Shown: one piece after another, positions 1-64,000 of the stretch
Numbering within the stretch: the stretch's first letter is position 1
How the letters are laid out: every line of letters starts with the position of its first letter
Assembly (NCBI RefSeq): GCF_000724625.1
Contig: NZ_CP007139.1
Location: 2,728,001-2,792,000, forward strand
Source: Fimbriimonas ginsengisoli Gsoil 348
Lineage (GTDB): Bacteria; Armatimonadota; Fimbriimonadia; Fimbriimonadales; Fimbriimonadaceae
Reading direction: 5' to 3'
DNA: 64,000 nt
The notes under the pieces: model-generated
Databases searched by the model: none
The model's input: the letters and a program-made list of their open reading frames with translations, nothing else
What the model was told of the DNA's origin: nothing
Program-made: the position numbers and the translations under genes

Positions 1-1205
1 GGCTCGCCGTGGGTCTCTCGGTTCCGCTTGCACTATTGTGCGGCGGACTCTCGCTTGGGATGCAACATGTCGACGTAGAGACAATCACTCTGCTCTTCGT
101 CTTGGAAGGGTTCGCCGCGGGAGCGTTGGCCGTGAATGCGGTGGTTCGAGCTCGTACGGTGGGTACCGTGCGAGTGCCGTTGGTCGCCAAACCGCGACTG
201 AACGTGAACCGCAAAGCGAAAGCGCCGTTCGCTACGCCTTATGCGGCGCAGTATTGGCTGGAATGGCACCGCCAGGGCCGGCTGCTTCCTATCCTGACCG
301 GAGTCGCCCTCGTACTCATCTCGGTCCCCCTCGTGCGAGAGCACGACCTTTACGAGCAGTACTACCAGGGGCACATGATCATGGTGAACACCTGGAGCTG
401 GGCCATGCTCCCCAGCCTTCCCTGGATCCCGCTCCTCATTTCGACGATCATCGGCATGGGCGTGAAGAAGTCCGACATGAGATCGGAAGAGGGGGTTTAC
501 CACCTCTATTACGCGACCCGGCCAATCGACTCGTCGGAAATGCTCAGGGCGAAATACGCCGCCATCGGTCGGGGAGTGTTGATCTCCTGGGGGATGACGA
601 TCGCCGTCGCCTTTGCGTGGCTCAGCGAGATCGCCTCCGACGGGGTCCTTCGGATGCCCACCTGGATGTTTATCCTGCGCTGGACGCCGGTAAGCCAGCT
701 CGCGCTGTACGCGGCGATGATCGTCCTCGCGGCCGTATGGACTTGGCGTAACCAAGCAATCGGAGCGTTCGTGGACTTCCTGCCCAGCCGGATCGCCGCC
801 CGGCTCTATCCGGTCGCCGTCACCCTTCTGGGAGCCATTTACTTCTCGCTGTTTGCACTGTCAAACCAGTTCTTGCAGCGCCCCGAGAGCATTTGGCTGG
901 TAGGCCCGGCGTTCAGCCTTGCCCTTGGCCTAAAGGTTTGGTCGGCCTTCCTGGTGAAAAACAAGCTCGCAACCCTTCGTCCGAGTGAAGGCGATTTCGC
1001 GGGGCGCGCGTTCGCGTCGTGGCTCAAAGTCGGTGCGGTGACCTCGCTGCTCTTCCTGTGGGTCGCCAACTTCTACTCGAGCGTCGGAGCCAACGTACCG
1101 ATCCTCTCCCCGCCGGTTGCCGTTCTCGCCGCCTTCTTGGTCGCCCCGTTAGTCCGTCCGATGGCGGCGCGCCTCGCTATCGAGCAGGGAAGGCACCAGA
1201 GGTAG
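1..1205 (+). CDS. Integral membrane protein, ABC-2 permease-like (5' truncated)
   Basis: The reading frame is open to the left edge of the window, so the true start lies outside; the first start-like codon inside is a GTG at 9. About 400 residues are visible, with roughly ten hydrophobic segments separated by short polar loops and a hydrophobic C-terminus. A soluble stretch around residues 150-185, containing a YYATRPI motif, resembles the loop after the second helix of ABC-2 type permeases. No ATPase domain is visible and the neighbour downstream is unrelated, so the ATPase partner, if any, must lie upstream. The family call is an inference from topology; another polytopic membrane protein is possible. 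Confidence 0.6.
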   Translation, partial: LAVGLSVPLALLCGGLSLGMQHVDVETITLLFVLEGFAAGALAVNAVVRARTVGTVRVPLVAKPRLNVNRKAKAPFATPYAAQYWLEWHRQGRLLPILTGVALVLISVPLVREHDLYEQYYQGHMIMVNTWSWAMLPSLPWIPLLISTIIGMGVKKSDMRSEEGVYHLYYATRPIDSSEMLRAKYAAIGRGVLISWGMTIAVAFAWLSEIASDGVLRMPTWMFILRWTPVSQLALYAAMIVLAAVWTWRNQAIGAFVDFLPSRIAARLYPVAVTLLGAIYFSLFALSNQFLQRPESIWLVGPAFSLALGLKVWSAFLVKNKLATLRPSEGDFAGRAFASWLKVGAVTSLLFLWVANFYSSVGANVPILSPPVAVLAAFLVAPLVRPMAARLAIEQGRHQR

Positions 1206-1293
1206 GCGGCTCTAACTGGGCGCGCGGGACGTATACGTCCCGTGTGCTCCATAAGAGCCGTCTAACGCCATCCTCACGCAGTATCATCCAGAC

Positions 1294-2157
1294 ATGAGCG
1301 ATATTGGAAGCCGTGGATATGTCGTGGCGGATGCGTTGGTCAGCACGAGTTGGGTTGCGCAGCATTTGGACGATCCGGATGTTCGGATCGTGGAGAGCAA
1401 CGAAGACCCACTGCTTTACGCGAGCGGACATATTCCGGGGGCGGTCGAGGTCGACTGGACCCGAGATCTGAACGATCCCCTGTGCCGCGATTATCTTCAG
1501 CGGGACCGGTTCGAAGCGCTCGCTTCGCGGATTGGGATCACCAGAGACACGACGATCGTTTTCTACGGCGACAAAAGCAACTGGTGGGCGACCTACGCGC
1601 TCTGGGTCTTTCACCTTTTCGGTCACACCAACTGCCGGATCATGGACGGTGGGCGGCTAAAGTGGCAGAAGGAAGGGCGGCCACTCACGAAGGAGGTCCC
1701 GAGCTATCCAGCGACCGAATACCGGTCGCCGGAGCGTGACGATAAGGAATTTCGCGCCTTCCGCGACCAGGTGCTGCAGCACCTGCATAGCCAGGGGAAG
1801 ATGATCGATGTTCGCTCGCCGGAAGAGTACAACGGAACTCGCCTTCACATGGAGGCTTATCCGAACGAGGGAGCCCTCCGCGGTGGGCACATCCCGGGCG
1901 CAAAGAATGTGCCGTGGGCAAAGGCGGTCGATCCGGAGACGGGCGAGTTTCTGCCGGCCGACAAGCTTCGCAGCTTGTACGAAGAGATGTCTGGTTTAAA
2001 TCCGCAAGACGACGTCATCGTCTACTGCCGCATAGGCGAGCGGTCGAGCCACACCTGGTTCGCGCTGCATTACTTGCTGGGGTATCCGAGCGTTCGGAAC
2101 TACGACGGCTCTTGGACCGAGTGGGGCAATCTCGTCGGCGCGCCGATCGAACGCTAA
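1294..2157 (+). CDS. Thiosulfate/3-mercaptopyruvate sulfurtransferase, two-domain rhodanese
   Basis: 287 residues, the usual length for a tandem rhodanese. Enzymes of this family move a sulfane sulfur from thiosulfate or mercaptopyruvate through a persulfide on one cysteine. The C-terminal domain has the active-site loop CRIGERS with the catalytic Cys at residue 245. The N-terminal domain has YGDKSN at the equivalent loop, with Asp instead of Cys, as expected for the inactive domain. The CRIGERS loop fits the thiosulfate-type subgroup better than the classic mercaptopyruvate loop CGSG. There is no signal peptide, so it should be cytoplasmic. It stands alone, 89 bases after the membrane protein gene. 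Fold is certain; the preferred donor is inferred. Confidence 0.9.
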
Positions 2158-2218
2158 CCCGCCGAAAGCCCCGAAAGGCTTTCCTCGGGCTGGGTGGTCA
2201 CTAGGCTCTTAAGCGGAG

Positions 2219-2243
2219 ATTCCTCCCCGATTGGGGGAGGAAT
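2219..2243. other. Perfect inverted repeat upstream of the first receiver gene
   Basis: Arms ATTCCTCCCC (2219-2228) and GGGGAGGAAT (2234-2243) pair perfectly around a five-base loop. It lies between the rhodanese stop (2157) and the receiver start (2281). No T-run follows on the plus strand (AAAACG comes next), so it is not a standard intrinsic terminator for the rhodanese. It resembles, in composition only, the CT/GA-rich palindromes at 44717 and 55965. Its function is unknown; it could end the rhodanese transcript or shape the leader of the next gene. Confidence 0.5.
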
Positions 2244-2280
2244 AAAACGTTGAGGGCAAAATGGAAGCCGGAAGCCAGAA

Positions 2281-2718
2281 ATGCAGTCACACGGAGAAGT
2301 GGAGTCAACCGCGGAAGTCAAGAGGGTTTTGATCGTCGAGGATTATCCCGACGACGTATTGCTGATCGAGCGGGTGTTCAGCCGCTTGCCGGTCGAGATC
2401 GAAACGATGCACTTAGACGACGGCCGCGAGGCGGTGAAGCTAAGCGAGGCATGGAATCCTCTCGATGAGTTCTTCGACCTGGTGCTGCTCGACTCCCGTT
2501 TGCCCGGGGCGTCCGGCTTAGAGATGCTGAAGGCGCTCCGAATGTCCGACCCGATGGGCAAGGTTCCGATAGTCCTTCTGATCGGGGCTTCGGGAGACGA
2601 CTTCTCCGAGGTGGCGCTTGGATACGGGGCCGATGCTTGCATCGTAAAGCCTCTCGCGCCGGAGGCGTTCATGGATAAGGTCCGCAAAATCGCGGAGACC
2701 TGGCTGAACTTGAACTAA
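2281..2718 (+). CDS. Stand-alone CheY/Rcp1-like response regulator
   Basis: 145 residues, a single receiver domain with no output domain. The acidic pair is in VEDYPDD near residues 20-26, the phospho-acceptor is Asp71 in LLLDSRLPG, and the conserved Lys is in VKPL. The YPDDVLLIERVF type of N-terminus resembles Rcp1-like receivers that are partners of phytochrome-type or hybrid kinases. The ATG at 2281 is used; the first dozen residues are not conserved in receivers, so a shorter start is possible. No kinase is adjacent on this strand, but two kinases and two more receivers follow within 10 kb. It is cytoplasmic; partner assignment is open. Confidence 0.88.
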   Translation: MQSHGEVESTAEVKRVLIVEDYPDDVLLIERVFSRLPVEIETMHLDDGREAVKLSEAWNPLDEFFDLVLLDSRLPGASGLEMLKALRMSDPMGKVPIVLLIGASGDDFSEVALGYGADACIVKPLAPEAFMDKVRKIAETWLNLN

Positions 2719-2750
2719 GTCCACCGCTCCGCTTAGCGGAGCGGTGGACT
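2718..2750 (+). terminator. Perfect 15-bp hairpin overlapping the receiver stop codon
   Basis: AGTCCACCGCTCCGC (2718-2732) and GCGGAGCGGTGGACT (2736-2750) pair perfectly around the loop TTA. The left arm starts on the last base of the TAA stop codon. No T-run follows, so termination would rely on stem strength. It also lies 8 bases from the stop of the opposing small gene at 2758 and may serve both strands. Confidence 0.6.
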
Positions 2751-2757
2751 TGCGGCT

Positions 2758-3078
2758 CTAGCCGCGATGTCGCCCGTTGTGCTTCAGCCGCCAGATATCC
2801 CGGCTCACCTTGTTCAACTCACGTTGGGTGTGCCGCCGCTCACCGAGGGTGTACCGGTGGCCGTCACGGCGATCTCTCCATTCGCTTCGGCGAACCCGGG
2901 CTTCCTCGCGAGCAAGCCGGTTTCGCTCATGCCAAGTGAGGCCTCCCGAACGGACTCCCTGATGGATTCGATGCCACTGGTGGCGCTCTCGGTGGTTGAT
3001 GCTTTGTGCGTCGGCTACCGCCGGAACGATCGCGGCAACGGCGACGAGCGTCAACAACAGGCTCTTAATTCTTGTCAT
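2758..3078 (-). CDS. Small secreted Arg/His-rich protein of unknown function
   Basis: 106 residues from the ATG at 3078, chosen because it is preceded by GGAGAAAGAGAG and opens a clear signal peptide (MTRIK, hydrophobic core, cleavage near VADAQS). The frame extends further upstream but that part looks non-coding. The mature part is strongly basic, with repeated WHRI, LTWHERNRL and YTLGERR type segments, and ends in KHNGRHRG. I know this general type of short exported HxR-rich protein from many bacteria, with the pattern of an RHQ region, a SGxLT turn and an ER-rich helix, but it has no established function. It is divergent from the Spy-like gene at 3245, with 166 bases between, suggesting shared control. 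Confidence 0.72.
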   Translation of the reverse strand: MTRIKSLLLTLVAVAAIVPAVADAQSINHRERHQWHRIHQGVRSGGLTWHERNRLAREEARVRRSEWRDRRDGHRYTLGERRHTQRELNKVSRDIWRLKHNGRHRG

Positions 3079-3244
3079 CTCTCTTTCTCCAAGGGCCCGT
3101 AAAGTTACTGGGCCACATTCCAGTTGGGACGCTCTCCCGACTCCTCGGTTCACTGGCCTGTCGAAAAGCCCGCGGGTGAACAAACCGGCCGCCGACGGCG
3201 TTATAGCGGACGTGGCCGGCCGATTGGGCGGCAGGAGATGGAGC

Positions 3245-3676
3245 ATGAAAAAAAGTTTTCTGATCGTTTGTTTGGCGGCGGCCCTTGGCTTAGCGACGGG
3301 TGCGATGGCCCAGTCCGCCGGTCCCGTGGGCGGCGCGCCGTCAAGTTCTTCCGGTAATCATGCGGGACACGGGCAGAGAGAAAAGATCACCGAGGAGATC
3401 CTTGCCAAGCTGCACCTCACCGCCGACCAGAAGGCGAAGCTGAAGGCGCACGCCGAAGAGCTCAAGAACAAAATCAAGGAGATCCGCAAAGGTTCCAAGG
3501 GAGCTCCCACGGACGAGCAGAAGGCCAAGATGAAGGAACTGCGGAAAGCGAACCACGAATTCCTCAAGCAGACCCTCACGAAGGATCAACTGCGTGAGTT
3601 CATGAAGCTCCGAAACGAGAAGATGAAGGAGCTCAAGGAAAAGAACAAGGGTTCCGGAAAAGTCGGCACCCCCTAG
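3245..3676 (+). CDS. Periplasmic Spy/CpxP-like LTXXQ-type protein
   Basis: 143 residues from the ATG at 3245, preceded by AGGAG; this start gives a textbook signal peptide (MKKSFLIV, cleavage near AMAQS). The mature protein is highly charged and helical, with the motif LHLTADQKAKL near residue 57 and a second LTKDQLREF near residue 117, which are the two LTXXQ-like motifs of the Spy/CpxP family. Known members are periplasmic chaperones or stress sensors acting on unfolded or metal-stressed envelope. Length and motif spacing fit. The neighbour across the divergent promoter is another small exported protein, so both may belong to an envelope-stress response; that link is inferred. Confidence 0.75.
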   Translation: MKKSFLIVCLAAALGLATGAMAQSAGPVGGAPSSSSGNHAGHGQREKITEEILAKLHLTADQKAKLKAHAEELKNKIKEIRKGSKGAPTDEQKAKMKELRKANHEFLKQTLTKDQLREFMKLRNEKMKELKEKNKGSGKVGTP

Positions 3677-3682
3677 GCCTCG

Positions 3683-4108
3683 CTATCCCGCGCCGACGCT
3701 TTGGTAAATTCCCAACGACTCGATTACCTGGAGAATCCGATCCGGCGACGGCGGCTTCACCAGGTAATCGTGGATACCGAGAGCGGCCGCGTTCTTGTGG
3801 TCCCGGGCTTCATCCGAGCCGGATAAGATAACGACCGGCAGCGCGTCCAAGCTCCGTTGCTGCCGGATCCAGGCCAAGACTTCCATCCCGTTTCGGTAAG
3901 GCAGCTTCAGGTCCAGCAATACGAGCCGGGGGAGCGGATATTGCTCCCGGTCGGCGTACGGTCCGACGCCGGCCAGATAGTCGAGCGCCTTCTGACCGTC
4001 CTCGGCCACCTGAACTGGGTTCGCGACCTGCGCCTTCTTCAAAGACCTGCGAAGCGCGAAGACGTCGTCCTCGTTATCTTCAACCAGTAAGATCGTTTTT
4101 CGCGTCAT
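3683..4108 (-). CDS. Stand-alone Rcp1-like response regulator, partner of the upstream kinase
   Basis: 141 residues from the ATG at 4108, chosen because it overlaps the TGA of the kinase gene (ATGA overlap at 4105-4108), implying translational coupling. It is a single receiver domain: acidic residues in VEDNEDD, phospho-acceptor Asp66 in LLDLKLPYRNG, conserved Lys in VKPP. No output domain. The LDLKLPYRNGMEVL segment is typical of Rcp1-type receivers paired with phytochrome-like or GAF/PAS kinases. The natural reading is that the kinase encoded just before it phosphorylates this protein. It converges on the Spy-like gene with only 6 bases between stop codons. Confidence 0.92.
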   Translation of the reverse strand: MTRKTILLVEDNEDDVFALRRSLKKAQVANPVQVAEDGQKALDYLAGVGPYADREQYPLPRLVLLDLKLPYRNGMEVLAWIRQQRSLDALPVVILSGSDEARDHKNAAALGIHDYLVKPPSPDRILQVIESLGIYQSVGAG

Positions 4109-6558
4109 CGAGCTCCCCCTGCCGCTTGAAGGTCGACCCAAAACCGGCTCCCCGAATGTCCGTCCGACTCCAACCCGACCGCGCCCCCCATCCGCTCGGC
4201 CGCTTTCCGGACGATCGCCAGGCCGATGCCGGTCCCTTCGTAAGGGAGTTTGGCGTGAATCCTTTCGAACATCGTGAACAAGCGGTGGTGATATTGAGGA
4301 TCGATGCCGATGCCGTTATCTTCGATCCATAGACGTATTTTGTCGCCGTGTCGCTCCGTCCTTACTCGAACCACCGGTTTATTCCCGGGGGCGACGAATT
4401 TGATGGCGTTATTCAGCAGGTTCGAAATGATCTGAACCAGCGACGGCTCGTGCCCGATGACTTCTCCCAGCGGCTCGACGATGACCTCGGCATTCGGAGG
4501 CTGTAGGGCCGGATAATGATAGATCGTGTCGTGCACGAGCTTGTCGAGCGGTATCACTTCGATCGTCAGCTCGTCTCGGGCGACCCGGCCGTAGGTCAAG
4601 ATGTCCTGGATCATCTTGTCGAGCCTGGTGCAATTCTCGGCGATCCGGTCCACGCTGTGGAGCGCGTCCGGCTCACGCTCCAACAGGTCGCGATAATCCT
4701 CCATTAAGGCGCGACAATGGACGTTCATCGCTCTCAACGGAGCGCGGAGGTCGTGCGAAACCGTATACGAAAACTCTTCCATTTGGGCGACCGCTTCCCG
4801 GAGCGAGGCGGTTCGCTCCTGTACGTGCTCTTCAAGCTCGTCGCGAGACTTCGCCAGCTCGATTGCGGCCCTCTTCAGGGCCTCTTCGTCACGCTTTCGC
4901 TGAGTGATATCGCGCGCGATCTTCGAAGCGCCGATGACCTCTCCGGCGTCGTTCTTGATCGGCGACACCGACAGTGAGATATCGACGAGGTTGCCGGCCT
5001 TGTCACGTCGTTTCGTTTCGTAATGGTCGACACGCAGTCCCCTGCGAATCTGGCCGATGATGGTGGCCTCCTCGTCGATATGCCCTTCCGGAAAGAGGAT
5101 CGTAATCGGTTGGCCAACCACCTCCTCCTCCGTATAGCCGAACATCCGCTCGGCGCCCGCGTTCCATGAGGTGATAATGCCGTCGAGGGTTTTGCTGATA
5201 ATTGCGTCGTCCGAAGATTCCACAATCGAGGCGAGGTGCCGACTCTGAACTTCGGCCCGCTTGACCGCCGCCAATTCCCGCTGCAGCGACGTTTGGAGGT
5301 TGGCGTTATCGATGGCGGTCGCGGCTTGAGCGGCAAGGGCGACGACCATCTCTTCGGAGACCTGGGTAAATACGTTCGGCCGGGGGTCGCCAAAGAGCAG
5401 AGCGCCGAACACCTCACCCGACTTTGAGATCACAGGCGCGGCAAGGTAGCTCTTCACCGGAAGGTGCCCGGGCGGCGTTCCGTAGTACGGCGCGTTCTGG
5501 CCGAACCGCGGGTCTTGCGTAACGTCCCCAAGGCGGACAATCGCTTTGCCGCTAAACGTGGGAGCAAAGATCGCGGTGTTCCGCGGCATCGGGAAGTCGG
5601 AAAATTCCTCTGGTGGCGCACCTGACAAGGTGTACAGCTTATAAGACTCGCCCTGGCCATCTCGAACAATGTAAAAGAATGCGCCGAAGGCCGCCCCCGA
5701 AACCTCACATCCGGCATCGGTGACAAGCTGAACGACCTTTACCAGCTCCTGCTCCGAGACGAGCGCGCTAGCGACCTCTTGTAATATTTGCCGGGTGCGG
5801 GAGAGTTCGTGGAGCCCTTCTTCCGCTCGCCGCCGCTCGGCGATCTCGTTCTCGAGCGCCGCCGCCTTTTGCTGCATTACGGCGATCGCCCTGACCTGCT
5901 CGTCTGCGGTACGGTTGGCCGATCCATAGCTCTCCGCCGGAATAACGCGCGAGTGTTCTTTGCAGATATGTTCGAACAAGTCGATGGACGACGACTCGTA
6001 AAATCCATTAATCGGATAGCCGCAAAAAAGCGAGAATTCGTATCGCTTGCCGAGATCGTTCCACAGTTCTTCCAGCCGAAGAGCGGCCTTGCCGTTTCCC
6101 TGGGCGAGCAAGATCGCCACCATTTCGCCGAAGGCATGGAGCTGTCGCCCACCGGCGCAGGCTTTGTCCATGAGAGGTCCAAGCACTGCCTGGAACATCT
6201 CGGCGTCTGGCCAACCATCGCGGATGAACTTCGAAAGCGTTTCCTCCGCGTCGAGGGGGACGTACTGATTCCGGCCCTTCACGAGGGAAACATCGATTCC
6301 GTAGGAGGAAAGTTCGTGTTCGATGACCGCCCGGTGTTCGGCGGTGGCAATAACGATTCCTGCGCTGCCGGCGCCGAGCGCCGAGCCGATGAAAGAGCCA
6401 ACGGAGCGGCCGAGAACGGCGTCGTCTTCGTAAAACTGAACGAAGTGCTCGCAAGCCCCGAACATGCGCTTCTTAGTTTTACCGTCCTCACCCGTCCTTG
6501 GATGGCGATTCTGCTCCAAATGGAGGTCATGGGGGCTGACTTGGGTGCTTCTTTTCAA
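4105..6558 (-). CDS. Sensor histidine kinase: MEDS-GAF-PAS-HisKA-HATPase
   Basis: 817 residues, no transmembrane segment, so a cytoplasmic sensor. Residues about 35-195 match the MEDS (DcmR-type) sensory domain, with the opening EHFVQFYEDD. A coiled coil (near 225-255) leads to a GAF domain (about 260-410), then a PAS domain (about 440-560, with GITSWNAGAERMFGYTEEEVVG). The HisKA motif SHDLRAP carries the phospho-acceptor His602, and the ATPase has the N box (NLLNNAIKF) and GTGIGLAI box. The gene is translationally coupled to the receiver at 3683-4108, its likely substrate. No chromophore Cys is obvious in the GAF domain. The ligand is unknown; MEDS domains have been linked to sensing of small organic compounds. 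Confidence 0.93.
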   Translation of the reverse strand: MKRSTQVSPHDLHLEQNRHPRTGEDGKTKKRMFGACEHFVQFYEDDAVLGRSVGSFIGSALGAGSAGIVIATAEHRAVIEHELSSYGIDVSLVKGRNQYVPLDAEETLSKFIRDGWPDAEMFQAVLGPLMDKACAGGRQLHAFGEMVAILLAQGNGKAALRLEELWNDLGKRYEFSLFCGYPINGFYESSSIDLFEHICKEHSRVIPAESYGSANRTADEQVRAIAVMQQKAAALENEIAERRRAEEGLHELSRTRQILQEVASALVSEQELVKVVQLVTDAGCEVSGAAFGAFFYIVRDGQGESYKLYTLSGAPPEEFSDFPMPRNTAIFAPTFSGKAIVRLGDVTQDPRFGQNAPYYGTPPGHLPVKSYLAAPVISKSGEVFGALLFGDPRPNVFTQVSEEMVVALAAQAATAIDNANLQTSLQRELAAVKRAEVQSRHLASIVESSDDAIISKTLDGIITSWNAGAERMFGYTEEEVVGQPITILFPEGHIDEEATIIGQIRRGLRVDHYETKRRDKAGNLVDISLSVSPIKNDAGEVIGASKIARDITQRKRDEEALKRAAIELAKSRDELEEHVQERTASLREAVAQMEEFSYTVSHDLRAPLRAMNVHCRALMEDYRDLLEREPDALHSVDRIAENCTRLDKMIQDILTYGRVARDELTIEVIPLDKLVHDTIYHYPALQPPNAEVIVEPLGEVIGHEPSLVQIISNLLNNAIKFVAPGNKPVVRVRTERHGDKIRLWIEDNGIGIDPQYHHRLFTMFERIHAKLPYEGTGIGLAIVRKAAERMGGAVGLESDGHSGSRFWVDLQAAGGAR

Positions 6559-7286
6559 GGGCGGTTTTCCATCGGGAACGAGTTCGCAAGGTGAAAGCCC
6601 GTGCCCGGATTTATTAGGTACAGATGGCAGAGCTACTCCCTAGAGTGCGTCGAAAGGTCTGCTGCTACGTCCAGCCCATTCAAGTCCTCGGGACAAGCCG
6701 AAGGCCCCCCGGCGAACCGCCCTCAAGTTTTCGACGTGGATTCTCCGGTTTTAGTTTCGGAAACCGCGCCATCGTTACGGCAGCGACTTGGCCATTTTGG
6801 CCCGAACTTCCAGCCGAACCTTCGCCCGAAGGGCAAGAGGACCCCTGGGCCACTTGTCGACGACATACGGGTACCACGCCCATGGCCGTTCGTAGCCGCG
6901 GAATGACGCCTCCCCCAGCCTTAATACCGTTTAGTTAACGTGGCACGGGCGGCTCGCCCGTGGGTATCTCGGGCGGCCCGCCCGAGTAAAAAGCCTATCG
7001 TTCAACCCTATCTAAACGGTGTTGCCCCCAGCCTGGCGACCTGAAAGGCCGAGGCTTGGAGATCGTCACTTTGGCGTGCGCGAAGAGGGTACGTCGCCTC
7101 CCCTCCCCGACGCCCCCCGTCCTGCTTGCTGCCACCGGGACCGCGGAGATGTCGCACCGTTCAATTCGGCGGCAGTTAATAGGACATGGATCGTCAGATA
7201 CCTCGTTTGTCAATGCGGGCGTTCAAGTTCGGTATTTAGGACGGTCGGCACGGTTTATGATCTAGAATGAAGCAAGGTGAAAACTA
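6559..7286. other. 728-bp intergenic stretch with no convincing gene
   Basis: Only short overlapping ORFs on both strands occur here, with no signal sequence, domain or good ribosome site, so I call none. The stretch contains the two-hairpin palindromic element at 6944-6986. It should also contain the promoter of the kinase-receiver operon (leftward) and that of the 43-residue gene at 7287 (rightward). Confidence 0.6.
6944..6986. repeat. REP-like two-hairpin element, copy A
   Basis: Two adjacent palindromes: CACGGGCG-GCT-CGCCCGTG (6944-6962) and CTCGGGCG-GCC-CGCCCGAG (6968-6986), separated by GGTAT and followed by TAAAAAGCC. The same layout recurs at 61751-61793, and single-hairpin derivatives occur at 34414 and 40950. 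It is intergenic here. Confidence 0.85.
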
Positions 7287-7418
7287 ATGGGTGACAAGAA
7301 ACCAAAGAAGAATTCGTCCGGTAACGCGGATGCTCAGAAAGCCAAGCAACTTAAGAATGCCGCAAGTCGGGACGCCGTCCGTCCGGGGAACGAAATCAAG
7401 AAAGATAAGAAGAAGTAG
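7287..7418 (+). CDS. Small lysine-rich protein (43 aa)
   Basis: The ORF begins with ATG at 7287 preceded by AAGGTG at good spacing, and ends at the TAG at 7416. The product starts MGDKKPKKNSSG and ends NEIKKDKKK, strongly basic and probably disordered. Short MGDK-PKK type proteins are annotated in many bacteria without a function, which together with the ribosome site is why I accept it despite its size. No neighbour informs on its role. Confidence 0.6.
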   Translation: MGDKKPKKNSSGNADAQKAKQLKNAASRDAVRPGNEIKKDKKK

Positions 7419-7635
7419 TCTTCTTGAAGCATTGCGATCCAATCACTCTCGATTGATTTTGAGTCGATCGTCAGTCTGGTGCCGGGCTAAATTAATTAAG
7501 TGGCGTTCCGATCTACAATTCAAGGTACAGTAGAGCTGTGAGAGCCGCTCCCCAAGCGCTATCGGATTAGCCGCCTCTACTCACTATCAAGTGAGCCTCA
7601 CATTCGGTAGCTCCTTCGTGTCGACTTCCGCTGGG

Positions 7636-8082
7636 ATGAATATGAATGGTTTACGGCGATCTCTCCTCTTAGTTGAAGACAGCCCGGATGACGTATTTCT
7701 GTCCGTGAGGGGGATCGCTGCCTCGGGCGTGCCCTGCGACGTGAACTTGCTCGAGCCCGGAGGGGAGGCCCTTAGCCTGCTGCTAGAGCGTGAGGGGCCA
7801 ACCCCCGATCTCATCGTGCTCGACTTTCACTTGCCTGGGCAGAACGGCCTCGAAATCCTCCGCGCCCTTCGAAAGCAGGAGAAGACGAAACTGATTCCGA
7901 TCGTCATTCTCAGCGACCTGCAATCGGAAAAGGACGTGAAAGAGTGCCTATCCGGTGGAGCGAATAGTTGCGTTCAGAAGGCGTCCGACCCCGCCGTTTA
8001 CGCTGACAACATTGGGTTGATCGTTCGATACTGGCTGACCGTGCATCGGACTCCAGATTCCCCCGTCGCAGCCCAGCCGTAA
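7636..8082 (+). CDS. Stand-alone response regulator receiver
   Basis: 148 residues from the ATG at 7636; in-frame alternatives are GTG at 7591 and ATG at 7642, and no ribosome site decides between them. It is a single receiver domain: LLVEDSPDD near the start, phospho-acceptor Asp63 in IVLDFHLPGQNG, and a Lys in VQKASD where receivers normally have KP. No DNA-binding domain follows. It is the third orphan receiver in this island and lies directly before two tiny genes and the kaiC-kaiB-kinase operon on the other strand, so it is a candidate partner of the kinase at 8633-9901. Confidence 0.88.
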   Translation: MNMNGLRRSLLLVEDSPDDVFLSVRGIAASGVPCDVNLLEPGGEALSLLLEREGPTPDLIVLDFHLPGQNGLEILRALRKQEKTKLIPIVILSDLQSEKDVKECLSGGANSCVQKASDPAVYADNIGLIVRYWLTVHRTPDSPVAAQP

Positions 8083-8115
8083 ACCCACCCGTAGCTCTTG
8101 CCGAGTTGAACCGCC

Positions 8116-8133
8116 GCCAGCATGCTTGCTGGC
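8116..8133. other. Short perfect hairpin after the receiver gene
   Basis: GCCAGCA (8116-8122) and TGCTGGC (8127-8133) flank the loop TGCT. It lies 33 bases after the receiver stop, with no T-run. It may be a weak terminator or a processing site. Confidence 0.4.
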
Positions 8134-8188
8134 ACCGGCCCCAAATTCGTGGCTCAAAAAACGGCCCGCGTTGCTGGCCCGAGGAGAA

Positions 8189-8380
8189 ATGTCCGAACAA
8201 GAAGCCACCGATATCGCGAGCCAACTACTCGCGACCTATACCGACCGGGCCTTCGAGATATCGATGCCCGACCAAGAGAGTTACGACCTCATGCGGGCCA
8301 CGTTTCTTCGCCTGGGCCGGGCGACGGGACCGGACGGAGAGTTCTTCGTGATCAAGGTTTTCGCCGTCATCGGAACGTGA
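8189..8380 (+). CDS. Small hypothetical protein (63 aa)
   Basis: The ATG at 8189 is preceded by GAGGAGAA at ideal distance; the frame extends further 5' but that part is not protein-like. The product is acidic, begins MSEQEATDIASQL and has a mixed helix-strand pattern ending in VIKVFAVIGT. I do not recognise it. It sits between the orphan receiver and another small gene, in the same orientation, so the three may be co-transcribed. Confidence 0.6.
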   Translation: MSEQEATDIASQLLATYTDRAFEISMPDQESYDLMRATFLRLGRATGPDGEFFVIKVFAVIGT

Positions 8381-8412
8381 TCCGATCTTCAACCACTACC
8401 AAGGAAAAAACT

Positions 8413-8613
8413 ATGGAAACAAAAACACCTCAGCGGGACAGCTCCGACGCCAAAAACTACGTAAAGTCGCTACGCGATGCCGTCAAGCGGCGCTATGCAA
8501 ATGAATACCTGGCCTGGATTCTGGCCGGGCGAACGGGCGTTGCCCCGGGGCGGGGCCGTCTGTCGCCGGTCCTATGGAAGGCCGTCTGCGCAAACCTGGA
8601 CGCGCTGGCCTGA
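8413..8613 (+). CDS. Small basic hypothetical protein (66 aa)
   Basis: The ATG at 8413 follows AAGGAAAAAACT, a good ribosome site. The product, starting METKTPQRDSSD, has a basic helical middle (VKSLRDAVKRRYANEYL) and a GRGRLSPVLWKAV tail. I do not recognise it. It begins 32 bases after the 63-residue gene and ends 19 bases before the convergent kinase gene, so it is probably the last gene of a small unit with the receiver. Confidence 0.6.
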   Translation: METKTPQRDSSDAKNYVKSLRDAVKRRYANEYLAWILAGRTGVAPGRGRLSPVLWKAVCANLDALA

Positions 8614-8632
8614 TCTCCGGTTCGACGATCCG

Positions 8633-9901
8633 CTAGCCGGCGTGGACACCGAGGTTCGCATCCGGGAGAGTGAACGAGAACTTGGAGCCGACTCCAAGTT
8701 CTCCCTCGGCCCAAATGATTCCCCCGTGGCGCTCGATCGCGCGCTTGACGTTCGCGAGGCCGATGCCCGTTCCAGGGTAGTCGGAGTCGCGGTGCAGCCG
8801 TTCGAACGGTACGAACAGCTTAGGAACGTATTGCATGTCGAAGCCGATCCCTTCGTCGCGAATAAAGAAGACCGGCTTTCCTCCGCACTCCTCCTTCCCA
8901 ACTTCGACTCGAGCCGGCATGCCGGCTTTCCGATACTTGCAAGCATTATCTAGCAGGTTCTGCAACGCCATTCCGAGGAAACGCGCATCGCCGTCGACCC
9001 ACAGGTCGGGGGCCACCGTAAGTTCCAGCTCACATTCGGAATGGAGAGGCTGAACGTCTCGTGAGACCTTCTCTATGAGCTGAGATAGGTTGATCCGTTC
9101 GATTACTAGCGCACTGCCGCCCAGCCGGGCAAACTGAAGGAGATCGTCGACCAACTGCGCCATCTTTACCGCCGCGGTCGCGAGGCTCTGAAGCTGGCGG
9201 CGGCCGTTTTCGGAAAGATTACTCCCCTCGTCTTCGAAAACCATGTTGGCGTTGCCGACGATCGCCCTGAGCGGGGTTCGCATATCGTGCGATACGGAGT
9301 AGGTGAACCCTTGGAGCTCGAGATTCGTGGCGACGAGGGCAGCCGTCCGTTCGTCGACGCGGATCTCAAGCTCTCCCACGAGTAGCCGGGCGGCGACGAT
9401 TTCCGTCAGCTCCGTGACAACCATGCACAGGTCCGCGCCTTCTCCGGTGAGCCGCTGAACGGCGGCGAAGACGGGTACCCCGGCGCTTCCCAATTTAGAC
9501 AGCCTGAGCTCACCCCGGCTGGCGCCCCACTCGGCCTGAGCCAGTAACGCGGATACCGCTGATTCGCTGGTCCCAAGACTCTGGAAGGTGCGTCCCACGA
9601 CCCGTTCTAACGGCCACCCGACGATTTCGGCGAACCGCCGGTTACAGTACAAGATGGTTCCGTCCATCGTCATCGCGACGGCGCCCTCCTGCATGTGCTC
9701 GACGAACGAGCGATAGGGTGTTTCTGCTCCTATGAGGGTGTACACCTGCTGCTCGCCCGGTCCGCCCGTTACCAGGGCGTCGACGGCACCTAACCGAATG
9801 GCGTTGATCGCTTGCTCCGCTTCACCCAAGCGGATTCTCAGTTCGGCGTTCTCGGCCTTAAGCCGTTCTTCCAGCGACTCAAGCATCGGTTCGAGAGACA
9901 T
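8633..9901 (-). CDS. PAS-containing sensor histidine kinase in the kai operon
   Basis: 422 residues from the ATG at 9901; the longer frame begins with TTG at 9934 and is less likely. An N-terminal coiled coil leads to a PAS domain (about residues 65-190), then HisKA with SVSHDMRTP (phospho-acceptor His205), and the ATPase with NLLDNACKY and GTGIGLANV. There is no receiver or membrane segment. It overlaps the end of kaiB by 23 bases, so it is the third gene of the kaiC-kaiB-kinase operon and the obvious candidate for reading out the KaiBC state. Unlike cyanobacterial SasA it has no thioredoxin-like KaiB-type input domain. Its regulator could be the receiver at 7636. Confidence 0.92.
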   Translation of the reverse strand: MSLEPMLESLEERLKAENAELRIRLGEAEQAINAIRLGAVDALVTGGPGEQQVYTLIGAETPYRSFVEHMQEGAVAMTMDGTILYCNRRFAEIVGWPLERVVGRTFQSLGTSESAVSALLAQAEWGASRGELRLSKLGSAGVPVFAAVQRLTGEGADLCMVVTELTEIVAARLLVGELEIRVDERTAALVATNLELQGFTYSVSHDMRTPLRAIVGNANMVFEDEGSNLSENGRRQLQSLATAAVKMAQLVDDLLQFARLGGSALVIERINLSQLIEKVSRDVQPLHSECELELTVAPDLWVDGDARFLGMALQNLLDNACKYRKAGMPARVEVGKEECGGKPVFFIRDEGIGFDMQYVPKLFVPFERLHRDSDYPGTGIGLANVKRAIERHGGIIWAEGELGVGSKFSFTLPDANLGVHAG

Positions 9902-10229
9902 GGCGTTCACGTAGGGAGATATCCAAGCCGGCAAGCACTTCGGCGGTGTCCGACATGTCGCCGATGACCCGTCGAATCGGGTTGGGCAGAGATTTGATCA
10001 AGGTCGGCGCGGCCACCAGCTTGTTCTCTCTCGCGAGTTCCGGCTGCTGATACAAGTCCACGACCTGCAGCTCATATCTTCCGAGGAGGTGCTCCTGGCA
10101 GATCGCGCGCAGATTGGCGATCGCCTTCAAAGAGCGCGGAGTCGTCCCGGTTACGAACAGCTTCAAAATGTACATGACTTCTTCACCAGGCTCATCGGCG
10201 GGCGTCGGCGCTACAGTTTCATCGGTCAT
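9879..10229 (-). CDS. kaiB: Circadian clock protein KaiB
   Basis: 116 residues. A short acidic extension (MTDETVAPTPADEPGEE) precedes the KaiB thioredoxin-like domain, with YILKLFVTGTTPRSLKAI, a VVDLYQQPELA segment, LVAAPTLIKSLP and RRVIGDMSD, all characteristic of the family. In cyanobacteria KaiB binds the CI ring of KaiC after a fold switch and resets phosphorylation. The gene start overlaps the kaiC stop (TAATG at 10227-10231) and its end overlaps the kinase gene, so all three are translationally coupled. No kaiA is present in the window, as usual outside cyanobacteria. Confidence 0.95.
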   Translation of the reverse strand: MTDETVAPTPADEPGEEVMYILKLFVTGTTPRSLKAIANLRAICQEHLLGRYELQVVDLYQQPELARENKLVAAPTLIKSLPNPIRRVIGDMSDTAEVLAGLDISLRERHVSRTDA

Positions 10230-11935
10230 TAAAGATCTCCGTTCAGTTCGTAGCCGCGGCTACGGGCTCTCAACGCCCGCGCCTCGGCATCTCGGGCCTT
10301 CGAGCGTTCCAGCCCCTTGCCCCGACGCTCGCTCTCAAGATTTCCGGCCACAAGCTCGGCGGTAAGCGAGGCTATTTGCGCCTCGATGACCTTCCGTCTT
10401 CCTTCCGCCAGCGTTTGCTCCCTGGCCGACTCTTCCGCGTGGATCGCGGCTTCGGTGGCCTCGCGCCTCTCCAATTCGATTCGTGCGGTTCCCGTAAGGA
10501 CGCCCTGGGGGCCGAGATAGACCTCCCTAAGCTGGATTCCGGCGCTCGTGATGAGGAATTCGCGAACCTGGTTCGAGTGCGCCATGCCGCGCGATTTCAA
10601 GACGTAAAGTAGGCGGTTGCGCTCACCGTCGGCTTCGATCTGCTGGACGAGCATCCAAGTGTCCATCAAGCTCGACATCGTCAGTTCGGCTGCCTCCGTC
10701 GCGCTGGCGTTTTTCGTAAGGCCGGTGAAGTACGAGGTAATTCCCCGTCCCTTTAGGTAGTCCACGAGGCGGATGAGCATTGCCTGCGCATCGGACTCGG
10801 AGCCGGCGCTGACGAACGACGTCAGCGGATCCAACACGATGCTTTGGGGCGAGAATGTTTCGATCTTCTTAAGCATCGTGGCTAAGTGCATCTCGAGCCC
10901 GTAGTGGCTTGGGCGGGCGGAAACAATCTCTAGCCGGCCGCTCTCGATGCGGGGCGCCAGATCAAGGCCGATCGATCGCATGTTGCGTACGATCTGAGCG
11001 GGTGATTCTTCAAAAGCGAAGTACACGCATTTCTCGATGGCGGAATTCGAAAAGGCAAAGTGGGCGGCTAGCGAGCTCTTGCCACTTCCAGTGGTTCCAG
11101 AAACCAGGACGCTGCTGCCGCGGAAGACGCCCAGTCCGCTCATCATGTCGTCGAGCGCCGGGACCCCGGTCGAGATCCGGTCCGCGGATGTTTCGTAGTC
11201 GAGGCAGGTGGAGCTGAGCGGCATCACCATAATGCCGTCCTCATCGATCAGGAACGGATACTCGTTGGTGCCATGGACCGAACCGCGGTATTTAACGATC
11301 CTCAGGCGCCGGGTGCTGACTTGGTCGATCACTCGGTGGTCGAGGAGGATGACGCAATCCGAGACGTACTCCTCGATACCCTGCCGGGTGAGCGATCCTT
11401 CGGCCCTTTCGGCGGTAATGATGGCGGTGATTCCGCGATCCTTTAGCCAACGGAAGAGCCGTTGCAGTTCGCATCGAAGGATGGCTTCGCTTGCAAACCC
11501 TACGAATAATGTTTCTAGCGTGTCGAGGACGACCCGCTTGGCGCCAATCGAGTCGATGGCGTAACCGATGCGGATAAATAGGGCTTCGAGATCGTACTCT
11601 CCCGACTCGTTCATCTCCGATCGAGGAACCAAGATTTGATCGAGCCGAATGAGATCCGCTTTCATCAGCTCTACAAGATCAAATCCGATAGAGGCGACGT
11701 TCTCGACGAGATCGGACTCCGATTCTTCGAACGCGATGAACACGCCAGGTTCGTTGAACTCGGTAGCGCCCCTGACGAGGAACTCCATAGCGAAAAGCGT
11801 CTTACCGCATCCGGCGTATCCGCAGACCAGCGTGGGTCGGCCCTCGGGCAACCCGCCTCCGGCTACGTCGTCGAAACCCGGAATTCCGGTCTTTGCCTTG
11901 TTGAGGGTGCGCGGGGGGGAGATTTCAGATACCAT
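10229..11935 (-). CDS. kaiC: Circadian clock ATPase/kinase KaiC
   Basis: 568 residues with two RecA-like KaiC domains. CI has the Walker A loop GYAGCGKT (Lys45) and the catalytic pair Glu70-Glu71; CII has GTTGSGKS (Lys286) and Glu309-Glu310. Aligning the CII helix by its MDT/TDT and SNQVREFLIT landmarks puts Ser421-Ser422 at the positions of the cyanobacterial phosphosites Ser431-Thr432, so a Ser-Ser version. After the KaiC core, residues about 490-568 form a charged, Ala/Glu/Arg-rich coiled coil not found in the Synechococcus protein. First gene of the kaiC-kaiB-kinase operon. Whether it oscillates or acts as a stress or hourglass timer cannot be read from sequence. Confidence 0.95.
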   Translation of the reverse strand: MVSEISPPRTLNKAKTGIPGFDDVAGGGLPEGRPTLVCGYAGCGKTLFAMEFLVRGATEFNEPGVFIAFEESESDLVENVASIGFDLVELMKADLIRLDQILVPRSEMNESGEYDLEALFIRIGYAIDSIGAKRVVLDTLETLFVGFASEAILRCELQRLFRWLKDRGITAIITAERAEGSLTRQGIEEYVSDCVILLDHRVIDQVSTRRLRIVKYRGSVHGTNEYPFLIDEDGIMVMPLSSTCLDYETSADRISTGVPALDDMMSGLGVFRGSSVLVSGTTGSGKSSLAAHFAFSNSAIEKCVYFAFEESPAQIVRNMRSIGLDLAPRIESGRLEIVSARPSHYGLEMHLATMLKKIETFSPQSIVLDPLTSFVSAGSESDAQAMLIRLVDYLKGRGITSYFTGLTKNASATEAAELTMSSLMDTWMLVQQIEADGERNRLLYVLKSRGMAHSNQVREFLITSAGIQLREVYLGPQGVLTGTARIELERREATEAAIHAEESAREQTLAEGRRKVIEAQIASLTAELVAGNLESERRGKGLERSKARDAEARALRARSRGYELNGDL

Positions 11936-12193
11936 GGAAAATCCGAACGAGTGATTCCCACGTGATCTGGGCCTAGGTCCTCATCGTCTATTATAGCTTC
12001 TATTTCCACAATTTCCGCTAAATTGGCGAAGGTATACGGAAAGAAGAATCGATTGGACGGCGCACTATTTCCGAAGATAACGTCATAAAGCGACGGGTTA
12101 TTCTCGCAAGTTCGTCGCCCGCCGGGGGCGATTCGTAGTGTCGGACAAAAAGGGCATGGTTCCTGAGAAGGGGCGCGCGGTACAGTCGCTCCC

Positions 12194-14848
12194 ATGACCT
12201 TTCTTCCCGCCGCCGTCCTTCTGACGGCTTCGGCATCCGGCCCTACGGTCACGGATCTGCGTTGCGAGTACCTAAAGAATCCGATCTCCATCGAGTCGCC
12301 AGCCCCGCGCCTAAGCTGGGTGACCGAATACGAAGGGCGCGGATGGAAGCAAACCGCCTACCAAATCCTGGTGGCCTCCGACGCTCGGAAGCTCGGCCGA
12401 TCACAGGCCGACCTTTGGGATTCGGGTCGAGTCGCCTCGAGCGCCAGCATCCAGATCCCGTACTCGGGAAAGGCGCTGAGCTCCCGGCAGCGATGTTTCT
12501 GGAAGGTCCGAGTGTGGGACGGGGCGGGCGAGCCTTCTGCTTGGAGCAAGCCGCAGATCTGGGAGATGGGCCTCTCGGCCGAATCGGACTGGGCCGCAAG
12601 CAAATGGATCGGGGGCGCACCTGCGGGGAAGGGCCAGCCGCCGGCTCCGTTCTTGCGCAAGGAGTTCGTTGCCAAAGGGAAGGTGAAGCGGGCGACTCTT
12701 TATGCGAGCGGCCTCGGCTATGCGGAGCTCCATTTGAATGGAAAAAAGGTGGGCGGAACCACCGAGCGCGACCCGGGCTACACGAACTTCGATAAGCGAG
12801 TGCTTTACGTCGCCCACGACGTTACAAGCGCCATCAAGCCGGGCGCGAACGCGGTAGGAGCCATCCTCGGAACCGGCTGGTACGACGTTCACGATCTCGC
12901 CACTTGGCGCTTCGAGAACGCGCCGTGGCGTGGCCGCCCTCGCCTTCGCCTTGCGCTTTACATCGACTACGCCGACGGGAGTTCCGAAACCGTGGTGAGC
13001 GATCCTTCTTGGAAAACCTCCACCGGCCCGATCTTGTTCGACGGGATCTACACCGGCGAGGTCTACGACGCCCGCCAGGAGATGCCGGACTGGGACTCAG
13101 CCGGATTCTCAGACGCCGCCTGGTCGGCCGCGGCGGTGATGCCGGCTCCGAAAGGAGCGCTCGCGGCGCGACCGTGCCCTCCGGTCGCGATCGTGGAAAC
13201 AATTAAGGCGAAGCGAATTCTCGAACCGGCGCCGGGCGTGTACGTCGTCGACTTCGGGCAGAACATCGCCGGCCACGCCCGAATCCGCGTGAAAGGCGCG
13301 GCCGGAACCAAGATCACGATGCGCTACAGCGAGCGGATCAAAGAGAACGGCGCCATCGAACGCGATCAGATCGAGACCTTCATGACGAAGGCGACGCCCC
13401 CTCAGCCGTTCCAAACCGACACCTACATTTGTAAGGGAGAAGGTCGGGAAGAGTGGGAGCAACGTTTCTCCTACAGCGGTTTCCGTTACATGGAGGTCAC
13501 CGGTTTTCCCGGCAAGCCGAGGCTGGACAGCTTCCAAGCCCGTCTCGCCAGCACCGATTTCGAAAGCGCGGGCGAATTCGAGTGCTCGAACGACCTGCTG
13601 AACAAGATTCAGCACGCCACCCGCTACGCGTATCTGAGCAACGCCCAGAGCATTCCGACCGACTGCCCCCAACGGGAAAAGAACGGATGGACCGGCGACG
13701 CCCACCTGGCCGCCGAGGCCGGACTGATGAACTTCAAATCCGCGTCGTTCTACACGAAGTGGCTCGACGACTTGGCCGACGATCAGTCGAGCAGCGGCGC
13801 CCAAAGTCTCATCGTCCCGTCCGGTGGTTGGGGCCACGGAGCCACTCACCCGGCTTGGGACAGCGCTTATCCGATCATCGCGAACGACCTTTATCGATAT
13901 TGCGGCGACACCCGGATCTTCACTCGTCACTACGAGCATCTGCGCCGCTACGTCGACTACCTGAGCGCCCAGACCCAAGACGGCGTCGTCCCGTTCGATA
14001 GTCTCGGCGACTGGCTGCCTTGGTCCACTGAGACCCCGAGCCAGCTCACTTCGACCGTATTCCTCTACGTCGACGCGCGAATCGTCGCCGATGCCGCGCG
14101 GATGCAAGGGAATGACCGGGACACTCGAAAGTACGCCGATCTCGCCGAGCAAACGAAGCGGGCGTTCGACAAGCACTACTTGGCCCCCGACGCGCTCGAA
14201 AAGAGCAGCCAAACCGCGCTTTCGATGGCGATCTACTTCGGTCTGGCGGAGGGAGATAAGAAGCAAGCGGCGTTCGACGCTCTCGTTCGTAACGTGAAGA
14301 CCCAGGGGCACATCGACACCGGAATTCTCGGGGCCAAGTACCTCTTGCGAGTGTTGTCCGAAGGCGGACGTAGCGACCTCGCCTACATGCTGGTCGCGCG
14401 CAAAGAGCAGCCCGGCTGGGGCTGGTGGATCGGCCAAGGAGCGACCACGCTGTGGGAGGATTGGAAAGGCGAGTCTTCGTTGAACCACATCATGTTCGGC
14501 GATGTCAGCAACTGGTTCTACCAGTGGATCGCCGGAATCGGCCTCGACCCGGCAACCCCAGCATTCAAGCACGTCCTCATCCGGCCGCAGCCGGTGAGCG
14601 ACCTCACCTGGGCCAAGGCCACGGAGCACGGCCCGTACGGCTTGATCCGTTCGTCCTGGCAGCGAAACGGAGCCCAGTTCCACCTCGACATCGAGATCCC
14701 TCCGAATACATCGGCCACTGTGTACCTGCCCGGCTCCGGATCGGCGCCCGACGGAGCGAAGCTCCTTCGGCGGGAAGGAAACGCAATGCTCTTTGAGGTT
14801 GGGTCGGGCCGTCACTCGTTCCAAAGCCAGCTATCCCCCTCTCGGTAG
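12194..14848 (+). CDS. Alpha-L-rhamnosidase, GH78
   Basis: 884 residues, close to the family norm. A short hydrophobic N-terminus suggests export. Order: N-terminal Ig-like and jelly-roll domains (to about residue 420), then the (alpha/alpha)6 catalytic barrel. The signature TDCPQREKNGWTGDA (Asp490 to about Asp502) carries the acidic residues of the GH78 active site, and a C-terminal beta domain with VSDLTWAKATEHGPYG closes the protein. GH78 enzymes hydrolyse terminal alpha-L-rhamnose by inversion from pectin side chains, glycosides and other polysaccharides. It stands alone, divergent from kaiC with 258 bases between the starts. Confidence 0.94.
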   Translation: MTFLPAAVLLTASASGPTVTDLRCEYLKNPISIESPAPRLSWVTEYEGRGWKQTAYQILVASDARKLGRSQADLWDSGRVASSASIQIPYSGKALSSRQRCFWKVRVWDGAGEPSAWSKPQIWEMGLSAESDWAASKWIGGAPAGKGQPPAPFLRKEFVAKGKVKRATLYASGLGYAELHLNGKKVGGTTERDPGYTNFDKRVLYVAHDVTSAIKPGANAVGAILGTGWYDVHDLATWRFENAPWRGRPRLRLALYIDYADGSSETVVSDPSWKTSTGPILFDGIYTGEVYDARQEMPDWDSAGFSDAAWSAAAVMPAPKGALAARPCPPVAIVETIKAKRILEPAPGVYVVDFGQNIAGHARIRVKGAAGTKITMRYSERIKENGAIERDQIETFMTKATPPQPFQTDTYICKGEGREEWEQRFSYSGFRYMEVTGFPGKPRLDSFQARLASTDFESAGEFECSNDLLNKIQHATRYAYLSNAQSIPTDCPQREKNGWTGDAHLAAEAGLMNFKSASFYTKWLDDLADDQSSSGAQSLIVPSGGWGHGATHPAWDSAYPIIANDLYRYCGDTRIFTRHYEHLRRYVDYLSAQTQDGVVPFDSLGDWLPWSTETPSQLTSTVFLYVDARIVADAARMQGNDRDTRKYADLAEQTKRAFDKHYLAPDALEKSSQTALSMAIYFGLAEGDKKQAAFDALVRNVKTQGHIDTGILGAKYLLRVLSEGGRSDLAYMLVARKEQPGWGWWIGQGATTLWEDWKGESSLNHIMFGDVSNWFYQWIAGIGLDPATPAFKHVLIRPQPVSDLTWAKATEHGPYGLIRSSWQRNGAQFHLDIEIPPNTSATVYLPGSGSAPDGAKLLRREGNAMLFEVGSGRHSFQSQLSPSR

Positions 14849-14899
14849 GAGTGCTATCAAGTCGGAACCGTCACGTCGATGCCAGGGGTCCCATCTAGA

Positions 14900-15271
14900 A
14901 TGAAATCAAACAAAGATGCGATCTTGGCGCTTGAACGCGGCTTTTGGGAGAAGAGCGACGACTCGAAGTACTTCCGGGAAAACATGACTGATGACGCTCT
15001 CAATGTCATCGAGCCCATGGGCTTCGTGGAAAAGGCGCAAGCCGTGGAGATGTCGGCAAAATCGAAGCCATGGACGAAGGTCTCGATGAAAGATGTCCAT
15101 GTCCAAGAGCTAACCGACGACTGTGTATCCGTCGCCTATCATGGCGAAGGGTATCAAGGCGACGCCAAGGAGCCATACCGGGCAACCGTCAGTTCCGTCT
15201 ATGTCCACCGCGACGGCAACTGGAAGCTCGCGCTAACTTCCCATCAGCCTTGGAAGCCCGACGAAAAATAG
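14900..15271 (+). CDS. SnoaL/DUF4440-like small protein
   Basis: 123 residues from the ATG at 14900 (an in-frame ATG at 14879 would add seven residues). The pattern of an N-terminal helix (KDAILALERGFWEK), a central MTDDALNVIEPMG turn, and a final beta hairpin with VSSVYVHRDGNWKLALTSHQPW is that of the cystatin-like SnoaL/DUF4440 fold. There is no signal peptide. Members bind small ligands or are enzymes of varied function, so no substrate is proposed. It follows the rhamnosidase by 51 bases, which may or may not mean co-transcription. Confidence 0.72.
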   Translation: MKSNKDAILALERGFWEKSDDSKYFRENMTDDALNVIEPMGFVEKAQAVEMSAKSKPWTKVSMKDVHVQELTDDCVSVAYHGEGYQGDAKEPYRATVSSVYVHRDGNWKLALTSHQPWKPDEK

Positions 15272-15477
15272 ATTTAACAATCCTTTTTGATTGGCACGGT
15301 AACTATTCAAGGGGTCGAACGGGTTGCGCTCCGGCAGAAGGCAATTTGAGTCGACGGTTAACTGTGCTTCCTGAAAAGTCTGGACGTGGAGCAAAATGGC
15401 TGCCCAGGAGGACCGGCGTGATTGGTGAGAGTAGGCGTGCCATAGACTGACTTGAAAATTAGCTATATGATGCTCGT

Positions 15478-18099
15478 GTGAGATCACCTTTTCTTCGCCA
15501 CCTGAAGACTACGATCTGTATGGTCCTCCTGGGATTGACACCGTTCGCGTTGGCAGAAGATTCCAGGGCGAGGATGTACGCATGGTTCGACACCCTGGGT
15601 TATTCCAGTCTTCTGAAAACGCCCCTTGTGAAAGTGGACTCGTGGAAGTGGGCGGACGGCAAAAAGAAGTATGGACTCACCCATTCATTCGGCTTTCAAC
15701 TGTCGCGGTCTTTGGGACACGTGTCCTTGATCTCTCTCGAAGCGGAGCGCGTTTACTTTCCTCCCAGGGAGCCATTTTTTGACGGATTTTGGAGCACCAA
15801 GGAACTTCGACTCGTGCCCTGGGCCAAAAGGATATTCGGAGATCGGAAGGGCCTCAGTCATGAAACAAACGAACTCCTCAACCATCTAGACAATCCGATT
15901 TCTCTGTTCATACTGTCTCGCGCATGTAGCTTTGTTGGCGAAGAGCACTTATCGCGTGCCCTCTATTCACGAAGCCTAAAGGCACTTCCAGATGGCTATA
16001 ACAAGGCAGTTTATGGGTCTCTCAAGAATCAAATTGCTGGCAGACTAACGTATTCCGTTATCCGAGATATTGAAGCCCCAGATACTTCCTGGCTCGAAAT
16101 ACGCAATCGTTTGCGCGTCTTAGCCAAGCACTGCGCAGGCACGGAATACTTCGGATTAACGAAGGAATACTCTTCTTTGCTCGACCAGATGGTCATTGAA
16201 GACCAGCGCAGGTCGCGAGGTGTTGGAAGGCATCGCAATTCACCGGACATTGACGACCTCGTTTACGACCTCAAAAACCAACGAGGATTTGAGAGAATGC
16301 AACCGGGATACTGTGAGGTATTTGCAGACCTTCGAGGCGAAAAGAGTCCTGCGGCCCAACTAGCAAAGATCGGGATACCTGCCGTTCCAGCTCTTATTCG
16401 GTGCCTAGATAATTGTTACTTATCTCGGTCGACGGCACATTCGCTGCGTTCAACGCTTCCAGAGGAAACTTTGCGAGTTCGGGACGTTGCTTTACAGGTA
16501 TTAAATAGGATCGCATTTAGGTCTTTCGAGGCTAACCTGGGCCGAGGGAACTTGACTGACTGGTCGGCTTCGAGAGCGAAAATGCGGGCTATGTCATGGC
16601 TCAACTCAGTAAAGAAGCTTGGTTTAGCGAAAGTATTTGTGGACGACATACGGGCCATGGGTGTTAATTACATCGCCGAGGCGGAAGCGCTTGTAGATAA
16701 ATTCCCAGGTCAGTCTTTCGAACCAGTCAGGTTTGCAGTAACACATGAGGGTAGTTCTGAAGGCAGAGCGCGCCTTGTTGCATTGCTAGCACGCGTTAAC
16801 GACCCGAGAGCCGAGCCACTTGCTCGTAGACTGGCGACGGAGGACCCTTCACTGTCGGTTCGTTTCATCGCAGCTCAAGTAGTCGGCGCATACTCCGGAG
16901 ACTCTGCGATAAATTATCTGGTCGCCGTACTTAGAAATGCGGCGCCCGCCGGACGATCCGAAGTCAATCGGCAAGACGTTATTGACTGCCTTATCGCTAG
17001 CCACAGGCCCGAGGCAATTGCCTCTATTCGAGCGGAGGTCAAGTCTTCCGAAATTCCCTTTACCGTGGACTCGCTTGTAGCAAGAATGACGGGAAATGGG
17101 CAGGATCGTTTCATTATGATGCAGCCTGCCGCCGTTGCCACCACTGCGCTCCTGCGAAAGGAGGAAGAGACCTTTCTGGCTGGCCAACTCTGCGATCGTC
17201 GACCTATCGAAGACGGGCTAGCCTATCGAGGAAAGCTTTATCCCAATGTCAGCGTCGGGGAAGCTGCCGCTGCTGGTCTCGCTTTTCTGGCTCCCAGCCG
17301 TTATCGATTTGATCTTAATAGTCTTGATTTCGATCGCAATCGGCAGAGAGTGGTCATCCTGAATACTTGGCGAGCATCTCGCGGATTTTCGATACTGCCC
17401 GTGCCGACCCAACATGTTGACTCTTCGATATCGACCAATGCGGCAAGATTGATTAGGCTTATCTTGCTAAGCCCAACTCCGGGAACTCGAGTGCGTGCAG
17501 AAAGCGAATTAAAGCGTCTAGGCCCGAACGCATTGCCGCAAATTATTTCCGCACTTAAGGGAGCAGCTAAAGATTCTAGTAAGAAAAACCTCCGTCTGAT
17601 TGGCTCTCATTTAGCATGTACCGTCGTGGACGTCAAGTTGAACTCGAACGTAGAGGGAATCGCACGATGGCGGAACCGAGGTAGATCTTTGAGAGGGATA
17701 CGCCTTACGACGCATTCGATTGTTTCGCTTCTCGAAGATCTCGAAAGCGACTTTCCCATGAAGTTTCAGACGTGCACTATACATGCCTCGCGAGGAGCGG
17801 GTGGAAGCGGAATTACGTTGGCCATTAACTTTGGTCGTTCTACGGCCGTTGGTCCGAATTCCGCTCTAAATGAAAAGTTTGTTGGTGCCGGAAAGGAACT
17901 TGGCTATGTGAGCTCCATGAACGTGCCGCTTTCCGACGAAATACCATATACTGGCTCCACACTTGACCGGCTCTTGGGATCTTCCCCTGAGTCACCCTTC
18001 AGCTTTGAGATTGAAATGAAGCATCAAGTGCCTCAGGGTTCCTTTATGGGTGCAAGAAGGCAAATTATTGAAGTCTTGGTGAGCGGCGCTCCTACCTAA
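15478..18099 (+). CDS. Large secreted HEAT-repeat-like protein, paralogue of 56113-58683
   Basis: 873 residues starting at GTG 15478, the only start that keeps the full signal peptide (cleavage near ALAEDS); no ribosome site is obvious. No enzyme motif is recognised. Helical HEAT-like repeats are visible around residues 425-510 ([32 protein letters not shown]). It is clearly homologous to the lipoprotein at 56113-58683: [13 protein letters not shown] matches LYQWYDTFGRPEL, and the [12 protein letters not shown] and [14 protein letters not shown] segments both have counterparts. Base composition is visibly lower in GC than its neighbours (line 16021-16080 is 26 of 60 G+C), suggesting relaxed or foreign codon use. 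Its function is unknown. Confidence 0.85.
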
Positions 18100-19102
18100 C
18101 GACCGGCTGGCGGAATCCCCGCTCGACGGCGTCGTTTGGATCGGTGGATACCGGCCCGTCGCGCCAGAGCCAGCGCATCATGTCGGGCATGATCGCGCCG
18201 CCAAACCTTTGGCCGTGGTTGTTCATCCCCCAGGAATAGTTCACGTCGTATCCCTTCTTGGTAAGCGCCTTCATCAGCCGCACGTTCTGCAGGAACCAGT
18301 CCCATCGCTCGTCGTAAACGCCGTTTCGGATTCCCCGATTGTCGTTCCGGCCGTCGCACAGGAATATCCTGATCGGCTTCTTCCGGCTCTTCAAGACTCG
18401 CTCGGTGTACACGTCGCCGCCATGGATGTTCGTGAAGCTGCCGACATTGCTGAGCACCTTTCGGAATGCGTTCGGCCGCTCCCAAGCGACCATGAAAGCG
18501 GCGATCGCGCCCGAGCTGGAGCCGCCGATCCCACGCTGCTCAGGATCTTTGGAGATGTTGTATTCCTTGTCCAAGGCTGGCATTAGCTCCTCGGTAATGA
18601 CGCGCGCGTACTTGTCGTTCGGCGTGTTGTATTCCACTCCACGGTTTGTAAAGCCATCTCCCCAACCGGCTTTGGGCGAGGGCTCGGTCTGCTCCGGCGT
18701 ACGGCCGGGATTGATGAACACGCCGATCATCACCGGTATTTCCCGGCGATAGATAAGGTTGTCCATCACATTCTGAGCTCGGACCTCTCCGTTCTCGTCT
18801 TTGAAAGCCTGTCCGTCCTGAAAAACCATAAGGGAGGCGGGAACCTTTGGATCGTACTGGGCCGGCACGTACACCCAATAGGTGTGCTGGGTTCCCGGAT
18901 AGACCTGGCTGGGAATCACGAACGGCCCCCGAATCTCCCCCTTCGGAACCCCTTCCTGCGCCATCGAATCGGGACCCAGCCGGTACTGCGAGTCCGGATT
19001 CGGCCTCACCGGCCCTCGCTGAACTTGCGACACCGCCAACATCGCCGATGCTCCGAGCACGATCCCGATTGCGTAGGTAGCTGCCTTTCTCATTGAGTCC
19101 AT
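18092..19102 (-). CDS. Secreted esterase, enterochelin-esterase (Fes/esterase D)-like alpha/beta hydrolase
   Basis: 336 residues with a signal-anchor-like N-terminus ([19 protein letters not shown]). The domain has the [18 protein letters not shown] strand, the nucleophile elbow GGSSSG with Ser196, and a late histidine in NNHGQRFGG; an acid is likely in the FLCDGRND strand. This matches putative esterases of the Fes/esterase D family, which in polysaccharide-degrading bacteria often remove acyl groups from plant glycans. Its stop overlaps the convergent HEAT-repeat gene by 8 bases. An MFS transporter gene lies 72 bases upstream in the same direction, so the two may be an operon. The substrate is not determinable here. 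Confidence 0.85.
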
Positions 19103-19174
19103 TCTCCGTCGTCCTCGTACAGTATCGTCTTTTAGCCGCGAGGCTGCCAGACCCGAAACCGAACGGTAGGTGGT

Positions 19175-20500
19175 TCAGCGTAACTGGAAGCGACGAATCG
19201 GGCCGACGATGAGGAGGTAGCTGAGCATCGCAACAATGGAGTGGGCGGCGACGAACGTTAGGGCGAGGTCGAAGGAGCCGGTGCGTTCGACGATGTAACC
19301 GATAACGATTGGAGTCGTGATTCCGGCGATGTTGCCGATGGCATTGAAGATTCCGCCCGACAGCCCCGTCACTTCGCGAGGGGCCGCGTCGGAGATGATC
19401 GCCCAGCCGAGCGCGGCAAGCCCTTTGCCGAAGAACCCGACGGCCATGAATCCGATGACGAGAGCGTGATCCTGCGTGAGGTTGCAGAGCACAACCGCCG
19501 TTGAAAGCAGCGCACCCACAACGAGCGGGGCCTTGCGAGCGAACGTGAGGCTTTTTCCGCTCTTAATGAGCCGATCGGAGATGACCCCACCCAGGATGCC
19601 GCCGATCACGCCGCATATCGCCGGCGTGGCCGCGCCGAACCCGGCTTGGATGATCGTCATGTGCCGCGCCTTCACCAAATAAACCGGAAACCAGGTGGCA
19701 AAGAAGTAAGTGAGCGCCGTAATGCAGTACTGCCCTACGTAGATGCCAACCAACATCCGGTTCGTCAGCAGCTGCCCGACGACCCGCCAGGAAAATGGGA
19801 CTTTGATGGTTCGATCCTCTCGGTCGAGATCGACGAGTGCGCCATTCTCGCGGATATATTCGAACTCAGATTCGTTGATCTTCGGATGGGAGTGCGGCGC
19901 ATGAACGATCGCGGAGAACCCCATCGCGGCGACAAGGCCGATCCCACCCATTACGAAGAATACATATCGCCATCCGTAAGCTTGGGTCAGCCATCCCATG
20001 AAAGGAGTAAAGAAAATGAGGGCGGCGTACTGGGCCGAATTAAAGATTGCGCTTGCCGTACCGCGCTCGCTATGGGGAAACCAAGCCGCCACAATGCGTG
20101 CGTTGGCCGGAAACGACGGTGACTCCGCAATCCCGAGCAGAAAGCGGAGTATGAATAAAGCCACGACCGCGGAGGTCGGAGCCAGCCAAGAAGCTAACCC
20201 TTGGGCTGAGGTCACAACGGACCAGGTGAGGATCGACCAGAGATAAACTTTCTTGGAGCCGAACTTGTCGAGCAGCAATCCACCGGGAACTTGACCCAGA
20301 ACGTACGCCCAACCAAAAGCGGAGAAGATATATCCGAGGGTTACCGAGTTGAAACCCAGGCTCTTCTGGACCGCGGTCCCCGCGATGGACATCGTCGCGC
20401 GGTCCGCGTAATTGACGGTAGTCAGAACGAACAGAACCGCGACGATCCAATAACGAACGCGCGTCGCCTTGAGCTCCCCTGATCCGCCCCTTACCCCCAA
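19175..20500 (-). CDS. MFS transporter, anion:cation symporter (ACS)-like
   Basis: 441 residues with twelve predicted membrane helices. The segment NYADRATMSIAGTAVQKSLG after helix 1 and GYIFSAFGWAYVLGQVPGG in helix 2 are hallmarks of the ACS family, whose members carry hexuronates, galactonate, glucarate or phthalate with protons or sodium. The start is TTG at 20500, supported by GAGGAAAG eight bases upstream; no ATG is available near the N-terminus. The gene lies just upstream of the esterase and near several glycan hydrolases, so sugar-acid uptake is plausible but inferred. Confidence 0.88.
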   Translation of the reverse strand: MGVRGGSGELKATRVRYWIVAVLFVLTTVNYADRATMSIAGTAVQKSLGFNSVTLGYIFSAFGWAYVLGQVPGGLLLDKFGSKKVYLWSILTWSVVTSAQGLASWLAPTSAVVALFILRFLLGIAESPSFPANARIVAAWFPHSERGTASAIFNSAQYAALIFFTPFMGWLTQAYGWRYVFFVMGGIGLVAAMGFSAIVHAPHSHPKINESEFEYIRENGALVDLDREDRTIKVPFSWRVVGQLLTNRMLVGIYVGQYCITALTYFFATWFPVYLVKARHMTIIQAGFGAATPAICGVIGGILGGVISDRLIKSGKSLTFARKAPLVVGALLSTAVVLCNLTQDHALVIGFMAVGFFGKGLAALGWAIISDAAPREVTGLSGGIFNAIGNIAGITTPIVIGYIVERTGSFDLALTFVAAHSIVAMLSYLLIVGPIRRFQLR

Positions 20501-20566
20501 AAAGCTTTCCTCGTAAGTTCGATGGCTGCCGGAGTATATAGATTTTCAGGACTAACCGGCGGCGAT

Positions 20567-20602
20567 TGGCTTTACCGCGACATCAACGTCGCGGTAAAGC
20601 CA
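20567..20602 (-). terminator. Perfect 15-bp hairpin downstream of the tail-anchored protein gene
   Basis: TGGCTTTACCGCGAC (20567-20581) and GTCGCGGTAAAGCCA (20588-20602) pair perfectly around a six-base loop and extend a few more pairs with one wobble. It lies 14 bases past the stop of the gene at 20616 and before the MFS start. No T-run follows on the minus strand. Confidence 0.6.
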
Positions 20603-20615
20603 GTCGATCCAAGAA

Positions 20616-21686
20616 CTAGGTGGATTTGTGGGGACGCCGTCGACGGATTTGCAGCGCAAGGCCCGAACCGACGAGCAGTAATCCGGCGCCCACGACTGCA
20701 TAGGTCCCCCAGTTCTGGTTGCCTCTCCCCCCGCCCGTAACTTGCGCTTTTTGAAGCTTCTCTAGGTCGACCATGGACGGTAGGTTATCTTGCAGGCGGT
20801 AGTACACCTGGTACTTAGTATCCGATCCAAGTCGCGAGTCCACTATTTTGACTCCGTTCGCGAGAACGTCATGGTACGACCAGTCTTTGCTCTGATCGAC
20901 CTTTTCGAGTTCGTAAAGCTCGCGCTGTTTAGGACGCTTACCCATGTAGCGCAGAACCTCTACTCTTTCCGGCCGGCCCTGCTTGTCTGCATCCTTCACC
21001 ACGTACGTGGCCATAAGCACGCGATGGTCGCCACCACCGCTCTGCATATAAAGGTTTCCGCCGAGGAGGTAGTGACCTGCCTGGTCCAGGCGTAAGTCGA
21101 TCCAGATGGGAGATCCTGCTTTTACCGAGATATCCTGGTACTGATGTAACTCCCCGTCGACGATCTTGGAGCTTATCTGTTTGCCAGGGATTGGTATCCC
21201 TCCTAGAAAGATTGCGTCCGCCGGGTTGTTCAGGCCATTTCCCATGTCTCCCTTTGCCACGTGGCCGGCCTCATCCTGAGTAAGGGGCTTTGAAAAGGTT
21301 TGATCGTCTTTGACCAAATAGGCAACCGTTTGGGATTTTCCCGTCGAAAGACTGGGCGCTATCGTTTCGACGTATCGGCCCCACTTGCCGACGGAGAGCA
21401 CGGTCCTGCCGGTCGTGGTGAAACCGTCCTTTTGGCGCTGAAACTGGGGACGAAGCAGCTTTCGATTCTCGGCCGCTTCTTCGGGATTCATCGGGTCCTG
21501 TTCCGAGACCGACTTCATGAGCGCCTCGACCGCTTTGTCGACGTTATAATCCGGCTTTGGCAGTACTGTCAAAGTCGTCCTATAGACGTACGATTGAGCT
21601 GCCGAAAGGGAGGAACTGCCAAGCAGCCCGAGGCCGACGACGATCGTTATCGGGCCTCGAGCGATTGAAAACGGCTTGGAGATCAT
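20616..21686 (-). CDS. Secreted protein with C-terminal membrane anchor, unknown function
   Basis: 356 residues: signal peptide (cleavage near LSAAQS), an extracytoplasmic domain of about 290 residues rich in beta strands, then a C-terminal membrane segment (YAVVGAGLLLVGSGLALQI) ended by RRRRPHKST, an anchor or sorting-signal layout. The LYMQSGGGDHRV and LRYMGKRP style strands could belong to a LolA/RseB-like fold, but that is a guess. It has no conserved Cys. It is the last gene of a tight operon (4 bases after the Cys-rich gene, itself 10 bases after the DUF1573-like gene), opposite the VKOR-thioredoxin unit. It may present or receive the folded Cys-rich proteins at the cell surface. Confidence 0.75.
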   Translation of the reverse strand: MISKPFSIARGPITIVVGLGLLGSSSLSAAQSYVYRTTLTVLPKPDYNVDKAVEALMKSVSEQDPMNPEEAAENRKLLRPQFQRQKDGFTTTGRTVLSVGKWGRYVETIAPSLSTGKSQTVAYLVKDDQTFSKPLTQDEAGHVAKGDMGNGLNNPADAIFLGGIPIPGKQISSKIVDGELHQYQDISVKAGSPIWIDLRLDQAGHYLLGGNLYMQSGGGDHRVLMATYVVKDADKQGRPERVEVLRYMGKRPKQRELYELEKVDQSKDWSYHDVLANGVKIVDSRLGSDTKYQVYYRLQDNLPSMVDLEKLQKAQVTGGGRGNQNWGTYAVVGAGLLLVGSGLALQIRRRRPHKST

Positions 21687-21690
21687 CCGA

Positions 21691-22047
21691 TTAGCAGCGC
21701 GACTTGACCATCGTCACCGTCGAATCGGTGCCCGAACATCCGCAGCCGAAACTGGACAGTGTGCACGTACCGGTCCGCACTGTGACCGTAGTGTTTCTTG
21801 GCTTTACCGCGCACCACCACGGAAGCAGTGAATCGCACTTGGCAGCATCCCAGGTGTACATCGTGCAGTCTTGACCGTTGCAAGGGCTGGGTGCGATGGA
21901 GCATCCACCGGATTGAGTCGTGTGGCTCGCGCAACCGTTCGGGTACGCGCAAGTGGCGGCCGTGTTGGGCGATGCAAGCAGCAAAGTCGGGCTAAGGATG
22001 AGCGAGATGCCCATCAACATAAGTGCCATAGGTGCGACATTCTTCAT
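21691..22047 (-). CDS. Secreted cysteine-rich protein (118 aa)
   Basis: The ATG at 22047 is preceded by GAGGTTC. A signal peptide of about 26 residues (MKNVAPMALMLMGISLIL, cleavage near LLASPN) is followed by a mature part of about 92 residues with eleven cysteines, in clusters such as CAYPNGC, CSIAPSPCNGQDC and GCGCSG. I recognise no named family. So many cysteines in an exported protein imply disulfide bonds, and the divergent unit encodes a VKOR-thioredoxin fusion that could make them. Odd number of cysteines: one may stay free or be used for linkage. Middle gene of the 20616-22528 operon. Confidence 0.75.
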   Translation of the reverse strand: MKNVAPMALMLMGISLILSPTLLLASPNTAATCAYPNGCASHTTQSGGCSIAPSPCNGQDCTMYTWDAAKCDSLLPWWCAVKPRNTTVTVRTGTCTLSSFGCGCSGTDSTVTMVKSRC

Positions 22048-22057
22048 TTATAGAACC

Positions 22058-22528
22058 TCATTGGATCTGATACGGGATTTCCTTGACAAACGTAATCTGG
22101 TCGGCTCCATCGCTCACGCGAACGTGGACCGTGCCGATGTGGTGGCCGGGGTTTTGATTGGTGAAGTGAACGGGAAAAGCCACTTCGATCGAAGTGAGCG
22201 GCGCTACTTTTCTTAGCGTGTTAGAGTCGGCCGTGCAGCCACCTAGCACGGGCGGCGTGACGACATCGACCGGCCGAAGGTGTGGATTCCAAATCCTTAC
22301 CTTGACCTCGGACGGCTTATTGACGACCCCAAGATCCCCCGGATTGACCCCGAGGAAAGCGATCGGCAATTGCTTTGAACCACCCCAGCAAAGAACAGCG
22401 AGGCCCGTCAACAGAAGCAGAACCGGGACACGGCGAAGAGCCGCGCGTTTGAATTGACCGGTCTGCCCGGCTGGCCCAGTGTCCTCACTCTGTTTGTGGG
22501 TCAATGTGCTAAACATCGTTTTCGTCAT
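22058..22528 (-). CDS. Membrane-anchored DUF1573-like protein
   Basis: 156 residues from the ATG at 22528; a longer GTG start at 22567 is possible and neither has a strong ribosome site. A basic cytoplasmic head is followed by one membrane segment (VPVLLLLTGLAVLCW) and an Ig-like domain of about 100 residues (LGVVNKPSEVKVRIWN, VVTPPVLGGCTAD, VAFPVHFTNQNPG). The Gly-Cys-Thr before the turn is the usual DUF1573 mark. DUF1573 proteins are exported or anchored and of unknown function, but often occur in loci with VKOR-type membrane proteins. First gene of the leftward operon, divergent from the Cys-peptide/VKOR unit by 115 bases. Confidence 0.75.
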   Translation of the reverse strand: MTKTMFSTLTHKQSEDTGPAGQTGQFKRAALRRVPVLLLLTGLAVLCWGGSKQLPIAFLGVNPGDLGVVNKPSEVKVRIWNPHLRPVDVVTPPVLGGCTADSNTLRKVAPLTSIEVAFPVHFTNQNPGHHIGTVHVRVSDGADQITFVKEIPYQIQ

Positions 22529-22643
22529 ATGCAGCCAACGCCGCAATCTTTCTCTGAAGAATAACACACATACGAAGATTTTAGGAAAATTATTGTAAAA
22601 GTCGTTGTAGACTGATTCGTGGCGTAATGCCTAAAGAGTTCAC

Positions 22644-22817
22644 ATGAAAAGATTCGCCGTTTGTTTTATGGTTTTGCTTGGAATCGCTGCGGCCGTGGCG
22701 CCCACATTGGCTTCCGCGACGACCACCGACGAGTGTGGAGGATGCGCTGATGGTACTGTCTGCGCTTCCGGAGAGTGCGCCGCGCCATGCCCTGTCGATC
22801 CAGTTGATCCGGCGTAG
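22644..22817 (+). CDS. Small secreted cysteine-rich peptide (57 aa)
   Basis: ATG at 22644, with AAAGAG a few bases upstream, opens MKRFAVCFMVLLGIAAAVAP, a signal peptide ending near LASATT. The mature part is about 33 residues with five cysteines in DECGGCADGTVCASGEC and AAPC, then PVDPVDPA. It is too short for most gene finders but has a coherent signal peptide, stop and context: 29 bases before the VKOR-thioredoxin gene. I infer a disulfide-stapled exported peptide whose folding depends on the neighbour. No homologue is known to me, and it could be a bacteriocin-like, structural or signalling peptide. Confidence 0.68.
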   Translation: MKRFAVCFMVLLGIAAAVAPTLASATTTDECGGCADGTVCASGECAAPCPVDPVDPA

Positions 22818-22846
22818 GCACGACGCTGCTCCGTAAAATATCCAGA

Positions 22847-24001
22847 ATGACAGGGAGCAACTTGACGTCGCCCGATCAAAATCGGGCGACGATGGTACTT
22901 GCTTTCTGCGGCGTCTATGTAGGCGGGGTCCTCGGTCTATTTAGTTCGGGGCAAATCGAGCTGCCATGCGGATCGAAGTTCGACTGTGCCCGCGTGCTGG
23001 ATTCGCCGGTCGCTCGTCCAGGCGGGATACCTCTTTCGTACTTTGGGATCGCCTGCTACGTAGTTCTGGCTTTTATCGCCCTCGCGCGTAGCCTAAGTGG
23101 GCCCGCCGCATACCCGCGGCTCAGAGGTGCGGGCATCGCGCTCTCGCTCGGGGGCGCCGCCGCCAGCATTTCCCTCACCCTCTATTCAATCTTTGTCCTC
23201 CACGGGTTGTGCGCATGGTGCTTGTCCAATGCAGTAATCATGTGTTTCGTTGCGACGACTACGTGGATGCTTCCCCGAACTTTTGCGCGCGACCGCCTGT
23301 CCGTTCCGCTCTTCGCGTTGCTGACGGTGGGGGTCGCCACCGGACTCACGTATTCGGTACATCGCTGGAAAGCCGCCGAAACTCCGATCAACTTGGCCGC
23401 TCTGGCGCAGACAACCGCCCAGGAACTGTGTCCGGAGGACGCCATCCGAGCGGGTAATCGGAGCGGAAGCACTGCGATCGTCGCTTTTATCGATTTCTAC
23501 TGTTCCGCTTGCCGCCGCTCGCTGCCCCGTCTGGAGAAAATTGCTGCCGATCATCAAGCTGCCCTGATCATCCGGGAGAAGCCACTCGCCGACGGTGGAC
23601 CTGCGGTCGAGGCTGCCGAATGGGTCGAGGTTGCCAACGGGAGAGGAGTGGGATTTAAGTTTCTCTCAGCCTCGGCAAGCATCTCTCCGGCGCCGGATTC
23701 GCGAAGCGAGTTCGAGAAGATCCTTAGCGATGCGGGTGGCACTCGAAAGCCGCCGAACGATGCTGAGTTGGGAGCCGCGAGGAAGCGCCTCAAACGAGAT
23801 GCGCAATTATGCGCCCGACTAAAAATCCAACGAACTCCGACCGTTCTCTTGGTAAGGCCGGGCGTCGCCCCGATTCGAGTAAAGCTGGCAAACCTCGAAG
23901 CCGAACTGAGCCGCGACAAGTTAGCTTCGTTTCGGGGTCATCTGGAGGGGTTGCACGTACTTTCGATCCTACATCGAAAACGGAACGGCGTTCGTGTATG
24001 A
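22847..24001 (+). CDS. VKOR-thioredoxin (DsbA-like) fusion, disulfide-forming enzyme
   Basis: 384 residues. Residues about 15-150 form the four-helix VKOR domain with the loop cysteines Cys41/Cys47 (LPCGSKFDC) and the quinone-facing CxxC Cys122/Cys125 (CAWC). A fifth membrane helix (near 160-178) leads to a periplasmic thioredoxin-fold domain with CSAC (Cys219/Cys222) and a cis-Pro region RTPTVLL near residue 340. Such fusions do the job of DsbB plus DsbA: they oxidise exported thiols and pass electrons to quinone. The domain between CSAC and the cis-Pro is long and helical, as in DsbA-type proteins. It directly follows the Cys-rich peptide gene and faces an operon with an eleven-Cys protein, its probable clients. 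Confidence 0.93.
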   Translation: MTGSNLTSPDQNRATMVLAFCGVYVGGVLGLFSSGQIELPCGSKFDCARVLDSPVARPGGIPLSYFGIACYVVLAFIALARSLSGPAAYPRLRGAGIALSLGGAAASISLTLYSIFVLHGLCAWCLSNAVIMCFVATTTWMLPRTFARDRLSVPLFALLTVGVATGLTYSVHRWKAAETPINLAALAQTTAQELCPEDAIRAGNRSGSTAIVAFIDFYCSACRRSLPRLEKIAADHQAALIIREKPLADGGPAVEAAEWVEVANGRGVGFKFLSASASISPAPDSRSEFEKILSDAGGTRKPPNDAELGAARKRLKRDAQLCARLKIQRTPTVLLVRPGVAPIRVKLANLEAELSRDKLASFRGHLEGLHVLSILHRKRNGVRV

Positions 24002-24092
24002 GAGCAGAGAGCCGGCTTTCCGCTCAAACGATCGCCAGTCTGATGATGTCCGGTGCGGTCATGAGAGATTGTCCATTCGGTACCCTCGATAG

Positions 24093-24857
24093 ATGATCAC
24101 GATAACTCAGGGCAAAATCGCGGGCTTAACGCCTCGTTGGGCGCGCTTCCCTGGGTTCTCGCTACTGTTCGACAACCCGATTTCCGCCTATCGGGAGAAT
24201 GCGGGCGTCGAGACACTGGCATGCGACGTCGACAACGATTCGCAACTCGGGTTCTATCGGCAGGCGAACCTCGGGCTGCAGTCGTTGTCTCCCGACCGAC
24301 TCCTCCAGACCTACGGGTTTTGCGCTCTGCCTTCACCTTCGTATCACGTCACCGCATTTGACGTGGCCAACGTGGCCGACCTCGTTCGGTGCCACTCCGA
24401 GATCCGCGACGGACTACGGACCTTGCTCGACCAGCTACCCTCCCCCCATGCCTTCTCGGCAGACCTTCTCTGCCGCGCGGAGGAGAATGAGGTTGCGCAA
24501 TCCGAGTGGAATCTGACCTTTAGTTACGGCGAACTGTGTCAATGGGGCGGAGTGATGGCCATTCGTTTATCGCCGGTGGAGGTCGACGTTTTCGCTCGAT
24601 TCGTTGAGGCAAGGGCAATCCTAAGCCGCGGTTACTTGGCCCAATTCGGGCTCGGCGCCTCGGAGGCATTCACTCCCCACGTTTCGCTCGGCTACTTTAT
24701 GAACAGGGAAGGTGCGGAGCTTGCGCGTTCCCGAGTGACCTCCTGGAACGAGGCCCTTCAAGGTTTCGTAGGCGAATCGAAGCTTAGCTTTCGGTCAGCT
24801 TCTCTGTACGGATTTACCGACATGGCAACGTTTTTCAGAACTCCTCGCGCGATCTGA
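24093..24857 (+). CDS. 2H-phosphoesterase-like protein
   Basis: 254 residues, no signal peptide. Two histidine motifs of the 2H superfamily are visible: YHVTAF with His85 and PHVSLGYF with His196, about 110 residues apart, each H-x-T/S-hydrophobic. In this superfamily (2',5' RNA ligase/ThpR, cyclic phosphodiesterases) the two motifs build one active site that handles cyclic or 2',5' phosphates of nucleotides or RNA. No further subfamily can be named. It lies downstream of the VKOR gene in the same direction with 91 bases between, probably independent of it. Confidence 0.72.
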   Translation: MITITQGKIAGLTPRWARFPGFSLLFDNPISAYRENAGVETLACDVDNDSQLGFYRQANLGLQSLSPDRLLQTYGFCALPSPSYHVTAFDVANVADLVRCHSEIRDGLRTLLDQLPSPHAFSADLLCRAEENEVAQSEWNLTFSYGELCQWGGVMAIRLSPVEVDVFARFVEARAILSRGYLAQFGLGASEAFTPHVSLGYFMNREGAELARSRVTSWNEALQGFVGESKLSFRSASLYGFTDMATFFRTPRAI

Positions 24858-25056
24858 AGACTTCCCCGGTACCTGCCAAAACCCCGCCCCACAGAATATA
24901 GGCGAGGGCGATTGCTCTACGGCAATATTGCGTAGCTAAACCCTTCGCCATTCTTGCGTTTGCTCTGACGCAATCGGCAACCCTTACTGTTTTCCTTAAT
25001 TCACCGCAAATGATCTCGGCACATAATGACATGGCCCTATTGAGGAGCTAACCATT

Positions 25057-25965
25057 ATGAAACGGGCTTTTACCCTTATCGAGCTGCTTGTTGTGATCGC
25101 GATCATCGCGATCCTTGCCGCGATTCTGTTCCCGGTTTTTGCCCAAGCGAAGCTGGCTGCCAAAAAGACCGCCGCTCTAAACAGCGTCAAAGAGATCGGG
25201 CTCGGCATGAATCTCTACGTCGGCGACTGGGACGACACTACTCCGATCGTGTTCTCCATTAACGGACAGGGGTCGGTCGACGTGTACCAGACGATGCAGC
25301 CATACATCAAGAATATGGACCTGTTCTTTAGCTCCGAGTGGACGCAGAAAAATGGCGCTTCGGTGGGTGGAGGCAGCGCGAGCTGCGACAATACGAAGAC
25401 CCCCGACGGATACTTCGTACCGACCGGCGACAATGCGAAGAGATGCATCTCTTTCGGTTACAACTGGGGATTCGGAGTTTGGGCCGGCGGCGCACTGGTG
25501 GGGCCGGAGCAAGCTTGGTCGAATGGACGCGTTACCTCCGGTATCAGCATGACCGCGGTCGACGAGCCGACCAAGCTCGCTGCGTTCGGTGACGAATACA
25601 ACGGCCGGCGCTACACAATCAGCGCTATAGGTTCGGACCTCGAATACTACACCGGACCCAAGAAGAACACGTCGCTCCGGTACGGCGGGAGTTTCAACTT
25701 CAGCTTCGTCGACGGCCACGCCAAGGCGATGCGGGTCAACGGGTACACGTTCAATCCGGCCGCGGCCATTCCCGGTGAGGGTTATGTGATGATGCCGGCG
25801 GACAAATCGATTTGGCACAACTTCTGGTGTTCCAGCGAGAGCGGTACCGTCAAGCCCAGCAATCTGCCGGGCATGAGTGGCCTGCCGGATATGCCATGCG
25901 GCCAGTTCATCGATGTGACCATGTCGGGCGGACTCGGCATCCCCGTCGTGCCCTGGACGAACTAA
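25057..25965 (+). CDS. Type II secretion/type IV pseudopilin-like protein, DUF1559-like
   Basis: 302 residues with a classic prepilin leader: [16 protein letters not shown], where cleavage would leave Phe at +1 and Glu at +5. The helix continues into [12 protein letters not shown], a sequence typical of the many pseudopilins of Armatimonadota. The large C-terminal domain has a [17 protein letters not shown] motif, seen in DUF1559/H-X9-DG-type prepilin-like proteins. The ribosome site GAGGAG is 11 bases before the ATG. Such proteins are numerous in these bacteria and are presumably assembled or displayed on the cell surface. The gene is single and ends in a strong terminator. Confidence 0.9.
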
Positions 25966-26009
25966 AATAAAAACCCCCGGACTGCATGCAGCCGGGGGTT
26001 TTTATTTTA
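25963..26009. terminator. Bidirectional intrinsic terminator between pseudopilin and clpC
   Basis: TAAAATAAAAACCCCCGG (25963-25980) and CCGGGGGTTTTTATTTTA (25992-26009) form an 18-bp perfect stem, with T-runs on both strands; the loop itself holds a CTGC/GCAG pair. The left arm begins with the pseudopilin stop codon. It serves the two convergent genes. Confidence 0.92.
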
Positions 26010-26021
26010 GTTACCCTCAGG

Positions 26022-28529
26022 TTATGACGAAACCAGTTCCTTCTCCGGCGCTTGGCCGCCCTCGGCTTCCTTGCGCTTGAAGATGACGGTGGTCCCGTCC
26101 TCGGTGTCGGCCATGATCTGGTCGCCCGCGTGGAACCGACCCAGCAGAAGCTCTTCGCTGAGCGGGTCCTCGATGTACCGCTGCACCGCTCGGCGCAGAG
26201 GTCGGGCTCCCAGGTTGGCGTCGTAACCCTGATCCACCAGCAGGTTCTTGACCGCGTCGCTCAGATCGATGGTGACTTCCATGGAAGCCGCCTGCTGATT
26301 GACCCGCTTCAAGTAGAGGTCGGCGATCTCGAGAATCTCCTCTCTCTTCAAGTGCTGGAACACGATGACCTCGTCTACGCGGTTGAGGAACTCGGGCCGG
26401 AAGAGCTTCTTCATCTCCTCCACCATCTTGTTCTTCATGCTCTCGTAGAGCTTCGGATCGTTGAAGTCCTGCCGGACGTCTCGGAACCCGAGCGGCTTGT
26501 CCATCTCGATCGGCCGGACGCCGACGTTCGAAGTCATGATGATCAGCGTGTTTCGGAAGTCGACGGTGCGCCCTTGGCTATCCGTCAGATGTCCGTCCTC
26601 CATTACCTGCAGGAGGATGTTGAACACTTCGGGGTGCGCCTTCTCGATCTCATCGAGGAGGACCACACAGTACGGGTTGCGCCGTACTTGCTCCGTAAGC
26701 TGTCCGCCCTCATCGTAACCGACGTATCCGGGAGGCGCGCCCACCAGTCGCGAGACCGCGAAGCGCTCCATGTACTCGGACATGTCGATCCGAACGATAT
26801 TCGATTCTTTCTCGTACAGGTAAGCCGCCAGCGCTTTCGCCAGCTCCGTCTTACCCACGCCCGTCGGACCGAGGAAGATGAAGCTGCCCATCGGCCGCTT
26901 CGGATCCTTCAGACCCGAGCGCGCGCGCCGGATTGCCCTCGAAACCGCGACCACCGCGTCGTGCTGGCCGATGATCCGCTGGTGAAGATCGCTCTCCATG
27001 CGGAGGAGCTTCTGGCTCTCGGCTTCCACGAGCTTGGTGACCGGGATTCCAGTCCAGCTCTGTACGATCGAGGCGATTTCGCCTTCACCGACCACCGGTT
27101 CCGGCTTCTCGGTGTTTTGCCACTCTTCTTCGCGCTCGCGAACCGTGTTCTCCAGGTTGTCCCGCTCTTCTTGGAGCTTGGCCACCTGGGCCTCGTCGTG
27201 CTCGCGCTTCTTAAGATGGTCGAGCTCCACGTTCAGCTTGTTCAGCTTGATTCGATCTTGTCGAACTTCCGCCGGCGGCAGGCTCTGCTGGAGCCGGACG
27301 CGGGAAGCCGCTTCGTCGATAAGGTCGATCGCCTTGTCCGGCAACGACCGGTCGGAGATGTACCGCTGGCTGAGGGTGACGGCGGCCAAAATGGCGTCGT
27401 CCGTGATCTCGACCTGGTGGTGCGCCTCGTACCGCTCGCGGAGACCCTTCATGATCTCGATCGCCTCTTCTTCGCTCGGCTCCTTGACCTTTACTGCCTG
27501 GAAGCGTCGCTCGAGGGCGGCGTCGCGCTCGATATATTTGCGGAACTCGTCTTGAGTGGTTGCGCCGATGCACTGGAGCTCGCCGCGCGCAAGCGCGGGC
27601 TTCATGATGTTGGAGGCGTCGATCGCGCCCTCGGCAGCGCCGGCGCCCACGAGCGTGTGGAGCTCGTCGATGAAGAGAACCACTTGTCCCTCGGACTTGC
27701 GGACTTCCTCCATCACCTTCTTCATGCGCTCTTCGAACTCGCCCCGGTATTTGGTTCCGGCGACCAGTCCGGCGAGGTCCAAGGCCACGATCCGCTTATT
27801 GCGGAGCAGGTCTGGGATATCCCCGCTGACGATGCGCAGCGCGAGACCTTCGGCGATGGCCGTCTTTCCGACGCCCGGTTCACCGATAAGGCATGGGTTG
27901 TTCTTGGTTCGGCGACAGAGGATCTGCATGACTCGCTCGATCTCGCTCTGCCGTCCCACGACCGGATCCAGACGGCCCTCGCGGGCGAGCTCGGTAAGGT
28001 CTCTTCCGAATTCGTCCAGGGTCTGGGTCTTGGCCTGGGTCGCACTGCCGCCGCTGCTGGGGCCAGAGGTGCGTCCGCCGGACTTCGTTTGGGTTTCGTT
28101 GTCTTGGAGAGACATCACTTCGCGGCGGGCCCGCTCGAGCTCGACGCCCAGCTTGGCCAGCACGCGCCCCGCCAAGCCGTCGCCTTCGCGAATCAGGCCG
28201 AGCAGGAGATGCTCCGTTCCGATGTAGTTGTTGTTGAGGTTCCGGGCCTCGTCATAGGCCAGGTCGATAACCCGCTTGGCGCGGGGCGTCAAGGTCATGT
28301 CCTGGCTTGGTCGCGCGTCACCTCTTGGGAGCTGCTTCTCGACCTCAGCCCTAATTCGTTGAAGGCTGACTCCGAGCTTTTCCAGCACCCGCGCGGCGAC
28401 GCTATCCGACTCCCGGACGAGTCCGAGGAGGAGGTGCTCTGTCGAGACATAGCCTTCCCCGAACTTCTGTGCCTCTTCCTGCGCGTAGAAGACGACCTTC
28501 CTAGCGCGTTCTGTAAAGCGTTGCCACAT
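26022..28529 (-). CDS. clpC: ATP-dependent Clp protease ATP-binding subunit ClpC
   Basis: 835 residues, full length for the ClpC class. Two Clp-N repeats (residues about 1-145), AAA-1 with GEPGVGKT at 216-223, a charged coiled middle region (about 410-480), AAA-2 with GPTGVGKT and the C-terminal D2-small domain. ClpC unfolds tagged or damaged proteins for ClpP and is often under stress control. The gene stands alone; no mcsA, mcsB or ctsR lies nearby. The middle region has the length of the ClpC M-domain rather than that of ClpB. The mirror ORF of almost equal length on the plus strand is an antisense artefact. Confidence 0.96.
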
Positions 28530-28920
28530 ACTTTGTTTTCACCTGTCTTACGGGTGCTCTCCTTATGACTCGGATGGTTAGATCCTGTTCTCCAGTTCGC
28601 GTCCGTGTACGTTTATCTACGTCTTGCGTCCGACGTATGTTATGGCCCCGTGAGGCACCTTTTCCTCTTGCGACGATCCACACCTCCCGATGCGTTCGCC
28701 GATTTGCAGAGTACCCCTCGGAATCGTTCTGCTTAAGGTTCTAAACCGAACGATTCGAGCGGCGCTCACTAGATAGACGCGTAGAGGTTCCCAATGGTCG
28801 TCAATCGGTCCTCTTCAGGGCATTTCGGTCCGCCATTCTGAGGCATTTAGCGCCTTTTACATGGGCGGGCAACCCGCTTCTCAAGCCCACCCCCGCTGGC
28901 CTTACCCACTGGAGTCCGAT
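28530..28920. other. Intergenic region between clpC and the toxin-antitoxin pair
   Basis: This holds the clpC promoter region (leftward) and nothing gene-like; the only ORF, 60 codons at the clpC end, shows no protein features. No CtsR- or CIRCE-type operator was recognised. Confidence 0.55.
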
Positions 28921-28943
28921 TTGTACGGAAATATGCCGTACAA
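28921..28943. promoter_or_regulatory. Palindromic operator candidate before the antitoxin gene
   Basis: TTGTACGG (28921-28928) and CCGTACAA (28936-28943) form a perfect inverted repeat with a 7-base AT-rich spacer, 20 bases before the DUF1778 start. Antitoxins of this class bind palindromes in their own promoter, so autorepression is the likely role; this is inferred from position and symmetry. Confidence 0.6.
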
Positions 28944-28963
28944 TATGTGAAAGGTTAAATGCG

Positions 28964-29272
28964 ATGAGATCTTCGGCTCAAACCATTCAGGAAGCAAAAG
29001 CGTCGCCGTCGGCGCGCCTGGACCTGCGCATCACTCCTGATATTAAAAGGATCGTTGAACAAGCTGCGCGGTTGAGAGGGGTTTCAGTCTCGGCGTATGT
29101 TACGGCGGTTTTGTCAGCAGTTTCTCGAGAAGAAGTCGAACGGTCGATGCTTACCTCCATGTCGGACCGGGACCGCGACGTTTTCTTGGCCGCTCTCGAT
29201 AATCCGCCGGCCCCAAATAAGGCCCTATTGAGGGCGGCTTCACGGTATCGAGAGGAAGTTTCCAATCCTTAG
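28964..29272 (+). CDS. DUF1778 (TacA-like) antitoxin
   Basis: 102 residues. A short Ala/Ser-rich head precedes the ribbon-helix-helix DNA-binding part (ARLDLRITPDIKRIVEQAARLRGVSVSAYVTAVL), and the C-terminal part (FLAALDNPPAPNKALLRAASRY) has the FxxxLDxPPxPN signature by which TacA-like antitoxins cover the GNAT toxin active site. The ribosome site AAAGG precedes the ATG. It is encoded just before, and slightly overlapping, a GNAT toxin frame. A perfect palindrome upstream is the likely operator. Together this is a DUF1778/GNAT (TacAT-type) toxin-antitoxin module. Confidence 0.92.
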   Translation: MRSSAQTIQEAKASPSARLDLRITPDIKRIVEQAARLRGVSVSAYVTAVLSAVSREEVERSMLTSMSDRDRDVFLAALDNPPAPNKALLRAASRYREEVSNP

Positions 29273-29759
29273 GTTCGAAACGCTCAGCGACCGGCACGAT
29301 CGATCTCGCTTTACAAGCGGCCAAGCGGACCTCGATGAATATCTAGCCCGATTTGCCAAACAAAACGAAAAACGAAGCTACTCTCGAACATTCGTTATGG
29401 TTGAGGGGGATGATCCTCGAGTCATCGGCTACTACACCCTTTCGGCAGGAGGCGTGATCTTCGAGAACCTGCCCGACGAAGTTAGACGCAAGCTTCCACG
29501 GTATCCAATGCCGGTCGCCCATCTGGGAAGGATGGCAGTGGACAAAGATTTCCAAGGGAGGGGCTACGGGGCCTTGCTCTTGCTTGACGCTTTGAAACGT
29601 GCGTTAGCGGTTTCGGCGGATATGGCGATCGCCGGCGTCGAAGTTCGGGCAAAAAGCCCGTCGGTCAAGGCGTTTTATGCGCGCTATGGATTTATCGAGC
29701 TCCTCGACGACCATCTCCACATGTACTTGCCGATCGATACCATCCGCGCTCTTTCTTAG
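29265..29759 (+). CDS. GNAT-family toxin (TacT-like), start codon unclear
   Basis: About 165 residues. The TacT pattern is complete: RFETLSDRHDRSRFTSGQADLDEYL, then GYYTLSAG, HLGRMAVDKDFQGRGYGALLL with the acetyl-CoA loop QGRGYG, and the terminal VKAFYARYGF. Such toxins acetylate aminoacyl-tRNA and stop translation. The homologous region begins around 29268, but the frame, open from 29232, has no ATG, GTG or TTG before the ATG at 29397, which would delete about 45 conserved residues. Use of ATC at 29265, or a +1 shift at CCT-TAG-G at the end of the antitoxin, are the options. The coordinate 29265 is therefore provisional. Confidence 0.8.
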   Translation: MLRFETLSDRHDRSRFTSGQADLDEYLARFAKQNEKRSYSRTFVMVEGDDPRVIGYYTLSAGGVIFENLPDEVRRKLPRYPMPVAHLGRMAVDKDFQGRGYGALLLLDALKRALAVSADMAIAGVEVRAKSPSVKAFYARYGFIELLDDHLHMYLPIDTIRALS

Positions 29760-30817
29760 TCTCGGCGAAACGACTGGGCTAACGCCGTGTCCCAACTTTT
29801 CAAAGCCGGCTTGGCTTTGCCGTCGGCAGTTTGCAATCCCGTAAGAGACCAAATCCGGCCGATATCGTCTGCCGGAGGCGGGAGTCGTTTGCATAGCGCC
29901 TCGAAGTCCGTCGTCGCAAAGTTAACGACAAACGAATACTTGTCGCGGGCGGCAATGCCAAGAACCCGCTCGACGAAAAGCTTCTGCTCCTCTTCCGATC
30001 CGTGGAGGGTGAGGCCGAACGATTTGAGCTTGACGTCGGCCGAGGTCATCCCCGACTCCGAGATCGCGATCGGTTTCTTAAACTGCCGCGCAAAGTCGAG
30101 ATAATTGGACGGAAACGGGCGAGGGATCTGGTTCGCCATATGTGGATACAGACTCATGGCGAAAATGTCTTCAAACGGCAACATCTCCTTGACCTGTCCG
30201 ATCTGATCGCTCTCTTTCGCTTCGGCCGCGTTCTTCAGGAAGTGATTGACCTCCACGGTAAAGAAGATCGGTAGGTCCGGATTCTTTGCCTTCACCGCCC
30301 GATAGGTAGCTTGGTGAAGCCTCTTCCACTGCTCCCACTTAGCCGGGTTCTTCGAAAGGAGAACGTTCGACTCGATGCCAATCGCCAGGTAATCCGGCTT
30401 CATCGCCGCCACCGACCGAAGGGCAAAATTCGTAAACGCTCCGACAACGTCGGGATCGTCCAGCGCTTTTCCCATCCATTTGGACGAGAGAGGTTGATTG
30501 TCTTTTTCTCCCCAATTCGGCGCCAGCGCCGCCCGGCTTTGATCGAGAGGCGAGATCGAGAGAAACAGCTTCTTGCCGGCCGGCGGCCGGTAGGCGAGGT
30601 TCTTGTCGACGTCCGCCGAGTACTTGCCACCCGACAGAGAAGCGTCCCAAGGAATCCCGCCGATGAACATCACGGAAATCAAATCGCCGTGAGCGTTCGC
30701 AAAGTTGACCGACTTCGCCACCCCCTCGGCCGTCAGATCGGCCGGCCACTGCGTAAATCCCATGTGGAACGGGCGGGTGGTGGCAAGACTTCCGGCCAAC
30801 AGCATTGAGAGGAGCAC
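29756..30817 (-). CDS. Secreted TIM-barrel glycoside hydrolase, clan GH-A-like
   Basis: 353 residues from GTG 30817 (ATG 30805 is an alternative four codons later). A short hydrophobic leader (MLLSMLLAGSLATT) suggests export. A barrel pattern is visible, with an acid-base candidate Glu149 in IGIESN after one strand and a nucleophile candidate Glu254 in ISESGM after a late strand, the arrangement of clan GH-A (GH5, GH53 and others). The length and the WGEKDNQPLSSKW region remind of GH53 endo-galactanases, but I cannot fix the family. It overlaps the convergent GNAT toxin by 4 bases and follows the ClC gene by 35 bases on the same strand. Confidence 0.7.
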   Translation of the reverse strand: MLLSMLLAGSLATTRPFHMGFTQWPADLTAEGVAKSVNFANAHGDLISVMFIGGIPWDASLSGGKYSADVDKNLAYRPPAGKKLFLSISPLDQSRAALAPNWGEKDNQPLSSKWMGKALDDPDVVGAFTNFALRSVAAMKPDYLAIGIESNVLLSKNPAKWEQWKRLHQATYRAVKAKNPDLPIFFTVEVNHFLKNAAEAKESDQIGQVKEMLPFEDIFAMSLYPHMANQIPRPFPSNYLDFARQFKKPIAISESGMTSADVKLKSFGLTLHGSEEEQKLFVERVLGIAARDKYSFVVNFATTDFEALCKRLPPPADDIGRIWSLTGLQTADGKAKPALKSWDTALAQSFRRD

Positions 30818-30852
30818 AGTCTCGTGACGGTTCGTCAGGCTGCCGCGTTGCG

Positions 30853-32433
30853 CTAGTCCGGCGCACGGGCCGCTTCGTGGATCTCCAGACTCAACTCCGG
30901 CCTATCTCCCTGAATCATGATGGTGAGCATGTCGCCCGCCATCAGCAGAGTGCTTCCTCCAGGAACGATGTGTGTCGATCCCCTTTCGAGGGTGACGACG
31001 ATCGCTCCCACCGGAAGGCCGAGGCGGCTGATCCGCCGTCCGTCCATGCCGGAGTGCGGTTCCACGAGCAACTCGACGAGGATCGGCTCCTCTTCCGGAT
31101 GTACCTCCGCTCCGCTTAGCCTGAGGTCTCGCTCCATGAGTGCCTCGTAGATCGGCTCGTCGCGGAGGGCTTGAGCAACGAGCGATGCCGCAAAGGCGCT
31201 TATTAGTAGCGCGTAAAGCAGCCCGTATTCGGCGGTCATTTCCACGATCAGGACCACCCCGGTTAGGGGCGCCCGGACGGAGGCCGAAAGCATCGCTGCC
31301 ATACCAACCGTAGCGAATCCACCGGCTGAAAACGGAACGGAGGGCCACAAAGCATGCGCCCCGATACCGAAGGCGTACCCAAGAAACGCGCCCATCACGA
31401 GGATCGGCGCGAAGATCCCTCCCGGCAGCCCGGTGGCGTACGAGATAGCGGTCAACAGAAGCTTTGCGAGGAACAAAGCCAGAATTGCACTGATCGTGAT
31501 CCCCTGATACTCGCCTGCGAGCAGCCGCTCCGCGACCTGGTGCCCGCCTCCGGCAACCTTTGGAAGGTAGACCAGCGCTAGCGCCGCGAGAGCCCCTGCA
31601 ACGGCGCCCACGACGGCAACCGGTAATTTCCTCACTCGCCGAATCTCCAGCCCGGCGATTAACACACGATTGAACAGAACCCCGCCTACTCCCGCCAGCA
31701 AGCCCAAGCACGCCGTAAGCGGCAGCACCGATAGGGGAGCCCCGCCAGGAGAGGGAAGCACAAACGAAGGTCGTTCCCCAACTAGGTATCGAGTGACCGC
31801 TACCGCCGACACCGACGCGATTAGCGCAGAACCGTAAGTGAGGGCCGACATTTCGCGCTTCAGCTCCTCCATGACGAAGAGAAATCCCGCCAGCGGTGCA
31901 TTGAACGCGGACGCTAGGCCAGCCCCCGCGCCTGCGGCGACGAGAGCGCTCCTCGCTCGTCTCGGAACCCGCATCTTGTCCCCGAATAGCTTGCCGACGG
32001 CGGCGCCCATCTGGATCGTCGGCCCTTCGCGTCCGAGCGACATCCCTGTGGCAAGCGCGCCGAGGCCACCGAGGAACTTCGCGACGAGCAATCGCACCGG
32101 ACGGATGACTCTAAGATGCAGAAGCGCCGATTTAATGTGGGGAATGCCACTCCCTCCAGAGTCCGGGGCGAAGCGGCCGATCATCAGGGCGATTCCGGCC
32201 GAAAAGAGGGCGGCCCCTGCTACCCACAGGAAGATTCCTGCCGAACCGTGAAGAGCAGACCAGGCCGCCGCTCGATGCGACCAAGCTTCCACGAGGCGAA
32301 CGGAGAATTGGTAGCAGACTCCGATCAGCCCGGCTATAAAACCGACCGCCGCTGAATGGAGGAGGTTGATTCGAAGCAAACCGCGGTGAAGTGAGTGACG
32401 AACCTTCTCCCGTTCGGCGCGAGCGCTAGACAT
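30853..32433 (-). CDS. ClC-family chloride channel/transporter with C-terminal TrkA-C domain
   Basis: 526 residues with the ClC membrane domain (to about residue 425). The selectivity motifs GSGIP and GREGPT are present, the latter with the gating Glu, and GLPGGIFAPIL and the later helices follow. The C-terminus (about 445-520, LGLPVGAIVVTLERGSTHIVPGG) is a TrkA-C/RCK-C ligand-binding domain, a known fusion in bacterial ClC proteins. The family exchanges Cl- for H+ or conducts Cl- or fluoride; the GREGP loop fits the Cl- type. It is an inner-membrane protein. It may share a transcript with the hydrolase gene downstream. Confidence 0.92.
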   Translation of the reverse strand: MSSARAEREKVRHSLHRGLLRINLLHSAAVGFIAGLIGVCYQFSVRLVEAWSHRAAAWSALHGSAGIFLWVAGAALFSAGIALMIGRFAPDSGGSGIPHIKSALLHLRVIRPVRLLVAKFLGGLGALATGMSLGREGPTIQMGAAVGKLFGDKMRVPRRARSALVAAGAGAGLASAFNAPLAGFLFVMEELKREMSALTYGSALIASVSAVAVTRYLVGERPSFVLPSPGGAPLSVLPLTACLGLLAGVGGVLFNRVLIAGLEIRRVRKLPVAVVGAVAGALAALALVYLPKVAGGGHQVAERLLAGEYQGITISAILALFLAKLLLTAISYATGLPGGIFAPILVMGAFLGYAFGIGAHALWPSVPFSAGGFATVGMAAMLSASVRAPLTGVVLIVEMTAEYGLLYALLISAFAASLVAQALRDEPIYEALMERDLRLSGAEVHPEEEPILVELLVEPHSGMDGRRISRLGLPVGAIVVTLERGSTHIVPGGSTLLMAGDMLTIMIQGDRPELSLEIHEAARAPD

Positions 32434-32567
32434 AGATCGGCGGCGAAGCCCCGTGAGTTTACCGGGGAGAGCTACCCGCGATTTTTCCGTCCGTGACCTC
32501 TTCCCACCTGTAAGCTAAGCGGCACTTCAAAATAAGGTGGCCGCTTAATTAGGCAGGAACATCTCCC

Positions 32568-33005
32568 TTGACCTCCGATCCTTCCACCGTAATCCGCCCT
32601 TCGGAGTGCCGTGACTCCGCGCCAGTCTGGCGGCTGCTGCAGGATTTTGCCACTTCGTATACTCCGAACCAAGCTCTTTTTGAATCCGACTTCCCAGCCC
32701 TAATTTCCCGTACCGGGACGGCTTTCGTGGTGGCCGAGCAAAGTGAAGTCGTCGTGGGTTACCTGCTCGCACACGCGCTTCCCACGCTTTTCGCTGGCGG
32801 ACCGATCCTGGAGATCGTCGAGCTAGTCGTCGACCCGGAAAAGCGTGGGGAAGGTGTAGGCCGTGCCCTTGTCGAGCACGCACTGACCGAGGCCTGGTCG
32901 AACGGTTGCGTGGAGGTGGTGGCGCCGACCCGCCGTGCGGCAGCTTTTTACGAGCACTTAGGGTTCGAGCCGACGGCTACGTACTTCAAGCGAAAGCGTC
33001 CCTGA
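32568..33005 (+). CDS. GNAT N-acetyltransferase
   Basis: 145 residues starting at TTG 32568, supported by AGGAAC upstream; no ATG is available. The GNAT core is clear: VVAEQSEVVVGYLLAH, then ILEIVELVVDPEKRGEGVGRALVEHAL with the acetyl-CoA loop RGEGVG, and AAAFYEHLGF. The acceptor is unknown. It is divergent from the ClC gene and converges with the reductase gene 8 bases away. It is unrelated to the TacT-like toxin beyond the fold. Confidence 0.85.
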   Translation: MTSDPSTVIRPSECRDSAPVWRLLQDFATSYTPNQALFESDFPALISRTGTAFVVAEQSEVVVGYLLAHALPTLFAGGPILEIVELVVDPEKRGEGVGRALVEHALTEAWSNGCVEVVAPTRRAAAFYEHLGFEPTATYFKRKRP

Positions 33006-33013
33006 ACCAGGAT

Positions 33014-33550
33014 CTACTCGAACGATTCGTCGTCTGGCGGCATGACGTGATAGTTGAGTTGCACGAGGCCGCCTTCGAAGACCTGGGTGTCCTTGAGGAG
33101 CAGCATCGTTTGTTGGAAGCCGCCCGGGAAGAGGCGCACGCCAGTGCCCAGAAGGATCGGGTGCATGGAAACGGTGATCTCGTCCAGCAAGCCCTGCTTC
33201 AAAAAGGACCGAACGAGTTCGCCCCCGCCTACGAGCCAAACTCGGTTGCACTTCTCCTCGGCCAGGTATTCGATGAGGCCCGGAAGATCCTTACAGTACA
33301 GTTCCGTCTCGGGAGTATCCACCTCGACGTCGCACGAGCGGCTTACGACGATCGTGCGGGTGTCTTCATACGGCCACTCGGGGAACGAGCGGATCACTTC
33401 GTAGGTGCCCCGTCCCATGATGAGCGTATCGACGCCGGCATAAAAGTCGGAGAACCCATAGTCCGCGTCGGTAAACAACCAGGAGAGGTCGTCGTCCGGC
33501 CCCGCGATGTAGCCGTCGAGGCTGGCGGCGATAAACAAAATGATCGTCAC
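33014..33550 (-). CDS. RibD C-terminal/DHFR-fold reductase
   Basis: 178 residues from GTG 33550; the ORF continues to a TTG at 33607, but the conserved strand TIILFIAASLDGYIAG begins here and AGAGGT lies upstream. The DHFR-like pattern continues with TLIMGRGTYEVI, RTIVVSR, a GLIEYLAEEKCNRVWLVGGGELVRSFL segment and a final HPILLGTGVRLF. These stand-alone YyaP/YwjB-type proteins are presumed NADPH-dependent reductases, and substrates are mostly unknown. It is divergent from map with 78 bases between the starts. Confidence 0.85.
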   Translation of the reverse strand: MTIILFIAASLDGYIAGPDDDLSWLFTDADYGFSDFYAGVDTLIMGRGTYEVIRSFPEWPYEDTRTIVVSRSCDVEVDTPETELYCKDLPGLIEYLAEEKCNRVWLVGGGELVRSFLKQGLLDEITVSMHPILLGTGVRLFPGGFQQTMLLLKDTQVFEGGLVQLNYHVMPPDDESFE

Positions 33551-33628
33551 CACGTGAAGGTACCTCTGCGGAGGCGCATGGACGTTCCTGACTCTTTCGG
33601 AAGGCAATTTCTGCCACCATTGCGAACC

Positions 33629-34399
33629 ATGACACTGAAGACACCGGGCGAGATCGACGCCATGGCGGAAGCGGGCCGCGCCGCCGCCAAGACCCTCCGC
33701 GCCATGCGCGAGGCGATCGTTCCCGGCAAAACGACCACCCTGGACCTGGAGGAGGTCGCTAGAGAGTCGCTCCGATCCCTGGGCGCGAAACCAGCCCTAC
33801 TCGGCTACAAACCGGCCTTCAGCGAAGCGACGTACCAACACGCGACCTGCATTTCGATCAATGAACAGGTGATCCACGGAGTGCCCGGACCCCGTGTGCT
33901 GCGCAACGGCGACGTCGTATCGCTGGATCTGGTCGCGGACGTGGACGGATGGCTCGCGGACACCACAATCACCGTTCCCGTGGGCGAAGTCTCGACCAAA
34001 GCCCAGCGCTTAATCGAGGTTACTCGGGCCGCCCTCGTGCGCGCAGTGGAAGTAATTCGCCCCGGCCTACGGCTCGGCGACCTTGGCAACACCATTCAGA
34101 AGATCGTCGAACGGAACGGCTTTTCCGTAATCCGAGAGCTCGCCGGACATGGAGTCGGACGAACGGTGCATGAAGAAGGCCTGGACGTCTTCAACTTCGG
34201 ACGCCCCGGAACCGGTCTCACCCTGCGCCCGGGAATGACCTTCGCCGTGGAACCCATGGTCTCTGTCGGAAAAGCTGCCGTCGAGCATCGCCTGGGGGAC
34301 CCTTGGACAATCTACACAAAAGACAAATCCTTAGCCGCCCACTGGGAGCACACTGTCGCCGTCACCGAAGATGGCTGCCGAGTACTGACCCGCGAGTAG
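33629..34399 (+). CDS. map: Type I methionine aminopeptidase
   Basis: 256 residues from the ATG at 33629; the frame runs far upstream without protein features. All five metal ligands of the pita-bread fold are visible: two Asp in LDLVADVDGWLADTT, His in GHGVGRTVHEE, Glu in EPMVSVG and Glu in WEHTVAV, plus the substrate His of HATCISINEQVIHG. It removes the initiator methionine co-translationally in the cytoplasm. It lacks the N-terminal SH3-binding extension of actinobacterial types. It is not in the usual ribosomal or secY-adk context, so it may be a second, accessory copy. Confidence 0.94.
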   Translation: MTLKTPGEIDAMAEAGRAAAKTLRAMREAIVPGKTTTLDLEEVARESLRSLGAKPALLGYKPAFSEATYQHATCISINEQVIHGVPGPRVLRNGDVVSLDLVADVDGWLADTTITVPVGEVSTKAQRLIEVTRAALVRAVEVIRPGLRLGDLGNTIQKIVERNGFSVIRELAGHGVGRTVHEEGLDVFNFGRPGTGLTLRPGMTFAVEPMVSVGKAAVEHRLGDPWTIYTKDKSLAAHWEHTVAVTEDGCRVLTRE

Positions 34400-34413
34400 G
34401 CGCCAAGCGGTGG

Positions 34414-34432
34414 CACGGGCGGCTCGCCCGAG
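34414..34432. repeat. REP-like element, single-hairpin derivative, copy B
   Basis: The sequence pairs the left arm of hairpin 1 (CACGGGCG) with the right arm of hairpin 2 (CGCCCGAG), followed by TAAAAAGCC exactly as in copy A at 6944. It therefore looks like copy A with the middle deleted by recombination between the repeated arms. It starts 15 bases after the map stop codon. Confidence 0.8.
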
Positions 34433-34658
34433 TAAAAAGCCTCCCGTCCACCCAAGGCCTTCCCCTGCATGCACTCGGTGAGACGGTAGAATTCATGTAG
34501 ACGCACGTCAACATACGCAGGCGATCATTGCCGAGTAAATAGTATTTAAAACTTCAAACACGGATTACCCGTGTTAGTGATAAATAAGCTTCATTGATAA
34601 CCCATATCATATATTCGACGTAGCGAGCCGACCCAAGTCGGCCGCCTCGAGGAGATCA

Positions 34659-36008
34659 ATGAAGCTTGTCTCTCTACTTTTTGCCAGCCTTGTCCTGACC
34701 ACCGGAGCCGTCGCTCAAACGACCGTCTCCAGCTCAGGGACGAACGACGCCCTTGGCGCTTCGATCGCCAAGATGAGCTCCTCGCTCATTCGAATCGCCT
34801 ACCTGGACGGGAGTTCCAGCGATGGAACGGGGACCGCCATCCACATTCGCGACTACAACGCGAGCATGACTTACCAGGGTGAGACGACGATTACCGCCGT
34901 CTCCGGAGTTACCTCGCCACGGTTTAGCATTCCGAGGTTGAGCCGAGATGGTCGAGGGGTTGTGTGGTACTCGAGCATTAACGCGACGGGTACCAATACG
35001 ACCACAGTTGCTTTTGCAGAACTGAAGTCGACGGCCTATTCAGGCACCGAGACGCAGCCAACGGTGTACCTAACCTATAACTACGGCGCGAACGGCGGCG
35101 ATGGAGTGATTGATTCGACGATGGCTCTCGCTCGGTCGACGGCTATCAGCAGCACCGCCCGCCTTCGGCCCCCGGCCATTTCGAACAAGACGTTCGGCAG
35201 CAACACCTACTTCGTCATCGTTTGGCCCGACCTGCACGATGACAGCCAAGACCCAGGTTGCGGTGGCAGGCCGAACGCCACCGTGCTATTCCCTCTGATG
35301 CAGGCTATCGCCAACTCAAGTGGCTACAACTACATCCATCACGTGTCAAACAGCGACCAATATAGTTCGCCCGCGATCAACTCGACTGCCGACAAAATCG
35401 CGTACGTCAGCGGAAGTCAGGTGTACGAATCCGGATTTACCGCATCAGGCTCCGGAACGCCATCCATGAGCGGAACGACGTACGTGGTAAGTCACAACTA
35501 CAGTAACTCGGGTGTGGGCGGCAATGGAACCAGCTCCGAACCGCAGATCGACGGTTCCGGTGACCACGTGGTCTTTACAACGACCTCAACCGACCTTAGA
35601 GCCAGCGACACCAACAACATGCAGGACGTGTATCTTTGGTCCTCTGGCACGTTGAGCCTTCCCTACTCCGACCCCGGAGAATATGCCTCATCGGCCGCCA
35701 GCAGTCCCAACATTTCTGCCGACGGAGGCTATGTGAGCTTCCTATGCACAAACCATAACCTCCTCTCCTCTACGGTCAACTACGGAATCAACATCGGTCC
35801 GCACGCTTATCGGTGGAAGGTCGCCGATAGCAGCCTAATCCTTTGCAGCCGGATCACGACCTTGGACGTGAACGGAAAAATACAGGCTCGTTCGGCGGCG
35901 GCTCCGGCCGTGTCCGACGACGGGTTCTTTGTCTTCGATTCGGTGGAAACCGACATTGCCTCCGGGGATCGTGCTAGTTACCGCGACGTGATCGAGCGCC
36001 ACAGCTAG
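34659..36008 (+). CDS. Secreted beta-propeller (PD40/TolB-like) protein
   Basis: 449 residues with a signal peptide (MKLVSLLFASLVL, cleavage near VAQTT). The rest is rich in Ser, Thr and Asn and built from repeats with a core such as ISADGGYVSFLC, INSTADKIAYVSG, IDGSGDHVVFTTTST and VSDDGFFVFDS, the pattern of PD40/TolB-like propeller blades. No catalytic motif is visible. It is likely a surface or secreted binding protein of unknown ligand. The AT-rich 150 bases upstream presumably hold its promoter, and a hairpin plus T-run at 36103-36139 ends the transcript. Confidence 0.75.
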   Translation: MKLVSLLFASLVLTTGAVAQTTVSSSGTNDALGASIAKMSSSLIRIAYLDGSSSDGTGTAIHIRDYNASMTYQGETTITAVSGVTSPRFSIPRLSRDGRGVVWYSSINATGTNTTTVAFAELKSTAYSGTETQPTVYLTYNYGANGGDGVIDSTMALARSTAISSTARLRPPAISNKTFGSNTYFVIVWPDLHDDSQDPGCGGRPNATVLFPLMQAIANSSGYNYIHHVSNSDQYSSPAINSTADKIAYVSGSQVYESGFTASGSGTPSMSGTTYVVSHNYSNSGVGGNGTSSEPQIDGSGDHVVFTTTSTDLRASDTNNMQDVYLWSSGTLSLPYSDPGEYASSAASSPNISADGGYVSFLCTNHNLLSSTVNYGINIGPHAYRWKVADSSLILCSRITTLDVNGKIQARSAAAPAVSDDGFFVFDSVETDIASGDRASYRDVIERHS

Positions 36009-36102
36009 GACCTTTAGCGGCGGCTGGAACTTCCAGGTAGCCACCCCTGTCGAAGGTCCAAGCGAGCCTGGACAAGCCAGACCGCGTCACTCCAAACACT
36101 TG

Positions 36103-36139
36103 GCCTCCGTTGCCGGCATCGACGACGGAGGCTCTTTTT
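36103..36139 (+). terminator. Intrinsic terminator after the propeller gene
   Basis: GCCTCCGT (36103-36110) pairs with ACGGAGGC (36125-36132), with added inner pairs, and is followed by TCTTTTT. It lies between two convergent genes and ends the rightward one. Confidence 0.8.
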
Positions 36140-36144
36140 CGCCC

Positions 36145-37176
36145 CTACTTCACCGGCGACGGATTTCGGCTGAAGCCGTCTTGGTGCCAGTAAGGATAGG
36201 CCATCGGAGTGGCACTTGCTTCGTCGAGCTTCTTCACTTGGTCCCTGGTCAGATTCCAGCCGATCGCGCCGAGATTTTGGCGAAGCTGCTCTTCCGTGCG
36301 GGCGCCAACGATGACGGTGGCGACGGTCGGTCGCTGAAGCAGCCAGTTCAGCGCGATCTGCGCCACCGTTTTTCCCGTCTCCGCGGCGACCTCGTCGAGT
36401 GCATCGACCACTCGGTACAGATATTCCTCCGGTACCTGAGGGCCTCCTCCGGCGGTGACCGGATTGCGAAGCCGGCTGTTCTCCGGCAACGGCTGGTCCC
36501 GACGGATCTTGCCGGTAAGCCGTCCCCATCCAAGCGGACTCCAAACGACCGCGCCGACTCCCTGATCGAGCCCCAGCGGCATGAGTTCCCATTCATAATC
36601 TCGCCCGACGAGCGAGTAGTACGCCTGGTGCGCCACATAGCGTGAGAGGTTCAGCCGGTCGCTGGCGGCGAGCGACTTCATTAGATGCCAGCCGGAGAAG
36701 TTGGAGCAGCCGATGTATCGAATCTTGCCCGCGCGGACGAGGTCGTCGAGAGTGTTTAGGGTCTCCTCGACCGGAGTCACCGCATCGAAGGCGTGGAGCT
36801 GAAACAGGTCGATGTAGTCCGTGCCCAGCCGCCTCAGCGATCCTTCCACCGACTTGATGAGGTGAAAACGCGAAGACCCGACGTCGTTCGGGCCTGGCCC
36901 GAACGTGAAAGTCGCCTTGGTCGAAATCAAGACCTGATCGCGCCGCCCCTTGATCGCCTGCCCCAGAATCTCCTCCGCCAATCCACCCGAGTAAACGTCG
37001 GCCGAGTCGAACATATTCATCCCGGCTTCGAGGGCGATGTCGACCATGCGGGTGGCATCTTCCACATCGGAACTGCCAAACCCCTTGAAGAAATCCCCCT
37101 TGCCGCCAAACGTTCCAGTGCCGAAACTGAGAACCGGAACCTTAAAACCCGAACTCCCTAGCTGCCTATATTCCAC
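36145..37176 (-). CDS. Aldo/keto reductase
   Basis: 343 residues with the complete catalytic set: Asp and Tyr in FDSADVYSGG, Lys in ISTKATF and His in LFQLHAFD. The opening MEYRQLGSSGFKVPVLSFGTG and the IVGARTEEQLRQNLGA cofactor segment near the C-terminus fit the YdhF/IolS-like, NADP-dependent group (AKR family 11-13 type). It is a cytoplasmic oxidoreductase for aldehydes or keto sugars, with no defined substrate. It is followed upstream by a decayed peptidase gene, and nothing suggests a pathway. Confidence 0.9.
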   Translation of the reverse strand: MEYRQLGSSGFKVPVLSFGTGTFGGKGDFFKGFGSSDVEDATRMVDIALEAGMNMFDSADVYSGGLAEEILGQAIKGRRDQVLISTKATFTFGPGPNDVGSSRFHLIKSVEGSLRRLGTDYIDLFQLHAFDAVTPVEETLNTLDDLVRAGKIRYIGCSNFSGWHLMKSLAASDRLNLSRYVAHQAYYSLVGRDYEWELMPLGLDQGVGAVVWSPLGWGRLTGKIRRDQPLPENSRLRNPVTAGGGPQVPEEYLYRVVDALDEVAAETGKTVAQIALNWLLQRPTVATVIVGARTEEQLRQNLGAIGWNLTRDQVKKLDEASATPMAYPYWHQDGFSRNPSPVK

Positions 37177-37199
37177 CCGTAGAGGTTACTCTCCGGACT

Positions 37200-37517
37200 T
37201 TACTTTCCGTCCCCGACGAGGTGGCCGGGAGCAATGTGCGGAACCCGGTCGACCATATTCGCAAGCTCCCAGGCGACGACGGCAAACGGCTGTACTCCTG
37301 GTAGGTACTCCTCGAGCTTCATATGGTCAAGCATGTCGGTTTGGCTGTGGTGGGTGGAGGCAAAGTAGTCCGTAATGTCCTGCACGACGTCATACGCCTG
37401 CCATCCTCCTACCCCAAGGCTACTGCATCGAATCCTACGCTCAGGCGATTGTCCTTACCCACATCTTTGTCGGCCGAATCTCTTTTGGCAGGATCTAAAT
37501 GGGCAAGCTTTTTTGGA
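37200..37517 (-). pseudogene. Remnant of an M28-type metallopeptidase (C-terminal part, frameshifted)
   Basis: Reading leftward, one frame gives LAHLDPAKRDSADKDVGKDN and continues RLSVGFDAVALG to a stop. A second frame then takes over with GVGGWQAYDVVQDITDYF followed by ASTHHSQTDMLDHMKLEEYL and ends at the TAA at 37200-37202. Joined, these look like the continuous C-terminal 90-100 residues of an M28-family peptidase, with His of the HHSQTD motif as a likely metal ligand. The break is at a short G-run near 37412-37417. The N-terminal two thirds are missing, and the homology stops close to the palindromic repeat at 37545. I infer a gene inactivated by truncation and frameshift. Confidence 0.7.
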
Positions 37518-37968
37518 GCAGGAAGAAGGTCCCGTCCGGTAGAACCCTCCCTCGCCAAGGCGGGGGAGGGCAGGGAGGGGGTGGACCATCACTGTCACAA
37601 GTCCATTGAATAGAAGCGCTTCTTCTGCCGCCACTCGTATATTCAGAGGACTTCGGACGTGTTGATTTCTCCCCCACCCTGCCCTGTTCAGTTCTCGGGC
37701 CCTCAGGTGCGAGGGAGCGGGTTCCTGTAAGCGAGACCTTTGCTCCCGAGTCCGATATGCGGCCATTGAGCCCAAACCTCTTGACACGGGTTTCTGAAGC
37801 GATAACCGTCTATTCAGACGGGGCAGTGCCGAGCAGAGGATGGGAGATCGATCCTCGAATCAAAGATTTGCGGTGGCGAAGCGCTCGCCGAAAGTTGCGG
37901 AGGAGTCATATGGGTTTCCTACCTTCTACATTGGCAGGTCAATAACTTCTGAGGAAGTCCGCGAATTC
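37518..37968. other. Non-coding stretch with a CT-rich palindrome
   Basis: No convincing gene: the overlapping ORFs lack protein character. It contains the imperfect palindrome CCCTCCCTCGCC/GGCGGGGGAGGG at 37545-37570, related in composition to the repeats at 44717 and 55965. The remainder may include unrecognisable debris of the M28 gene. Confidence 0.55.
37545..37570. repeat. CT-rich palindrome, diverged relative of the 44717/55965 family
   Basis: CCCTCCCTCGCC (37545-37556) pairs with GGCGGGGGAGGG (37559-37570) with one wobble and an AA loop, then GCAGGGAGGGGGTGG follows. It resembles the tail GAGAGGGGGTTGGGG of the other copies. It sits at the edge of the peptidase remnant. Confidence 0.5.
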
Positions 37969-40890
37969 TTAGTCGACGAATAGGAACTCGTTCGTCATCA
38001 TCAGCGCTTGGGCGTATAGAGTCAGTCGGCTGAGGCCGGCAGGCGGAGGTGGGCCGAAAGTTGTGGCGGCGTCCCACGTTTGGGCACCATCCGGGGTGCG
38101 AATGGCGGGCGCCCAAACGAAGGCGTCGTACCCGTCGTTCCCGACCGGGTCGACCACAAAATCCAAGTTTTCCCCCTTTGCCACCGTCACCGACGGCAGC
38201 ATCGTGTCGGTCCGACTCTTGAACGCCTTCCATTCCCCCAACAGACCCGTGCGGCTGGAGACGATTCGCGCCCGAACGCCGTCGCCCTGGTTCTGCTGAT
38301 GGACCAGCACGCCCTGAACCTGAAGTGTCATCGCGGCGGGCGCCGTCCAGCGGCGGATCGCCGCATGCGCGGCATCGTGCCCCGGGTGCCCGCCGTGAGC
38401 GTTCAATACTAAATAGCCCAGCGCTGGATCCGGGAACGCCGGACCCACCCGGTACCCACCATCCGCGAAGTGCGCGAGCGGCGTAAAGGAGGTCACCCTC
38501 CCTTTCCCCGCGTCGAACTCGCCGTACCCATACTGCCAAGCCACCGGCGGCGGGGACGGCTCTCCTCGCTTGAGGAACGCGAGAGCGGCCGCCGTCTCGT
38601 CGGCGTCCGGCAATCGGGCGAAAAGGATTTGATACAGGCGTCGGACCCGCTGGCCGTCATCCTTCGCATCCTTAATCTCAGGCCGCTCCGCGAGCGCCCG
38701 CGCCTGCTCCACGCTGAACGGAGAGTTCATGAAGAAGAGCGCCTGCTGGGGAACCGTAGTTTGGAACCGGCGTGCGCTGGTGATATCGGGAGAGGCGAAG
38801 TCGAACGTCCGGAAGATCCCCGGCAGATTCTGCCTTTCCACAAATCCATACACAGCGCGCCGCCGAGTAAACGGCGTCGACCATAGGTCGACCGACTTCC
38901 CGCCAACCTGGCTAAGGTCCAGGCGGCCGGCCGCCTCCGTGACCGTATCCCGCATCTGCTCCAAGTCGAGACGCCGCCGATTCATCCGGCTCCAGGTCCG
39001 ATTCTCCGGATCGGCGTTATACGCCGCTTCCGAGATCGCGGAGGATTGCCGGTAGGTCGCCGACGTAACGATCAGCCTATGAAGCTTCTTAATCGACCAG
39101 CCGTTCTCCATGAACGTCGCGGCAAGATAGTCGAGCAGTTCCGGATGGGTCGGCTTCTCACCCTGATGCCCAAAATCGGACGGGGTGCGAACGATTCCCG
39201 CTCCGAAGTGTGACTGCCAAACCCGGTTCACGAAGACCCTCGCCGTCAGCGGGTTTTCGCGCGAGGCGATCGCCTTCGCCAGCTCCAGCCGCCCGCTCCC
39301 GTTGGTCCAATGCTCCCTCTCCACTCCCGGCTTAGAAAGGGCCAGCAGGAATCGACGCGGCGCCGGCCCCCCCGGATTCCCCGGGTTGCCCCGCTTGAAA
39401 ATCACCCCATCGCCTGGCTTTGCCCCGTCCACCATCGCCATCGCAAACTCCGGCGTGGCCGGCGCCGCCGCTTTCAGCTCCGCCCGGTTCTTCTGCAGCC
39501 TCTGCAGCCGGTCCCGCTCATCGGGCTCGAATGCGGAACCTAGCTTATTAAGCGTATCCCCCTCGGGAATCACCCCTTCCCGGAACGACTGCAGCGCTTG
39601 CCGCACGTCCGCCTTGAGCGCCTTCTCGATTTCAGGCTGCCGCAGGCGCGTGACCTGCTTCGCCACGAGGTCGCGAATGCTCGCCTCCGTGGAAGTGAGC
39701 CGCTGATTGTAATCGATCCAAGGGTCGCGAATCGATTTCTCCGAGATCGGAGAGGCCGCCTCATCCGACGAGGCGAAGACCGCGTACAGCGAATAGTAGT
39801 CCTGCGTCGGGATCGGATCGAACTTGTGGTCGTGGCAACGGGCACATTCCACCGTGAATGCCTGAAGACCGCGCATCGTCACGTCGATCCGGTCGTCGAT
39901 GATGTCCGGAGTGTTGTTGATGAACCGGCGTCCCAACGTAAGAAATCCGAGCGCCGCCAGCGGCCGTTTATCGTCCCCGTTTTGGACCTCCGGCAACCGG
40001 TCGGCCGCAAGTTGTTGGGTGACGAATTGGTCGTATGGCAGGTCGCTGTTGAACGCCCTGATCACCCACTCGCGATACGTATACGCGTTGTAGTAGTTGC
40101 GGTCTTCCTCGAAGACGTATCCCTTGGTGTCCGCGTAGCGAGCAACGTCGAGCCACTGCCGAGCCCACCGCTCGCCGTAGCGAGGCGAGGCAAGCAGCCG
40201 GTCGACCACTTTCCCGTACGCGTTCGGAGATTTATCCGCGAGGAATGCATTTACCTCCGCCGAGGAGGGGGGCAAGCCGATTAGGTCGTAACTGACGCGC
40301 CGGATAAGCGTCCGCCGGTCTGCGGCCGCCGCCGGTTTCTGATGCTTCGATTCGAGCTTGGCGAGGATAAACGCGTCGATCGGATTCGCCGCCCAAGCCG
40401 TGTTCTTCACCTTAGGGACCGGCGGCTTGACCACCGGTTTCAACGACCAAAGTGGCGCGTCTTGAGGACGAGTAGCGGTCGGCGCCTTTGGCCAAGGCGC
40501 GCCCATCTTTACCCACGCTTCAAGGTCGGCGATCTCGTCCGGCTTAAGGTGCTTCCCTTGGGGCGGCATCTTGAGCGAGCCGGTCTGCCGAATCGCCTTA
40601 ATCAGCAGCGACTTATCCGGATCGCCTGGGACGATCGCCGGCCCGGAGTCTCCGCCTTTCTGCAGCCCGGCCAGCGAGTCGAGCCGCAATCCCGACATCT
40701 GGAGATCTTTTCCGTGGCAGGAAAAGCAGTTGACCGACAAGACTGGCCGAATCTTAATCTCGAAGAACTCGGCCTGCGCCGGCGTAGGTTCCGGAGAGGC
40801 CTGCCGCGTACCGGCCAGTCCAAACCCCAAGACGCCGAACGATGCCGTCAGAACCCAAGCGGGATGAAAAGTGGGGAAGAAAGACTTCAT
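37969..40890 (-). CDS. Planctomycete-type cytochrome C protein (PSCyt1-PSCyt2/DUF1549-PSD1/DUF1553)
   Basis: 973 residues with a signal peptide. PSCyt1 (about residues 35-130) has the heme-binding motif CFSCH (Cys55, Cys58, His59) and a downstream MPPQG with a possible axial Met. DUF1549/PSCyt2 (about 165-380) has GLPPSSAEV, WLDVARYADT and a second CxxCH, CARCH at 349-353. DUF1553/PSD1 (about 530-800) has NRVWQSHFGAGIVRTPSDFG and VPQQALFFMNSPF. These large exported cytochromes abound in planctomycetes and are linked to polysaccharide use; their redox partner is unknown. The usual neighbour, a DUF1501 protein, is not adjacent here. The C-terminal 170 residues look like an extra beta-rich carbohydrate-binding-like domain. 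Confidence 0.93.
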   Translation of the reverse strand: MKSFFPTFHPAWVLTASFGVLGFGLAGTRQASPEPTPAQAEFFEIKIRPVLSVNCFSCHGKDLQMSGLRLDSLAGLQKGGDSGPAIVPGDPDKSLLIKAIRQTGSLKMPPQGKHLKPDEIADLEAWVKMGAPWPKAPTATRPQDAPLWSLKPVVKPPVPKVKNTAWAANPIDAFILAKLESKHQKPAAAADRRTLIRRVSYDLIGLPPSSAEVNAFLADKSPNAYGKVVDRLLASPRYGERWARQWLDVARYADTKGYVFEEDRNYYNAYTYREWVIRAFNSDLPYDQFVTQQLAADRLPEVQNGDDKRPLAALGFLTLGRRFINNTPDIIDDRIDVTMRGLQAFTVECARCHDHKFDPIPTQDYYSLYAVFASSDEAASPISEKSIRDPWIDYNQRLTSTEASIRDLVAKQVTRLRQPEIEKALKADVRQALQSFREGVIPEGDTLNKLGSAFEPDERDRLQRLQKNRAELKAAAPATPEFAMAMVDGAKPGDGVIFKRGNPGNPGGPAPRRFLLALSKPGVEREHWTNGSGRLELAKAIASRENPLTARVFVNRVWQSHFGAGIVRTPSDFGHQGEKPTHPELLDYLAATFMENGWSIKKLHRLIVTSATYRQSSAISEAAYNADPENRTWSRMNRRRLDLEQMRDTVTEAAGRLDLSQVGGKSVDLWSTPFTRRRAVYGFVERQNLPGIFRTFDFASPDITSARRFQTTVPQQALFFMNSPFSVEQARALAERPEIKDAKDDGQRVRRLYQILFARLPDADETAAALAFLKRGEPSPPPVAWQYGYGEFDAGKGRVTSFTPLAHFADGGYRVGPAFPDPALGYLVLNAHGGHPGHDAAHAAIRRWTAPAAMTLQVQGVLVHQQNQGDGVRARIVSSRTGLLGEWKAFKSRTDTMLPSVTVAKGENLDFVVDPVGNDGYDAFVWAPAIRTPDGAQTWDAATTFGPPPPAGLSRLTLYAQALMMTNEFLFVD

Positions 40891-40949
40891 CGGGGGGCCA
40901 AGTCATCGTAACACAACGCCCGATCCCGCACGCAAAAACCGCGACGTGG

Positions 40950-40968
40950 CACGGGCGGCTCGCCCCTG
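40950..40968. repeat. REP-like element, single-hairpin derivative, copy C
   Basis: CACGGGCG-GCT-CGCCCCTG: the left arm equals hairpin 1 of all copies, and the right arm equals that of hairpin 2 in copy D (61775-61793). It is followed by TAAATATAAAG. It is intergenic, between the cytochrome gene start and the subtilase stop. Confidence 0.78.
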
Positions 40969-41047
40969 TAAATATAAAGAAGTTCCGCCGAGGTCGCAAG
41001 GAGCTCCCGCCAACCTCGGCCTTGCCATGAAACGTAGGCCCGTCGGC

Positions 41048-43153
41048 TTACCAGGCCACTGGAACCGTCTTCGTTGTCGTCGTTCCGTTACCGTTCGTGT
41101 AGACCGCGGTGATGTAGTAGGTCCTACCCAGCGGAATGTTCCCCATCAACTTCGCCCCGCCGTCGTACTGCTGCACCTCCGTCGGAGCCACAACGTCGCT
41201 TCCTCCCGAAGTCGAGCCGATCTGGATCGTGACCTTATCGATGCCGGTCTCGGTGTCGTAACCGCAGTAGAACACCCCCATCGCCGTCGGCGAATGGGCC
41301 CCGCCCGAGTTTGCCATCAGCATCTTAATCACCGGTGGAGTGCTGTCCCCGGTGAACGTACCGGCCCAGAAGTCGACCCCGGGGGTATCCGAACCCGCCA
41401 CGACGCTGATGTTCCTCGTCTTAAGGGCCCCGAAAGGCTGGGCGGACATTGCGGCAAGACCGGGCGGCAACGAATCGAACCGGTAGGAGCCGTCCGGCAA
41501 GGTCGTCGTCAGGAACGTATGTGTTCCGATCTTAGCCTTCACTCCCACGTTGGCCAGCGCTGTTCCGTTGTAGTAAACGATCCCCTGGATACTGCCGGCC
41601 TTGGCGTTGCGGCTGTTGGTGTTGTTGAGAAGCGCCTCTAGGTCGATTTCGCCATATCCGAACGTTGGCTCCCAACCTCCCTTCGGACCGCCGATTCCGC
41701 CATACCCTTGAGCGGTAAATTCCAACGCGCGATACACCCTGACGTTGTGCCAACTACCGCTTTGCTTCAGGCCGTTCTTTCCGTAATAGAGCGCCGCGGC
41801 GCCCGAGACGTGCGGACACGCCATGGACGTACCCGTCAGGTAGGCATAGTCGAGGTTGTACGGAGGGAACAGTGCGCCCGACTGCGACATAGCGTAAAGC
41901 GCGCCGGGGGTCCTCATGGCGGTCGACCATACGTATTGAATCGTGTATGCGCTCAGATCCGGAGCATAGGTGATGTTCCCGCCCGGAGCCGCGACGTCGA
42001 TGTAAGAGCCGGTGCCTCCGTAAGCGCTCGCGAAAGTTCCGCCCGGCCCCGCCGCCGCCACGGCGCAGGCGCCACTGCAAGCCGCCGGGTAGATCGGCCC
42101 CATCGGGCCCCCGCCGTTTCCATTTTCGTTTCCGGCCGCGAACACCGCCGTCCCTTTTTGAAAAGCGTAGGTCACCGCGTCTTGGAAGAGCTGCGAAAAG
42201 TTGGTGGTGCCGAGGCTGAGATTGATGATGTCGGCCCCTTTATCGGCCGCGTAATAGATCGCTCCCGCCGCATCCGTGTCGGACGCATTCCCCTGATCGT
42301 CAAAAACTCGAAGGATCATGCCGCGGGCGTTGATGCCGACGCCGGGCACCCCGTTGTCGACCGATGCGCTAAAAGGACCGTTGTTGGCCGCCGCGAGGCA
42401 GATGCCCGCCACGTGGGTTCCGTGCCCATTCAGGTCCTCGGTCGAATGCCCGGGAACCGGGTCTCCGAAGTCGAAGTAGGCGCTAAGGTTCTTTTGGAAT
42501 TGCCCGCCGACGCCGACGTCGGTGCCGGTTCCACCCGGCAAGATGAAATCCGGATGGTTCATGTCGCACCCGGTATCGATGATGGCGACGAGAGGGCGGT
42601 AGGCTGGCTTAAGCGTTGCCGTAGGGTAGTACCCAGGATAGATGCTCCAACCCGCCACCGCGCTGATGTCGTCCATGTTCCACATCCGCCGGAACGAAGG
42701 ATCGCTCTCGTTAAGGTCTAGGATCAGGTTCGGGTCTTTCTCCACGTAGTCGAAGTCCGGGTCGTTCGGGCTGCCGAGAACGAGCGGGTAGACCCGGTTG
42801 ACCGGTTCGGCGGTGACGACCTCTGGCCGTTTCCGGAGCTCGGCCGCGACCTCGCGTGGATCCAAGTCGCTCTGAATCTTCCAAAGCGTCCACCCCGAAG
42901 GGCCGATCCGGCGGACAAACGTCTCTCCCGCCATGCTTCGAGAGAGCCGGGAAGTAGCGGCCGCCTTCTCGATCGAGGCGGCTTTCGCCTGGGAGTATTT
43001 CACCAGGACTTGGCCCGGCACGATCTCGTCCATTCTCTTCGGAATGGATAAATGCACCCTTTCAAGTCCGGCTTTAATGTCGTTCGTATCTTTGGCGGTA
43101 CTGGCCGCCCCGGCCAAAACTAGACAGGCAAGTGAGACGGAAATTGGTTTCAT
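41048..43153 (-). CDS. Secreted subtilisin-like serine protease (S8)
   Basis: 701 residues. Signal peptide (MKPISVSLACLVLAGAAST), an inhibitor-I9-like propeptide (about 45-130, VPGQVLVKYSQ), then the S8 domain with the triad Asp193 (DTGCD), His244 (GHGTHVAG) and Ser443 (GTSMACPH). A beta-sandwich follows, of the carboxypeptidase-regulatory/SpaA-like type (GIVYYNGTALANVGVKAKIG), then a C-terminal Ig-like domain (DSTPPVIKMLMAN) that probably serves attachment or substrate binding. It is an extracellular degradative protease. Divergent from the sorbosone-dehydrogenase-like gene with 231 bases between the starts. Confidence 0.94.
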   Translation of the reverse strand: MKPISVSLACLVLAGAASTAKDTNDIKAGLERVHLSIPKRMDEIVPGQVLVKYSQAKAASIEKAAATSRLSRSMAGETFVRRIGPSGWTLWKIQSDLDPREVAAELRKRPEVVTAEPVNRVYPLVLGSPNDPDFDYVEKDPNLILDLNESDPSFRRMWNMDDISAVAGWSIYPGYYPTATLKPAYRPLVAIIDTGCDMNHPDFILPGGTGTDVGVGGQFQKNLSAYFDFGDPVPGHSTEDLNGHGTHVAGICLAAANNGPFSASVDNGVPGVGINARGMILRVFDDQGNASDTDAAGAIYYAADKGADIINLSLGTTNFSQLFQDAVTYAFQKGTAVFAAGNENGNGGGPMGPIYPAACSGACAVAAAGPGGTFASAYGGTGSYIDVAAPGGNITYAPDLSAYTIQYVWSTAMRTPGALYAMSQSGALFPPYNLDYAYLTGTSMACPHVSGAAALYYGKNGLKQSGSWHNVRVYRALEFTAQGYGGIGGPKGGWEPTFGYGEIDLEALLNNTNSRNAKAGSIQGIVYYNGTALANVGVKAKIGTHTFLTTTLPDGSYRFDSLPPGLAAMSAQPFGALKTRNISVVAGSDTPGVDFWAGTFTGDSTPPVIKMLMANSGGAHSPTAMGVFYCGYDTETGIDKVTIQIGSTSGGSDVVAPTEVQQYDGGAKLMGNIPLGRTYYITAVYTNGNGTTTTKTVPVAW

Positions 43154-43384
43154 GGCAATCCATATCCGGCATCGAAAAAATCAAAAAAAGAAGTGACCCC
43201 ACTATACGACGGGTTGCCAAAGGACCTACCTGGCACTAGGTCTTTAGCGCCAGTTGGGAACTTCATGAGGAATTTCCCTCCGGTCCCCGGGGACTTTGCG
43301 GGGACGGCCCGTTCCCGCTGCGGCATCGTAGGCTTTGGATCTCGTAGTTCTTATAGTCGCGCTAGCGGCGCTTTGAACTCTCTA

Positions 43385-44707
43385 ATGAAGAACCCCACTG
43401 CACGTTCCAAGATAAATAGCCCGGCCCTGGCTGCCGCTCTAATCGCCGCCTCCGGCGTCTTCGGGCTTGCGGCGATAAAGGTCCAAAGCCGAACCCTCAC
43501 CGGACAGGCGGCCCTTGGCGACTGGACCACCGACGCCCCCGGTGTGCGACGTAAGATCACCGTCGCCGACCTCCCGAGGCCCTATGCCACCCGATCTGTA
43601 GACAACGGTCCGTTCATGATCCGCCGCCCCCAAGGCGCTTGGCCGAAGGCGCCGGCCGGTTTTACGGTCGAACTCTACGCCGGCGGGCTGAGCAATCCGC
43701 GCGAGATCGTCACCGCGCCGAATGGCGACCTTTTCATCTCGGAGAGCGATCCGGGACGCATTCGCATCCTTCGTGGCCGCACCCCAGCGGGCAAGCCGAA
43801 GACTAACGAACTCTTCGCATCCGGACTCAGCCAACCGTTTGGCATCGCCTTCTATCCACCTGGCCCCAATCCCAAGTGGGTCTATGTCGCCAACACCGAT
43901 TCGGTCGTCCGCTTCCCCTATAAGAACGGCGATCTCAAGGCCACTGGCAGGCCCCAATTGATCGCCAACGTCCCGAGCGGGGGAAGGCTTCGGGGAGGCG
44001 GACACTGGACCCGTGACATCCGATTTAGCGCCAACGGAAACAAGATGTACGTCTCCGTCGGCTCCGCGACCAACGACTTCGAAGGCTCACGCGGAAGGGA
44101 AGAGCGGCGCGCCGACATCCTAGAGTTCGATCCCGACGGTAAGAACGAGCGGATCTACGCCTACGGAATCCGAAACGCCGTCGGCCTCGCCATCCACCCA
44201 ACGACCGGCCAGCTTTGGTGCTCGGTCAACGAGCGCGACGTCCTTGGCGACCACCTGGTCCCGGACTACATCACGAGGGTCAAAGAGGGAGGGTTCTACG
44301 GATGGCCATGGTTCTACATCGGCCCGCATCAGGATCCCCGCCATCCCGGCGAGCACCCGGAGCTCAAGAACAAGGTCATCGTCCCCGACGTCCTCGTCCA
44401 GTCTCACATGGCATCGCTGTGTATGACCTTCTACACCGGCTCCACCTTTCCCGCCGAATACCGAAACGACGGTTTCGCCGCCCAGCACGGCTCTTGGAAC
44501 CGCTTGAGAAGAACCGGCTACAAAGTGATCCGAGTCCCCCTCAAAAACGGCGCGCCCACTGGTGAGTACGAAGACTTCCTAACCGGCTTCGTCACCCCCG
44601 AAGGCCACGTCTGGGGCCGCCCCGTAGGCGTAACCACCGCGCCCGACGGCGCCCTAATGGTCACCGACGACGGCTCCAACTCCGTCTGGCGCATCCAGCA
44701 CAAATAA
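43385..44707 (+). CDS. Sorbosone dehydrogenase/PQQ-type six-bladed propeller protein
   Basis: 440 residues from the ATG at 43385, chosen because it opens an export signal (SPALAAALIAASGVFGLAAI); the frame runs further 5' without protein character. The propeller shows FTVELYAGGLSNPREIVTAPNGDLFISES, GLSQPFGIAFYP, a YAYGIRNAVGLAIHP blade, a GGFYGWPWFYIG segment and GFVTPEGHVWGRPVGV, all typical of the GSDH/L-sorbosone dehydrogenase family. Known relatives oxidise sugars with PQQ and pass electrons to the respiratory chain; many homologues are uncharacterised. It lies in the periplasm, with no pqq genes in view. It ends next to a palindromic repeat. Confidence 0.88.
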   Translation: MKNPTARSKINSPALAAALIAASGVFGLAAIKVQSRTLTGQAALGDWTTDAPGVRRKITVADLPRPYATRSVDNGPFMIRRPQGAWPKAPAGFTVELYAGGLSNPREIVTAPNGDLFISESDPGRIRILRGRTPAGKPKTNELFASGLSQPFGIAFYPPGPNPKWVYVANTDSVVRFPYKNGDLKATGRPQLIANVPSGGRLRGGGHWTRDIRFSANGNKMYVSVGSATNDFEGSRGREERRADILEFDPDGKNERIYAYGIRNAVGLAIHPTTGQLWCSVNERDVLGDHLVPDYITRVKEGGFYGWPWFYIGPHQDPRHPGEHPELKNKVIVPDVLVQSHMASLCMTFYTGSTFPAEYRNDGFAAQHGSWNRLRRTGYKVIRVPLKNGAPTGEYEDFLTGFVTPEGHVWGRPVGVTTAPDGALMVTDDGSNSVWRIQHK

Positions 44708-44716
44708 ATTCCGGAG

Positions 44717-44764
44717 CCCCCTCTCCCTCCTTCGGGTGCATTGTGCCGAAGGAGGGAGAGGGGG
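44717..44764. repeat. CT-rich palindromic repeat, copy 1
   Basis: The 19-base arms CCCCCTCTCCCTCCTTCGG (44717-44735) and its complement (44746-44764) pair perfectly around a ten-base loop, followed by TTGGGGATGAGGGAGTCC. The same unit, including flanks TCCGGAG and TTGGGG-TGAGGGAGTCC, recurs at 55965. It begins 10 bases after a stop codon and may act as terminator or mRNA stabiliser. Confidence 0.82.
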
Positions 44765-44789
44765 TTGGGGATGAGGGAGTCCTTTCCCC

Positions 44790-44872
44790 TACGGCGAAGC
44801 AGTGTAGCCGGCACCTACGTGTGCCGCCTGTTACGGCGAAGCCGTGTAGCCGGCACCTACGTGTGCCGCCTG
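44790..44872. repeat. Two tandem 41-bp repeats with an internal hairpin
   Basis: Copies at 44790-44830 and 44832-44872 differ at one position (AGCAGTG versus AGCCGTG). Each contains CGGCAC and GTGCCG around CTACGT, so each can fold a small hairpin. They sit downstream of the CT-rich palindrome and just before the end of the convergent VOC gene. No function is evident. Confidence 0.75.
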
Positions 44873-44894
44873 CTGTACGGAATGTACAGCAGAC

Positions 44895-45338
44895 TTACCC
44901 AAGCAAAACGCCGTTAACGATCCAGCCGACCCCATATTTGTCGGTCGCCATCCCAAACTTCTCCGCCCAGAAGGTCGGTCCGAACGGCATGAAGACCTGC
45001 CCGCCCTCCGCCAGTCGATTGAAAACGGATTCCGCCTCCTCGACCGTGTCGAAGTTGAGCGTAAGATTCACTCCCTTGATCCCTTCGTACGGCACGTGCG
45101 GGGGGCAGTCACCCGCGTAGAGCAAAGCTCCGCCCGGCAGCTCGATCTGCGCGTTCATGACTTTGTCGTCGAACTCCGCGCATTTCATCGCCGAATCCGG
45201 GATTTCAGACCCCTTCATCATGACCCGGATCGTCCCGCCGAGAACGTCGGCGTAAAACTGGACCGCTTCCTCGCAGTTGCCGTTGAACGAGAGGTAAGGG
45301 ATCGGTTGGAGAACGCTGGTTTTGGTGATTGTCGACAT
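44895..45338 (-). CDS. VOC-superfamily protein, PhnB-like
   Basis: 147 residues made of the paired beta-alpha-beta-beta-beta modules of the glyoxalase/VOC fold: PIPYLSFNGNCEEAVQFYADVLGG, then ALLYAGDCPPHV, and the second module LNFDTVEEAESVFNRLAEGG with MPFGPTFWAEKFGMATDKYGVGWIVN. This is the PhnB/YjdN-like group, whose biochemical role is unsettled. It is cytoplasmic. Spaced 382 bases from the divergent ada gene. Confidence 0.88.
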   Translation of the reverse strand: MSTITKTSVLQPIPYLSFNGNCEEAVQFYADVLGGTIRVMMKGSEIPDSAMKCAEFDDKVMNAQIELPGGALLYAGDCPPHVPYEGIKGVNLTLNFDTVEEAESVFNRLAEGGQVFMPFGPTFWAEKFGMATDKYGVGWIVNGVLLG

Positions 45339-45697
45339 GGTTGTTTTCCTTGAACTTTAGCGGGCTTGCATCGAAGCCCTTCACCCCATGGTCGAACGGG
45401 CCTCCACCAAATCGACAAATTCCCCCCAAAAAAACCCACGCTTCCCGAAAGAGCCAACCTCCCAATCCAGCACCACCCGGTGAGCCAGCCTAAACGCCCC
45501 GGGGGCGAGCGACCCCGATCCATCAACGCTAACACAACCTGAACACAATGCCCCACCCGCTTCTGGGGCTATGCATGAAAGCGAACTCCTGGCAGAGAGG
45601 CTTCCATCGCATTCGGCTTAGGCCGCTCGACCAGAATCACAACTTTTCCGATTCGAAAGCAAGGACCGGAGTGTTTGCTTTCCCGTCGGTCGCGATA
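45339..45697. other. Intergenic region upstream of ada, no gene seen
   Basis: It carries the divergent promoters for the VOC gene and for ada. No ORF with protein character was found. I could not recognise a classic Ada box, which is poorly conserved between phyla. Confidence 0.5.
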
Positions 45698-45714
45698 CTC
45701 CTTATCGTAAGGAG
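45698..45714 (+). promoter_or_regulatory. Hairpin that would sequester the ada ribosome-binding site
   Basis: CTCCTTA (45698-45704) and TAAGGAG (45708-45714) form a perfect stem with loop TCG; with one bulged A it extends by three pairs (GAT/ATC). The right arm is the Shine-Dalgarno of ada, seven bases from the ATG at 45721. Folding would hide the site, so translational control is possible. Confidence 0.6.
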
Positions 45715-45720
45715 ATCAAG

Positions 45721-46794
45721 ATGATAAAAGAGAGACAAGGCAAGATGCGAGCCGATCAGGACCCTCGATGGCGAGCGATCGTCGAGCGCGACCCGGCGTT
45801 TGACGGCAAGTTCTACTACTCGGTCAAATCGACCGGCGTGTACTGCCATCCCTCATGCGCCGCCCGACTTGCCCGTCCAGAAAACGTCGCGTTTCACGAT
45901 TCGATCCAAGACGCGGAGCGGGCCGGATTCCGTCCTTGCAAGCGGTGCAAGCCGGATCAGGGCTTGCTCCGAGAACGTCAAGCCGCCGTGGTCGAGGCCG
46001 CTTGCCGAAACATTGAAGCCGCCGACGAACCCCCGTCGCTGGAAACGCTTGCCGAGGCCGTCGGCATGAGTCCCTACTACTTCCACCGCGTGTTCAAAAC
46101 CATCACCGGCGTGACGCCAAAAGCCTACGCCGACGCCCACCGAACACAACGGGTTCAACGCGAATTGGCCGCCGGATCGAGGTCGGTGACTGAAACGATC
46201 TATGAGGCCGGTTTCAATTCGAGCAGCCGGTTCTACGAAACCACCAAGGAGATGTTGGGAATGAAGCCGAAAGAATACAAACAGGGCGGCCTGAACGCGC
46301 AGATCCACTTCGCCGTCGGCCAGAGCTCCCTCGGCTCGATTCTAGTGGCGCGTAGCGAGAAGGGAGTCTGCGCCATCCTGCTAGGCGACGATCCCGAGGC
46401 GCTCGTACGAGATCTTCAAGACCGCTTCCCGAAGGCGCAACTGCTGGGTGGAGATCGTGGATTCGAAGAGGTGGTGGCCAAGGTCGTCGGCTTTGTCGAG
46501 GATCCGTCGAGGGGGCTCGATCTGCCGCTCGACGTGCGCGGGACCGCATTCCAGCAGCGGGTGTGGGAAGCGCTTCGCGGAATCCCGGTAGGGAAGACCG
46601 CCAGCTACGCCGAGATCGCAAGAAAGCTCGGCGAGCCAGGCGCGGTGCGAGCCGTCGCCGGAGCCTGCGCGGCGAACGCCCTCGCCGTCGCCATCCCGTG
46701 CCATCGCGTGGTCAAGAGCGACGGCGCCCTCTCCGGCTACCGGTGGGGAGTCGATCGAAAGCGCGAGCTCCTGCGCCGTGAGGCGGTCTCGTGA
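45721..46794 (+). CDS. ada: Bifunctional DNA repair protein/transcriptional regulator Ada
   Basis: 357 residues in the E. coli Ada order. The N-terminal zinc domain has Cys42, Cys46, Cys73 and Cys76 (YCHPSC, PCKRC), where the first cysteine takes methyl groups from phosphotriesters. The AraC-type HTH (about 85-185) has LAEAVGMSPYYFHRVFK. The O6-methylguanine methyltransferase domain ends with PCHRV, acceptor Cys327. Methylation of the zinc domain turns it into an activator of alkylation-repair genes. The start is fixed by TAAGGAG. It overlaps the 2OG oxygenase gene by 4 bases (GTGA), so the two form an alkylation-repair operon comparable to ada-alkB. Confidence 0.95.
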   Translation: MIKERQGKMRADQDPRWRAIVERDPAFDGKFYYSVKSTGVYCHPSCAARLARPENVAFHDSIQDAERAGFRPCKRCKPDQGLLRERQAAVVEAACRNIEAADEPPSLETLAEAVGMSPYYFHRVFKTITGVTPKAYADAHRTQRVQRELAAGSRSVTETIYEAGFNSSSRFYETTKEMLGMKPKEYKQGGLNAQIHFAVGQSSLGSILVARSEKGVCAILLGDDPEALVRDLQDRFPKAQLLGGDRGFEEVVAKVVGFVEDPSRGLDLPLDVRGTAFQQRVWEALRGIPVGKTASYAEIARKLGEPGAVRAVAGACAANALAVAIPCHRVVKSDGALSGYRWGVDRKRELLRREAVS

Positions 46795-47489
46795 GCCGGG
46801 TCGCCGCCTTCGATTGGACCTCCCTCGAAGAGGAGCTAAACGGCTTCGGCTACGCGGTCCTACCGAGTCTCCTTTCGGAGAGCGAGTGTCGCGAGGTCGC
46901 CGCGATGTACCCGGACGACCCCCGGTTCCGCAGCCACGTGGTGATGGCGCGGCACGGCTACGGCCGCGGCGAATACAAGTACTTCGCCTACCCGCTCCCT
47001 GACCCGATCGCTGAGCTTAGGCCGGAGTTGTATGCCCGCCTCGCCCCGATTGCCAACCGGTGGAACGACCGGATGCGCCTCGACGCCCGGTACCCATTGG
47101 AGCATCGCGAGTTCATCGGCCAATGCAACGCGGCGGGCCAAACCCGCCCAACCCCGCTCTTGCTCCAATACGGTCCGGACGACTTCAACTGCCTTCACCA
47201 GGACCTCTACGGCGATCTCGCCTTTCCCCTCCAGGTCGCCGTCCTCCTCTCCGAGCCTGGCGACGAGTTCACGGGCGGCGAGTTCGTCCTAACCGAACAG
47301 CGCCCCCGAATGCAGTCCCGCGCCGAAGTGGTGCCGCTACGCCGAGGTGACGCCGTAGCTTTCGCCGTCCATCACCGCCCGTTGGATGGCTCCAAAGGAA
47401 CCTATCGCGTCAACCTCCGTCACGGCGTAAGCCGAATTCGCGCTGGCCATCGCTACACCCTCGGCATCATCTTTCACGATGCGAAGTAG
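46791..47489 (+). CDS. 2OG-Fe(II) oxygenase, AlkB-like role likely
   Basis: 232 residues from GTG 46791 inside the ada stop. The iron ligands are visible as His136 and Asp138 in LHQDLYG and a distal His around 194 (VAFAVHHRP), with an Arg in YRVNLRHGVSRI for 2-oxoglutarate. The C-terminal core resembles the 2OG-FeII_Oxy family rather than classic AlkB. Because it is translationally coupled to ada, a role in oxidative demethylation of alkylated nucleic acid bases is a strong inference; similar Ada-associated oxygenases occur in many genomes. It is cytoplasmic. Confidence 0.9.
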   Translation: MSRVAAFDWTSLEEELNGFGYAVLPSLLSESECREVAAMYPDDPRFRSHVVMARHGYGRGEYKYFAYPLPDPIAELRPELYARLAPIANRWNDRMRLDARYPLEHREFIGQCNAAGQTRPTPLLLQYGPDDFNCLHQDLYGDLAFPLQVAVLLSEPGDEFTGGEFVLTEQRPRMQSRAEVVPLRRGDAVAFAVHHRPLDGSKGTYRVNLRHGVSRIRAGHRYTLGIIFHDAK

Positions 47490-47507
47490 AGGCAACATAA
47501 TCCCATC

Positions 47508-48875
47508 GTGCCATTACTCCCTTGCCTTTGCCTCGGCTCCATGTTGGTCATGCACCCCGCCCCGGTTGTTTCGAACGCTCCCGCCCCATTTGGACCCGTG
47601 CCGTCGGCGAAGCAGCTCGAGTGGTACAAGCGCGAGATCGTCGCGTTCTTCCACTTCGGCATCAATACCTTCGGCGACGAGGTGAATGAGGGGGATGGAA
47701 AGGCAAGCCCCGCGATCTTCAACCCGACCGGCCTTGACTGCGGCCAGTGGATGAAGACCTTAAAGAGGGCCGGAATCCCGTGCGGAATTCTTGTTGCGAA
47801 ACACGCCGATGGCTTTTGCAACTGGCCAACCGCCTACTCGCAGTATTCCGTCAAAAACTCCCCCTGGAAAAAAGGCAAGGGTGATGTCGTCCGGGAATTC
47901 ACGAATGCGTGCAAAGTTGCCGGCATCAAAGCGGGCATCTATCTCGGGCCGCACGACCGGCACGAACCGACCTACGGTCCGATCTGGGAAATCTGGTGGG
48001 ATGGCGCGGGAGCCGACTTCCTGACGACCGACTTCTACACTCGGTGGGCCGCGATCATCCACAAGGCTCAGCCCCAATGCGTGTTCTTTGGGACGAAGAA
48101 CTCCTATCCGTTCGCGGACTGCCGCTGGGTCGGAAATGAATCCGGCCGATCCGGCGATCCGTGTTGGTCTACGATCGCTCCGACCTCCATCCGCGACGAG
48201 TCCGCCCATATCGAAGAGCTCAATCACGGTCAGCTCGATGGCTCGGCCTATGTGCCCGCCGAGGTGGACGTTTCCATCCGTCCCAGTTGGTTCTATCACG
48301 CGTCGGAAGATCACCGGGTCAAGAGCGTCAAAGAGTTGATCGACATCTACTGCGAATCGGTCGGCCGCAACAGCGTGCTTCTACTCAACTTCCCGCCCGA
48401 CCGAACGGGGCTCGTACCGGCGACCGACGCCAAGAATGCGGCCGGTCTCCACAATTGGATTCGCCGGACGTTTGCGCATAACCTCCTTCGAGGGGCGAAG
48501 ATAACCTCCCAGCACCCGCGAGGAAGCGAATTTTCCGCTTCGAACCTGGTCGACGGCCGCGAGGAGACTTACTATGCCTCGGCGGACGGCTCCAACTCGG
48601 ACACGATCGAATTTCACCTTCCCAAACCGAAGACTTTCGACTGCCTCATGATTCAGGAAGTCATCCAGCTCGGCCACCGTACCACGTCGTGGTCTGTAGA
48701 GTATTCCAACGATGGTTCGACCTGGATTCCGGTTCCGAACGCTACCGATAAGCAGACCATCGGGCATAAATGGATCATCCGGTTCTCGCCGCTAACCGCA
48801 TCCCATCTCCGCCTGAAACTCTCCGGCCGCGCTCCCGCGGCGATCCACACTTTTGGCATTTACAAACAGCCGTAG
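47508..48875 (+). CDS. Alpha-L-fucosidase GH29 with C-terminal discoidin domain
   Basis: 455 residues from GTG 47508. A short hydrophobic leader suggests export. The GH29 barrel (about 30-310) shows AFFHFGINTFGD, AKHADGFCNWPT, and the nucleophile Asp165 in IWWDGAGAD, then LLLNFPPDRTGLV at its end. Residues about 335-455 form an F5/8 type C (discoidin) carbohydrate-binding module (SNLVDGREETYYAS, SWSVEYSNDGSTWIPV). It is a retaining hydrolase of terminal alpha-L-fucose from plant or animal-type glycans. It begins 18 bases after the oxygenase gene, but a functional link is unlikely. Confidence 0.92.
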   Translation: MPLLPCLCLGSMLVMHPAPVVSNAPAPFGPVPSAKQLEWYKREIVAFFHFGINTFGDEVNEGDGKASPAIFNPTGLDCGQWMKTLKRAGIPCGILVAKHADGFCNWPTAYSQYSVKNSPWKKGKGDVVREFTNACKVAGIKAGIYLGPHDRHEPTYGPIWEIWWDGAGADFLTTDFYTRWAAIIHKAQPQCVFFGTKNSYPFADCRWVGNESGRSGDPCWSTIAPTSIRDESAHIEELNHGQLDGSAYVPAEVDVSIRPSWFYHASEDHRVKSVKELIDIYCESVGRNSVLLLNFPPDRTGLVPATDAKNAAGLHNWIRRTFAHNLLRGAKITSQHPRGSEFSASNLVDGREETYYASADGSNSDTIEFHLPKPKTFDCLMIQEVIQLGHRTTSWSVEYSNDGSTWIPVPNATDKQTIGHKWIIRFSPLTASHLRLKLSGRAPAAIHTFGIYKQP

Positions 48876-48905
48876 TATTGGCATCGACGGGCGATGCCAA
48901 TACTA
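48873..48905. terminator. Perfect 14-bp hairpin starting at the fucosidase stop codon
   Basis: TAGTATTGGCATCG (48873-48886) and CGATGCCAATACTA (48892-48905) pair perfectly around ACGGG. The first three bases are the TAG stop. There is no T-run. It lies between convergent genes. Confidence 0.65.
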
Positions 48906-48946
48906 GTCATGCTTCTAAATAGCCCGGAGGAACGAACTTGTCGGCC

Positions 48947-49876
48947 TCAGGGGTGTTGCACCGGATCGCCGATGAACGGAATGATCACCGAAACGTGGTT
49001 GACCCCATCCGAATAGGTGCCGCGGAATCGCCCCACGATCTGCCCGCGATTGTTCACGCTATAGACGATTGTATCGTTGCTATACCATAGCAGCGGCATC
49101 GGCCCGCTCGGTCCCGGCATGGTTTGGGGCGCCGACGAAGCGTAGTCGATTAGAGTGGTGCTGCCGGACGGATTTCTTACGAACCCTATCGTGTGCGGGA
49201 AGGCGCTTTGATTGGCGCTCCCGACGATTACTCCCCGATCGTTGATGGTGATCGGAGTCGGGTTGATGCAGTTCGCGATAACGAGCGGCGACACCACCCC
49301 GTTGCGCTCGATGAATCCGTAGTATTGCGAGAAATCGTCGGGTGCGTAATACGTCCCGACCAAAGTGCCGGACGAGTTCACGCCGTTGAGCGACCCGTAG
49401 GTTCCGGGCAGAACATGCGGGGTGAACTGTCCGTTCTTCCAGGTGAACCCGTAGAAGTCGCCGCTCGAGGGGAAGACGGTCCCGACTACCACGCCGGAGT
49501 TGCTGATGTTCGAAGGGAACGGAAGATCGCCGGCAGGGTTTTGAATCAACGTCTGGACGCCCGAACTGCTTTGCACGAACCCCCCGTTGTCGCCGTATCC
49601 AACCAGCGTCCCAGAATTGTTGATTCCAAAGAACTGGTCGTTTGGCTGGCCGGCGATCTGGGCAGTGACTCCATCCTCAAAAAGATAAGCCAATTGAGGA
49701 CCACTATCCGGATAGGTTTGAATGACGATTTTTCCCTGACTGTTGATCGAGAACGGATTAGGATTGGCGGAATAAGGAATGCCGTCGTTGATCTCGTGGA
49801 GCTGGTAAGACTGTGCTGACACGGCCTGAAAGGCAGCACAGCTAAGCAGGGTAGCAATGGCAATGCGAATATTCAT
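48947..49876 (-). CDS. Secreted HAF-repeat (extracellular propeller-like) protein
   Basis: 309 residues from the ATG at 49876, fixed by CAGGAGATC upstream and by a signal peptide (MNIRIAIATLLSCAAF, cleavage near VSAQS); the ORF continues 12 codons further 5'. The mature part has at least five repeats of the type INNSGTLVGYGDN, VNSSGTLVGTYY, INDRGVIVGSA and VNNRGQIVGRF, the HAF family signature. Function of these exported repeat proteins is unknown; they may be surface binding proteins. It is downstream of the xylan operon on the same strand with 125 bases between. Confidence 0.85.
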   Translation of the reverse strand: MNIRIAIATLLSCAAFQAVSAQSYQLHEINDGIPYSANPNPFSINSQGKIVIQTYPDSGPQLAYLFEDGVTAQIAGQPNDQFFGINNSGTLVGYGDNGGFVQSSSGVQTLIQNPAGDLPFPSNISNSGVVVGTVFPSSGDFYGFTWKNGQFTPHVLPGTYGSLNGVNSSGTLVGTYYAPDDFSQYYGFIERNGVVSPLVIANCINPTPITINDRGVIVGSANQSAFPHTIGFVRNPSGSTTLIDYASSAPQTMPGPSGPMPLLWYSNDTIVYSVNNRGQIVGRFRGTYSDGVNHVSVIIPFIGDPVQHP

Positions 49877-50001
49877 TATGATCTCCTGGAGCCCAAAACG
49901 GCTCCAAATCATTGATGTGACGCAAATGCCATCGAAGTTCGTTCAGGAAAAATTGGCATTCTTAGGCAACCTTTATTTGGGAAAAAGCGCCTGGCCCGGT
50001 C

Positions 50002-52110
50002 TTAGCCGCCTACACGACGCGGCGGACCGCCGGGCGGCGGAGCTTGGCTCGGATCGCCGGTGGGCGGAGGAGCGTGGTCCGTCATGGCGGGCGGCCCCAA
50101 AATCTCGGTGAAGATCGGCTTGAGCCCATCCGCCCACACCTGGTACCCCTTGGGCGAAGGGTGCAGATTGTCGATCGTAATACCTTCGAACAACTTGCCG
50201 GCACTGTCCGCCAAACCGGCGTTCACGTTCAGGAACCGGACCCGCTTTCCATCCGCCATTTTCGCGAGCCGAGCGTTCACCGCACTGATCGTTGGCAGGT
50301 ACGACATGTTGTCGTTGCGAGGGAAAATGCCCGTCAGGACGATTGTTGCCATCGGCGCCTTTTCTCGGCAGGTCTTGACGATCGCCTCGATCCCTCGCAC
50401 GATTTCATCCACGCTCTGACCCGCTCCCACGTTATTGGTCCCGGCCAACAGCACGATGACCTTCGGGTTCACGCCGTCGAGTTCGCCGTTCTTCAGCCGC
50501 CACAGAATATTCTGGGTCCCGTCGGCCCCCCATCCGAAGTTGGCCGCGTTCCAACCGTAGAAGTTAGCCGTCCAGTTCTCCAGCATCGGCTTCCACGCCG
50601 CGTCGCTCGTGCCCCATCGGCGGGTGATGGAATCCCCCTCGAAGTACACATCGATGCCTCCCTTGGCCGCCTTCTGGAGCAACTGAAAGTGGGCGATGAG
50701 CGAGTTGTCGTCAGTCCGGGAGGCCGGTACGTCGGCTGGCGTGCCGAGCGGCTTGCGGTTTGTGGGAAGAGGCGGCGCCGGGATGTACCGGGCGACCCAG
50801 TCGAAGAAAGCGGGCCAGTTGGGCGTTACTTCGTGTCCCCCATCGTGCTGCCTCCAAGCCAGCTCTCCTCCGATCAGGGAGTTCACCGGCGGCATCGGGT
50901 CGGTCAGGTAGTCGCCCGGCGTTCCGAAATCCTTTTTGCCGAGTAACCGATAGGCTGGTCCCGCGAGCACGCCTGCCATGAACGAGCCGTGCGCGTCCAC
51001 CCACTTCGCGTCCCCCTTCTCGACCAATCCGTAACTGACGAAGCACGGCCGGGGCGCGCAAAGCGCGATGAGCTCATGCGAGTCGACCGGCAGGTCCGCG
51101 GCGGTCTTGGGTGGATCGGACGCGCCGTACTTGATGAAGTTGCCCGCCATCCAATAGAACTCGCCCCCCGCCAGGTTCTCGACCGCCTCGCCAAAGATAT
51201 GCCGGTGCAGCTTGGCCCCACCCTCGCCCGACGATCCGATGAACCCCACCGCCACGCGCGGATCGAACGCCTCCGCCACCAACGCCGCCTTGCCGTACCT
51301 TGAAACCCCTTCGATGCCTACCTTCCTCGCGTCGACCATGGCCCCCTTCTCCCGCTCGAAGTAGTCGATAAGGCGGCTCAGCCCCCAACCCCAAGCTCGC
51401 AGGGCGCCCCAGTCGTCTGGCTTCCGGGGCTTCCCTTTGTTGCACAGCCCGATGACCCCCATTTCCAGATGGTTGTTGTCCGGCTGAATGGAATTCGGGC
51501 TGATCGTCCCGTATCCCCATCCCCGCTCGATCGCCTGCTGGGTCCAAGGTTTGGCGCTGCTGGGCCGCCGGAATCCTCCCCCAAAGCCGAACTCCATCAT
51601 CATCGGTACCGGCGTCGCCGTCCGCGCGGGCACCGTGTAGCTCGCTTGGATATCCACCTTGACCTTCGGATAACTCCGGTTGTCGACATGGCCGATCAGC
51701 GTTTTCGTCAGCGTGGGGATGCCGCCGCTCATCCCAGGGGTTACCCCGGTGACTTCCCAAGTCACCCTCGGTGCGTTCTTCGGCACCCGTCCGTAAACTT
51801 CCCGCTCGAAGAGCGTGACGATCTCCTTTCGCCGCCTCGGCCACTGTGACGCCTTCTCCACCTTCGTTCCGTTCTCCATCCGGAGAAGGTCCGGCATGGT
51901 CTCCTTGTACGGATTAGCCGTGGCCTCGTTGAAGGTCGACTGGTCGTTCGGATTGGGACCGGGGCGAATCGCCCTGACCCCAAGCTGCTTCATCATCTCC
52001 GCGTGGTCGTCGAATGGCGGCGGCGGCCCAGCCGGCCCGAACTGGATCGTGATGGATCCTCCCGCAAGCGTCGTCAAGGCGAGGATCAAATTGACTCTTC
52101 GGTTAGGCAT
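50002..52110 (-). CDS. CE15 glucuronoyl esterase fused to an SGNH/GDSL esterase
   Basis: 702 residues from the ATG at 52110, preceded by GAAGGAAAAG; the ORF runs to a TTG at 52143. Signal peptide near RRVNLILALTTLAGG. Residues about 60-440 match CE15: GVSRYGKAAL with Ser270 as nucleophile, and the catalytic His in a GGHEVTPNW segment. CE15 cuts the ester between lignin and glucuronoxylan. Residues about 485-670 form an SGNH hydrolase: GDSIT with Ser494, GWGAD, LLAGTNN and DNLHPS, probably an acetyl esterase. The proline-rich tail (PPPTGDPSQAPPPGGPP) has no known role. It lies 44 bases downstream of the GH52 gene, making a xylan-debranching operon. Confidence 0.9.
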   Translation of the reverse strand: MPNRRVNLILALTTLAGGSITIQFGPAGPPPPFDDHAEMMKQLGVRAIRPGPNPNDQSTFNEATANPYKETMPDLLRMENGTKVEKASQWPRRRKEIVTLFEREVYGRVPKNAPRVTWEVTGVTPGMSGGIPTLTKTLIGHVDNRSYPKVKVDIQASYTVPARTATPVPMMMEFGFGGGFRRPSSAKPWTQQAIERGWGYGTISPNSIQPDNNHLEMGVIGLCNKGKPRKPDDWGALRAWGWGLSRLIDYFEREKGAMVDARKVGIEGVSRYGKAALVAEAFDPRVAVGFIGSSGEGGAKLHRHIFGEAVENLAGGEFYWMAGNFIKYGASDPPKTAADLPVDSHELIALCAPRPCFVSYGLVEKGDAKWVDAHGSFMAGVLAGPAYRLLGKKDFGTPGDYLTDPMPPVNSLIGGELAWRQHDGGHEVTPNWPAFFDWVARYIPAPPLPTNRKPLGTPADVPASRTDDNSLIAHFQLLQKAAKGGIDVYFEGDSITRRWGTSDAAWKPMLENWTANFYGWNAANFGWGADGTQNILWRLKNGELDGVNPKVIVLLAGTNNVGAGQSVDEIVRGIEAIVKTCREKAPMATIVLTGIFPRNDNMSYLPTISAVNARLAKMADGKRVRFLNVNAGLADSAGKLFEGITIDNLHPSPKGYQVWADGLKPIFTEILGPPAMTDHAPPPTGDPSQAPPPGGPPRRVGG

Positions 52111-52154
52111 CTTTTCCTTCTCTTCATTGAGTCGGCTAGGCAATTCTTAAGCGA

Positions 52155-54275
52155 TCAAACCACTGCCCCAACTCCTACGAGCAGTTCGCGGACCTGGTCG
52201 AGCGGCCGATCTCCCTCGGCGATCCAGAGCACGCTGGTGACCCCCCGCGGATAGTAGCGGCTCCCGACCGCTCTTCCGGCGAGCATCTGGTCGCTCCAGG
52301 CATAGTAGGCGTTCTCCTCGCTTCGCAGCCAACCGGCGTGGGCTCCGTCGGCCTCCGTATCGGGAGCGTGGCCAAAGACACGCTCGGCGACGAACTGGCA
52401 AAGGTAGATCTTGCTCAGCCACGAGTTTCGGCTCATCGAAGAGAGCTTCCATCCGCCATCCGCGAACTTGCAGATCCCGGGTCGGAGCACCGCCTCCAAA
52501 TGCCGGCCGAGCGTCTTCTTCAATTCGGGATCGATCGGCAGGCCGAGCACGAACGGATAGACGAGCGCCTCGATCGCCGGAATCGTCCGAGCCTCGATCC
52601 CCTCCCCGATCACTGCCGGCAAAAGGCCGTCCGCATCCGCCGCTGCGGCAATCGTACGGACCGCTCGGTCCGCCTGGACGCGCGCATCGTCCGCCGCCTC
52701 GGGCTCGTCGAGGCGGCGAAGAACGTTTTCGAGCAATACGTAAGTGGCCCAGCCTTTGACCGCCAGATACAAGCTATTGCGCGCCTGCCCCAGCGATGCG
52801 TCCAGGCTGTCGTACGTCGTGATCTCCTTCCCACCCTCGCATCGCGCGCCGTCGAGGCCGATGACGCCATTTCGCGCCGCCGGGTCTGGATCGTCGCGGT
52901 TAATAAGGGAGGTCAGAGCCGCGAGGAAAGTCGCTCGCTGCGAGACCGCCCAGGCGAAATCGTGGGTGTAGGCGTCGTAGAGGCCCGCCGTAAGCACCCA
53001 GTTCATCAGCTCCTCGGCGCTCATGTACGAGAAGCACCCGTTAAGCCGAGACTGCTCGTAACCCGAATATCCGGGACGGGAAAAGGCGTTCGCCACCCCC
53101 ATGTCGTGTGTGAAGGCGAGCCCCCCCGGATGCGATTCGTCCGAACCCGGGAAGCGGACCTCGTCGATGTAGGAGTACCGCTCCACGAACAGGTCCAGCA
53201 CGTTCCGCACCGTCCACGGATTGAGCGCCAGCTCGAAGAACGCCTGGTCGACCGTTAAGTCGAACGTGTTCATCATTCGGTACTCGCCCTCGTTGACCAC
53301 CCACAAAGGCCGGCCGTCCTCCCGCTCCAGTAACTGCGTCGAGCCGAAGTACGACCGGATCGCCTGTGCCGCCATCCAAGCTCGGTCCGGCGAAAGCCGT
53401 CGTCGGAGACGGGCATCGAACCCTTCCGACTCCCGGCAGACGGTGTCGAAGCGGGCAAGCGCATGGCGTAGCACCTCCTCGATCGAGTCGAAGAAGCGGC
53501 GATACAGGTATCGGGTCTTTAGCCCGGTGGTCGCCGTTCCTTCCCGGAAAAAGCCGATCGCGAAACGGAAAGTCCGGATTTCGCCTGGCTGGACAGTTCC
53601 CACCAGCAAGCCGAGGTTCCCAACTAGAAACGCGAGGTTCTCCGCGCAATCAGGTTGAAGGATCTTCTCAGCCTGAAACGCGATTCCCGCGTACACGCCC
53701 GGATCGTCGGTGGCGATCGCCGTGGTCGTGTGTTGCGCAACTCCCACGAGTCCCTCCTCGTCGATCAACCGCATTCCAACGGTCCGGTCCGAGCCCTGAT
53801 AACCGAAAAACGCTCGCCGGGCCTTACCGCCGCGGCGATTATCGACGGTGATCTCGGCGAGGATAGCCGGTGTCACCGCGTCTCGTAAGGCGTCCACCTC
53901 GCATACGTCCGGGTCGGGGACCGGTCGCAACGGTGAAATGAGCCGAAATGTGAGATCCCGCGCGCGCCACTCATCGATCCCCGCGCCCATCGTACGCTCG
54001 ATCTCCTCACCCCGGAACTGGTCGATCGCCGGCGAACGAGAGAATTCCGCCAGACCCTCCACGTCGAAATCCTCGGCCCGACCTTCACTGCTTTGGAAGA
54101 ACGGCAGGGCTCGATAGCGGCCCCCCTCGCTGTCCTCCACTCCCACGTAGATCCCCTCGTTGGCTGGACCTGGGAGCTCTAGACCCAAACCGCCGGTCTG
54201 CCCCTTCTGGCCGATCGTCAAAGTGGCAAACGCTCCGATAGGAGAGTGGTGGCTGTTGTAGAACGGGGAGCTCAT
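52155..54275 (-). CDS. Beta-xylosidase GH52
   Basis: 706 residues, the GH52 norm. The opening FYNSHHSPIGAFATLTIGQKG and LELPGPANEGIYVGVED are typical. The nucleophile region WVVNEGEYRMMNTFDLTVDQ holds Glu329 and Glu331, of which one is equivalent to Glu335 of the Geobacillus XynB2 enzyme. The acid region is probably in TYDSLDASLGQARNSLYLA. No signal peptide, so it acts inside the cell on imported xylo-oligosaccharides, as known GH52 enzymes do. It starts the operon with the CE15-SGNH gene; divergent from the AhpD-like gene. Confidence 0.92.
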   Translation of the reverse strand: MSSPFYNSHHSPIGAFATLTIGQKGQTGGLGLELPGPANEGIYVGVEDSEGGRYRALPFFQSSEGRAEDFDVEGLAEFSRSPAIDQFRGEEIERTMGAGIDEWRARDLTFRLISPLRPVPDPDVCEVDALRDAVTPAILAEITVDNRRGGKARRAFFGYQGSDRTVGMRLIDEEGLVGVAQHTTTAIATDDPGVYAGIAFQAEKILQPDCAENLAFLVGNLGLLVGTVQPGEIRTFRFAIGFFREGTATTGLKTRYLYRRFFDSIEEVLRHALARFDTVCRESEGFDARLRRRLSPDRAWMAAQAIRSYFGSTQLLEREDGRPLWVVNEGEYRMMNTFDLTVDQAFFELALNPWTVRNVLDLFVERYSYIDEVRFPGSDESHPGGLAFTHDMGVANAFSRPGYSGYEQSRLNGCFSYMSAEELMNWVLTAGLYDAYTHDFAWAVSQRATFLAALTSLINRDDPDPAARNGVIGLDGARCEGGKEITTYDSLDASLGQARNSLYLAVKGWATYVLLENVLRRLDEPEAADDARVQADRAVRTIAAAADADGLLPAVIGEGIEARTIPAIEALVYPFVLGLPIDPELKKTLGRHLEAVLRPGICKFADGGWKLSSMSRNSWLSKIYLCQFVAERVFGHAPDTEADGAHAGWLRSEENAYYAWSDQMLAGRAVGSRYYPRGVTSVLWIAEGDRPLDQVRELLVGVGAVV

Positions 54276-54615
54276 AGAAGGAAAGTCTGAAGCAAGGCCC
54301 GCTAACTCACGGGCTCACGGCGATTAAGGGCGGAAACTAGATATCGACAAATCCGGCGCTTTTGAGGGCTTTGCGATGAAACCGCCATAGCTCTGGGCCG
54401 ACCTCTTGCAGCCTTTATTATTTCACGAGTGGTGACCTGCATAATTTACGGTTAAATCGGCTCCAGGCACCACTATACATCGGTACGAGAACGTGTCGAA
54501 CCCCCCGGTAGACGCCTAGAGCCAAAACGAGAGGTCCAGCCACCCCTCCCGATAACGCCGCGGAATAGACCTAACGCCGCAACCGAATCGGGCAAGAAAC
54601 TGTAAGCTAGCGCCG
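54276..54615. other. 340-bp divergent promoter region, no gene seen
   Basis: It lies between the GH52 gene (leftward) and the AhpD-like gene (rightward). The middle is AT-richer, with a TTTATTATTTCACG stretch near 54413-54427, and presumably holds both promoters. I see no clear operator palindrome and no ORF with protein character. Confidence 0.5.
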
Positions 54616-55143
54616 ATGGCACGCGTCGAACCCCTCGACCTCGATTCCGCGACCCCGGAGGCCCGGGAGGCATTCGACCGGGGAATCCAACAGTACGGCC
54701 GGATGACCAATATGAAGGTCACCCTGCTCCGATCGCTCCCGGCTTACGAAGCGCTGATGACGTGGTATCCGCTCCGGGACCATTTGCTGGGTTTTATCTC
54801 CCCTCGCGCCTTCGATCTTTTCGCCCACGCGATCTCCCACGCCACCAAATGCCCGGTCTGCACGAACTACTTCCGCCGCGTCCTGATCGAAGCCGGCGAA
54901 AACCCTTCGGCTCCCACGCTGGACGATCGGGAGCAAGCGCTGGTCAACTTCGGCCGCAGCATCGGCTTCGATCCTCGGCACGTGGCCGACGAGGTCTACG
55001 AGCCGCTCACGCGCTATTTCACTCAGGACCAGATCGTCGCCCTCGTTGGCTTCGCCGGCATGATGGTGGCGACCAATATCGTCAATAACGCTTTGCGCGT
55101 CGAAGTGGACGAATACCTCCAGCCGTACGCCGAGGTCCGGTAA
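54616..55143 (+). CDS. AhpD/carboxymuconolactone-decarboxylase-like protein
   Basis: 175 residues, all helical, with the segment FAHAISHATKCPVCTNYF. The CxxC pair of AhpD-like peroxidases is present, but the histidine four residues after the second Cys, part of the AhpD proton relay (CxxCxxxH), is replaced by Phe, so peroxidase activity is doubtful. The length and layout fit the CMD family. Its stop codon is followed immediately by the GTG of the SDR gene, so the two form an operon. Perhaps a redox partner for that dehydrogenase; this is inferred. Confidence 0.82.
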   Translation: MARVEPLDLDSATPEAREAFDRGIQQYGRMTNMKVTLLRSLPAYEALMTWYPLRDHLLGFISPRAFDLFAHAISHATKCPVCTNYFRRVLIEAGENPSAPTLDDREQALVNFGRSIGFDPRHVADEVYEPLTRYFTQDQIVALVGFAGMMVATNIVNNALRVEVDEYLQPYAEVR

Positions 55144-55950
55144 GTGCCCGGAGAGTTCGCGGGCAAGGTCCTCTTCGTCACCGGCGCCGCCCACGGGCAG
55201 GGAAGGGCCACCGCCCTCGCCTTTGCCGGGGAAGGGGCCCGTATCGTCGGGTACGACGTGGCCAAACCGCTCGAATACCCCGGCTACGCTATGGGGACGT
55301 CCGATGAGCTCGCTTCCCTAAAGGAGGCGGTCGAAGATCTTGGCGGTGAGGCCCTGGTATTTTCCGGCGACGTCCGCGACGACAAGGCGATTACCGCTGC
55401 CGTGGACGGCGCCATCGCCCGGTTCGGTCAAATCGACATCCTCTTCAACAACGCTGGAATTTGCGGCTACGGAATGGCGCACGAGTTGACCGAAGAGGCC
55501 TGGGACGCGATGATCGACATCAACCTCAAAGGCCCTTGGCTGGTCGCCCGGCGCGTGATCCCGCACCTCATCGAGCGCAAGAGCGGAGTCATCGTCAACA
55601 ACTCTTCCATCGCCGGTCTACGTGGTATGGGCCGCCTGGGCCACTACGCCGCCTCAAAGTGGGGCCTCACTGGTCTGACTAAGTCCTGGGCGATCGAGCT
55701 CGCCCCCCACAATATCCGCGTCGTCTCGATCCACCCCACCGGCGTCAACACCCCCCTCAACGACGGCCTTGCCTGGCTCGAGGGAGCCACCCCCCAAGAA
55801 ATCGCCGAACGAAGCGCTGGCAACCTCCTCCCGGTCCCCTGGATCGAGCCCGAAGACGTAGCCAACGCCGTCCTCTTCCTCGCCAGCGACCGAGCCCGCT
55901 TCATCACCGGCTCCGAGTTCATCCTCGACGCCGGCCTGCTGACACGCTAG
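55144..55950 (+). CDS. Short-chain dehydrogenase/reductase
   Basis: 268 residues beginning with GTG directly after the previous stop. The Rossmann loop is GAAHGQGR in place of the usual GxxxGIG, a version typical of the mycofactocin-coupled type of SDR, though no mycofactocin genes are in view. NNAGICG follows, and the catalytic Ser with Tyr-x3-Lys is in NNSSIAG and YAASKWG. Insert after the first Rossmann strand (VAKPLEYPGYAMGTSDEL) also recalls that group. The substrate is unknown. It ends 15 bases before a CT-rich palindromic repeat. Confidence 0.9.
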   Translation: MPGEFAGKVLFVTGAAHGQGRATALAFAGEGARIVGYDVAKPLEYPGYAMGTSDELASLKEAVEDLGGEALVFSGDVRDDKAITAAVDGAIARFGQIDILFNNAGICGYGMAHELTEEAWDAMIDINLKGPWLVARRVIPHLIERKSGVIVNNSSIAGLRGMGRLGHYAASKWGLTGLTKSWAIELAPHNIRVVSIHPTGVNTPLNDGLAWLEGATPQEIAERSAGNLLPVPWIEPEDVANAVLFLASDRARFITGSEFILDAGLLTR

Positions 55951-55964
55951 TTGAACCTCCGGAG

Positions 55965-56009
55965 CCCCTCTCCCTCCTTCGGATGTATGTGCCGAACGAG
56001 GGAGAGGGG
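55965..56009. repeat. CT-rich palindromic repeat, copy 2
   Basis: CCCCTCTCCCTCCTTCGG (55965-55982) pairs with CCGAACGAGGGAGAGGGG (55992-56009) with one mismatch, followed by GTTGGGGGTGAGGGAGTCC. It shares flanks and loop bases with copy 1 at 44717, so the two are true copies about 75 bp long. It begins 15 bases after the SDR stop. Confidence 0.82.
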
Positions 56010-56082
56010 GTTGGGGGTGAGGGAGTCCGGATGGAGCGCCGCTCTCCAGACCGGCATCACCTAACCTATTCAGATAAGCCAG

Positions 56083-56102
56083 CCCTCCACCTCCGTGGAG
56101 GG
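56083..56102. terminator. Short perfect hairpin between convergent genes
   Basis: CCCTCCAC (56083-56090) and GTGGAGGG (56095-56102) pair around CTCC, 11 bases beyond the stop of the leftward lipoprotein gene. No clear T-run. It may end transcripts from both sides. Confidence 0.5.
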
Positions 56103-56112
56103 TGGATAGACC

Positions 56113-58683
56113 TCAGAGGCGCCGTTCGATGGCCATTGAGATCGAAAACGGCACGTTGTAGGGGGCGGAGAACGCCTGGGAGAAATGGCGCATCAGCTGA
56201 TAGCCGATAGCTGACCCACCGCTCGAACTTCCGGAGATTCCGCCGATGTTGTTTCCTCCGACCTGTACCGATTCTTGATAACCGACGCCACTCCCTGAAC
56301 TGCTCCTATCGACAAAGCCAAAGTCAACGGAGATCTCGATTCCCTTCGAGTCATCGTCGCGATTTACCGTGAACCGTACGCCTCGACGTTGAATCGGCTT
56401 GAAGCCGATGAATTCGTTGAGCAGCGCGCCGTATCGTCCAGCAGTGAGAGTTTTTCCAGTCAAGGCTCTGACTTTATTGGCCCAAAGTTTGGCTGCCTGA
56501 GGATCTCCCGATATATGAACCGTGCGGACGATGTTGGACATGAGGACGACCAGCGGCTCCAATTTCGCCGCTTCGAGAATCGGAAGCGACTTCTGATGCC
56601 GAACAAGCGGACTCAGCGCCGGCAGCCCGATCGCAATCACCTTGGCCTCGGCAGCTTTATTGCCGGGCAGGCGTCGGAAAAGCGGCAGGAGCAAGGACGG
56701 AGATGCTTCGACGATCGAGGGCCGAGCCGGCAACGGAAGCGGCGGCAAGCCATTCTCTTTGCGCCATCCATTGATATTCTCGACGTAAAGAGCATCTTGC
56801 CGATGCTTCGACCCGGACTGGCGGAAGGCGTATTTTTGGGGCCAGTAGCCATGAAGAGTGTACGCTGCAAGTTCGCGTATCGCTGGATTTGCGAAGCTGA
56901 AGTCGCCCCATAAACCTGACGTTCCATAAACAACGTCAAAATCGGTCAACTCTCTAACAAGTAAGGCTTCGCAAAGGGTCTCGAATTCGTTTAGTTCTTT
57001 CTTGTCGTGCTTCTTATATTCGGGGTCTTCCGAGGTAAGGATCGGATTCAAGCTCTCGATAAACTCCATCCGCAACTCTGGCGAAATCCTTTGAAAGTTG
57101 GGGGCGATGGAATTGATGACTTGAGGTGAATAGCTCGTGGCAAGGAATCTTGCTAGTTCGCGTGATTCCGACATCTTGGCGGATTTCTTCCACTCGCCAA
57201 GCATTGCTTCGGTCGCGGCATGCGAGTCGAATTTCTGGACCCCTTCTGCTGCGGCTAAACGGACCTCCGATGACCCTCCGTGAAGCAGTTCGTAGCGAAG
57301 AAAAGCTCTTGACTCCGGAGTGTCGAGCAAGGCAAGATCGCGGAGCAAGCTCGGCGCCCCATACCGGTCGGATTTGGCGAATCCCGCCTTGATTGCGGCA
57401 AATGCCGACTTTGGATATGCTTCGACAAGGCGGTGAGCTTGCTCGTAGGAGTATGAACCGCCGGAGGAAACTGACCGAACCAAGACCGCCTCTTCGCCTT
57501 CCGTCTGAAATGAACTCCACCATTTCTTAACTTGGATCTTAAAGTTCAAAAGGGCTGATTCCGAAGCGTTCCAGTTCCCAGGCCCGTCGTCGAAGCGCCG
57601 GTTTGCAATCTTGGGAATGATTTGCATCGCCGCGTCCCGGATCCTCAACACCTTCGGCCGTATGTTATGCATCCCTCCTTCCACGGTCCGGGTCAGGGTG
57701 CGATCGTCTAGTCCCGCAATCAAAGCCGGCATCGCGTTGAATCCGAGCTTGACCAGCTTTTGGGCCGGGGTCTCTTCCTCTATGAAGGAAGCCGCGAATA
57801 CGTCGACATACCCCGGTTCCATCTGCTGATGACCGGTTTGGTTGCGGAGCTGCCACACCAACTCCTTGGCCTTGGTAGCGGGAGCGAGCTGGGCAAGTTG
57901 AACGTCGGTCAGCGGCTTTCGTACCGCATCTTCGGCGACCATCGGCCTGAGGTCGCGAGCGTAGCCTTCTGCTTCTTGCCGATAGGTCGAATCGGGAAAC
58001 CGAGCTAGAAACTGCTCTAGGTCGGTCAAAATCTCAGACCGAGGCGCAGAGAGGTCCGCGAACTTTCTCTTGACGCGGTCGATTTGGCTTTCGGCGAAGT
58101 GAAACTTGACCTGGTTTTCAAATGAAAGCCCTCTGGCTCCCTCTGGTTCCCACTCCAGATGGTTCTTTGCCTCGGCATAAAACCAATTTGCCAAATCAGT
58201 CAATCCGCGCAAGTCGGCCAACCTTGCGAGCACGAACGCGTCTCCACTCCATGCGAATCCCAACCCGTAAATTTGTGGTCCATCGAAACCTTGAGGAGGA
58301 TGGGACAATAGCTGCTTCTGTCCGAGGAGCCAACTCTTGAAATCCCTTTCGTCAAAGGTTGCTTCTTCCCAACCCTCGGGCCGGTTGCTATCCGGGTAAT
58401 GGATGCTTGTCCCGCCAAGTCCCCAAACGGAGAAGCTCGTTCCTTGCCGGCTTAGAAGGAAACCAAATTCCGAGCGCTGGTAAGTCCGGTTCTTATTCCC
58501 AGGTTCGTAGTACCGAATTTCCCCAAACGGCTTCAAAGCGAGCTCTGGGCGACCAAATGTGTCGTACCACTGGTAAAGAGCCGCCCTCTCCGGGGCCTGC
58601 CGCCGCGGGTTTTCTGACGACTGCTGGCAGCCTGCTGCAAAGGTGAGCAAGAGCAACCAGCGCAATAGAGCGAACCCAGTCAT
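56113..58683 (-). CDS. Large HEAT-repeat-like lipoprotein, paralogue of 15478-18099
   Basis: 856 residues from the ATG at 58683, preferred to the TTG at 58719 because it opens a lipoprotein signal (MTGFALLRWLLLLTFAAGC) with the lipidated Cys at residue 19. The rest aligns along its length with the protein at 15478-18099: LYQWYDTFGRPEL, MEPGYVDVFAA, LRIRDAAMQIIPKIA and a Ser/Gly-rich C-terminal beta domain (VDFGFVDRSSSGSGVG). Repeated helical pairs in the middle (LLRDLALLDTPESRAFLRYELLHGGSSEVRLAAAEGV) look like HEAT repeats. No catalytic motif. GC content is again below that of neighbours. Probably a surface-anchored scaffold of unknown partner. Confidence 0.83.
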   Translation of the reverse strand: MTGFALLRWLLLLTFAAGCQQSSENPRRQAPERAALYQWYDTFGRPELALKPFGEIRYYEPGNKNRTYQRSEFGFLLSRQGTSFSVWGLGGTSIHYPDSNRPEGWEEATFDERDFKSWLLGQKQLLSHPPQGFDGPQIYGLGFAWSGDAFVLARLADLRGLTDLANWFYAEAKNHLEWEPEGARGLSFENQVKFHFAESQIDRVKRKFADLSAPRSEILTDLEQFLARFPDSTYRQEAEGYARDLRPMVAEDAVRKPLTDVQLAQLAPATKAKELVWQLRNQTGHQQMEPGYVDVFAASFIEEETPAQKLVKLGFNAMPALIAGLDDRTLTRTVEGGMHNIRPKVLRIRDAAMQIIPKIANRRFDDGPGNWNASESALLNFKIQVKKWWSSFQTEGEEAVLVRSVSSGGSYSYEQAHRLVEAYPKSAFAAIKAGFAKSDRYGAPSLLRDLALLDTPESRAFLRYELLHGGSSEVRLAAAEGVQKFDSHAATEAMLGEWKKSAKMSESRELARFLATSYSPQVINSIAPNFQRISPELRMEFIESLNPILTSEDPEYKKHDKKELNEFETLCEALLVRELTDFDVVYGTSGLWGDFSFANPAIRELAAYTLHGYWPQKYAFRQSGSKHRQDALYVENINGWRKENGLPPLPLPARPSIVEASPSLLLPLFRRLPGNKAAEAKVIAIGLPALSPLVRHQKSLPILEAAKLEPLVVLMSNIVRTVHISGDPQAAKLWANKVRALTGKTLTAGRYGALLNEFIGFKPIQRRGVRFTVNRDDDSKGIEISVDFGFVDRSSSGSGVGYQESVQVGGNNIGGISGSSSGGSAIGYQLMRHFSQAFSAPYNVPFSISMAIERRL

Positions 58684-58920
58684 TGGAGACAAGACGGATG
58701 GAGAACCTAGGCGGTTCAAGATTGTTGCTCGACCAGGCTGGAGCCAAGTAAGCAGGAAGCTAGGAAAATGGCAAATCCGAAAATAAAAATAGCGGTCGCT
58801 CGATCCGCTGACTCCTAACAGGGTGGCCCAGATTTTCTTGGATCAAGAGCTCTCGAACTGCTGAACTAGCATCGGCCTGTGTGGTGATGAGAACTGGCTA
58901 GCCAACCGATACAAGAGGTA

Positions 58921-59202
58921 GTGAAACCTATTTCCCGGCTCGCGCTTCCCGCGCTCGCCCTTGCTACCCTGACCGGATGCTCTGCCGGCCAGGAGCCGGG
59001 GTCGAGTCCCGCGGGTTCGTTGACCCCCGGCCAGGAAGCCAGCGCAAAGACCCTCGGAATTGCCACCCCGGACAGCGTCAGGAAGGATTCGGGATCCTAC
59101 GCCACCCAGACCAACTCTGCTCAGGCCGAGGTCGACGCCCAGCAGAAGCGCGTGGAAGCCGAGAACGCGGCGGTAAAAGAGCTATCTGGAAAACTCCATT
59201 AA
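58921..59202 (+). CDS. Small lipoprotein (93 aa)
   Basis: Starts with GTG 58921, which has AAGAGG just upstream but at very short spacing. The leader MKPISRLALPALALATLTGC is a clear lipoprotein signal with Cys at residue 20. The mature part is Ser/Pro-rich, then a short Gln/Glu/Ala coiled coil (NSAQAEVDAQQKRVEAENAAV). I recognise no family. It is divergent from the large lipoprotein gene, with 237 bases between. Confidence 0.65.
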   Translation: MKPISRLALPALALATLTGCSAGQEPGSSPAGSLTPGQEASAKTLGIATPDSVRKDSGSYATQTNSAQAEVDAQQKRVEAENAAVKELSGKLH

Positions 59203-59234
59203 CCGAGACACGGCTTCCCCCTAGGGACGGCGGG

Positions 59235-62078
59235 TTAGTTGTCGAACACTCTTACTTCGTAAAGGTGAACGCCGACGTTCGCCGAGTTGTGCAACATCGT
59301 CACCCGGAGAAACCGCGTCGGCGTCGACGGCCACTTGTGCCCGTGACCGCGAATCGTAGCGGATAGCTCGTTCGCCGAAGCGTCGGCCACCGTCCGCCAG
59401 TTCTGTCCATCCTCGCTCACCTCGATTCGGTAAAGATAGCTTCGTCCGTCTCCGTAGTACGGGAAGATCCGGGCGCCGGTGGTGGGCCGAACGTGGCCGA
59501 GGTCGATTTCCAACCACCGGGGGGCGGGCGAAGCCGCCCAGTAACCCGTGTCGATATGCCCATCTACGGCCAACTCCGGCCGAGCGTTGCCCTCGGTGCC
59601 GCCCGAGTCGCGCACCTTGGCCCCCACTGCGATGCCGGGATCAGTATTCAGCCCGAGCAGCTTCGCGAGATCGCCGTCGTCGCCGCCGTACTTGTGGATC
59701 ATCTCCCGCACCATCGGCCCCACCGGCTCGGGCTTGGATTCGCGCGGCGCATTGGTTTGCCGTGTCCAAGCCTCTTCCCACTTGGCGTAATCGGGCGCCT
59801 TGAGCTTGCCAGTCGAACCGCCCTTTTCCAGTGCATCGAAGAAGAGCTGCCAACGCTGCCGAAGGAAATCTTCGTTCAGCCCCGCCCACTCCTTGTTGGC
59901 ATAGTCGTACAGCACCGGCCCGCCCCAGATCGTAACCTGCATCCGCGCGTTCCACTCCATTCGATCTTTCTCTTCCGGCGTACGACCCCAGCTTCGCGCA
60001 TCGCGAATCCACGTGGAGAGCCGGTGCTCAGGCCGCACCGCCATCACCCGGTCCATATCGTGAAGGAGGTCGAAAAAGATCGTCTTGTGCTTTTCGTATC
60101 CCGCCTTGTCGTCGTCGAACGACGCGACGGCGGCAACGAGATGGACGTCCGCAAGGCCGCCGAGCCAAGTCTTGGCCACGTCGACCAGGTCCCGCTCAAA
60201 GAGCGGGTTCTTCGCGTAACGCTCAGCCTCGGAATCGAGCATCACCGTCGCGAACCGAACCGATGGAATGTCGTAAATGCCGGGGCTAACCCCTAGGTTC
60301 GGCCGCTGTCGCCACGCCGCGCGGGCCCAGCTTGCATCCTTGTTGTAAACCGAATCGAGCAGGTAGCTCCAAGCCGCTCGCGTGCTGTTGGTCTCGCCCC
60401 CATAACGCGAGCGCGCATACCCCCCGATCCACCGCTTTACGTTGATCCGATCCCGCCGCCACATCAGGTCGGTCATCAGCTCGTACACCACCGGGTTCTG
60501 ATCGATCCCCTCCATGGTGAGCCCCATCCCCAGCATCCGCCCGTGAGTTGGGTCGTTCAGGTCGTCGGTCGCATGATCGGCGTAATACTGCAGCGCGCCG
60601 AAGAGCCCGGTGCTCTGGCCGTAATTGTGAAGCGTGTTATAGATCCACCCGTTCTCGCGGACAGCCGGCTGGTGTTTCCAAACCGGGTACTCGCTCGTCG
60701 CGAGGTCCAGCACGACCATCCGCCCCTTCGGCACCTGGCTCACGAGCGCGTTCACGCGGGGCACCGTCCAGTAGTCGCGCGCGTTGTAGAACAGCCAACC
60801 CTGCATGATCCAGGTCCCTTGCGGATCGGCCTGCCGGATCGACTCGTAAACCGAGCGCCCGCAGGCGGCCAGGTCCTCTTTCTCGGTCTCGGGCGAGAAT
60901 TGCGGGTTCTGCTCGTTGAACGTATCGCAAAGGTAGAAGTGGTCGGTGCCGAACTCTTTCCGATACTCGGTGATGTATCGCTTACCGATCTCCACGAACT
61001 TCGGATTGCGAACGTCTACGAACGTGGTCGGCGCGAACCCCGCCCAAGCCGTCGGGCTCGAGAGCTTGACCCCCGGCTGATACTTGTCGAAATCGACCGG
61101 CACGAACCCCGAGAATCCCGAAACGACCGGCGTCATCCCAAGCTCTCGCTCCTGCTTGAGAATTTTCTTCTGAAGCGCCACCTGCCCGTCGATCCAGCTC
61201 TGCGGCATCGGCCCGCCGTGCTCGTTCAGGTTCCCCATCCAGTGCCACGGCAAGAACGCCGGCCCGGAGAAGAATCGCGAGATCGATGAGTCGGGGAGAC
61301 CATAAGAGCGGAACACCCGCTGCCAAATCTTTTCCTGGCCGTTCAGCGCCAGCGGCATGTTGATGCCGTGGAGCGCCATCCAGTCGACCTCGTGCTGCCA
61401 CCGCTTCCAGTCCCACCAAACCGCCGAATAGCCGAAGGTGCAGATGTTGAAGTAGTGTCGGTACTGGTTGGGACAGACGACGGTTCGGCGAGCATAGTCG
61501 GGCAACCGCCCCGGCATCGCCACATTCGACCCCGACCAGTTCACCTGCACATGGCATGCGTCTCGCAAGTACTCATACGCCCCCCGGCAGATCGCGACCG
61601 CGCTCGTCCCCGCCACCGCCACCCGACCATTCTTGGCTTCGACGGTAAACGCATCGAGCCCATCCGCCCGCTTAGGAAGAAGTGTGAGATCGAAACCTTC
61701 CGCCGACCGTCCAATGGTTCGCCGCAACACCCCCATGGCCGAATCCGTGGCACGGGCGGCTCGCCCGTGGTTCTCAGGGGCGGCCCGCCCCTGTTCCGCT
61801 ACAGCAGGTACCTCCGTTGCTCTACCAATATTGGAAGGAAGGGACAGTCCTTCTTCCGTTCGCCACCTCGGAGAGGTGACAGAAATTAGCCCGGGGTTTC
61901 CTACCCCGGGTAGAGCGTCGCCGAACCCCCGACCCCGGAGGGGGTCGCAGATCTTCCCCGTCGACCGGTGAATTGGGCTGGCGGTCGCAACGCTCGCAGG
62001 CTCGCTGCTAAAAGCGGTGGCAGGCCACCGCAGTCTATATGGGTTGGCGTTGATGGCTAGGATAGCGAGCAGAATCAT
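59235..62078 (-). CDS. Alpha-N-acetylglucosaminidase GH89 with repeat-derived N-terminal insert
   Basis: 947 residues from the ATG at 62078, which overlaps the stop of the previous gene (ATGA). The GH89 domains are complete: an N domain from about residue 112 (MGVLRRTIGRSAEGFDL), the barrel with WWDWKRWQHEVDWMALHGIN and the two catalytic Glu (389 in DTFNEQNP, 523 in TMEGIDQNP), then the helical domain and a C-terminal discoidin module (about 805-945). The enzyme removes terminal alpha-linked GlcNAc. Odd point: residues about 12-112 are encoded by a row of palindromic repeats (61751-62031), low-complexity and unlike GH89. Translation could instead start at ATG 61736, without a visible ribosome site. 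Confidence 0.88.
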   Translation of the reverse strand: MILLAILAINANPYRLRWPATAFSSEPASVATASPIHRSTGKICDPLRGRGFGDALPGVGNPGLISVTSPRWRTEEGLSLPSNIGRATEVPAVAEQGRAAPENHGRAARATDSAMGVLRRTIGRSAEGFDLTLLPKRADGLDAFTVEAKNGRVAVAGTSAVAICRGAYEYLRDACHVQVNWSGSNVAMPGRLPDYARRTVVCPNQYRHYFNICTFGYSAVWWDWKRWQHEVDWMALHGINMPLALNGQEKIWQRVFRSYGLPDSSISRFFSGPAFLPWHWMGNLNEHGGPMPQSWIDGQVALQKKILKQERELGMTPVVSGFSGFVPVDFDKYQPGVKLSSPTAWAGFAPTTFVDVRNPKFVEIGKRYITEYRKEFGTDHFYLCDTFNEQNPQFSPETEKEDLAACGRSVYESIRQADPQGTWIMQGWLFYNARDYWTVPRVNALVSQVPKGRMVVLDLATSEYPVWKHQPAVRENGWIYNTLHNYGQSTGLFGALQYYADHATDDLNDPTHGRMLGMGLTMEGIDQNPVVYELMTDLMWRRDRINVKRWIGGYARSRYGGETNSTRAAWSYLLDSVYNKDASWARAAWRQRPNLGVSPGIYDIPSVRFATVMLDSEAERYAKNPLFERDLVDVAKTWLGGLADVHLVAAVASFDDDKAGYEKHKTIFFDLLHDMDRVMAVRPEHRLSTWIRDARSWGRTPEEKDRMEWNARMQVTIWGGPVLYDYANKEWAGLNEDFLRQRWQLFFDALEKGGSTGKLKAPDYAKWEEAWTRQTNAPRESKPEPVGPMVREMIHKYGGDDGDLAKLLGLNTDPGIAVGAKVRDSGGTEGNARPELAVDGHIDTGYWAASPAPRWLEIDLGHVRPTTGARIFPYYGDGRSYLYRIEVSEDGQNWRTVADASANELSATIRGHGHKWPSTPTRFLRVTMLHNSANVGVHLYEVRVFDN
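61751..62031. repeat. Cluster of palindromic repeats inside the GH89 reading frame (includes REP-like copy D)
   Basis: From left to right: CACGGGCG-GCT-CGCCCGTG (61751-61769) and CAGGGGCG-GCC-CGCCCCTG (61775-61793), the two-hairpin element; CACCTC/GAGGTG (61864-61878); CCCGGGGT/ACCCCGGG (61890-61910); CGACCCC/GGGGTCG (61930-61947); GCGGTGGC/GCCACCGC (62014-62031). All are perfect arms with short loops. The same DNA is in frame and open in the GH89 gene. The first pair is a dispersed element of this genome, so the cluster looks like inserted intergenic-type DNA. Confidence 0.82.
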
Positions 62079-62977
62079 TTTCGAGACCTCAAAATATCAA
62101 TCTCCGCCGCCGAGGCCCACGGGCCTTTGTTGACTTCGGAAAGGGCGACGAAGCGGAAGTAGCGGGCGCTCTGGGAGTGGTCGAACCGAAGCCGAGTCGG
62201 CTTGGTAGTGTTAGGGAACTCACCTTTCAAAACCGGGTCGCCCCACTTCTTGCCATCTTCACTCAGGTAGAAGGCAAACCCTTTAACTCTTCCGTTGACG
62301 CCCCCGTCCTGCCGTGGCACATACCGGAACCCCTCGACCCACGTCGACTGCCCCATATCTACCACGATCTCGTGCGGATACTTCGGGGTGGTCGGGTCGT
62401 ACTGGGTGTGCCAGTAAGTCTCCAAACGCCCGTCGATAGCATTGGCCGCCGGTCCTTCGTCGATCTGTTGGCTGTCGGCGGATACGAGGCGCCAGTTCTT
62501 CTTCTCGATCCGCCGGTCGATGATCACGTCGCCTACCGCTTCTGCGAAGTCCGAGGCGCTAGAAACCTCAATTACCGGGGCTCCGGCCTCTCGAGCCGCT
62601 TGGCGAATCAACGGGGCGACCACCGTCTCTATGCGCGGGTCGCTTGCCGAGGAGGGCTGGACGCAAACATAGACCGCGCTATAGAAGTCAAGGCTCGACT
62701 GAATGGCTTGGCGAATACCGGGAACAAACCGATCAAGAGGGTAAAAAGCTGGCCGGAAGGGATAGGTTGAATACATAAATGAAAGAATTCCGATCCCGTG
62801 CCGTTGCTTGTCAGGGTGAGCTTCGATGATCGCCCCTGATCGACCCCGACTGCGATCGACGACGTTGTAATCTGGGCCTAAATAAGTCGCCAAAGACCGG
62901 GCCATCTCGGCAGAGGCGGCATCAACTACGATCCTAGGTTTGGACTGAATTGCAGCAAAGGCGAGTAGGGTAATCAT
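62075..62977 (-). CDS. Exported protein with C-terminal discoidin (F5/8 C) domain
   Basis: 300 residues. A short hydrophobic leader (MITLLAFAAIQS) precedes a domain of about 140 residues (IVVDAASAEMARSLATYLGPDYNVVDR, SFMYSTYPFRPAFYP, VGDVIIDRR) that I do not recognise; it has the alternating pattern of a flavodoxin- or SGNH-like alpha/beta fold. Residues about 165-298 are an F5/8 type C module (AIDGRLETYWHTQY, HEIVVDMGQSTWVEGFRYVPRQDG, ARYFRFVALSEVN). It probably binds a glycan. Both ends overlap neighbours by 4 bases (ATGA), so it is the middle gene of a three-gene operon for glycan breakdown. Confidence 0.82.
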   Translation of the reverse strand: MITLLAFAAIQSKPRIVVDAASAEMARSLATYLGPDYNVVDRSRGRSGAIIEAHPDKQRHGIGILSFMYSTYPFRPAFYPLDRFVPGIRQAIQSSLDFYSAVYVCVQPSSASDPRIETVVAPLIRQAAREAGAPVIEVSSASDFAEAVGDVIIDRRIEKKNWRLVSADSQQIDEGPAANAIDGRLETYWHTQYDPTTPKYPHEIVVDMGQSTWVEGFRYVPRQDGGVNGRVKGFAFYLSEDGKKWGDPVLKGEFPNTTKPTRLRFDHSQSARYFRFVALSEVNKGPWASAAEIDILRSRK

Positions 62978-64000
62978 CGAATCCCTCCTTCCAACAAGCG
63001 GACTTCAAACGGCTTCAAGACAACCACCTTCGAAGCCCCAACGGCGATGGATATTCCTGACGACTCTCCGTATGGGTCCTTCGCCACCCATCTCCCCTTC
63101 ACGCTCGGCGGAAGCTCGAACACCCGTGAAGGTTCGATCGAGAACGCCTGCGCCTTATCGCTCGGATTGCGCAACGTCAAAATCGCCTTGCGCGGCGACC
63201 AGCTCGCCCATCCGTACACCTCGAGATTATTCGGGTCGCCCCCGACCCAGTGGCTGTCGACCAGCACGTCGCGGTTCGCCCACGACCATTTCGCCGACTG
63301 TGCGACGTTGTCCCAGTTCTGCTTCGAAAGCAGATCCGGCGTAATGTACATCTCCTGAAGCTGGGTTCCGCTCCCAAAGTACGTCCGAATCTCGTTGCGG
63401 AACCGTCCGTCCGGGTCGTTGGTGAGATTCTGCGCCGACCGCGCGAACAGCAGCCCGTGCACCATCAGCGAATTGATCGGATAGAGAGGACCGCGCTGCA
63501 CGATCCCGTGGTACGTATCTCCGTCGCGGTAGGTGATCCACTGCTCCCGGTAAGGACCGACGCCCGCGAACGAGTGGTCCGAACCGCCCCGCCAGATCGA
63601 ATCCGCATATCGGGTCCAAAACGGCGACGGCCAGGTGCCGGTTGTGAGGTTAATGAATAAACCCGGCTTCGCCTCTCGCAGGTCGTGGATCAGGCTGATC
63701 GCCGCCTCGAAGTCACTGGCGAACGCCGAGCCCGGGTACTGCTTGTCCGGACTCCCCGTGCCATCGAACTTGAACTGGTTGATCCCATAGCGCCGCACCA
63801 AGTCGAGACACACCTCGTGGAACCGCGCGTAGTACTTCGGCCCGGAGAGCGCATACCCTTGCGAATCGATCTCCATCCCGACCTTTCGTCCGGTTGCCAG
63901 CCGCTGGTTTCGCGGCCCGCCGTAGCCGCCCCATGGAGAGAGCCAGATCCCCGGCGCCGCGCCGTACTGCGCCGCCGCCTGCCGAAGCGGCTCGAACCCC
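62974..64000 (-). CDS. Melibiase-like (GH27/GH36-type) glycoside hydrolase, 5' truncated by window
   Basis: 341 residues visible; the frame is open to the right edge, so the N-terminus is missing. The barrel strands read PGIWLSPWGGYGG and NQFKFDGTG, where the Asp after KF is the likely nucleophile of clan GH-D. IWRGGSDHSF holds a candidate acid, and a C-terminal beta-sandwich (KAILTLRNPSDKAQAFSIEP, VVVLKPFEVRLLEGG) follows. Such enzymes cut alpha-galactosides or alpha-N-acetylgalactosaminides. It is the first visible gene of the operon with the discoidin protein and the GH89 enzyme. The family number cannot be fixed without the missing part. Confidence 0.82.
   Translation of the reverse strand, partial: GFEPLRQAAAQYGAAPGIWLSPWGGYGGPRNQRLATGRKVGMEIDSQGYALSGPKYYARFHEVCLDLVRRYGINQFKFDGTGSPDKQYPGSAFASDFEAAISLIHDLREAKPGLFINLTTGTWPSPFWTRYADSIWRGGSDHSFAGVGPYREQWITYRDGDTYHGIVQRGPLYPINSLMVHGLLFARSAQNLTNDPDGRFRNEIRTYFGSGTQLQEMYITPDLLSKQNWDNVAQSAKWSWANRDVLVDSHWVGGDPNNLEVYGWASWSPRKAILTLRNPSDKAQAFSIEPSRVFELPPSVKGRWVAKDPYGESSGISIAVGASKVVVLKPFEVRLLEGGIR

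Follow-up and report, generated by a model that had tools for sequence, protein, structure and literature searches.

DsbL/DsbI was reportedly described with arylsulfate sulfotransferase by Grimshaw in 2008. This system of uropathogenic Escherichia coli is a thiol-oxidase pair that exists in addition to the housekeeping system and has a client of its own, arylsulfate sulfotransferase (PMC6067686). Bacillus subtilis reportedly encodes disulfide machinery (BdbA/BdbB) together with a small disulfide peptide in its sublancin cluster. The sublancin cluster further contains an ABC transporter, a glycosyltransferase and an immunity protein. Of the LolA/LolB lipoprotein carriers, LolA is soluble and LolB is an outer-membrane lipoprotein. 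VKOR-DsbA fusions of Synechococcus and Clostridium sp. are described as general enzymes, and the Clostridium sp. fusion complements E. coli dsb mutants for disulfide formation (PMC12453122).

The locus analysed here lies in a 64-kb stretch of the genome of the soil bacterium Fimbriimonas ginsengisoli (hereafter the window) and encodes a VKOR-thioredoxin fusion, a ten-cysteine exported protein (CYS), a tail-anchored protein (TA), a DUF1573-like protein and a 57-aa peptide. As in DsbL/DsbI, an extra oxidase is encoded with a Cys-rich exported neighbor, the candidate client, while the genome also has a housekeeping VKOR, and in this gene arrangement the locus resembles the DsbL/DsbI kind. However, DsbL/DsbI combines a DsbB-type enzyme with a large enzyme client, whereas the window combines a VKOR fusion with a small ten-Cys protein and a LolA-like partner. 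No counterpart of the ABC transporter, glycosyltransferase or immunity protein of the sublancin cluster was detected among the genes of the window cluster. The VKOR has the same domain fusion as those of Synechococcus and Clostridium sp. but is an extra copy beside CYS/TA genes. A TA homolog is modeled with the fold of LolA/LolB; TA differs from these carriers in its C-terminal membrane helix, in being paired with a Cys-rich gene and in lacking a Pfam match. Literature searches for "NVEALA", for "Fimbriimonas" with "VKOR" and for "vitamin K epoxide reductase" with "DUF1573" found nothing, and a search for LolA and VKOR found only work that was unrelated by title.

Gene organization of the locus

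The five open reading frames are located where the original prediction had placed them (Table 1), and the intergenic distances that it gave for the leftward operon (4 and 10 bases) are correct, as are the five cysteines that it counted in the mature part of the 57-aa peptide. Gene calls and signal peptides were obtained with home-made heuristics; in a second gene caller, the score of exported Cys-rich ORFs was raised by a bonus.

Table 1. Features of the locus (positions in the window)
Feature	Position	Strand	Description
TA	20616-21686	-	356 aa, exported; signal peptide, C-terminal membrane helix, RRRR tail
CYS	21691-22047	-	118 aa, exported; 11 Cys; ten-Cys-framework family
DUF1573-like Ig-type protein	22058-22567	-	N-terminal membrane anchor; leave-one-out profile
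57-aa exported peptide	22644-22817	+	6 Cys, 5 past the signal; VKOR gene follows after about 30 bases
VKOR-thioredoxin fusion	22847-24001	+	PF07884 match; DsbA-like domain; catalytic Cys complete
Hairpin	20567-20602	-	15-bp stem directly past the TA stop codon; z -5.9

When profiles of the DUF1573-like protein, CYS and TA built without the window sequences were run against the six-frame translation of the window (1,211 segments), these three proteins were the sole matches (E = 5.2e-13, 2.5e-7 and 1.1e-25, respectively). Further, CYS and the 57-aa peptide are the only exported ORFs with at least five Cys in the window, and only two such ORFs were detected in 557 kb of ordinary VKOR neighborhoods (the 50 loci remaining once CYS-linked loci were set aside). 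Because of this leave-one-out homology and the rarity of exported Cys-rich ORFs, we conclude that the five-gene grouping is real and beyond chance.

The home-made hexamer gene caller favored an overlapping 51-aa ORF over that of CYS; we accept CYS as a gene nevertheless, because homology rescues it. The 57-aa ORF scored barely positive, even with the bonus for exported Cys-rich ORFs, and its translation is suggested only by analogy with the tiny peptides encoded at other VKOR/CYS loci. An alignment of this peptide with CYS over 60 residues (37%; E about 5e-4, without composition correction) was not taken as homology, because the likeness is mostly that of signal peptide and Cys composition. 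The hairpin possibly marks the end of the leftward operon; it has no T-run, is absent from the terminator scan and has no second match in the rest of the genome.

Properties of the encoded proteins

The prediction of a VKOR fused to a DsbA-like domain was borne out. PF07884 scored 59.9 bits (cut-off 27.5), and all expected cysteines are present, in the loop (CGSKFDC), the membrane CxxC (CAWC) and the thioredoxin domain (CSAC). This last domain resembles the DsbA-like chains 3gyk (E = 1.1e-4) and 4xvw (E = 0.0015), and PF13462 reached 20 bits on the fusion, slightly under its cut-off of 23.2. The F. ginsengisoli genome encodes two VKORs, one of which is the housekeeping copy.

In the CYS family, the framework of ten evenly spaced Cys is near-invariant while the loops vary freely. 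CYS matched neither Pfam nor NCBIfam models and no PDB sequence. TA likewise had no match in Pfam or NCBIfam and nothing convincing among PDB sequences (best E = 0.096), and no LolA-type Pfam family was among the matches of 40 TA-type members. The TA homolog L194, however, was modeled with a LolA/LolB fold (pLDDT 72.9), with Z up to 12.8 over 166-204 residues among the best 20 hits of its fold search. The model of the window TA itself was poor (pLDDT 50.2). From the model of L194, we interpret TA as a putative LolA-like protein that is anchored in the membrane and has its LolA-like domain in the periplasm. The "display" function originally proposed was a guess from the C-terminal membrane anchor and is not supported; sorting-tail models scored below their NCBIfam cut-offs on the window TA (GPS-CTERM, 15.2 vs. 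28; LPXTG, 11.1 vs. 15.9; MYXO-CTERM, 10.7 vs. 20).

The DUF1573-like protein is a member of an operon family in which two of seven operon-position homologs match PF07610 (DUF1573), whereas the window protein gave no match to this model up to E = 10. The window protein has GGCT where many relatives have CGCT; thus the first Cys of the CGC motif is lost and a single Cys remains at the motif. Its start codon may be an internal ATG, at 22516 or about 22528, instead of the GTG at 22567. DUF1573 occurs in other bacteria as a selenoprotein with UGC replacing CGC (PMC9312934), and by this analogy a redox role for the CGC motif is plausible in the relatives.

Distribution in Armatimonadota

Among 291 Armatimonadota genomes, the TA profile matched 32 and the CYS profile matched 19, of which 18 were also TA genomes; a scan of the genome collection with a narrower TA alignment yielded five loci. 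Of the 47 TA genes in 38 profile-defined TA loci, 27 are directly preceded by an ORF with the ten-Cys framework, and the framework had no match in control loci (475 kb in six frames). The DUF1573-like/CYS/TA cluster is therefore recurrent and conserved in this phylum. Single-protein searches with the window TA and CYS found no match in 19 other genomes of the genus, only the window; TA-like proteins at two same-genus loci (L042 and L058) have no significant similarity to the TA profile. Weak TA matches in three genomes (G011, G009 and G075; loci L111-L113) were dropped, as no TA gene was present by profile.

The Cys-rich genes expected beside VKOR fusions of relatives were found. One genome (G084) repeats the window layout of TA, CYS, DUF1573-like protein, a 41-aa peptide and a divergent VKOR, and several genera have close variants. 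CYS/TA-type genes adjoin extra VKORs in G049, G009, G011, G042, G092 and G093, with the layout in G009 repeated without a profile-significant TA; G008 has a tiny peptide and a TA-like gene only, and no intact CYS ORF. The absence of a named system with this gene set was also upheld, since nothing named matches TA or CYS. In contrast, the reading of the locus as "self-contained" is not supported: a VKOR adjoins only three of the 38 profile-defined TA loci, and two genomes (G179 and G183) have tandem CYS-TA arrays with 4-5 TA genes and their one VKOR away from the arrays. With VKOR at so few TA loci, it is most likely a facultative dedicated oxidase of the CYS/TA cluster and not an essential part.

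The association was also examined from the side of VKOR in 81 sampled loci, four of which (L048, L063, L091 and L185) were dropped as no VKOR gene was called. First and second copies were ranked by Pfam bits within a genome, and the extra copies L058, L110, L177 and L193 were counted as first. An exported Cys-rich ORF was nearby at 15 of 29 second-copy VKORs compared with 5 of 48 first copies; the ORF scan was run without the bonus, and overlaps were judged with the bonus-based gene calls. A position-based control gave two matches among 13 genes, a sample too small for use. The "tiny" matches in L047, L052 and L188 and the 49-aa one of L174 are spurious, and the first-copy match in L074 looks like an antisense ORF.

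Discussion

The gene set points to a dedicated folding line for surface or secreted proteins. Most likely, the VKOR-thioredoxin oxidizes CYS, and perhaps the tiny peptide too, and the folded protein is then retained or passed on by TA. The designation of these peptides as "dedicated clients" comes from gene neighborhood, and we keep it as a conditional part of the model. We propose with moderate confidence that the genes of the locus together form a module dedicated to oxidative folding and hand-off. CYS would be exported by Sec, and the VKOR-thioredoxin would make its five disulfides, with electrons going to quinone. The membrane-held LolA-like TA would then bind either CYS itself or a hydrophobic group that CYS carries, and would keep the protein in place or transfer it, probably onto the cell surface or outside the cell. 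An additional envelope partner would be the DUF1573-like protein with its membrane anchor, and the tiny peptide would be a second small thiol client or a mixed-disulfide partner.

The direct pairing of a small, exported, fast-diverging Cys-rich protein with a membrane protein could also indicate antagonism, with CYS as a secreted, disulfide-stabilized, bacteriocin-like protein, TA as the corresponding immunity or carrier protein, anchored in the membrane, and VKOR making the disulfides, as for sublancin. The tandem CYS-TA arrays fit this explanation, and so do the dedicated oxidases reported from bacteriocin clusters (BdbA/BdbB of sublancin). We nevertheless consider it unlikely: there was no bacteriocin family match, with one of 39 Cys-rich members reaching lactococcin_972 at the level of noise (E = 0.053), PADLOC gave no match for any of the five window proteins, and the window cluster has no transporter or protease gene. 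Further, the LolA-like fold is not known as an immunity fold. It is similarly doubtful that CYS is a structural or tip protein of a pilus or fiber adhesin, assembled with prepilin-like proteins of the cluster. A prepilin-like gene lies within 3.5 kb in 16 of 38 TA loci; in three loci (L103, L106 and L145), it is the gene that separates CYS from the DUF1573-like gene, and extra VKORs also occur at pilus operons in six loci. However, such proximity carries little weight because this genome abounds in pilin-like genes, with 79 for pseudopilins (PMC4072686), and the nearest one in the window (25057) is outside the operon, past another gene.

A third explanation, that VKOR is a general second oxidase that landed by chance beside a Cys-rich operon, would agree with its scarcity at TA loci and with the distance of the window VKOR from all other sampled VKORs (highest identity 28% over aligned columns). 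It is highly improbable given the enrichment of Cys-rich ORFs at second-copy VKORs and the repetition of the layout in G084, G049 and G009. Beyond the folding and hand-off module favored here, we tentatively raise a broader possibility, that CYS-TA is an undescribed polymorphic export system of Armatimonadota, in which interchangeable five-disulfide proteins have their own membrane-anchored LolA-like partners, sometimes with an adjacent sigma-70-type regulator. A folding line of dedicated VKOR-thioredoxins and single-Cys micro-peptides would have been recruited repeatedly.

TA and CYS each represent a protein family for which Pfam and NCBIfam have no model, TA probably being an unusual membrane-anchored LolA-like protein, and the recurrent DUF1573-like/CYS/TA set is apparently unnamed. 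The fixed Cys framework with free loops may be of interest for stable protein scaffolds. Further, these loci provide a natural set of putative VKOR-client pairs from a phylum with scant experimental work, in which it is directly testable which cysteines are oxidized by a dedicated VKOR and why a ten-Cys protein has a LolA-like partner.

Results

All five ORFs of the original prediction lie where it had placed them (Table), and the predicted short gaps in the leftward operon were confirmed, with 4 and 10 bases between its genes. A hairpin with a 15-bp stem was located directly behind the stop codon of the gene for the tail-anchored protein (TA; z -5.9). It had no second match anywhere in the genome, was without a T-run and was absent from the terminator scan results. 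The genome carries a second VKOR gene adjoining a gene with an MnmA-like GGVDSSV motif. The genome is one contig of 5,231,762 bases, and has been described as one 5.23-Mb chromosome (PMC4072686). The two genes downstream of the window VKOR are not clearly part of the module.

Table. Positions and contents of the features analyzed
Feature	Source	Position (strand)	Content
TA	window	20616-21686 (-)	exported tail-anchored protein, 356 aa
CYS	window	21691-22047 (-)	exported Cys-rich protein, 118 aa
DUF1573-like	window	22058-22567 (-)	
Peptide	window	22644-22817 (+)	57 aa, Cys-containing
VKOR	window	22847-24001 (+)	VKOR-thioredoxin fusion
Downstream genes	window	24093-25965	weak 2'-5' RNA ligase-like protein; prepilin-type protein
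Second VKOR	same genome	4438768	
Layout	G084 (L110)		TA 348 aa; CYS 122 aa, 11 Cys; DUF1573-like 122 aa; 41-aa peptide; divergent VKOR
Layout	G049 (L161)		DUF1573-like, CYS, TA, 39-aa peptide, VKOR
Tandem CYS-TA array	L167	4555-13240	5 TA genes
Tandem CYS-TA array	L169	15-7179	4 TA genes
Cys-rich protein	L080	4580-4951	exported, 123 aa, 12 Cys

Judged by their sequences, TA, DUF1573-like and CYS are real families. When leave-one-out profiles, made from relatives with the window excluded, were searched against 1,211 six-frame window segments, each gave a single match (E 1.1e-25, 5.2e-13 and 2.5e-7, respectively). The cysteine framework of CYS is near-invariant, about C-11-C-5/6-C-3/6-C-9-C-7-C-15-C-7-C-1-C-17-C; window CYS has 11 cysteines, the additional one towards the N-terminal side. 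Positions other than the cysteines vary freely across the family, whose members are 14-23% identical to window CYS. Of 26 listed CYS-type proteins, 17 have an even number of cysteines after residue 28. Further, the codons of a 76-aa six-Cys peptide of two genomes (G058 and G061) differed at 9 synonymous and 2 non-synonymous positions.

Searches of the other 19 genomes in the genus gave no TA. A single-protein search of the order gave matches in 12 of 113 genomes at E 0.1, three of which were empty on inspection of the loci, and a profile search of the phylum gave matches in 32 of 291 genomes. In the neighborhoods examined (38 loci with 47 TA genes), an ORF with the ten-Cys framework lay just upstream of 27 TA genes; the pattern did not occur in 475 kb of control loci in six frames. 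Of the 38 loci, 22 have a DUF1573-like gene near TA, 16 have a prepilin-like gene and three have VKOR. Matches to the CYS profile lay at 39 places, spread over 19 of the 291 genomes; 18 of these genomes also have TA (hypergeometric 4e-19, a value that ignores relatedness and uses a CYS profile itself built from TA neighbors). A TA match lay at most 1.7 kb downstream of 27 of these places; by reading of the list, 18 of the 39 are members of the model, and 10 of the other 21 have a downstream TA. Tandem arrays occur in some genomes (L167, L169); encoded close to them are a protein with sigma-70 region 4 or one of the O-antigen-ligase (Wzy_C) family, and a pseudopilin.

Neither Pfam, searched with 40 TA-type proteins (no family matched more than one), nor NCBIfam gave a family common to them. 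The model of window TA itself was poor (pLDDT 50.2). A TA homologue of bacterium HR15 (L194; G033:C64 in the search with the window-based profile, E 2.6e-7) gave a model from four sequences with pLDDT 72.9 and pTM 0.70. For this homologue, Foldseek ranked LolA first (E 2.2e-7), and LolB, LolA, DUF1329 and related chains filled the top 20 rows of VIA-align (Z 12.8 to 9.5, 166-204 residues aligned). Because of these fold matches, TA is read as a predicted LolA-like domain that a C-terminal helix anchors in the inner membrane. Lnt-like genes (apolipoprotein N-acyltransferase family) near TA in L194 (confirmed by Pfam), L195, L197 and L198 (by eye) are suggestive beside a LolA-like protein.

The window VKOR is divergent in sequence (highest identity 28% over aligned columns) and retains all loop, membrane and thioredoxin cysteines. 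The complete five-gene layout recurs in G084, including the divergent VKOR, but VKOR is absent from the neighborhood of most of the 38 TA loci. Extra VKORs also adjoin exported Cys-rich and TA-like genes in G009 (L042), G011 (L060), G042 (L174), G049 (L177), G092 (L186) and G093 (L184), and a tiny exported peptide with a TA-like gene in G008 (L058) and G011 (L061), where no CYS ORF was callable. In a search with nine sequences, six of the nine TA-like proteins of such loci passed the inclusion threshold; those of L042, L174 and L058 fell below it. When profiles were compared with each other, the conserved 'G..V.D.R' region aligned at 88% probability. For some of these proteins, a relation to the TA profile is thus only distant or not demonstrable.

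Among 77 VKOR copies (81 listed, 4 dropped), ranked by Pfam bits within a genome, an exported ORF with at least five Cys lay within 2.5 kb of 15 of 29 second copies versus 5 of 48 first copies. With tiny peptides included, the counts were 19 of 29 versus 6 of 48 (Fisher p 2.5e-6, uncorrected for phylogeny and with several spurious tiny hits). Ordinary VKOR loci contained two such ORFs in 557 kb. In trees, CYS-linked VKORs formed long branches separate from the housekeeping clades, with weak support.

Other VKOR neighborhoods were also observed. In six genomes of the genus (L036, L038, L040, L044, L047, L051), extra VKORs of a second class lie downstream of pilus secretin operons, with no Cys-rich exported genes nearby. 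Another type (L069, L083, L086, L178, L179, L188, L193) adjoins an exported peptide of 69-77 aa containing about six Cys; in most of these loci a protein of 530-680 aa is also encoded next to it, and that of L086 had no Pfam match. The Cys-rich protein of L080, which adjoins a pseudopilin and is divergent from a housekeeping VKOR, differs from CYS in Cys pattern.

Exported ORFs of 36-67 aa recur beside CYS-linked VKORs or at the head of CYS-TA genes. All 13 non-window cases listed have one Cys after the signal, although selection required only at least one. The candidate window peptide is unlike the others, with five; by eye, its end, CPVDPVDPA, resembles CPVDEVTVQ (L058) and CPIDPVEPTVVQ (L189).

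Discussion

A published table lists DUF1573 among selenoproteins, its CGC motif reading UGC, which hints at redox use (PMC9312934). A CxC redox role appears unlikely for the window protein, since it keeps only GGC.

Pairing of a dedicated oxidase with its own client is of a known kind, as described for DsbL/DsbI (PMC6067686) and likewise for the sublancin cluster. The original prediction knew of no named system with this set, and as far as literature searches reach there is no description of the gene set, of its two unnamed families or of the membrane-anchored LolA-like partner.

E. coli dsb mutants form disulfides again when supplied with a VKOR-DsbA fusion of Clostridium sp. (PMC12453122). 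Beyond such enzyme chemistry, gene neighborhood and fold suggest that CYS is probably exported and would be oxidized by the VKOR-thioredoxin fusion, that TA may bind CYS or pass it on, and that the DUF1573-like protein would be a further membrane-anchored partner in the envelope.
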